Below are positions 1-28,612 of a stretch of 28,612 nucleotides of DNA, piece by piece. Every line of letters begins with the position of its first letter. The stretch's first letter is position 1. The notes under the pieces were generated by a model. That model was not told the DNA's origin and did no database searches. It worked only from the letters and a program-made list of their open reading frames with translations. The translations under genes were made by a program, and so were the position numbers. Source of the stretch: a virus; the IMG/VR virus record IMGVR_UViG_3300043411_002578, positions 1 through 28,612 of that record; one strand, given 5' to 3'.

Positions 1-1
1 A

Positions 2-427
2 AATAATTTCTTTTCTGGAAGTGGTTCTAGAGATACTGGATACTTGAATTTATTATATTCTAAAAAAGAATCAAGATGGTTTATGAATGTTATACATAAA
101 ACAATAGAAGAATTGCCATTTAAAGGTTATCCGATAGTAAAAGTTCCAGCAGCTTATACTAGTCAAACTTGTATTAAATGTAATTTTGCCTCTAAAGAAA
201 ATAGATCTATAGAAGATAGAACTTTATTTTGTTGTCAAAATTGTGGATATAAAGCACATGCTGACAAAGAAATCGCAACAACAAACATAGCACAGACGGC
301 TTTGCTTGGTATAGCTCTAAGTGCAAGACCTAGCGAGCACCCTAATGACGCTCGAAACCTAGTACCTGCTCGCAAGACAGCTAAGTCTAAGAAATCAAAG
401 GAGAAATTGACCACGCTAAACAATTAA
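2..427 (+). CDS. cas12j: Cas12j (CasPhi)-like type V CRISPR nuclease, C-terminal fragment
   Basis: The reading frame is open from base 2, so the gene starts upstream of the window and only the last 141 residues are visible. The fragment has the end of a RuvC nuclease of the TnpB/Cas12 superfamily: an SGSGSRDTGY stretch, a KKESRWFMNVIHK helix, the TSQTCIKC half of a zinc ribbon (Cys57 and Cys60 of the fragment), its second half CQNCGY (Cys78, Cys81), and the RuvC-III aspartate in AHADKEIATTNIA (Asp88). A basic tail follows. TnpB, Cas12f and Cas12j share this layout. The CRISPR array 28 bp downstream, with its CasPhi-like repeat, argues for a Cas12j effector rather than a transposon TnpB. No cas1, cas2 or cas4 is visible. 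The role would be crRNA-guided cutting of DNA from competing mobile elements. The family call (Cas12j rather than another small Cas12) rests on recalled family features and cannot be proved from this fragment. Confidence 0.68.
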   Translation, partial: NNFFSGSGSRDTGYLNLLYSKKESRWFMNVIHKTIEELPFKGYPIVKVPAAYTSQTCIKCNFASKENRSIEDRTLFCCQNCGYKAHADKEIATTNIAQTALLGIALSARPSEHPNDARNLVPARKTAKSKKSKEKLTTLNN

Positions 428-455
428 AAATAAGATGTAACGATGGATAATGGGT

Positions 456-804
456 TGACTAAAGGATAAAGATTGCCACATTTATGTGGACAAGATACTG
501 CTCGCAAAGCACCTGGTAACATGCTAATTTCATTGCTGTCCTACGGGACGAGTTACAACAGATAAAGATTGCCACATTTATGTGGACGGGCAGCTCAGGA
601 CGGGCAGTCTAGAGGCAGGTAGGTGTTACAACAGATAAAGATTGCCACATTTATGTGGACTCGTGCCGCGTACAGACACGATAGCGAGAGTTACCCCGTT
701 ACAACAGATAAAGATTGCCACATTTATGTGGACACGGACCTGGTACAGATATAGGTTGATCTGGTAGAGTTACAACAGATAAAGATTGCCACATTTATGT
801 GGAC
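456..804 (+). CRISPR. CRISPR array, five 36-nt repeats, CasPhi-like repeat
   Basis: Repeats lie at 456-491 (diverged over its first ~10 bases), 552-587, 625-660, 698-733 and 769-804; the last four are identical. Each begins GTTACAACAGATAAAG and ends ATTGCCACATTTATGTGGAC, whose CCACA/TGTGG arms form a hairpin just before the spacer, as in Cas12 crRNA handles. ATTGC + hairpin + GGAC resembles the 3' half of published CasPhi repeats as I recall them. This orientation implies transcription on the + strand, co-directional with the nuclease gene. Spacers are 60 nt (492-551), 37 nt (588-624), 37 nt (661-697) and 35 nt (734-768). Spacers 2 and 3 have 24/37 and 22/37 G+C by hand count, far above the surrounding DNA. 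No repeat follows 804; methyltransferase coding sequence begins there. Confidence 0.93.
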
Positions 805-1432
805 TAATATCTCTGGAGCAATGATTCGACAAGGTTTGAAAAATTCCAAGTTGGCATTTTCTGGCTCCATCTTTAGATCTACTATTGCCAAATTAATTTA
901 TGATAATTATTGTGTTAATGACGATATTGTTTATGATTATTCTTGTGGATTTGGGCAAAGATTTTTAGGAGCAATGGCATCCAAACATAATTTAAAATAT
1001 ATTGGTGCTGAACCTTGGACTAAATCATTTGAATCTTTAAATAAAATGGCAAGATTTTTAAATTATCAACATAAAACAGAAATTTATAATGTTGGTTCAG
1101 AAAATTTTATTGAAGACAAATATATTAATCAAATATCATTAGCTTTTTCTTCACCTCCATATTTTGATACTGAAATTTATTGTAATGAAAGTACTCAATG
1201 TAATTTAAATGATTTTCAATATTATTTACATTACTGGAATAAAACATGCGAAAACATTTATCTATTGTTAAAAAAAGATGGAAAGTTTATTATTAATATT
1301 TCAGATTTATACAAAGATGATTTATTGCAAATTGCTTTAGAACATAAATTTACATTAATAGATACTTTACATCTAAAATATAGATCGTTTTCTAAGGAAA
1401 AATTAGAACCAGTATTAGTGTTGCAAAAATGA
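797..1432 (+). CDS. DNA methyltransferase (SPPY type), 5'-truncated at the CRISPR array
   Basis: This encodes a SAM-dependent methyltransferase domain of up to 211 aa. The SAM-binding motif I is VYDYSCGFG (residues 45-53) and catalytic motif IV is SPPY (119-122) in SSPPYFDTEIY. S/DPPY motifs belong to amino-methyltransferases making N4-methylcytosine or N6-methyladenine in DNA. It is a paralogue of the C-terminal domain of the next gene, sharing NIS, DYS-G-G-R-LG, MA-FL and SPPYFDTEIY in the same order. The similarity begins at the first codons after the last CRISPR repeat, and the ~140 residues that precede this point in the paralogue are missing. The ATG at 797 lies inside the repeat hairpin and has no ribosome site; an ATG at 821 has GGAG only 2 nt upstream. 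It is either a short but working enzyme or a 5'-truncated remnant. Its stop overlaps the next start (ATGA). Confidence 0.75.
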   Translation: MWTNISGAMIRQGLKNSKLAFSGSIFRSTIAKLIYDNYCVNDDIVYDYSCGFGQRFLGAMASKHNLKYIGAEPWTKSFESLNKMARFLNYQHKTEIYNVGSENFIEDKYINQISLAFSSPPYFDTEIYCNESTQCNLNDFQYYLHYWNKTCENIYLLLKKDGKFIINISDLYKDDLLQIALEHKFTLIDTLHLKYRSFSKEKLEPVLVLQK

Positions 1433-3414
1433 AAAATAAACTTAAAAATCATACTAATGAAATTATTGATCTTTATCTTTCTGGACAAGGCTCTGATGCT
1501 ATTGCTAAACATTTTAATGTAAATCCAAATTCTATCTTAAAATTACTTAGAAGAAATAAAATTGAAAGAAGAAAACCAGTATCCAAAACTTCAAATGAAG
1601 AAAAATCTGAAATTTTAGAAATGTATCAAAATGGTGTTTCGGCTCCAAAAATTGCCAAATTATTTAAAATTTCACCCACAATTGTTGCAAAAATTCTTAA
1701 AAAAAATAATATACAATTAAGAAATGCTTCTCAAGCCCATAGAATTTATAAAATTAATGAAGAGTTTTTAGATAATATTGATTCCGAAGAAAAAGCCTAT
1801 TTTTTGGGTTTCTTCTTTGCTGATGGGAATACTTCTAAAAATAAAAAAACAATTTCTATCGAAGCATCTTATACTGATATAAATATTTTAGAAAAATTTA
1901 AATTATTATTTTATTATGAAGGTAATAAAAATTTAAGAACAAGTTCTTTAATTAGAGATAAAAAAGTTATCAAAACATATATACTAAACATTCATAGTAA
2001 AAAAATCAACCAAAAAATGGTTGAACTTGGTGCAGAGCCAAATAAAACATTTAAAATTAAATATCCAAATATAGATCCTAGTTTACACAAACATTTTATT
2101 AGAGGTCTATTTGATGGAGATGGTGGATTTTATTTTTCTGGAACTTCTGGTGCTAGTTTTCAATTAATCTCTACAAACGAAATGTTAGAATCTATTAGAT
2201 CTATTTTGGAACAAGAATGTCAAATTGAATTTTCTGAAAAATCTATTCATTCTGTTGGTAATGTTTTTAATTTTTCATTTGCAGGAGCTGAAAAAATAGA
2301 AAAAATACTTGACTATTTTTATAAAGATAGTTCTATTTATTTAGATAGGAAATATAACAAATATCTAGAGTTTAAAAAATGGAGAAATAATGAAATTATT
2401 TCTTCTTCAAAATTTACAACCGAATTTGATGACATTTTTAAATATAATGGAAATTCACTTACCAAAGACTTTATTTCTACATTATCTATTGATGAAAAAC
2501 AAAGCATAACTAAATATTTAATTTCTATCATAAGAGCACAAGGTTGGAGACAACCAAGAACATTAGATCATTTACAAAATGATTATAAATCATTAATGGA
2601 TTATAATCCAGATTTGAATTCAAATACCATAAATAACAACAGCTCTTTGGCAACCAATATTTGTAAAACTTTTTGTTCCGAATTCTTCTATTCAAAAAGA
2701 AATAATTCAATTTCTTTATTTGAAGCTTTTCATAATGATCAAAAATTAGAAAAAGCTATTTTAAATAGAATGGGTATTGGAAATAAAGAAATATATAATA
2801 TTTCATATAAATCTATTCTGAGAGGTATGGTTAGTGCAGGCATATCTGCAAATATTTCAATGTTTAAACCAGTAATTGCTAAATATATGGCATTAAAATA
2901 TTGTCCCGAAAATGGTGAAGTTTTTGATTATTCAGCTGGTTGGGGCGGCAGAATGCTCGGCACAATTGCAGCAAATAGAAAATATACAGGAGTAGATCCT
3001 TTGAATATTCCTGATTTAAAATTAATGGCTAAATTTTTATCAATTGATGTTAATCTTATTGAGGCTTGTTCAGAAAATATTTGCTTAAATAAAAAGTTTG
3101 ATTTAATTTGGTCCAGCCCGCCATATTTTGATACAGAAATATATTCAAATGATTTAACCCAAGCTTACTCTCAAGGAGAAGAATATTTTTATAATGCATA
3201 TTGGAAAAATACACTAAATAATTGCAAACAAATGTTAAAAGAAAATGGATATTTTGGTGTAAATATTAAAAACCAACCTAAAATGTTAGAAATGACTGTT
3301 GAAACTTTTGGAGAAATTTATGAAAAAATTGAAATGATTTCTTCTAAAAATCATTTGGTTAAAAATAAAAAACATTCAAGTAATGAATTTATTTATATAT
3401 TTAAAAATAAATAA
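1429..3414 (+). CDS. HTH - LAGLIDADG homing endonuclease - DNA methyltransferase fusion
   Basis: A 661-aa protein with three parts. Residues ~8-45 and ~57-95 are two tandem helix-turn-helix repeats (DAIAKHFNVNPNSILKLL and APKIAKLFKISPTIVAKIL). Residues ~115-330 form a LAGLIDADG endonuclease with both motifs, YFLGFFFADG (from 124) and FIRGLFDGDG (from ~223), each keeping its acidic residue. Residues ~330-470 are not recognised. Residues ~470-661 are an SPPY methyltransferase with motif I VFDYSAGWGG (from 498) and SPPYFDTEIY (from 563). The LAGLIDADG part would cut a specific DNA site; the methyltransferase would modify adenine or cytosine amino groups. The start overlaps the upstream paralogue by 4 nt, so the two are probably co-translated. 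Codon use is AT-rich like the rest of the window. I see no intein splice motifs (no N-terminal Cys/Ser block or C-terminal HN), so a true fusion is preferred to an intein. Confidence 0.82.
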   Translation: MKNKLKNHTNEIIDLYLSGQGSDAIAKHFNVNPNSILKLLRRNKIERRKPVSKTSNEEKSEILEMYQNGVSAPKIAKLFKISPTIVAKILKKNNIQLRNASQAHRIYKINEEFLDNIDSEEKAYFLGFFFADGNTSKNKKTISIEASYTDINILEKFKLLFYYEGNKNLRTSSLIRDKKVIKTYILNIHSKKINQKMVELGAEPNKTFKIKYPNIDPSLHKHFIRGLFDGDGGFYFSGTSGASFQLISTNEMLESIRSILEQECQIEFSEKSIHSVGNVFNFSFAGAEKIEKILDYFYKDSSIYLDRKYNKYLEFKKWRNNEIISSSKFTTEFDDIFKYNGNSLTKDFISTLSIDEKQSITKYLISIIRAQGWRQPRTLDHLQNDYKSLMDYNPDLNSNTINNNSSLATNICKTFCSEFFYSKRNNSISLFEAFHNDQKLEKAILNRMGIGNKEIYNISYKSILRGMVSAGISANISMFKPVIAKYMALKYCPENGEVFDYSAGWGGRMLGTIAANRKYTGVDPLNIPDLKLMAKFLSIDVNLIEACSENICLNKKFDLIWSSPPYFDTEIYSNDLTQAYSQGEEYFYNAYWKNTLNNCKQMLKENGYFGVNIKNQPKMLEMTVETFGEIYEKIEMISSKNHLVKNKKHSSNEFIYIFKNK

Positions 3415-3443
3415 GGAGAGTATTTCTACTCTCCTTATTTTTA
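3413..3443. terminator. Bidirectional intrinsic terminator
   Basis: A perfect 10-bp stem AAGGAGAGTA/TACTCTCCTT (3413-3436) encloses the loop TTTC (GAAA on the - strand). T-rich DNA lies on both sides. It sits between the convergent endonuclease-methyltransferase and major capsid genes and would end transcription from both directions. Confidence 0.85.
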
Positions 3444-3473
3444 GTTTGTTTTAGCTATCAGCTAGTTAACTTA

Positions 3474-4472
3474 TTAACCTACTGAAACTGATTTACGACC
3501 TGCGGCAACGCCACGTGGTACTAAAATAGCCAAACCGATCTCTTCGCTTACTACCCATCCCATTGATAAACGTCTTGGTTCATCGGCTGGCATGACTTCA
3601 ATGTCCTGTCTAACTGGCATAACGCCTACGAACTCTGGATCGGCACAGGCATAAACGGTACCGACTGGAACCATTTTGCTTACCATGATGTCAGCGCCCC
3701 AGATCTTAGCATAAAGACCTGTTTGTAGGATTTCGCGGTGAGTAACTGGATCAATTTCAGCAGCTGAGCTACCTGAAGAGGTCCACTTTAGAATATCAGT
3801 GAATTCACGGATGTTCATGAAGAATTTGCTTGTTACTAAGTCCCATTGATCAACTTGTTGTTTTAGTTCAATCAAGTCGGCTTTCATCATACCAGCATCT
3901 GTGATGTCTTGTAGGACGTTTTCTACTGAAGCAGCAGCATCAAGAGAAGCGAAACCGTTGGCATCTTCGTTAGCCATTAGTTCTTGGCGTGCTTTTTGAA
4001 CGGCACGGTCAATAACATTGAATCTACGTTTACGAACTTCAGAAATTCTGACAGTTGGATTTGAAGCAAGTTCAAAGGTTGGAACTGTAACTGATTCGCC
4101 GAAGATACGTGATTCTGGAGGAGAACCGTTTGATGAAACAACAACAGCTGTTACGTCAATATCGCGGTGATAAACAGCGTTTGCACCTTGTGTTAGAGGA
4201 TCTACAACAAGGGCTCTACGGAAAATACCGTGGTAATCTAAGTTTTTACGAATTGGAGAAGCCATAGCTTGAGCTAGAGCCAATTTGCCTTGACCATCAT
4301 AAAGAGCACGTTGAACTAATTCATCACGTCTTGAGTCTGAAACACTTGGTTGACCTGCAAGAGAGAAGTTTGATGGAGTACCGTCTTGGATAATTGAAGC
4401 ATATTTTGAGATAATTGTTAATGCTTCTTTTACGCTATTAGCGTTAACTTGTCCGTCACTATTAAAATACAT
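3474..4472 (-). CDS. Major capsid protein (HK97 fold, probable)
   Basis: A 332-aa protein. It has no catalytic motif but shows the pattern of a phage major capsid protein: a helical N-terminal region with short acidic turns, a long central alpha/beta part (ALVVDPLTQGANAVYHRDID; TVRISEVRKRRFNVIDRAVQ), a segment predicting interaction with neighbours (FMNIREFTDILKW), then a beta-rich C-terminus (GADIMVSKMVPVGTVYACAD; LSMGWVVSEEIGLAILVPRG). The codons are richer in G/C than those of flanking genes, as expected for a highly expressed protein. It ends the leftward structural block, with a strong terminator 37 nt beyond the stop, and has a 217-nt leader of its own with two hairpins. The start has AAGG 7 nt upstream. 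Its place downstream of portal and protease-scaffold supports the call, though sequence alone cannot prove the fold. Confidence 0.75.
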   Translation of the reverse strand: MYFNSDGQVNANSVKEALTIISKYASIIQDGTPSNFSLAGQPSVSDSRRDELVQRALYDGQGKLALAQAMASPIRKNLDYHGIFRRALVVDPLTQGANAVYHRDIDVTAVVVSSNGSPPESRIFGESVTVPTFELASNPTVRISEVRKRRFNVIDRAVQKARQELMANEDANGFASLDAAASVENVLQDITDAGMMKADLIELKQQVDQWDLVTSKFFMNIREFTDILKWTSSGSSAAEIDPVTHREILQTGLYAKIWGADIMVSKMVPVGTVYACADPEFVGVMPVRQDIEVMPADEPRRLSMGWVVSEEIGLAILVPRGVAAGRKSVSVG

Positions 4473-4517
4473 TATTGTACCTTATTTTTTCGAGAATTTT
4501 TTTGCTTTTTACAGCAT

Positions 4518-4596
4518 CATAATTAAAACCATTTTAATTATGTCGATTTTAACCAGCCCTTCAGCCAGAAATTTAAATGCAAAATTCAGTGCATTT
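4518..4596 (-). promoter_or_regulatory. Structured leader of the major capsid gene
   Basis: The 217-nt space before the capsid gene holds a perfect 11-bp inverted repeat CATAATTAAAA/TTTTAATTATG (4518-4542, 3-nt loop) and a 7-bp hairpin AAATGCA/TGCATTT (4575-4596, 8-nt loop). Neither is followed by a T tract that would make it a terminator. The promoter probably lies in the AT-rich stretch around 4597-4640; on the - strand a CATAAATA string there resembles phage late-promoter boxes, but this is weak. Confidence 0.5.
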
Positions 4597-4637
4597 CATA
4601 TTTATGTAATAATATTAACTGTTTACCAAATAAAAAA

Positions 4638-4666
4638 ACAAAAAAAGGAGCCGAAGCTCCTTTTTT
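4638..4666 (-). terminator. Intrinsic terminator after the decoration-protein gene
   Basis: Read on the - strand it is GGAGC-TTCG-GCTCC (4660-4647) inside A/T runs and followed by T6-7. The UUCG tetraloop makes it especially stable. It lies just beyond the stop at 4690 and isolates this gene from the capsid gene downstream. Confidence 0.9.
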
Positions 4667-4689
4667 ATTAAGTCATGACACTAATCAGA

Positions 4690-5340
4690 TTAGGTTTCTA
4701 CCATGAAGCGAAGTACAGCTTGAGTAAAGTTACCAGAAGTACCAGTAACAAGATCAGCTGGAGTATTGACATAAGAACCGTTTGTTGTGAATTCGATGAA
4801 ACGACCGACAACGATTGATTCGAATGCTGAACCGACAGTTGGAGTTAATTTACCAGCTGCAGTTGCATAAAGAGCGTCACCACCAGCAAGTGATGTATTG
4901 GTCTTTTGTAGACCAGTTGTTGCGTTTGTATCAACAGCATCAAGAGTTACAGCATACATACCTGGACCATCCCACAAAGTCACTTTACCAGAGCCGAGTG
5001 CTGTGTGTGGACCTAGTTGTGTACCCGATACTGATTGACCTGCAGTACCACCAACAACTACACCGAACAATGTTCCGTAGTTAGCAATACCTTCGTCAGC
5101 AAGGAATAGAGGACGTTTGCCGGCTGAAAGAGCAAGAGTTACAGCTGGGCGATTTTTTGCTGTGTTGCTTACATAACCGTCGAATTCATCAGAAGCAGCT
5201 TTATCAGTTGCACCTGAACCAACAGCAGTTACATAAGTTAAACGAACAACTTCACCACCAAGCAATGAACCGATTTCACTGTCAAGACCGTCAAAGGTAC
5301 CATATGGATTAGCATGTGGATTTAAAGGTTTAAGAGCCAT
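4690..5340 (-). CDS. Putative capsid decoration or other head surface protein
   Basis: A 216-aa protein rich in Gly, Thr, Ala and Val with an alternating beta pattern, no cysteine and no catalytic motif. The N-terminus MALKPLNPHANPYGTFDGLD is followed by short beta-rich blocks (EVVRLTYVTAVGSG; GKVTLWDGPGMYAVTLDAVD; SIVVGRFIEFTTNGSYVN). It is the gene immediately before the major capsid gene, has its own promoter-like leader and terminator, and uses more G/C-rich codons than most of the block, all signs of high expression. Start at 5340 is backed by AGGA 8 nt upstream. A capsid decoration protein is the natural reading; a second shell protein or tail protein cannot be excluded. Confidence 0.55.
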   Translation of the reverse strand: MALKPLNPHANPYGTFDGLDSEIGSLLGGEVVRLTYVTAVGSGATDKAASDEFDGYVSNTAKNRPAVTLALSAGKRPLFLADEGIANYGTLFGVVVGGTAGQSVSGTQLGPHTALGSGKVTLWDGPGMYAVTLDAVDTNATTGLQKTNTSLAGGDALYATAAGKLTPTVGSAFESIVVGRFIEFTTNGSYVNTPADLVTGTSGNFTQAVLRFMVET

Positions 5341-5384
5341 TAGAGTTTCCTATTAAAAAAATTTCTTTCATCAAGTCTTACAAT

Positions 5385-5426
5385 CTCCATTTCTGGAGCA
5401 ATGAGAATATTGTTTATTCTTCATTG
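5385..5426 (-). promoter_or_regulatory. Double-hairpin leader of the decoration-protein gene
   Basis: Two adjoining hairpins: CAATG-AGAATA/TATTCT-T-CATTG (5399-5426, 11 bp with a one-base bulge, 5-nt loop) and CTCCA/TGGAG (5385-5398), whose loop on the - strand is GAAA, a GNRA tetraloop. No T tract follows on the - strand. They lie ~45-85 nt before the start at 5340, and AT-rich promoter-like DNA (TATAAT-type strings) lies at about 5427-5460. Confidence 0.5.
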
Positions 5427-5450
5427 TTATATCTTATAATAGATAGATTA

Positions 5451-6086
5451 TTATAATTTTTTTATTAAATCTAAAGTTTTTGCCACATCATCGGCAGAAG
5501 TTTTAAATATTTTCTTAATTGGATCGAATATCATACCTTTAATGGTATTATCACTAAGTTTATTTGCAATGAAATTTTCTGATTGTTTCACAGCAGCAAT
5601 TAATGGTTCTGAGATCTTGCCAGTTATGGGTAAACCAAATAATTTTTCAAACTTTTCGATTTCTGAATTACCAGTTAATTGAGGTTGTTCTGGCAAAGTT
5701 TCAGTAGGCTTATTTTGTAAGAGTTTAATAAGCTTAATAATATTTGAATTATTAGGTTTATTATTAGAAATTAAAATTAAATTTTCAATTGGAAATTTAT
5801 TATTGGCAGCAGATTGTAAATTAATTAATGAATTGGATAATTCAGGTGAAGGTATCCCATCAACCTTACCAGCATAACTTATACCTAAAGGTTTGGTAGT
5901 TAAAAACTTTTGAATAATTTTAACACTATTGTCTACTTGATCATTTGCCATATTAAGATCATGAGGAGAAGTTGATGAATTTTTTAGTTCTGAAGGTCTT
6001 TCAAAATTTCTATCTTGTTGAGGAACAACAAATTGAAAGGGAGTAAAAGATTCCCAAGAAGTAGCTAAATCATCAAGAAGACTCAT
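5451..6086 (-). CDS. Virion-cluster protein with two peptidoglycan-binding-like segments
   Basis: About 211 aa from the ATG at 6086, which overlaps the previous stop by one base (TAATG). A second in-frame ATG at 6098 would add MGLL, but the overlap suits the inner start. Two segments resemble the helical PG_binding_1 fold: one around residues 50-95 (VKIIQKFL...GKVDGIPSPELSNSLINLQ) and a clearer one near the C-terminus (EIEKFEKLFGLPITGKISEPLIAAVKQ). Such domains normally hold muralytic enzymes on the cell wall; here no enzyme domain is attached. Pro/Asn-rich linkers separate the parts. A role at the tail tip or in passing the cell wall is possible. The domain call is by pattern only. Confidence 0.5.
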   Translation of the reverse strand: MSLLDDLATSWESFTPFQFVVPQQDRNFERPSELKNSSTSPHDLNMANDQVDNSVKIIQKFLTTKPLGISYAGKVDGIPSPELSNSLINLQSAANNKFPIENLILISNNKPNNSNIIKLIKLLQNKPTETLPEQPQLTGNSEIEKFEKLFGLPITGKISEPLIAAVKQSENFIANKLSDNTIKGMIFDPIKKIFKTSADDVAKTLDLIKKL

Positions 6087-7705
6087 TAAAAGTCCCATTT
6101 ATCTAAGTTAACTAATTCAACAGTTGGTGGTTTATAATCTGTTAAACTGATATATTCATCCCACTTAGTAGCAAAATCTCCAGAATCAGACATTTCTTTC
6201 CATAATTTTTCAGCAAGTTGTTGATTTTTATTTTTTTTGTAATCAACAAATCTTTCTGAAAATTGTTTATCTGGTTCAGATAAATTTTTTCCAAGTTTAT
6301 TTTTGATTAAATTAGCTAGTAATACTTCTGCTTCTTTTAAATTGTTATAATTATATTTGGTATTCCAAAAAGAAGCGGCTTTTTGTGTTGCAATTTCATT
6401 AATATAATTTTCTATTATGTCAATTTCATTAGAAGCTAAATATCCTTTAAAAATTTCATCAATCATTTCTCCATAATTAGGGAAATGATCATTTTTTAAA
6501 TTTGTAGTTTCTATTTCATGTTTAATTTTTGATATGCTATTAAATTTTTTTTTTAATTCTGTCGATGCAGTTTTATAAGATGCATTTTTAGATTTAAGAA
6601 ACTTTTCAAAAGGAGTAAGTTCTTTTTGGTTTTCTTTTTTTGCTTCTGGACTTGCTGAAGATGAATCAATAGTTACACCAGATTTTGAGATAATTTGGCG
6701 TAAATTATCTAAAGAAACAAGTTTATTATCTAAAGATTTATTAAAATCATTAGCTGAAGCTTTTAGCACTTCAAGAAGATCAAGAACATCTTCAACATCT
6801 GATTGAACAACATATTCTTTTACTTTAGTTAGCCATTGCATGACAGTTGATTCTGGTCCTGAATTTAATGTTTCAAGGAAAGTTTTGACCGTATCAGTAG
6901 AATCAACAATAGCTTCGGTAAGATTTTTTATTTTTTTAATTGATTCTTCTATTTTTTTATCTTTTGAATTAGAAAAGATGGCAGAAGCTATATTTTTAGA
7001 TAAAGCAATTCTTTTATCTTTATCAGTTTCAGTTTTAATTTGTAGAACCAAGTTTGAAATAGAGTCTAATTCTTTTTCAAGATCATTATCAGTTGTAATT
7101 GTATCTTTTAGAAGTTTTTCAAAAGGAGCTAGGGTAGCAACTGATTTTGGATATTTATCTTTAACATCATCTAGTTGATCTAAGGTTTTTAGTATATCGT
7201 TTTTAAAACCTTGTGAATCTGGATGATTACCTGCATAGGCAGATGCACCACCAAGAAGCGCAACAGCACCAGCAATTAAATAAGGAGCGAGAACAATCAA
7301 TGGTGTAGCTTCTTTATAAAGTTGTTGAGTAATAGAATCTGCTAATTTAGCAGCTTGTTCTTGATTTTGATTATCAAGCATAAGTGCAATTTTAAGAGTA
7401 GAGTTTAATAAATCTTCGGAGGCAGAAATATATCTGGTATTATCATGAAAACCAGTAGGAGTTTTCAATGCCAACATAGACATAATATCTTGACGTTGTT
7501 GAACATTTTCGATAATTCCATTCATTTTATCATAAGAAGGACCTTGAACGATAGTTTCAGGATGAGCTTCTTCGACTAATTCTTTAACAGATTTTAATGG
7601 TAAATTGTAAACATCTTCAACCTTTTCTTCGGCTTTAGAAATCAAACCCATTTTTTCTGCTATTTTTGCATATTCATCAAAAATTTCACTATTTTTTAAT
7701 CTCAT
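6086..7705 (-). CDS. Large helical virion-cluster protein with one hydrophobic segment
   Basis: A 539-aa protein of unknown function. It is mostly helical and rich in Lys, Asp, Glu and Ser, with a strongly hydrophobic stretch at residues 134-158 (TPLIVLAPYLIAGAVALLGG) that could cross a membrane or be a buried helix. Just before it, residues ~100-130 carry the helical-hairpin pattern LKIALML...QAAKLADSI seen in other proteins of this block. The remainder looks like long coiled-coil or spectrin-like helices. The start overlaps the upstream stop by 4 nt, so it is co-translated with the 363-aa gene. Ejected or inner-head virion proteins of large phages often have this make-up, but that is inference. 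Confidence 0.5.
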   Translation of the reverse strand: MRLKNSEIFDEYAKIAEKMGLISKAEEKVEDVYNLPLKSVKELVEEAHPETIVQGPSYDKMNGIIENVQQRQDIMSMLALKTPTGFHDNTRYISASEDLLNSTLKIALMLDNQNQEQAAKLADSITQQLYKEATPLIVLAPYLIAGAVALLGGASAYAGNHPDSQGFKNDILKTLDQLDDVKDKYPKSVATLAPFEKLLKDTITTDNDLEKELDSISNLVLQIKTETDKDKRIALSKNIASAIFSNSKDKKIEESIKKIKNLTEAIVDSTDTVKTFLETLNSGPESTVMQWLTKVKEYVVQSDVEDVLDLLEVLKASANDFNKSLDNKLVSLDNLRQIISKSGVTIDSSSASPEAKKENQKELTPFEKFLKSKNASYKTASTELKKKFNSISKIKHEIETTNLKNDHFPNYGEMIDEIFKGYLASNEIDIIENYINEIATQKAASFWNTKYNYNNLKEAEVLLANLIKNKLGKNLSEPDKQFSERFVDYKKNKNQQLAEKLWKEMSDSGDFATKWDEYISLTDYKPPTVELVNLDKWDF

Positions 7706-8793
7706 AAGTTCCTAAGAATATCAGTTATAAAGGTATCAACAATTTGTTTTCTATTGGTAAATTCTTCTGGCATTACCATCTGATTTTTAGTAATATTTTC
7801 TGGTTTAGATTTTATTTTTCTAACAATATCTTTAAAATCAGATGATTGATATATTACATCAGATATATTATCATATTCCTTTAATTTTGGATAAAGATCT
7901 ATTGTCCATAATTTTAATGTGTTTTCTACTGAACCAAATAATGGTACGATCCAGAATTTTCTTTGTGGACCAGTTTTTACTTCTTTAATTTTATCTGGTA
8001 CATTTGTAGCTATATCATGAACCTTATTAAAACTATGTTCGACTTCTTGAGTAATGTTTTGTGTTGTTTCTTGAATTTTTTCTTCTGCTTTTGGAAGATG
8101 ATTTTTAAACAAAGAACCAACCATACCACCAACAGCCAAAATACCAAAGCCCTTTAAAAATGTTTTAAGCACCCAGATAACCAAACCAAGAATAACTCTT
8201 CTTGCTTTTCCTTTGCCTTGAGATTTTAAAGCATTTGTTAAACGATCACCAAGAACTTTATCCATCAAGCCTGGTTTTGATTTAGTTGAGTATTTTGATT
8301 CAACAAAGTCATCAAAAATACCAGCTGTTTTCATTTGATTATATTTAACAAAGTTGTTTAAGAAATCAATATGACTAGCATCAACAGATACGCCAGCAGC
8401 TGATTCGGCAGCTTCTGTAATATCAGAAGTTGAAATTGAACCAGATTCAATCTTTGGTTTTAAATAATCAAAGATTTTTGTTACTAATGTTTGCAAATTA
8501 AAACCAAATTCATTTGCAATTCCGTAAATTACTCCCAATAAAGGATGAACATTCCATAAAGTACCAGCAGCAATAACAGATAGAAAATCTGTTAAATGAC
8601 CACCTGGAGCTTCTCCAGAAAACTGTTCTTGCATTTGACTTTTGGCAAAGGAAGTAACCGAAGATAAAACAGAACCATTCAAAAAAGACATAACTTCATC
8701 TGTTAATCCGGCAGTTTTGGTCATGCCAAAAACTTCTTGATTAAAGTTTAAGATAGCTTGTGTTTCTTTTAGAAAGAGTAAGTCTTGGTTCAT
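7702..8793 (-). CDS. Virion-cluster protein with hydrophobic segments
   Basis: A 363-aa protein of unknown function. Two hydrophobic regions stand out: residues ~66-98 (FLSVIAAGTLW...PLLGVIYGIA) and ~199-229 (VILGLVIWVLKTFLKGFGIL continuing AVGGMVGSLF), the second preceded by a basic KGKARR. A helical, amphipathic region follows (KAEEKIQETTQNITQEVEHS). The motif KTAG[LI] occurs twice (residues 26-30 and 155-159), in MTKTAGL and QMKTAGI. It shares a 4-nt overlap with the next gene and directly follows the 1122-aa gene. Membrane-active or internal virion proteins are possible; no enzyme motif is visible. Confidence 0.5.
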   Translation of the reverse strand: MNQDLLFLKETQAILNFNQEVFGMTKTAGLTDEVMSFLNGSVLSSVTSFAKSQMQEQFSGEAPGGHLTDFLSVIAAGTLWNVHPLLGVIYGIANEFGFNLQTLVTKIFDYLKPKIESGSISTSDITEAAESAAGVSVDASHIDFLNNFVKYNQMKTAGIFDDFVESKYSTKSKPGLMDKVLGDRLTNALKSQGKGKARRVILGLVIWVLKTFLKGFGILAVGGMVGSLFKNHLPKAEEKIQETTQNITQEVEHSFNKVHDIATNVPDKIKEVKTGPQRKFWIVPLFGSVENTLKLWTIDLYPKLKEYDNISDVIYQSSDFKDIVRKIKSKPENITKNQMVMPEEFTNRKQIVDTFITDILRNL

Positions 8794-11700
8794 TTATCTA
8801 CTTAAAAAGTTTTGAAGTTGTTCTAGATGTTTTTCAATTAAGACAATCCAACGAGAGTGTACCAATTGAATTTGTTCAGCTAGGTTTGGTTGTGCTTGTT
8901 GGAATTTTTGTGAAGCTTCTGGCATTTGTTTCTTTAAATTCCACAAGAATTGTCTATATTGAAGAACAGGATAAAGATTGGCTAACATTTGTTCTGATTG
9001 TTGATATTTTGGCATAGCAGCAATTGGTAATCTACCTTTGCCTGCAAGCTCAGCGGTTAATACTCCATTATCATTTCTTAAATTAGCCAATGCATATGCA
9101 TTTAAATTGAAGAATAGAACTTGAAGAGATTCTGCTGAAATATCTGCATTTGCAAATAATCTGGATGCAGTATTGACTGCTTGTTCTTTATTCATTAAAT
9201 CATAAATTAAAGAACCTTTATATAATTGATTTGCAAGTGGGAAGTAATCACCAGATACTACAAGCTTAGTTCCATCAAACGGAACTTGTGTTGATTCTGG
9301 AGAACCTGAATCAAAAGTGATACCTTCCATATTTGCACTGCCTGGAGATATTGAATCTCCAGATTTTCCTTTACCAGAACGCATGTCTGATAAACTTGTG
9401 CCACTAAGTGGAAGACTTTCTAAGCTCTTTGCATCAAGTAATACTGATTTACCTTCATCTGAGTTAACATCAATATTAAAAGATTTTACCAATCTATTAA
9501 ATTCGGTTGCAAGATTTTTCCACATACCAGCAAGAACTTTAGCATTTTGTTTAACTGATAAAGATGTATTTGTATATAAATTAGAAACTAATTGATATAA
9601 ACCCGCAAAAATATCATTTATCCATTGATCAACAGTGAATCCACCTTGATTTTCTGGGAAAATTTTATTAGCTGCTAAGAACTTATTAAAATCTTTTAAG
9701 CTATTTAAGCTTTCAGTTGTTAAAGCAGTTTCTCCTTGTTGAAGACCTGGACCAATTTTGGTTAGAACAGTTCCTTTTACATTTGATAAAGCATCTGCAA
9801 CTGAACCGCCAAGAGTTCTAATGGTAGTGGCAATTAATTCTGAATTTTTGGTTGCCTTTTCTTTTAGTTGACCTTCATCAATATTCATGAAAGGACCAAC
9901 TTCAACTACAGCTGCATCTTTAAATTCTTTGGCTGCTTTTAAGGCATTGGCAGTATTTGGTCCCCAATCTCCATCTAAAGAACTTGGGTCTGTACTATTT
10001 TTACCTACCAAGAACAACTTAGTTATTGCAGTAGAATATGAAGATCTATCGCTTCTTGTATTTAGTGTATTGCCAAGATTGATTAATAAGGCTTGCATTC
10101 TTTGTACTGCTTTTTTACCTTCTGTTAATTCTTTGGCTGGACCAGCTTTTTGTGAGCCAACATTACCACTGCTTGCAGGAGCTTTGGAAGCTGGGGCACC
10201 AGGCAAAGACATACCATCAGCTTGTTTAATAATGTTATTTATTAAAAAAGATTCTTTAATATTATTTGCAGCTAGATAGTTTTCCTTCGTAGCAGAAATC
10301 CATTTTTTTAATGAATTAAGATTGCTTACAGGTAACCAGGCAAGATTTGGACTTGATTGAATTTGTTGTTTGATAACAGCAAAGGTACTTGGAGTTTCTT
10401 TTTTAGAAACTACTGCTAACAAACTATCTAAAGTCTTTTTTTGAGAAATTAATTGAGTAATTTGTTCTTTTGTTAATTTATCTCTGTTTTGTTGATAATA
10501 TTTTGTAAGCTCAGAGCTTGAAATTGCAATTTCTGATTGCATTATTTTTAAATCTTCATCTGGAACTACCGAATCAGCACTAGTAATTTGAATTGTTGCT
10601 AATTCTTCAGTACCTTTTTGTAAAATTGCTCTTAATTTACCAACATTACCAAGAAAAACTGATACATTAGTAAGTTGATTTAGATAATAAAATTCATTAT
10701 CTGATTTTAATAATTTACTTATGTATTCACCATAACTGCTTAGTTTAGAATTTACTGTTGAGATTACTTGTAATGTATATGATGTTGATTTTTTGATTGG
10801 AGGCAACTCATTTACAGCAGTAACTAAAGAGGTTATATCAAATTTGCTTTGCAATGATTTGGTTGCATTTGCTTTAAATTCTGCAATCTTTTCAGCTGAG
10901 AGTATAGTTGCCCATTCATTTTGAAATTTTTTCAAAATATCATCAGCTAATAATCCAAGGCTTTCATTTTTGCTAAATTCTGTAATTTCAGCATAAGCAT
11001 TATCTTTTGAATCTTCTTTTATAGTACCCTTGACTGTCCATAAACTTGATGGATTTAGTACTAAAATAGGATTGTTTGCAGCCGTTTCTGCAATAATTTT
11101 ACTACGACCTTTATGTGGATCATTTAATCCACCCAATTCATTTTTACCACCAAGTCCAAATGGAACTAAAGTTAAATCTTTAACTTCATCTGACACTAAT
11201 TCCTTATTAAAAACCAATCCAGTAAAATCAGCTGCTTTATAATAAGAACCAGAAGCAAATTGGTTAGCAATTTCAGGAGCGGTTACATAAGCTTTAACCC
11301 ATCCTAACAAACCATTATAACCTGCAGCATCATTTGAAAACTTATTCAACATGGCTGAAATTGATTCTTTTGATACTTCAAAACTTTCGCCGCTAGAAAC
11401 TACAACCCACTTTCTAACAAATTTTAGCAATTCGCCTAAATCAGTTTTAGTAAAGGTTGCAAAAGCTCCAGCAAATGTAGGATTGTTTAATTTAGCTAAA
11501 GATACTGAAAGATTTTCGTCTGGTATTGTTAATGATTGATAAAAAGTAGTTACTGCTTCAGAAAATGAAGTTTTTAAAGCATCAAGCTTTTCATTTGCTG
11601 CTTTGATATTTTCTTTTGATTTTTCATCAAATTCTAATTCAAGCTCCTCGGCTCCATCAATATTTTTTTCTTTTGAATCTGCTTTTTCTAATTGTGAATC

Positions 11701-12162
11701 TAAAGGCTCGCCAACAGTTTGTGCAATTTTGAAAACTTTATAAAGTTCTTCAGCCACTGCAAGTTTTGGTTGGTGATTTAATGTTTCAATGATTTTACGT
11801 TGACGTTCTAAGTTGTTGTGGATTTTGCCTAGCCCTGATGTTGTTGGAAATAATTCCTTATCATCTCTGTGAGCAAATTCTAACATTGAACGACTTTGTT
11901 GGTCAATCAATTCTGAGAATTGAGACGCAGCTTGTTTATATGAGAAAAAGTTATTAACAAGCTCAGTAGCTTCTTTTTTCATATTAATAGAATTTAAATG
12001 ACTAGCTAGAGTCATTATGTTTTGTTCTAAATCAGAAGAAATACTAATTGGAGCAGATGCCTTTTTTACAAGACTAACTTCTTCTTTAAACCATTTTTTA
12101 TCAAGAGCTTTTTTATAGAATTCTTGTAAAACTGGGCTACTAATAAAAGACTTATTAGACAT
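8794..12162 (-). CDS. Giant virion-cluster protein (1122 aa) with a peptidoglycan-binding-like segment
   Basis: A very long, largely helical protein with no recognised enzyme domain. Residues ~15-45 include FYKKAL and VKKAS, and ~48-72 carry the helical-hairpin motif (TLASHLNSINMKKEATELV). A low-complexity Ala/Pro/Ser linker lies at ~655-680. Residues ~685-748 resemble a PG_binding_1 domain (VQRMQALLINLG ... LDGDWGPNTANALKAAKEF), where DGDWGPNTANAL matches the DG-x-x-G-x-x-T core of that family. A second Ser/Gly/Pro-rich linker lies at ~945-990. The ATG follows the previous gene with a one-base TAATG overlap. Large phages often have one or more giant structural proteins near the capsid genes; a tail or inner-head protein that meets the cell wall fits best. 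Confidence 0.5.
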   Translation of the reverse strand: MSNKSFISSPVLQEFYKKALDKKWFKEEVSLVKKASAPISISSDLEQNIMTLASHLNSINMKKEATELVNNFFSYKQAASQFSELIDQQSRSMLEFAHRDDKELFPTTSGLGKIHNNLERQRKIIETLNHQPKLAVAEELYKVFKIAQTVGEPLDSQLEKADSKEKNIDGAEELELEFDEKSKENIKAANEKLDALKTSFSEAVTTFYQSLTIPDENLSVSLAKLNNPTFAGAFATFTKTDLGELLKFVRKWVVVSSGESFEVSKESISAMLNKFSNDAAGYNGLLGWVKAYVTAPEIANQFASGSYYKAADFTGLVFNKELVSDEVKDLTLVPFGLGGKNELGGLNDPHKGRSKIIAETAANNPILVLNPSSLWTVKGTIKEDSKDNAYAEITEFSKNESLGLLADDILKKFQNEWATILSAEKIAEFKANATKSLQSKFDITSLVTAVNELPPIKKSTSYTLQVISTVNSKLSSYGEYISKLLKSDNEFYYLNQLTNVSVFLGNVGKLRAILQKGTEELATIQITSADSVVPDEDLKIMQSEIAISSSELTKYYQQNRDKLTKEQITQLISQKKTLDSLLAVVSKKETPSTFAVIKQQIQSSPNLAWLPVSNLNSLKKWISATKENYLAANNIKESFLINNIIKQADGMSLPGAPASKAPASSGNVGSQKAGPAKELTEGKKAVQRMQALLINLGNTLNTRSDRSSYSTAITKLFLVGKNSTDPSSLDGDWGPNTANALKAAKEFKDAAVVEVGPFMNIDEGQLKEKATKNSELIATTIRTLGGSVADALSNVKGTVLTKIGPGLQQGETALTTESLNSLKDFNKFLAANKIFPENQGGFTVDQWINDIFAGLYQLVSNLYTNTSLSVKQNAKVLAGMWKNLATEFNRLVKSFNIDVNSDEGKSVLLDAKSLESLPLSGTSLSDMRSGKGKSGDSISPGSANMEGITFDSGSPESTQVPFDGTKLVVSGDYFPLANQLYKGSLIYDLMNKEQAVNTASRLFANADISAESLQVLFFNLNAYALANLRNDNGVLTAELAGKGRLPIAAMPKYQQSEQMLANLYPVLQYRQFLWNLKKQMPEASQKFQQAQPNLAEQIQLVHSRWIVLIEKHLEQLQNFLSR

Positions 12163-12428
12163 TATTGATCCTCATCTAAATTAAGCATCATAATTGCAGC
12201 TTGTTGTGCCTTTGGCAAAATGCTAGACCCTTCTGCAATTTTTTCTTGGAGTTTTCTAAATTGATATTTTAGGATAATATCTTCTTTAATTTCTGCTTGT
12301 AGCTCAAAAAAATTACTAAACACTTCCTTTTCTTCTTTCAAAGAAGCTTGTTTTTCAGTGTTTTCAATTTCATTAAGAAATTGATCGTAAGAGCTAAAAA
12401 TTTCTGAATCATTAAATTCTTTAGTCAT
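12162..12428 (-). CDS. Small helical virion-cluster protein
   Basis: An 88-aa acidic, helical protein of unknown function (MTKEFNDSEIFSSYDQFLNE...EKQASLKEEKEVFSNFFEL). AAAGGA stands 4 nt before the start. It contains the KQAS motif that recurs near the N-termini of neighbours, and its stop overlaps the start of the 1122-aa gene, suggesting that the two are made together. Confidence 0.6.
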   Translation of the reverse strand: MTKEFNDSEIFSSYDQFLNEIENTEKQASLKEEKEVFSNFFELQAEIKEDIILKYQFRKLQEKIAEGSSILPKAQQAAIMMLNLDEDQ

Positions 12429-12467
12429 TTTATCCTTTAAAATATGCCTCTTAACTATGTCAAATTA

Positions 12468-12839
12468 TTATATCCATTCAATTGTTAATATATTGTTTCT
12501 GACATTTTTTACATAGCCTAGCAATACACTTTCCTCTGAATGTTTAATATTAGTTATCAAACCAGTCGTTGAACCATAGATAAAGTCATGTTCTTTATAA
12601 TTAGAACATTCAAACAAACTAGTTTCAAATACCATTGATTCATAAGCAATATAATAGATATTATTAACAATTTTTTCTATTATTCCAAAAGGTTTTAGAT
12701 TAACAGCTAAGGTAAATCCATAATCTTGTAAAGAAACAAGATTGCCTTCTTTATAACTTAAAGTATCTATGGGTAATAATATAATGGAGCTGGCTAGACT
12801 TTCAATAATCTTCACAACATTAACTTGAATTCTAACCAT
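12468..12839 (-). CDS. Small beta-rich protein, unknown
   Basis: A 123-aa protein of alternating hydrophobic and polar residues, probably all-beta (VVKIIESLASSIILLPIDTL; LVSLQDYGFTLAVNLKPFGI; VLLGYVKNVRNNILTIEWI). It overlaps the end of the upstream 232-aa gene by 28 nt and has no clear ribosome site, so it probably depends on translation of that gene. The SH3-like or barrel look suggests a small structural or joining protein; no function can be assigned. Confidence 0.5.
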   Translation of the reverse strand: MVRIQVNVVKIIESLASSIILLPIDTLSYKEGNLVSLQDYGFTLAVNLKPFGIIEKIVNNIYYIAYESMVFETSLFECSNYKEHDFIYGSTTGLITNIKHSEESVLLGYVKNVRNNILTIEWI

Positions 12840-13510
12840 GGAGTTAATAGAGTTGGAGGACCTGTGACTATGCCAATTACAGGAAAGGTTTCATCAATTC
12901 TTTCACTAGTAATTTTACCATCTTGTCCACAAAACAACGTTGTATTTAAACCATAATCCGCTGAAGTATCATAAATATCTGTAGCTGCAATAATTCTTCC
13001 AAACCAAATGGTTACTCTACCGCTGGAGTTAGTTGTGTCATCGCTTGGAATATTTGGAATTCTATAACTATATCTAACTACTGTTCTAATACTATCTGGA
13101 ATGCCATCCCCATCTTCATCATAATTTAATTCAGTACCAGCTGGAAATGTAATAATACCGTTGGTTTCATTAAGCATAACATCACAAGGTATGCTAACGA
13201 AAGACCCAGGAAGAACATAAGGATTTACAAGTTCAGCTTTTTCATTATAAGTACTTATTAATTTAGAACCAGAAGTAGAAACATTATGTACATTGGCAAT
13301 TACTACTTCATCCCATGCCGCAGCAGAGAAGGCAGATAGCTTATAATCATCAATAATACCAATTGGTGCTCTTCCATCAGAAGTACCACACACAATTTGA
13401 TTACCATGAGTTGTTAATTGAGCTACATAGCCAGGTTCAAATTGAGAATTTGGATCAACTAAATAGTCACCATAAGCCATTGCTCCGTTGGTATGAAGTA
13501 CTCTAAACAT
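12812..13510 (-). CDS. Beta-rich virion protein with a calcium-binding-type loop
   Basis: A 232-aa Gly/Thr/Val-rich, beta-patterned protein (GDYLVDPNSQFEPGYVAQLT; GNQIVCGTSDGRAPIGIIDD). Residues 131-140 read DEDGDGIPDS, a D-x-D-x-D-G-x-x-D loop like those of EF-hand, dockerin or thrombospondin type 3 calcium sites. This suggests a calcium-stabilised surface or fibre protein. An AAAGGA lies 14 nt before the ATG, farther than ideal. The overall look is like head or tail surface proteins of phages; the exact role is unknown. Confidence 0.55.
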   Translation of the reverse strand: MFRVLHTNGAMAYGDYLVDPNSQFEPGYVAQLTTHGNQIVCGTSDGRAPIGIIDDYKLSAFSAAAWDEVVIANVHNVSTSGSKLISTYNEKAELVNPYVLPGSFVSIPCDVMLNETNGIITFPAGTELNYDEDGDGIPDSIRTVVRYSYRIPNIPSDDTTNSSGRVTIWFGRIIAATDIYDTSADYGLNTTLFCGQDGKITSERIDETFPVIGIVTGPPTLLTPWLEFKLML

Positions 13511-13533
13511 ACTGTCTTATATATCCTTTGATT

Positions 13534-14037
13534 TTAATCCTCAAGATTAAAATTGTTTAACATGCTATTAAGTACGCTTTTTGCTGATAATTCAAAAAGA
13601 TTTTCAAATGTTTTTAATTCATATTCTGTAGGCTCTCTTTCTAATAAATCAGCAAGAACAGATATGTGTAAAATATTTGGCTTCAATGAATCTTTTAGTT
13701 TTTCTTTAGGAGTAAATTGTGCCATTCTTTTGGCAATTACAGCTAATTCTTTGGCTGATAATTCTGGAGTGGTAACTTCATCCATAAAAACATCTTCTGC
13801 ATGAGAAGCATCATCATCAGAACTTTCATCTAAAGCAATTTTTGACATTAGTGAAGTTAATTGTTTGGCTTGTACAGAAAGACCTAATTCTTCAAATATT
13901 TCACAAGCACAATTAATTAATTTAAAGCTATCATCTTTATATTGTTGTTTTAAATTTGCTTCTTTTTTATCAAAAGCTTCAAGCTTTGCATCAAAATCAT
14001 TAAGAAGGTCTAATTCTGAAAAGTTTTCTTTAAACAT
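13534..14037 (-). CDS. Helical, acidic virion-cluster protein with the shared hairpin module
   Basis: A 167-aa protein of unknown function. Residues ~39-66 (KLINCACEIFEELGLSVQAK) match the helical-hairpin module seen in neighbours. An acidic patch ESSDDDASHAEDVFMDE follows, and the C-terminal half is again helical (LADLLEREPTEYELKTFENL). AGGA stands 5 nt before the ATG, which overlaps the previous stop by one base (TAATG). Confidence 0.6.
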   Translation of the reverse strand: MFKENFSELDLLNDFDAKLEAFDKKEANLKQQYKDDSFKLINCACEIFEELGLSVQAKQLTSLMSKIALDESSDDDASHAEDVFMDEVTTPELSAKELAVIAKRMAQFTPKEKLKDSLKPNILHISVLADLLEREPTEYELKTFENLFELSAKSVLNSMLNNFNLED

Positions 14038-14219
14038 TATTGTCCTAATGATTTTGTGGTAGATTCCATTATACTTGTTACTAATTCTGCTTCTTTATTT
14101 AATTCAGCAGTTTCTAATAATTCAGCAGCTTTATTAAGACAATGAAAAGCGATTAACAATTTGTCAGATTTATCACTATTTAATTGTTTTTGCATTTCAA
14201 GAGCATAGTCAATTTTCAT
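14037..14219 (-). CDS. 60-aa protein made almost only of the shared helical hairpin
   Basis: This tiny protein consists mainly of the module common to this block (residues ~22-52, FHCLNKAAELLETAELNKEA). An AAGGA ribosome site stands before the ATG and the stop overlaps the next start (TAATG), so it is a real gene in the operon. Function unknown; a small oligomeric or chaperone-like head protein is conceivable. Confidence 0.65.
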   Translation of the reverse strand: MKIDYALEMQKQLNSDKSDKLLIAFHCLNKAAELLETAELNKEAELVTSIMESTTKSLGQ

Positions 14220-14227
14220 AGCAATCC

Positions 14228-15139
14228 TTAGTATTCGTTATTCTTTAAAAGTTCTAAAATTTCTCTTTCTGATAAATCTTCATCTTCAAAAGCTTCATCA
14301 AAACTTAAATCTTCTGAATCAGGGGCGCCCTCTAATTCTTCATCATCAAATAAAGAGCCATCAGAGTCATCACCCAAGTCAAAATCTTTGCCTAAAAAAC
14401 CACCTGGTAAGTTAAGTTCTTCATCTAAACCTTTGTTTTTATGAACTTCAACTTCAACTCCTTGACCTTTTAACCAATCAACAAGTTCTTGGTCGAATTC
14501 TGACATACTTTCTTCTGATTCTGCTTGTTTTAAAAACAAATCTAGTTGAGTATTAGCTTCTTTAATTTCTTTTAATAGTTCATCTTGTTCTTCTTCTGAA
14601 ACATCAGGTGTTGGTTCAGAATCTGGTAGTGTTTCTAGTAAACTATCTAAGCGGCGTTCATTAACTTTTTTATTTCTAATTTGTGTAAATAAATCTTTTA
14701 ATTCAGGATCGTTTAGAATTTCAGAAATTTCGCCATAAGCTGGGTCTCTTTCCAATTCATCAAGTTCTTCTTCTAGACTTTTTGTTTCTTTACCAGAAAA
14801 GTCAGTATGTTCTGATGATAATGAAGGAGTATTTAATAGTTCTTGCATAGTAACATCATTACTATCTTCAACACAATCCTTAGCATCTGCACAGTCTTTA
14901 ACATCATTATGAGTTAAACAACTAGCAGCTTTGGTTACTAATACAGAAGCAATTACAAAACCTTTATTCTCAAGAGCTTCAGATGCTTGAAGCATTAATT
15001 CAACAAGTTGATCTGGTTGACTTTTGGATAAATCAACTACTTTTTCATCAGAAGCTTGTTTGTAGAATTTAGTAATCTCAGGTTTATGAAGATTTTCAAA
15101 CATAGCTTTTGCAACAGAATCAGCGACTGATCTTTTCAT
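14228..15139 (-). CDS. Highly acidic virion-cluster protein with the shared hairpin module
   Basis: A 303-aa protein. The N-terminal part has FYKQAS (residues 25-30) and the helical-hairpin module (~47-72, LMLQASEALENKGFVIASVL). The rest is extremely rich in Asp and Glu (LEEELDELERDPAYGEISEI; DFDLGDDSDGSLFDDEELEG) and ends in a short helix LSEREILELLKNNEY. Three cysteines cluster near residues 74-89. The acid-rich body resembles phage scaffold-like or DNA-mimicking proteins, but no family is recognised. AAGGA precedes the ATG, which overlaps the preceding stop (TAATG). Confidence 0.6.
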   Translation of the reverse strand: MKRSVADSVAKAMFENLHKPEITKFYKQASDEKVVDLSKSQPDQLVELMLQASEALENKGFVIASVLVTKAASCLTHNDVKDCADAKDCVEDSNDVTMQELLNTPSLSSEHTDFSGKETKSLEEELDELERDPAYGEISEILNDPELKDLFTQIRNKKVNERRLDSLLETLPDSEPTPDVSEEEQDELLKEIKEANTQLDLFLKQAESEESMSEFDQELVDWLKGQGVEVEVHKNKGLDEELNLPGGFLGKDFDLGDDSDGSLFDDEELEGAPDSEDLSFDEAFEDEDLSEREILELLKNNEY

Positions 15140-15399
15140 TATTTATCCTTATTTCCTAACATTTCATTAATTTGTTTAATTTCTAAATCTGGATTTTCTT
15201 CTTCAATTGATAAAAGAGCTTCTTTTAAAAATTTGCTACTTTCAACATATCCTCTTTTATGTAATTCTTGAGAAAGTTCGGCAAGAACATAAAGTGTATT
15301 ATCTTTGCTAGCTTTTTTAGCCAAAGGCTTATACATGTCTTTAAAGCTATCTGATTGAAGAATTTGATTCATTGCAGTATCTATATTAAAACTTTTCAT
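15139..15399 (-). CDS. Small helical virion-cluster protein with the shared hairpin module
   Basis: 86 aa from the ATG at 15399, chosen because AAGGA stands 6 nt upstream; a longer frame from 15426 would add nine residues without a ribosome site. It contains MYKPLAKKAS and then the helical hairpin (LAELSQELHKRGYVESSKFL, ~39-58). Unknown function. It is the first gene after the terminator at 15436-15475, so it needs its own promoter or read-through. Confidence 0.65.
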   Translation of the reverse strand: MKSFNIDTAMNQILQSDSFKDMYKPLAKKASKDNTLYVLAELSQELHKRGYVESSKFLKEALLSIEEENPDLEIKQINEMLGNKDK

Positions 15400-15435
15400 G
15401 TTTGATCCTTGTACTAAATATATCAAAAAAATAGC

Positions 15436-15475
15436 AAAAAAAAGGTGGCGAAGTCAAATAAATCAACTCGCCACC
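15436..15475 (-). terminator. Strong intrinsic terminator after the protease-scaffold gene
   Basis: On the - strand GGTGGCGA/TCGCCACC (8 bp, extendable by two pairs across a one-base bulge, A/T-rich loop) is followed by eight T. It lies 18 nt past the stop at 15493 and would set the level of the genes downstream against that of the scaffold. Confidence 0.9.
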
Positions 15476-15492
15476 ATTTTATTTAGTTTTTT

Positions 15493-18400
15493 TTAGTATC
15501 TGCGACCAGCAAAAGCATCGGCAAATTGAGCAACTAGACTTTCTTCTGATTCAGATTTACCTGCATTAGCAATCAAAGTTTCTTCAAAGTGACCAACTTT
15601 TGGTAAAGCTGATGCTGTTTTGACTTGTGGTAAACGAGAAATTGTTTGAGCATAGTGTTCAAAACCTACATCGTTCATCTTCATCAATTTTTCTACTTGA
15701 TCTTTAATTGCAGCTTTGCTTGTAATCATACCACGATCTCTCATATCATAAGCTAATTCATAAGCTCTTGAAAGTTTAACGTGATTTGCTTCTTCTTCTG
15801 CAGCTTTTTTAGCAGCTTCGTGATCTGAAGTTAATTCAGCAGCGAATTCTTTTGATGCTGGGTCTTTTGCTTGACCGAAATATTGTTTCCAATATGCGAT
15901 AGCGTCTTTATCAACACCGAAAGCTCCTAGGTCATCAACATTAGCAGCATCAATTTCACCAGCCAAAATTACTTTTTGAATGTTTTCAGCAGCTTGACGT
16001 ACTTTTAATGGTGCGTTCAAGACTTTCAAAATTGCTTGACGTTTTTCTTCTTCAGTTTCAATCTTTGCAAGATCGCCTGGTTTGTTATCAAACTTCAAGT
16101 TAGTTCCACCTTTTGGATGGGCAGCTTGCATTACTGAGTTCATTTTTTCTTTGTCGGCAGCAATCTTTGCACGGAAAGCAGCGCGACCTTCTTTTGTTTC
16201 TAGATCAAATTCTGCTTTTGCTTTCATCATTTCGCCTACTTCTTTAGCATTACCTTCAACTGAACCATCTGAATTCATCTTTAGGTCGTTAGCATCAGCT
16301 TTTTCTTGACCTGATGGCGGAGTTGCTTGTGGTGTTTGGTGGAATGTAGCTGGTGATTCACGAGAAACGTTAATCAACATTGATTCTAATCCAGAACGAT
16401 CACCACGTTCACGCATTAACTCTTCTAAAGTTTTTTGTGATGGTAGTTTTTCTTTGACTGGAGCTGGTTTAGCAGCGACTGGTGCAGCTGGTTTTGCAGC
16501 TGGTGCTACTGGTTTTGGTTGATAGGCAACGCCTGGAGTTGCATCAAGAGGCATTAGAGGATCGCCTTTTTGATAAACTTTACCAACTTCTCCTTCAAAA
16601 GGATCTTTTTCTTGTGCTACTTTAACTTGTTCGGAAGCTACTTTCATAACAATATCTCTACCTTGTGCAAATTTGTTAAATGTATCCATTAGTTTATAGC
16701 ATTCAGCTAATAGAGCTTTGCTACGTTCCATAACATCACGACCCATTGCTGAAACTTCTCTGCTGCTAGCTGTTTTCACAGAAGCAACTTGTTGGAGTAA
16801 TTCTAATTCTTCTTTTACAGAGGCTAGTTTTTTGTTAGCTTCTTTAAATGTTTGTTTTAGACTTGTAGCAAGTTTACGTTCCATTTTCAATAGAGCGGCA
16901 GTTGTTGGAGATAATCCACCGGTTTCACCCAAAGAATCTAGTTCTTTTAGTTCATTACCACTATCACCCATTAGAGCCTCAACAGCTTTGCGGACTTCTG
17001 ATTGAGTTGATTCAACTTCATCAAGCAATTCAGGAAGTTTATCTTTTAGATCACCAGCGCCACCTTTGTCTTCAACGGCAGGTTCAGAAGCAGCTGGAAG
17101 AGCTGGCATTTCTGGCATGGCTGGCATTGCAGGAGCAGCTTGAGCAGCTTTATACATTGCAGAAACTTTTTCAACACCTTGTTCAGCAATACGTTTTAGT
17201 AAATCTGAAGCAAATTGTTCTGTAAGAATGGCAGTACCTAATTCAGCAACTGCACCTTTTGATAATTCAGCAACAGTGGCTGAAAATACAACTTTATTGT
17301 CTTTACGAATATCCCAACGTGAGTTGGCAAGATCGTCTTTACCATCAGAGGTTGCAGCTTTTACTCTGTGGGCAGTTAATTTTGAGCTAGCACGTGACAA
17401 CATTTGTTTACGTTTTAGTTCATCTTTTTCTGAAACAGAAGCTGGGGAAGGATGAAGACCATTTACATCGCCAACACCTGGGAATGGTGCTTGACCTTGC
17501 ATTTGTTTATCTTCTTTATCACGAATTGAATCGGCATCTTCTTTTGGATATTTTACTTTACCAAGAGCAGGTTCTTCTGTTCCTTGGAAATAAGCTTGTT
17601 TGCTAGCAAATTCTTTAGCAAATTGAACAGCAGCTTCACGACGTAGACGAGCTAATTCGATTTCTTCAGCCATACGTTGTAGTTTGCGTTTGACTTCTTC
17701 GTCACCTGGAGCAAGTTTATCTACTGGACCCATATCCTTAACCTGCATTTGTTTATCTTCTTTGTCACGGATTGAATCAGCATCTTCTTTTGGATATTTA
17801 ACTTGACCTAATGCTGGCTCTTCTGTTCCTTGAAAGTAAGCCTTTTTATCACTCATACTATTAACCTCTTGTAAATTGGAAAGTTTATTAATCTTTTGTA
17901 AAATCTGTTCTAACTGAGCATTTATCTTTTGCAAATCAACGGAATCACTTTCTGCAATAACAGATTGTTCTTCTGTTTTTTCGGCAAGTAATGTTTTGAT
18001 TTCTTCTTTCAAGTTACCAGCTTGCTCAGTAATTGCATCTAAGCTGGTAATAAACTCTGCGACTTTAACATTTGTACGTGAAGCAAGTTCTTTTTCTTTT
18101 GCGGTAATATATTCCTGCAAGGCTTCCGTATGTGCTACTATAGTCTTAATCTTTGCTTTAGGATCGGCTCCATTAACAACAATAGATAATTCTATTGGAT
18201 TTAATTCTTCATTAATTTCACCATAACATGATCTGCTTTTCATGTGGTTACAGAAATCTTTTTCTGTTCTAGCCACTCGTCCACAATCATAACAAATTGC
18301 TTTACCAACACCTGTACCCATTGATACACATGTTGCATATCCTGTTGAAACTTTTCTAGCCAAGTCAGGATAATTAACTTTATCTAATGCACAAAGAGCT

Positions 18401-18870
18401 ATAACTCTTTTTAATTTACGATCGTAATAAGTATCAATTATTATACCACGAGTATAATCTACAGAAGAACTTTTATGATCTAAACATAATGGTTTTTTAA
18501 CCCATTTTTTATAAGCTTTTAATAATTCAGCTTCGCTAAAGATATCGCCATTATTATTTTTAAATGGTTTAATGCTTGGATCAGAACAAACCCATTTTAC
18601 AGATTCGCCATTTCTTTCCCATTTAGCAGAAATAGGATTACCAAATGCGTCTTTGCGCAATTCGCCACGATCGTCCAATAATGCATGCTCCGCAGCGTGC
18701 ATCATAACAGCTGTAAAATAAAGAAAATCTTCGGCTCTTGGTGCAATTTGTTTTGATTCAGCTACTGCTGCTGCAAATTTTTCTTGAATTTCAATATCAT
18801 TAAGAGCAGAATCATCAGAATAAACATCTGATGCAAAAATAGTGAAGTTTTCTCCGAGTTTAATTATCAT
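15493..18870 (-). CDS. Prohead maturation protease fused to scaffold protein
   Basis: A 1125-aa protein. The N-terminal ~240 residues look like a prohead serine protease: His132 in PLCLDHKSS and Ser183 in CVSMGTG are the likely catalytic pair, with GIIIDTYYD and LDKVNYPDLARKVS between them. A zinc-knuckle-like insert follows Ser183 (CYDCG, then CNHMKSRSC: Cys193, Cys196, Cys207, His209, Cys215). From ~250 on the protein is a long helical, charged, Ala-rich scaffold with coiled coils, Pro/Ala/Met linkers (~575-595) and Ala/Pro/Lys linkers (~785-810). A 34-residue block starting AYFQGTEEPALG occurs twice (about 343 and 425). The scaffold would guide capsid assembly and be cut by the protease before DNA packaging. 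A start with its own ribosome site at 17856 could make the scaffold alone. Lambda C/Nu3 and herpesvirus UL26 are known parallels. The position between portal and capsid genes supports the call. Confidence 0.72.
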   Translation of the reverse strand: MIIKLGENFTIFASDVYSDDSALNDIEIQEKFAAAVAESKQIAPRAEDFLYFTAVMMHAAEHALLDDRGELRKDAFGNPISAKWERNGESVKWVCSDPSIKPFKNNNGDIFSEAELLKAYKKWVKKPLCLDHKSSSVDYTRGIIIDTYYDRKLKRVIALCALDKVNYPDLARKVSTGYATCVSMGTGVGKAICYDCGRVARTEKDFCNHMKSRSCYGEINEELNPIELSIVVNGADPKAKIKTIVAHTEALQEYITAKEKELASRTNVKVAEFITSLDAITEQAGNLKEEIKTLLAEKTEEQSVIAESDSVDLQKINAQLEQILQKINKLSNLQEVNSMSDKKAYFQGTEEPALGQVKYPKEDADSIRDKEDKQMQVKDMGPVDKLAPGDEEVKRKLQRMAEEIELARLRREAAVQFAKEFASKQAYFQGTEEPALGKVKYPKEDADSIRDKEDKQMQGQAPFPGVGDVNGLHPSPASVSEKDELKRKQMLSRASSKLTAHRVKAATSDGKDDLANSRWDIRKDNKVVFSATVAELSKGAVAELGTAILTEQFASDLLKRIAEQGVEKVSAMYKAAQAAPAMPAMPEMPALPAASEPAVEDKGGAGDLKDKLPELLDEVESTQSEVRKAVEALMGDSGNELKELDSLGETGGLSPTTAALLKMERKLATSLKQTFKEANKKLASVKEELELLQQVASVKTASSREVSAMGRDVMERSKALLAECYKLMDTFNKFAQGRDIVMKVASEQVKVAQEKDPFEGEVGKVYQKGDPLMPLDATPGVAYQPKPVAPAAKPAAPVAAKPAPVKEKLPSQKTLEELMRERGDRSGLESMLINVSRESPATFHQTPQATPPSGQEKADANDLKMNSDGSVEGNAKEVGEMMKAKAEFDLETKEGRAAFRAKIAADKEKMNSVMQAAHPKGGTNLKFDNKPGDLAKIETEEEKRQAILKVLNAPLKVRQAAENIQKVILAGEIDAANVDDLGAFGVDKDAIAYWKQYFGQAKDPASKEFAAELTSDHEAAKKAAEEEANHVKLSRAYELAYDMRDRGMITSKAAIKDQVEKLMKMNDVGFEHYAQTISRLPQVKTASALPKVGHFEETLIANAGKSESEESLVAQFADAFAGRRY
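17498..17846. repeat. Two diverged 103-bp direct repeats in the scaffold
   Basis: 17498-17600 and 17744-17846 are near-identical copies, encoding the same 34-residue block (AYFQGTEEPALG...KEDKQMQ) twice with an 82-residue offset. Scattered, mostly third-position differences show that the copies are old and kept by selection. They may be paired binding or cleavage sites. Confidence 0.9.
17854..17870 (-). promoter_or_regulatory. Internal ribosome site and start of a separate scaffold protein
   Basis: AAGAGG (17870-17865) stands 8 nt before an in-frame ATG (17856-17854, Met339 of the protease-scaffold). Translation from here gives a 787-aa product, MSDKKAYFQG..., starting just before the first 34-residue repeat. 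Confidence 0.55.
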
Positions 18871-18922
18871 TAAAAGCCTTGTTTATAAAATAATTTCAAG
18901 ATTATAACAAATTAATAGTTGG

Positions 18923-19066
18923 TTAATTTGTTTTTTCCTCATCTTTTGGGAGAAGATTTTCTCTTTCTAATTCTTTGTTTGCTTCTTCAGCAGTCTTTTG
19001 AACGGTTTCTACTTCGTTTTTTTCTAAAACTTGAATATCAACTTTTGAATATTTTGTGAAAGCCAT
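18923..19066 (-). CDS. 47-aa charged helical protein
   Basis: A small gene between the 240-aa gene and the protease-scaffold. AAGGA stands 5 nt before the ATG. The product begins MAFTKYSKVDIQVLEKNE and is mainly a charged helix (VQKTAEEANKELERENL). The start and stop fit snugly: the ribosome site overlaps the end of the gene upstream. No known family; a small head-assembly factor is possible. Confidence 0.65.
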   Translation of the reverse strand: MAFTKYSKVDIQVLEKNEVETVQKTAEEANKELERENLLPKDEEKTN

Positions 19067-19074
19067 AATTTTCC

Positions 19075-19797
19075 TTATTGTGCTACTTCAATATCACTTT
19101 TTAAATTATCAGGATAACTCATTTTATGTGAATCGATAGGATTTAATGCTTGAGGGCGAAAATGTTGATTAGGAACATTATTTAATATATCCTGTCTATA
19201 CTTAGATAACTGATTAATAATAGGTTCTTTTTCTTCTATAGAGATTTTGTTTTGTTCAATAGAATCATTTATCCAATTTTTACCCAAAACATCTTCATTT
19301 AAATATTTCATTATTCTTGCATCAATTAATTGTTCTAATTGTGCAGATTCTTTTTTAATATTTTCTATATTTACAACTATGTTTTCTCTAAAATTTTGAT
19401 CTGTTAAATCATCTAATGATGATAATAAATCCTCGACAGCATTTTCAGCATCTTTATAAGAATCATTAAATGCACTAATTAGTTCTGAACAATGACTGTC
19501 ATTATCAAAATTGCTTATTTTTTTAATAAAATAGGCTGAATAAGTTTTAATTTCTTCATAATTTTTCTTAACTTGTTGCTTAAATCTATTAAAAGCACCT
19601 TTTTTCTTATTAATAGCTTCAGCGGAAATACTTTGATACTTTGAAAAAGGATTATAGATAATATCTAAATGTTCATTAGATAAAGACAATTTGTTTAATA
19701 TTAGTGACAATATCTCTAAACATTCTCTGGCAATCTGTTTTTCAGATTCAGGAACTTTGAATGACATTGTAATAGAGTCGGCTAAACTTATTTTCAT
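19075..19797 (-). CDS. Helical protein of unknown function
   Basis: A 240-aa, Ser/Asn/Lys/Glu-rich protein, almost all helix (ECLEILSLILNKLSLSNEHL; AFNRFKQQVKKNYEEIKTYS; AENAVEDLLSSLDDLTDQNF). No motif is recognised. It lies between the phosphatase and the small 47-aa gene in the same operon. Confidence 0.55.
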   Translation of the reverse strand: MKISLADSITMSFKVPESEKQIARECLEILSLILNKLSLSNEHLDIIYNPFSKYQSISAEAINKKKGAFNRFKQQVKKNYEEIKTYSAYFIKKISNFDNDSHCSELISAFNDSYKDAENAVEDLLSSLDDLTDQNFRENIVVNIENIKKESAQLEQLIDARIMKYLNEDVLGKNWINDSIEQNKISIEEKEPIINQLSKYRQDILNNVPNQHFRPQALNPIDSHKMSYPDNLKSDIEVAQ

Positions 19798-19811
19798 AAT
19801 ATAATATGCTT

Positions 19812-20525
19812 TTAATATATGAAATTTAAAATTCCAGAATTATCAACTGGTCCAGCACCCTTATCTGGACCTATATTGGAATATATTCCAACCAATGGTA
19901 TTTCAGCTTGTTCCAAATTAATAGAAGAATTATATTCGGGTTGTGAGCCAAGTGGCGCCCAAGATTGTTGATTTATAAAAGCTGGAGGTAAAGATAAATC
20001 TTGAAAATCTCTAACAATTGTTACTAAATCTTTTTCGTCTTCAATAGAATTATCATCTAGAAAATTTACATTGGATTGCAAACCAATTAATAAATTATTC
20101 CATAAATTTTGTGTTTTAACAGAAACACCATTACCATAACCATATTGTTTAACTTCTGATAATGCTTTATCTACTTGCCAATTTTGTTTTTTAATTCTAT
20201 AAATAGCTTGAATTAATCCTGTCCGATCTCTTCCAGCCAAACAATGAATATAAATTGGTTGATTAATTAAAATTTGAGTTAAGTTTTTGGCTAGAAATTT
20301 AAGATTACTTCCAATTATACTTTCTTCAGGATTAATTGGATAGAAGAAATGTTTAATATTTAATGATGCTAATGTTGGAGCTATTTTAAGTCCAGCTTCA
20401 TTATCCAAACTTAAAACAGCTTTTAAACCAAATCTATGTTGCATGTCTTTAATTTGCTCTGATGAAGGAGCAGCACCTGCATAGATTTGATCTGAAATTC
20501 TTCTAAATTTGTTTGGTAAATTCAT
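19812..20525 (-). CDS. Dual-specificity / tyrosine phosphatase-like protein
   Basis: A 237-aa protein. Residues ~1-150 match the cysteine phosphatase fold: IYAGAAPSSEQIKDM near the start, LKAVLSLDNEAGL, then the P-loop IHCLAGRDRTG with catalytic Cys95 and Arg101 (C-x5-R). The opening pattern is that of atypical dual-specificity (Siw14/DUF442-like) phosphatases. The usual general-acid Asp is not obvious; the loop reads YPINPEESI. The last ~90 residues are Pro/Asn-rich and not enzymatic. It could dephosphorylate phage or host proteins or act on phosphorylated small molecules. It sits inside the virion operon, its start overlapping the previous stop (TAATG), so it may be packaged or act during assembly. 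Activity is inferred from motif only. Confidence 0.75.
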   Translation of the reverse strand: MNLPNKFRRISDQIYAGAAPSSEQIKDMQHRFGLKAVLSLDNEAGLKIAPTLASLNIKHFFYPINPEESIIGSNLKFLAKNLTQILINQPIYIHCLAGRDRTGLIQAIYRIKKQNWQVDKALSEVKQYGYGNGVSVKTQNLWNNLLIGLQSNVNFLDDNSIEDEKDLVTIVRDFQDLSLPPAFINQQSWAPLGSQPEYNSSINLEQAEIPLVGIYSNIGPDKGAGPVDNSGILNFIY

Positions 20526-20854
20526 TATTTATCACTATTTGCCATCAATTCCATCAAACAGCTATCTTCTAATTGATCTGTTTCTATTTGTTCAATTAAA
20601 GTATTGTTAAATATTTGATAAAATTGTTTCATAAAACTAGGAATTGCTTCAGGATTATATTTATTAAGATTTCTTAATAATGAAGAATATGTTAGAGAAT
20701 CACTTATATCATTTTTATTTTTAAAATATTCAACTTCTTGTAATCTTTTTTTTGCGGCTTCAAAAGACGATACTTCTCCTAAATTTTTACCGCTTTCAGA
20801 TAAAACTCTCCAAGTATTTTCATTAATTTTTTTAATATAAGCATTTTTAATCAC
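20525..20854 (-). CDS. Small conserved-type phage protein, unknown role
   Basis: 109 aa from a GTG start that overlaps the previous stop (GTGA), with AAGGTGG 3 nt upstream. The N-terminal ~45 residues (NTWRVLSESGKNLGEVSSFE then AAKKRLQEVEYFK) match a small domain widespread in phage and plasmid genes (W-R-V-x-S-x-x-G-K-x-L-G). The remainder is helical. Function unknown. Confidence 0.6.
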   Translation of the reverse strand: MIKNAYIKKINENTWRVLSESGKNLGEVSSFEAAKKRLQEVEYFKNKNDISDSLTYSSLLRNLNKYNPEAIPSFMKQFYQIFNNTLIEQIETDQLEDSCLMELMANSDK

Positions 20855-21156
20855 AAGCCACCTTCATGCTCATCCATATACATATTTTTCATAGAAAAGT
20901 GATTATTGAGTGGCAACACTGATTTTATACTCCAAGAATTAATATAAATATCAGCTTCGCGATTATTTTCAGTAATTGTTAATACTAAACAATCACCCCA
21001 GCCTTCTTTTACAATTCCCCTAAGAATATTTTTATAAGAAATATCTTTTTCATTAAATTTTAACAGCGTTTTAACATCACCACAATAAACTTCAACTTCT
21101 TTGCCTTGGCAATAGTGCAAAATACCTTCTAAAAATGGATGAATTTTTTCGCTCAT
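20851..21156 (-). CDS. Small beta-rich protein, possibly Sm/SH3-like barrel
   Basis: A 101-aa protein with an N-terminal helix (HPFLEGILHYCQ) and then beta strands (KEVEVYCGDVKTLLKF; ILRGIVKEGWGDCLVLTITE; ADIYINSWSIKSVLPL). The order of strands and the final hydrophobic I-x-S-V-x-P recall Sm-like or SH3-like barrels, but the resemblance is weak. AGGA precedes the ATG, which overlaps the preceding stop (ATGA). Confidence 0.5.
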   Translation of the reverse strand: MSEKIHPFLEGILHYCQGKEVEVYCGDVKTLLKFNEKDISYKNILRGIVKEGWGDCLVLTITENNREADIYINSWSIKSVLPLNNHFSMKNMYMDEHEGGL

Positions 21157-22964
21157 AAAGTTCCTAGTTTAAATTTGATGTTGTTTGACAAAATTTCATC
21201 AGCTGTTATTTCTGGCAATTTGCTAGTCATTTCAGGCACACAAACAAAAGAAACTGAGCGTCCTAATTTATTTTTTAATTCAGTATTTAATCTTGTAAGA
21301 AAATCATTAGCAACATTATAAATTAAAATATTTGGTAAATTATCTGAAATGTTTAATTCAACATCATTGTTTTTAACATGAATGCTAGAAGAAATTTTTG
21401 CATATTGTTTTAGATGGTAAGATGCAATTTTAGCGAATTCTATTCCAGTTATTTTATCTCCAAAAATTTTAACATTTACTACTGATTTTGGTACTTGTGA
21501 AGCTAAGATGGCAGTTTTAACATGATCTGTTAAAGGAGATGCAACTAATTTGTTCAATAAATTTTCCATATTATCTTCTTGATTTTCATTTACTGGTTGT
21601 TCAGTTGGTTGTTTAACTCCAAAAGAAGGTGCAATATTTTTCATAAACTTATTGTATAAGCTTTTAACACCTGAAGAATATTTGTCTATATTGGCAGTAT
21701 AATAATGTTTTTGTCCTAAATATTTAGCAGCTTGTTCTGGCTGAGAAGCTAAATTAAACACTTCAGGAAATCTATTTTTTAACAATAACCAATATGAAGC
21801 AGCGCCTTCTTCTGGCGTTTCAAATGCTCTCCATTTAGTTCCATGTTCAACATATTCTTTACCCTTTGAATCTAACTCTTTAGTAGATCTTACAAAAAAA
21901 TCTTTACCAGCTTTAATCCATGGGTCTGTAGCTTTAATATTGCCGATATTATTTCCAGGTAATTTGACTGGGGAACCAGCTTCTAAAACACCTTGCGCCC
22001 AGCCAAAAGCAAGTAAATCAATTGGTATTTCTTGTTTAAACGCTAATGCATAACCTTTTGCTAAAACATGAGCAAAGTCTGTATCTGAAAGACTTGTTAA
22101 AACTCTATCAACTTGTTTTGCTATTTTAATAGATGATTGTTTTATAATTATAAACTTATTGATTTTTTCAATAGTAATAACTTTTCTACCAGACAAGCCA
22201 GTGCTATGATCTATTAATACAACAGTTCCTTGAACTGCCATGTTGGTGCCTGGAATTTCAATCGAACCAGTTCTAACAAATAAATTAATTGAACCTGGCT
22301 CAATCATTTTAACAACTTTATTTGGTTTTTTAATTTGAGCACCAATCAAATCACCATTTATAATTGATAGTTTAAAACTATTAATAATTGAATCCGTTAA
22401 TTCAACAGATGGTAATATTTTTTTAATTTGTTCTTTTAATTTATCTATATTTCTAGAACTAATAACTATGTTCTGAGCTTGTAAGTTAGAATAATAACTA
22501 AAAGAAGCTAATGGCTTTGAAAGGTTTTTATTAAGTTCAATGTCAAAATTCTTTGGCAATTGTTGTTCTATTGATTTTTGTAATTCAGGAGTTAAATCTT
22601 CTTCTGAATAATATTTATCTACAATTTTTGAAACAACCTTATCAGTTGTTTCTTGTGTGTTAGAAATGTTTTCAATTAAAACTTTTGCTTTTTCTTTAAG
22701 AATTTTTAAATTCTCTCTATACGATAATAAGTCATGTTCAGTTAAAGATTCTTGAATTTTATTAGATAATTGAAATATTTCAAACAACACAGTGCGAACT
22801 GCATTTGATTCTTTATCTAATATGTCCGCTTTTTCTTTAAATTCTTTATTAAAATGTAATTTTATCCAAGTCTTAAGTTTAGATAAAAGTCCAGCAACCT
22901 TAACTACTTGGTTAGGGTCTATTTCTCTTAAATTAATAGCTGCTAGTTTTAAAAAATTATTCAT
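21153..22964 (-). CDS. Virion-associated peptidoglycan hydrolase-like protein (GH73-type domain)
   Basis: A 603-aa protein. It opens with FLKLAAINLREIDPNQVVKVAGLLSKL, then a coiled helical region (~40-200) and a beta-rich part (~220-275). Residues ~317-440 resemble the GH73 glucosaminidase / lysozyme-like fold: LAFGWAQGVLEAGSPVKLPG with likely catalytic Glu328, GNNIGNIKA, WRAFETPEEGAASYWLLL, then the Tyr-rich YYTANIDKYSSGVKSLYNKF. The family cleaves the glycan strand of peptidoglycan. The C-terminal ~120 residues are unassigned. In virions such domains help DNA cross the cell wall on infection. It overlaps the coiled-coil gene upstream by 8 nt and sits two genes from the portal. Catalytic activity is inferred. 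Confidence 0.6.
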   Translation of the reverse strand: MNNFLKLAAINLREIDPNQVVKVAGLLSKLKTWIKLHFNKEFKEKADILDKESNAVRTVLFEIFQLSNKIQESLTEHDLLSYRENLKILKEKAKVLIENISNTQETTDKVVSKIVDKYYSEEDLTPELQKSIEQQLPKNFDIELNKNLSKPLASFSYYSNLQAQNIVISSRNIDKLKEQIKKILPSVELTDSIINSFKLSIINGDLIGAQIKKPNKVVKMIEPGSINLFVRTGSIEIPGTNMAVQGTVVLIDHSTGLSGRKVITIEKINKFIIIKQSSIKIAKQVDRVLTSLSDTDFAHVLAKGYALAFKQEIPIDLLAFGWAQGVLEAGSPVKLPGNNIGNIKATDPWIKAGKDFFVRSTKELDSKGKEYVEHGTKWRAFETPEEGAASYWLLLKNRFPEVFNLASQPEQAAKYLGQKHYYTANIDKYSSGVKSLYNKFMKNIAPSFGVKQPTEQPVNENQEDNMENLLNKLVASPLTDHVKTAILASQVPKSVVNVKIFGDKITGIEFAKIASYHLKQYAKISSSIHVKNNDVELNISDNLPNILIYNVANDFLTRLNTELKNKLGRSVSFVCVPEMTSKLPEITADEILSNNIKFKLGTL

Positions 22965-24135
22965 TAATTAGTTTATTAGCAATAAAACAAAGGTTTTTAC
23001 TAACTTCTTTATCTATTGATTCCATTTCTTCAGAAGCAGTAATTATTTTATCAACCATTTCTTCTTTAGATAATTTTTGCATCAATATGGAAGATATTAG
23101 TTCTTCTGCAATTCTTACCTTATCTTTACCTTTTAAAATACTTTCTACTGGATCTACAGGCTTATCTTCAGTTACAGGAATATCCTGATTGACCATTTTG
23201 CTTATTTCTTTTAATGGTTTATGTCTTTTAATTTCAATTTTTTCTGTTTCTGGTAGATTTATTTTTTTTGCTGCTTCTTGTAAGGCTTTAATATCATCAG
23301 AAGATAAGTTTTGTTGAACTTCTTCTTTGTTTTCTGGTAAAGTTTCAACTTCTTCAACTTCCTTAGGTTCTTTTACCTTAGATTCTTCTGATTTTGGTTC
23401 TTCAAGAGTAACTTCTGGTTCTTGATAATCAGGTAAAATTTCTTTTTGATTAATTGGTTGTTGTGCTTGTTGTTTTTCTTGAATTTGATCAACTAAACTT
23501 CTTAAATATTTATTATAAACATTACCAAAATGATATTGAAAGTTTTTTTGAATGTTATTAATTTTATTAGCTTCTGCAATATATCTGCCGATTTCACCAC
23601 TAATTCTAGCATCTGACATTTGTTTTAATACAGTCTCAGCTTGATAAACAGTTTTTTCAGCCAAATTAATAATACCTCTTAATACAGCATTTCTTTCTTT
23701 TAGAAATGCTTTATTAGAAAGTTTTGAGTAAAAGAATTTTCTTTTTAAATCATCAATTATTCCCGCCTCTTTAGCCCATAATTTTGCAGAACCTCTATCT
23801 TTTTCGAATTGAGTGATGGAGTCTTGAGCAATATCTTTAACTTTATTGGTCTCAAAAGAAACTGCAAGCAATTTATTATTTAAATTGGTTAACAAAACAG
23901 CCAAGTCAACTAATTGACCTTGGTCTAAAGCTTTCCGCATTGCTTTAACAATTTTTTCTAAATCTTTAGTCCAAGAAAAAATCTTATCATCAACTTCTCT
24001 TAGAAGTTCCATTTTTTCTTTATATTCTGGCATAAGTTCTTCGCCAAAAAACCTAACCCAACTTCTTGGATCAATCTTTTGTCTTAGCCAAGTTGAAGTT
24101 GATGCACCTAAAACAATAAATGAATTATCAGACAT
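22957..24135 (-). CDS. Coiled-coil virion-cluster protein
   Basis: A 392-aa protein of unknown function. Residues ~35-220 are long helices (YKEKMELLREVDDKIFSWTK; LAVLLTNLNNKLLAVSFETN). Residues ~225-275 form a Glu/Pro/Lys-rich low-complexity linker (EPEVTLEEPKSEESKVKEPK). The C-terminus is a helical domain (RIAEELISSILMQKLSKEEM) that resembles the hairpin module of other genes here. AGGA lies before the ATG. It directly follows the portal gene, so a portal-, neck- or scaffold-associated role is plausible. Confidence 0.5.
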   Translation of the reverse strand: MSDNSFIVLGASTSTWLRQKIDPRSWVRFFGEELMPEYKEKMELLREVDDKIFSWTKDLEKIVKAMRKALDQGQLVDLAVLLTNLNNKLLAVSFETNKVKDIAQDSITQFEKDRGSAKLWAKEAGIIDDLKRKFFYSKLSNKAFLKERNAVLRGIINLAEKTVYQAETVLKQMSDARISGEIGRYIAEANKINNIQKNFQYHFGNVYNKYLRSLVDQIQEKQQAQQPINQKEILPDYQEPEVTLEEPKSEESKVKEPKEVEEVETLPENKEEVQQNLSSDDIKALQEAAKKINLPETEKIEIKRHKPLKEISKMVNQDIPVTEDKPVDPVESILKGKDKVRIAEELISSILMQKLSKEEMVDKIITASEEMESIDKEVSKNLCFIANKLINE

Positions 24136-24178
24136 TAATTATCCTTTTGTCAATATTTATATCTTTTTAATGCTAGCT

Positions 24179-25855
24179 TTATTGCTGTCCTGGCACTGGA
24201 GCTTCAGTTTCTGCACCAGCCACTGGTGTAGTATAAGGAGATTCTCCTTCTAATAACTTAGTTGGTACTTCTGGAATTTCAGAATTTTCATTTAAAGTTC
24301 TTAGTTCAGCTAAAGGCATTTGTTCAAGAGATAGCTTCTCCTTAGCTCTAATTGCTTCCCAAATGTCTTCTTCACGCATCTTTCTCTTCTCTTCTTCCCA
24401 ATCCATACCCATACTTCTAAATAAAGTTTGAAAAGAAGCACGTTTGGCATCTGGAGCTGTAATTTGAATAAGATTTGAAATATGGTCACCCATATCAAAC
24501 ATGCTCATATAATTCCAATCTATTTCTGGAACTATTAATTTGTTTTGCCCATCAACCTTTTCATAAAATTCATTAATTTCAGCAATAGGAGCAAATATTT
24601 TGCGTTTTAACCAGATTGACAACATGGTTCTAAACTGCATGTATCTTGTTCTTAATACGTCAAGAACAATGCCGCCATTGGCGTAAGTCGTATCTCCACC
24701 ACCTTCCATTAATACAGAAGGAATCATTAAAGCTATATATATTTCTTTAATTAATTGAGTTATGTCTCCGGAAATATCATAAATTCCCTGACCAGCCCCA
24801 ATACGTTCAATGGCTAAATCTTGATGGGAAAATATTTTAAAATTACGATCTTGTTCAGCTTGTTCAAAAATATCTCTTACTTGTTCAACATCTTCGGGAC
24901 GTGGCTTGTACTCTGCAGAACCAATCTTAACATGAGTGATAGGATTAACGAAACTGCTTGCTTGTGTATATTTGGCTTCTCTAAATGTATCAAATAACAT
25001 TAAAGCTTTAAAAGCAGGAACAGGAAGACCAGTCCCTCTTGTTTCATATGGAGAAATTCTTCTAGCTAAATGAGAACAGTTTAAATTGCTTAATGGAATG
25101 TTTTCATCTCTTCTAACTTTTTCAACAATTGCTTTATCAAGTTGATTTCTTTGAGCAATATCAGAAGGAGAATTTCCTTTGCATATTCTTTTTAAATTCT
25201 CATCAGGTCTTAGATAAATTAAAGGTTCATTATTAACAACTGATTGTTTAATGATAATATAATCTGGATTTTGAATATTTATCTGTGCCCACTTTCCCGT
25301 ACTTTCATTTAATTCAGCATAAGTAATGGATTCGCCTAAAAGCCAGAATTCTTGAGCTAATTGAACAATAACATTCATCAAGTCCAATTCTTCAATCATT
25401 TCAGCAAAAAAAGTTTCTACTTTTTTATTTTTACATTTAATATTTAATTTTGCAATAGGATAAGTAGCATGTAAAGAAATAGCGTTAAATACAAATGGAT
25501 TTAAAACATAAAACGCTCTACACCAAGCATTAATCGTTGCTCTATCTCTTGGAAGGTTTAAATTAGAATACATCCATAAAGGAGAGTAAACTTCTCCCAT
25601 TTGTCTAACAGTTCCTCCTGCACCTGCCCAATTTGCTCCATCAGATGACGATGCAATTTTTTTCATACCTCGAGCTACTGCAGTGAGATAATTAAGCTCT
25701 CGATCGGCATCAGAGCCAGGATATAAACCATTAGGGATGTCTTTTTCTAGCATGGCTCGTCTTTGGAGACTAACACCAGAAATAGTTTTTTGATTTATCG
25801 AATTGCTATTGTAATCTTGAAACGGTTTATATTTACCAATCTTAAATTGTTCCAT
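24179..25855 (-). CDS. Portal protein
   Basis: A 558-aa protein in the size range of T4 gp20-type portals. Typical features: a long N-terminal region leading to PLWMYSNLNLPRDRATINAW, the wing segment NPFVFNAISLHATYPIAKL, a stem/clip region (FWLLGESITYAELNESTGKW; INIQNPDYIIIKQ), GTGLPVPAFKALMLFDTFRE, and the crown-side helix ISGDITQLIKEIYIALMIPS with VLMEGGGDTTYANGG, a segment shared by many portal proteins. The portal forms the 12-fold ring through which DNA is packaged and ejected. The gene heads the leftward structural block. AAAGG lies 9 nt before the ATG and the divergent control region lies just upstream. Confidence 0.85.
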   Translation of the reverse strand: MEQFKIGKYKPFQDYNSNSINQKTISGVSLQRRAMLEKDIPNGLYPGSDADRELNYLTAVARGMKKIASSSDGANWAGAGGTVRQMGEVYSPLWMYSNLNLPRDRATINAWCRAFYVLNPFVFNAISLHATYPIAKLNIKCKNKKVETFFAEMIEELDLMNVIVQLAQEFWLLGESITYAELNESTGKWAQINIQNPDYIIIKQSVVNNEPLIYLRPDENLKRICKGNSPSDIAQRNQLDKAIVEKVRRDENIPLSNLNCSHLARRISPYETRGTGLPVPAFKALMLFDTFREAKYTQASSFVNPITHVKIGSAEYKPRPEDVEQVRDIFEQAEQDRNFKIFSHQDLAIERIGAGQGIYDISGDITQLIKEIYIALMIPSVLMEGGGDTTYANGGIVLDVLRTRYMQFRTMLSIWLKRKIFAPIAEINEFYEKVDGQNKLIVPEIDWNYMSMFDMGDHISNLIQITAPDAKRASFQTLFRSMGMDWEEEKRKMREEDIWEAIRAKEKLSLEQMPLAELRTLNENSEIPEVPTKLLEGESPYTTPVAGAETEAPVPGQQ

Positions 25856-25888
25856 TAGATTGTGCCTTTATAATATTTAAACATACTC

Positions 25889-25902
25889 TTAGATATATCT
25901 AA
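25889..25902. promoter_or_regulatory. 14-bp perfect palindrome between divergent transcription units
   Basis: TTAGATATATCTAA lies between the portal gene (leftward) and the PhoH block (rightward). TATAAT-like strings flank it (25869-25880 on either strand). A dimeric repressor or activator could bind here and switch between the two directions. A chance palindrome in AT-rich DNA is possible. Confidence 0.35.
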
Positions 25903-25917
25903 TTTTTAGAAGGAGGC

Positions 25918-25986
25918 ATGCCCAAAAACAAAAAAATAATGAAATTAAATACAAATTTAGCCCAAAACTTAAAAAAAAGAGTGTAA
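25918..25986 (+). CDS. Possible 22-aa leader peptide before phoH
   Basis: A short frame MPKNKKIMKLNTNLAQNLKK-RV with the strongest ribosome site of the region, GAAGGAGG, though only 1 nt before the ATG. Its stop lies 6 nt before the phoH ATG, whose own ribosome site is weak, so translation of phoH may depend on it. The spacing makes initiation at this ATG doubtful; the AAGGAGG might also serve the ATG at 25939. Confidence 0.35.
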   Translation: MPKNKKIMKLNTNLAQNLKKRV

Positions 25987-25992
25987 AAATAA

Positions 25993-27315
25993 ATGAAAAA
26001 AACTTATATTTTAGATACTTCCGTTCTTGTTGATAATCCAAAAATTCTAGAAAACTTGCCAAATAGTGAAATTATTCTTCCAATTAATGTAATCGAAGAA
26101 CTTGATAAATTAAAAAAATTCAAAGATGAAGTTGGTAAAAACGCCAGATTAGCAGTAAGAAAATTAGATCAATTATCTCAAGACAAAGATTTAAACGCAG
26201 GAATTCAATTAAAAAACAAATCAATTATTAAAGTAGAATCAAGTTTTGATAAATCTTATCTTGGAGAAGATGAAAGCTATAATGATAATAAAATTCTAGC
26301 TTGCGTTCTTGGTTTGTCAAAAACTAACGAAAACGTAATATTATTAACTAAAGATTTAAACTTAAGAATTCGTGCTCGTTCCCTTGGCTTAAAATCAGAA
26401 GATTTGAAGCTTAATAAAGAACATCTTTCAGAATTTTATTCTGGATTTCAAGTTGTTGAAAATCCAAAAGCTTATCAATGTTTAATGGAAGTTGGTAATT
26501 TCTCATTAAAGAAGTTTAAAATCAAAGCATTTCCTAATGAGAACATCTTATTTAAAGACGATGCTGGTAATGAATTGTGTCTAGCTAGAGTAACTTCTGA
26601 TGGTACACAAGGAAAATTAGTTAAACAATTTAGTAATTGGGGAATTACTCCAAAAAATAATGCTCAAACACTTGCTATGGATATGATTAATGATCCTAAC
26701 ATTTCGCTAGTTTCATTAATGGGTATTGCTGGTTCTGGTAAAACATTAATATCTCTTGCTTCATGTTTAGAATTAGTATTAAACAAAAGAAAATATGATA
26801 AATTAATAATTTATCGTCCAATTGAAACGGTAGGTAAAGATTTAGGATTTTTACCTGGAACATTAGAAGAAAAAATGGATCCTTTATTCTCTGCTATTTA
26901 TGATAGCTTTGAAATTCTATTTAGCTTTGGAGATAAACAAAAATCTAAAAGTAATAGAAAAGATATTACCTGGAAAGAGGAATTAGATGTTTATATTAAA
27001 AAGGGCTTAATTGAACTAAGCGTCATCTCATATGCTCGTGGTCGTTCAATTCCCAACGCATTGATATTAATTGATGAAGCTCAAAATATGAATAGACATT
27101 CTATTTTAACTTTGTTAACTCGTCTTTCAGAAGGTTCTAAAGCAATTTTGGTTGGTGATATTGATCAAATTGATACTAAAGACCTTGATGCAGGAAATAA
27201 TGCACTTGTTGACGTCGTTGAATCATTTAAAGATTCAACATTAGCAGGACATATTAACCTAACAGAAGGTTTACGTTCACCACTTGCCAATGAGGCTATT
27301 GTTCGCCTGGGTTGA
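25993..27315 (+). CDS. phoH: PIN-PhoH protein (nuclease plus ATPase)
   Basis: A 440-aa protein. Residues 1-~130 are a PIN nuclease domain: YILDTSVLVDNP at the start, INVIEELDKLKK, then DNKILACVLGL and VILLTKDLNLRIRAR, supplying the usual acidic residues. Residues ~225-440 are the PhoH ATPase with Walker A GIAGSGKT (244-251), Walker B LILIDEAQNM (Asp361, Glu362), LVGDIDQID and a C-terminal TEGLRSP. PIN-PhoH proteins are thought to be RNA helicase-nucleases acting in RNA turnover. PhoH proteins are common in phages. It is followed after 12 nt by thymidylate synthase on the same strand. Full length and intact. Confidence 0.93.
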   Translation: MKKTYILDTSVLVDNPKILENLPNSEIILPINVIEELDKLKKFKDEVGKNARLAVRKLDQLSQDKDLNAGIQLKNKSIIKVESSFDKSYLGEDESYNDNKILACVLGLSKTNENVILLTKDLNLRIRARSLGLKSEDLKLNKEHLSEFYSGFQVVENPKAYQCLMEVGNFSLKKFKIKAFPNENILFKDDAGNELCLARVTSDGTQGKLVKQFSNWGITPKNNAQTLAMDMINDPNISLVSLMGIAGSGKTLISLASCLELVLNKRKYDKLIIYRPIETVGKDLGFLPGTLEEKMDPLFSAIYDSFEILFSFGDKQKSKSNRKDITWKEELDVYIKKGLIELSVISYARGRSIPNALILIDEAQNMNRHSILTLLTRLSEGSKAILVGDIDQIDTKDLDAGNNALVDVVESFKDSTLAGHINLTEGLRSPLANEAIVRLG

Positions 27316-27327
27316 TATAGCTCTGGC

Positions 27328-28188
27328 ATGACAAATCAAGACGAGAAACAATATCTAAATCTTTTACAAAAAATTCTAAATGAAGGTGGTCTTAAACAAG
27401 ATCGCACTGGAGTGGGTACTAAAAGTTTATTTGGTACCCATTTATCATTTTCATTACAAAACAATACACTTCCCCTGTTAACAACAAAGAAAATGTATAC
27501 AAAAGGTATACTAGCGGAGCTTTTGTTTTTCTTGCGGGGTGAAACCAACACTAAAAAACTAGAAGAACAAGGTGTAAATATTTGGAAAGGCAATACTTCT
27601 CGTGAATTTTTAGACAAAATAGGATTAAATCACGAACCTGAAGGATCTTTAGGAAAAGGTTATGGTTTTCAATGGAGAAATTGGGGCGGCACAACAGATA
27701 CTAAAGGTATTGATCAAATTAGTAATTTAATAAATACATTAAAAAATAATCCAAACGATAGAAGAATGATGGTATCAGCTTGGAATGTTTCTCAATTATC
27801 AGAAATGGCACTGCCACCATGTCATTATACATTTCAATGTTATGTAGAAGATGGTAAACTATCTTTAATGTGGCATCAAAGATCTGTTGATTCTTTTCTA
27901 GGACTTCCTTTTAATATTGCTAGCTATGGAATGTTAGCTCATATTTTAGCAAAAACCTGTAATCTACAGGCAGACAGATTAATATTTACAGGTGGTGATA
28001 CTCATATTTATCTAAATCATCAAGAACAAGTTAAAACTCAAATTAATAGAGAACCATTTAACTTTCCTAATTTAAAAATAAATAAAAGTTTATCTTCTAT
28101 TGAAGATATTGAAGAATTGGAATTACATGATTTTGAATTATTAGAATATCAGTCTCACCCTGGTATTAAAGCAGAAATGGCAATTTAA
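27328..28188 (+). CDS. thyA: Thymidylate synthase (ThyA)
   Basis: A 286-aa enzyme of usual ThyA length. It makes dTMP from dUMP with methylene-tetrahydrofolate. All hallmarks are present: DRTGVGTKSLFG near the start, LLTTKKMYTKGILAELLFFL, GYGFQWRNWGG, NDRRMMVSAWN, the catalytic Cys165 in ALPPCHY, RSVDSFLGLPFNIASYG, and GDTHIYLNH. Phages carry it to raise thymidine supply during replication, in keeping with this AT-rich genome. It follows phoH after 12 nt with no clear ribosome site of its own. Its end overlaps the convergent gene by 4 bp. Confidence 0.97.
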   Translation: MTNQDEKQYLNLLQKILNEGGLKQDRTGVGTKSLFGTHLSFSLQNNTLPLLTTKKMYTKGILAELLFFLRGETNTKKLEEQGVNIWKGNTSREFLDKIGLNHEPEGSLGKGYGFQWRNWGGTTDTKGIDQISNLINTLKNNPNDRRMMVSAWNVSQLSEMALPPCHYTFQCYVEDGKLSLMWHQRSVDSFLGLPFNIASYGMLAHILAKTCNLQADRLIFTGGDTHIYLNHQEQVKTQINREPFNFPNLKINKSLSSIEDIEELELHDFELLEYQSHPGIKAEMAI

Positions 28189-28612
28189 ATATTTCTCTTG
28201 CAATAACCTAATTCTATTCCAAGTTTTCTATTTTTACCAAGTTCGTCCTTATTATCTTCATCTTTTACTTTAAAGAAGTTGGAAGACAAGGCTAAGCTGC
28301 CAACATAAGCATAAGTTAAACTCATAAGACCATCATTAGGAATACTGCCTTTCACATATCTTGTAATTTGTTCACCCGAGACGTCATATGTTACCTTAAC
28401 TTCCATGCTAGCGCAGTGTTCCACTAACCAACTAATCTTTTCAAAATCTTTTTCATGGTAAGGAAATTTAATATTGCCACCTTTTAATAATTCAAAGACT
28501 TGTTCTAAAACATAGTCTTTTTCAAATTGTAAAGTATTTACATAATCTTCTTCAGTCACTCTAAATTTACCAGTAATTTTACTTAATCCAGAAATTACTA
28601 AATATTTTTGAC
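28185..28612 (-). CDS. Protein of unknown function, 5' end beyond the window
   Basis: A GTG at 28559 would give 124 aa, but the frame stays open and coding-like to the window edge (QKYLVISGLSKITGKFRVTE before the DYVNTLQF part), so the true start is probably outside the window. The visible part is alpha/beta with an acidic C-terminus (NFFKVKDEDNKDELGKNRKL). No family is recognised. It converges on thyA with a 4-bp overlap of their ends and no visible terminator between. Confidence 0.6.
   Translation of the reverse strand, partial: QKYLVISGLSKITGKFRVTEEDYVNTLQFEKDYVLEQVFELLKGGNIKFPYHEKDFEKISWLVEHCASMEVKVTYDVSGEQITRYVKGSIPNDGLMSLTYAYVGSLALSSNFFKVKDEDNKDELGKNRKLGIELGYCKRNI

Follow-up and report, generated by a model that had tools for sequence, protein, structure and literature searches.

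The stretch of viral DNA analysed here (28,612 nucleotides of IMG/VR record IMGVR_UViG_3300043411_002578, hereafter the window) encodes a single protein in which a predicted LAGLIDADG homing endonuclease, recognized from two motifs with their acidic residues, is followed in frame by a methyltransferase. Comparison with viral relatives indicates that such fusions evolved several times, nearly always beside a capsid gene, a pattern suggestive of a mobile element that cuts rival genomes and perhaps marks its own as safe. The features on which the argument relies are the following.

797-1432, plus strand: second methyltransferase gene, P0002 (211 aa), 36% identical to aa 457-625 of the fused protein P0001 and matching Pfam N6_N4_Mtase (7e-9).
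1429-3414, plus strand: fused HTH-LAGLIDADG endonuclease-methyltransferase gene, an open frame of 661 aa (P0001), from a full-length alignment with seven viral relatives of 35-39% identity.
1453-1707, plus strand (aa ~9-93): two HTH repeats, probable DNA-binding modules, matched in two stretches by Pfam HTH_38/HTH_7 and helical in the AlphaFold model.
1756-2382, plus strand (aa ~110-318): LAGLIDADG endonuclease domain, from Pfam LAGLIDADG_3 and PHROG 4645 endonuclease, with I-AniI among the Foldseek matches.
1798-1830, plus strand (aa 124-134): LAGLIDADG motif 1 with putative catalytic Asp D132, conserved in all 22 aligned fusion rows (21 of them complete, one near-identical pair included).
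2092-2127, plus strand (aa 222-233): LAGLIDADG motif 2 with putative catalytic Asp D231, kept in 21 of the same 22 rows.
2383-2418, plus strand (aa 319-330): linker of ~12 aa between the two enzymes, placed from the ends of free-standing L011 and L012 and the start of free-standing L016.
2419-3411, plus strand (aa 331-661): methyltransferase, with an N-terminal helical and a catalytic domain, from PHROG 12517 and 498 and alignment with free-standing phage methyltransferases.
2920-2964, plus strand (aa 498-512): methyltransferase motif I, VFDYSAGWGGRMLGT, from the alignment.
3106-3144, plus strand (aa 560-572): methyltransferase motif IV, IWSSPPYFDTEIY, reading SPPY or SPPF in 21 of 21 complete LAGLIDADG_3 fusions.
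3413-3436, no strand assigned: shared terminator-like element between the convergent fused and capsid genes, a hairpin AAGGAGAGTA-TTTC-TACTCTCCTT followed by Ts, read from the sequence.
3474-4472, minus strand: major capsid gene (PHROG 2522 major head protein, 1.6e-73), the element's conserved neighbour, also found in relatives.

The frame opens with an ATG and runs uninterrupted to its stop, and the original prediction of one 661-aa chain comprising two HTH repeats, a LAGLIDADG endonuclease and an SPPY methyltransferase was borne out by the frame and by the Pfam and PHROG matches alike. The HTH_38 match reached 8e-10 over its two stretches and the LAGLIDADG_3 match 7e-7, while PHROG 4645 'endonuclease' was matched at 4.9e-54 across aa 21-312. 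Motif 1 reads YFLGFFFADG, which contains D132, and motif 2 reads FIRGLFDGDG, which contains D231; the single replacement, in locus L102, is of the second Asp by Lys (FDGKG). Foldseek matched the nuclease model to I-AniI (E 5e-6), but the rmsd was 14 and parts of the domain were modelled with low confidence, and no solved structure with a sequence relationship to the fused protein was found.

Judged from the presence of motif I, which reads DYSAGWGGRMLG, and of a motif IV stretch reading SSPPYFDTEIY, the C-terminal half is an SPPY-type amino-methyltransferase. This half matched PHROG 12517 at 1e-13 and PHROG 498 'DNA methyltransferase' at 1e-7; Pfam N6_N4_Mtase gave no significant match for the fused copy, although it did for the neighbouring P0002. 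The best solved folds retrieved by Foldseek were RNA m2G enzymes (Trm11), with M.TaqI ranking lower, so that DNA is no more than the presumed substrate. The intact appearance of the methyltransferase, pointed out for the window from the outset, extends to its relatives: motif IV was preserved in every complete LAGLIDADG_3 fusion, and no loss was seen where the nuclease was intact, so this half does not look inactive across the members.

Inteins and introns are frequent homes of LAGLIDADG domains, and the nuclease could in principle be a product of either, or the fusion an artefact of assembly; the likelihood of this is negligible. An intein was rejected, as there are no exteins on both sides and no splicing residues at the junction. 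The nuclease begins in the region of the first residue, nothing that could serve as an N-terminal extein precedes it, and the only HN dipeptide of the protein lies inside the methyltransferase rather than C-terminally at the junction. Near the junction the sole ATG is codon 390 and the sole TTG codon 396, both within the methyltransferase; with no other start nearby, the methyltransferase half would be produced solely within the fusion protein unless initiation occurs at one of these two codons. In the alignment the free-standing nucleases L011 and L012 stop near the nuclease side of the junction and the free-standing methyltransferase L016 begins near its other side, and P0001 thus corresponds to a complete nuclease followed by a complete methyltransferase. 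An Rfam search of the whole window gave no match. A lone freak fusion or an assembly artefact was likewise rejected, since the fusion recurs across many independent contigs. The endonuclease is thus no removable intein or intron product, in keeping with the fused enzyme proposed in the original prediction.

The region upstream of the fused gene has features of its own. The stop codon of P0002 overlaps the fused gene's start (ATGA), and P0002 is without the N-terminal ~115 aa typical of the methyltransferase family. Its start codon (797) falls within the last repeat of a CRISPR-like array, and similarity to the fused copy starts straight after that repeat, as though the gene had exchanged its 5' end for the array. 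The array (468-804) has a 36-nt repeat, GTTACAACAGATAAAGATTGCCACATTTATGTGGAC, in five copies, the 5' end of the first having diverged; its spacers are mostly of 35-37 nt, one being about 60, and a small hairpin stands on the 3' side. An exact search for the repeat in other viral contigs gave no match. Directly before the array lies the C-terminal end of a Cas12/TnpB-like protein (2-427), truncated by the contig start, which matched Pfam Cas12f1-like_TNB at 2e-11 and NCBIfam Cas12f2 and TnpB below the cut-off.

Relatives were retrieved by alignment queries; single-sequence scans, in which the peptide patterns were too specific, gave none. A profile scan with the methyltransferase family yielded 80 viral loci. 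Seven of the nine closest share the architecture, at 688-719 aa, and the other two (L016 and L019) carry the methyltransferase without a nuclease. A second scan, with a full-length alignment query, brought the number of distinct LAGLIDADG_3-methyltransferase fusions to about 20, so that the search for homologues with the same domain order, proposed at the outset as a check, returned some 20 viral relatives arranged HTH-LAGLIDADG-methyltransferase; recurrence on this scale excludes chance as the cause of the architecture. One of these fusions comes from a contig of 383 kb belonging to a Chitinophagales MAG. Other nucleases were joined to the same, N-terminal, end of this methyltransferase family, namely LAGLIDADG_2 (L008, L024, L031, L091), Vsr-like (L007, L039/L048) and TnsA-like (L022) enzymes; a nuclease-like region is fused in L023 and a zinc-finger region in a Prevotella Lak phage (L009). 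The four nuclease types alone therefore imply at least four fusions. The L008 protein (781-4473), from a huge phage, is 1230 aa long and combines the methyltransferase with two LAGLIDADG_2 domains and, at its C-terminal end, a zinc-finger-like region.

Fused members are dispersed over the methyltransferase tree (107 rows, built by a quick method, on which changes may be gains or losses). LAGLIDADG_3 accounts for seven changes, at least four of them forced by well-supported branches, and LAGLIDADG_2 and PD-(D/E)XK-type nucleases for three each, at least two in each case being forced. On the nuclease tree, the fused members of one methyltransferase clade do not form one group: ten fused and three unfused members make up a single well-supported clade, the main fused clade, and the nucleases of the window, L093 and L021 fall outside it among free-standing nucleases. 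In combination, the trees and nuclease types make eight or more independent fusions likely. Fusion to another enzyme-like domain was found in one of 150 other LAGLIDADG_3-family nucleases, a ratio biased by a sample drawn with a query that included the methyltransferase. In this locus (L152) an HTH-methyltransferase without LAGLIDADG adjoins the nuclease, whose partner (6918-8672) is an acyltransferase-like protein resembling LPG_synthase_C (Pfam 1e-5, below the cut-off). In L255 (12482-13270) and L261 (10500-11255) the acyltransferase-like protein has a gene of its own next to the methyltransferase, and the two proteins possibly form a modification pair.

In the window the capsid gene lies directly downstream of the fused gene, and nearly all relatives likewise have a major capsid gene as neighbour, with the fusion positioned just 3' of it. 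A capsid gene was found within 5 kb of 25/28 fused but 9/75 unfused methyltransferases, and within 500 bp of 20/28 and 1/75, respectively (Fisher p about 1e-13, uncorrected for relatedness of the rows). After longer contigs were checked the fused count rose to 27/28, the capsid gene being immediately upstream of the L017 fusion in L279 and ~2 kb upstream of that in L007. The sole remaining exception is L023, a 6.4-kb contig in which a tail sheath gene adjoins the fusion. The association spans two capsid families, PHROG 2522 and the T4 gp23-like PHROG 138, and in the Lak phage a weak capsid match lies ~3.5 kb upstream.

Both halves are under purifying selection as one conserved chain. Pairwise dN/dS among closer pairs was mostly 0.1-0.25 in either half, with higher values for L100-L102 (0.51 in the nuclease) and window-L093 (about 0.5), all of them rough because synonymous sites are near saturation. 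These observations bear on the suggestion that the arrangement is an accident of insertion, in which nucleases land near capsid genes, a methyltransferase is often present there and the two become fused in frame without functional coupling. Capsid flanks are hotspots for HNH, LAGLIDADG and intron-borne nucleases in one stretch, and homing genes near capsid genes are already known, a figure of 31% being cited for those beside capsid genes in T5orf172 neighbourhoods (PMC10448857). However, the unfused methyltransferases seldom occur at a capsid gene, and selection on both halves, together with their co-divergence, renders such an accident improbable.

A capsid-gene scan provided 80 loci on contigs of up to 452 kb. 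Ten relatives have an empty junction, the conserved gene that follows the capsid gene starting 23-255 bp further on; in others the fusion stands there, pointing one way or the other, or else a single nuclease, HNH genes, unrelated genes, or an unfused methyltransferase accompanied by an acyltransferase-like gene. Throughout the main fused nuclease clade (13 members) the locus includes a methyltransferase, in three cases as a separate gene. Nuclease and methyltransferase distances are correlated at r=0.89, against 0.25-0.30 for the capsid protein versus either, which argues that nuclease and methyltransferase move as a unit apart from the capsid gene. L100 and L110 have capsid proteins 95% identical and unlike fusion types. 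Mobility of the fused gene independent of its flanking genes is thus well supported, by inference from sequence comparison. A co-conversion footprint was looked for in the capsid gene and none was seen; the phages may be too divergent.

Two further occupants of this region were noted. In many relatives the capsid gene is separated from the next conserved one by a gene whose sequence reads like that of a CCA-adding tRNA nucleotidyltransferase; this gene (~413-451 aa, reverse strand, in L266, L313 and L317) had been suspected to encode a TnpB-like nuclease, a suspicion dropped on reading the sequence. Capsid genes themselves are split in L094, L096, L099, L111, L113, L152 and L172, with breaks after about aa 75, 89, 93 and 247. 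The inserts that were read encode HTH-LAGLIDADG_2 proteins, and Rfam matched no intron family in the split genes.

The explanation we favour, at slightly less than even confidence, is a free-standing mobile homing gene of the capsid flank whose protein carries its own methyltransferase, the likeliest role of the latter being protection of the carrier's target. During mixed infection the HTH-LAGLIDADG half would cut the genomes of related phages without the element, the probable target being the conserved capsid gene or its vicinity; with the carrier as repair template, the element would then be copied into the cut genome (intronless homing). Less certainly, since a free-standing element leaves its cleavage site uninterrupted, the methyltransferase half, guided by the HTH repeats to the DNA that the nuclease binds, would modify the carrier's site and so prevent self-cleavage. 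Cleavage by free-standing phage nucleases takes place hundreds to thousands of bp away from the nuclease gene (PMC2988022), and the fused gene would on that account not disrupt its own site. Protection by the methyltransferase, a hypothesis, is in agreement with the recurrence of the fusion with unlike nucleases and with the methyltransferase never being the part lost, as the nuclease is lost in L152 and damaged in L102 with the methyltransferase kept in both. It would not be obligatory, given that LAGLIDADG_3-family nucleases adjoin capsid genes without any methyltransferase in L115, L116, L118 and L123. The restriction-modification or protected-homing device of the original prediction likewise has the standing of a hypothesis, to which the position at the capsid flank, the empty sites and the horizontal pattern lend a homing setting. 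We consider more tentatively a fuller form of self-protected homing, in which both enzymes read one site through the HTH repeats, cut unmodified rivals at the capsid locus and mark their own genome, phages having repeatedly built the whole by joining unlike nucleases to a single methyltransferase family. The HTH repeats are candidates for the specificity module common to both activities.

The main rival to self-protected homing is that the methyltransferase is cargo: the nuclease homes, and the methyltransferase helps the phage in some other way, for example against host restriction, with no site shared. Free-standing family members are common in phages (the 75 unfused rows), so the methyltransferase is useful alone, and a Vibrio phage copy lies among DNA-metabolism genes; the retention of the methyltransferase in L102 and L152 and the occurrence of nucleases without it at the same flank also accord with cargo. 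Nevertheless, cargo leaves unexplained the recurrent fusion to unlike nucleases, always at the N-terminal end, and the rarity of other enzyme-like partners in the same, query-biased nuclease sample, and we regard it as rather unlikely.

LAGLIDADG enzymes are known for homing and for long target sites, and the capsid-flank position, the empty sites and the independent movement fit homing, as do relatives whose capsid genes contain putative introns that harbour nuclease genes at this locus. A one-chain restriction-modification enzyme that acts without homing on many short sites in unmodified host or rival DNA is for these reasons distinctly improbable, even though it would agree with a methyltransferase that is never lost alone. 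Type IIG enzymes likewise hold a nuclease and an amino-methyltransferase in one chain, with motif I before motif IV (PMC4081073), but the window protein has a nuclease of a different predicted fold, no identified specificity domain of the type IIG kind and a location at the capsid flank.

Among known homing genes, the closest parallel in position is segD of T4, free-standing between capsid genes 23 and 24 (PMC2988022). Both are intergenic nuclease genes beside a capsid gene, antisense to it (in the window, as in segD) and sporadic among relatives; the T4 enzymes, however, are GIY-YIG or HNH proteins, none described with a methyltransferase (PMC2988022), and the mobility of the window element is inferred. 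By sequence the nuclease half is a member of PHROG 4645/LAGLIDADG_3, whose members are normally free-standing, whereas here a methyltransferase follows in frame. The ShiLan element also combines a homing nuclease and a phage methylase in one gene (PMC11855218); its HNH nuclease is hidden inside the methylase gene in another frame, unlike the in-frame, N-terminal nuclease of the window, where both domains are complete. In the open-access literature, the scope of the search, no precedent was found for an in-frame fusion between a homing nuclease and a methyltransferase.

Free-standing homing nucleases often spare their own cleavage site, which raises the general question of what keeps a carrier from cutting itself. 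A methyltransferase partner that recurs in frame would be a concrete answer and would unite homing and restriction-modification, two selfish strategies, in one molecule; if true, self-protected homing would constitute a functional link between them. The recurrent association with capsid genes in large phages indicates, in addition, where and how genes are exchanged in such genomes.
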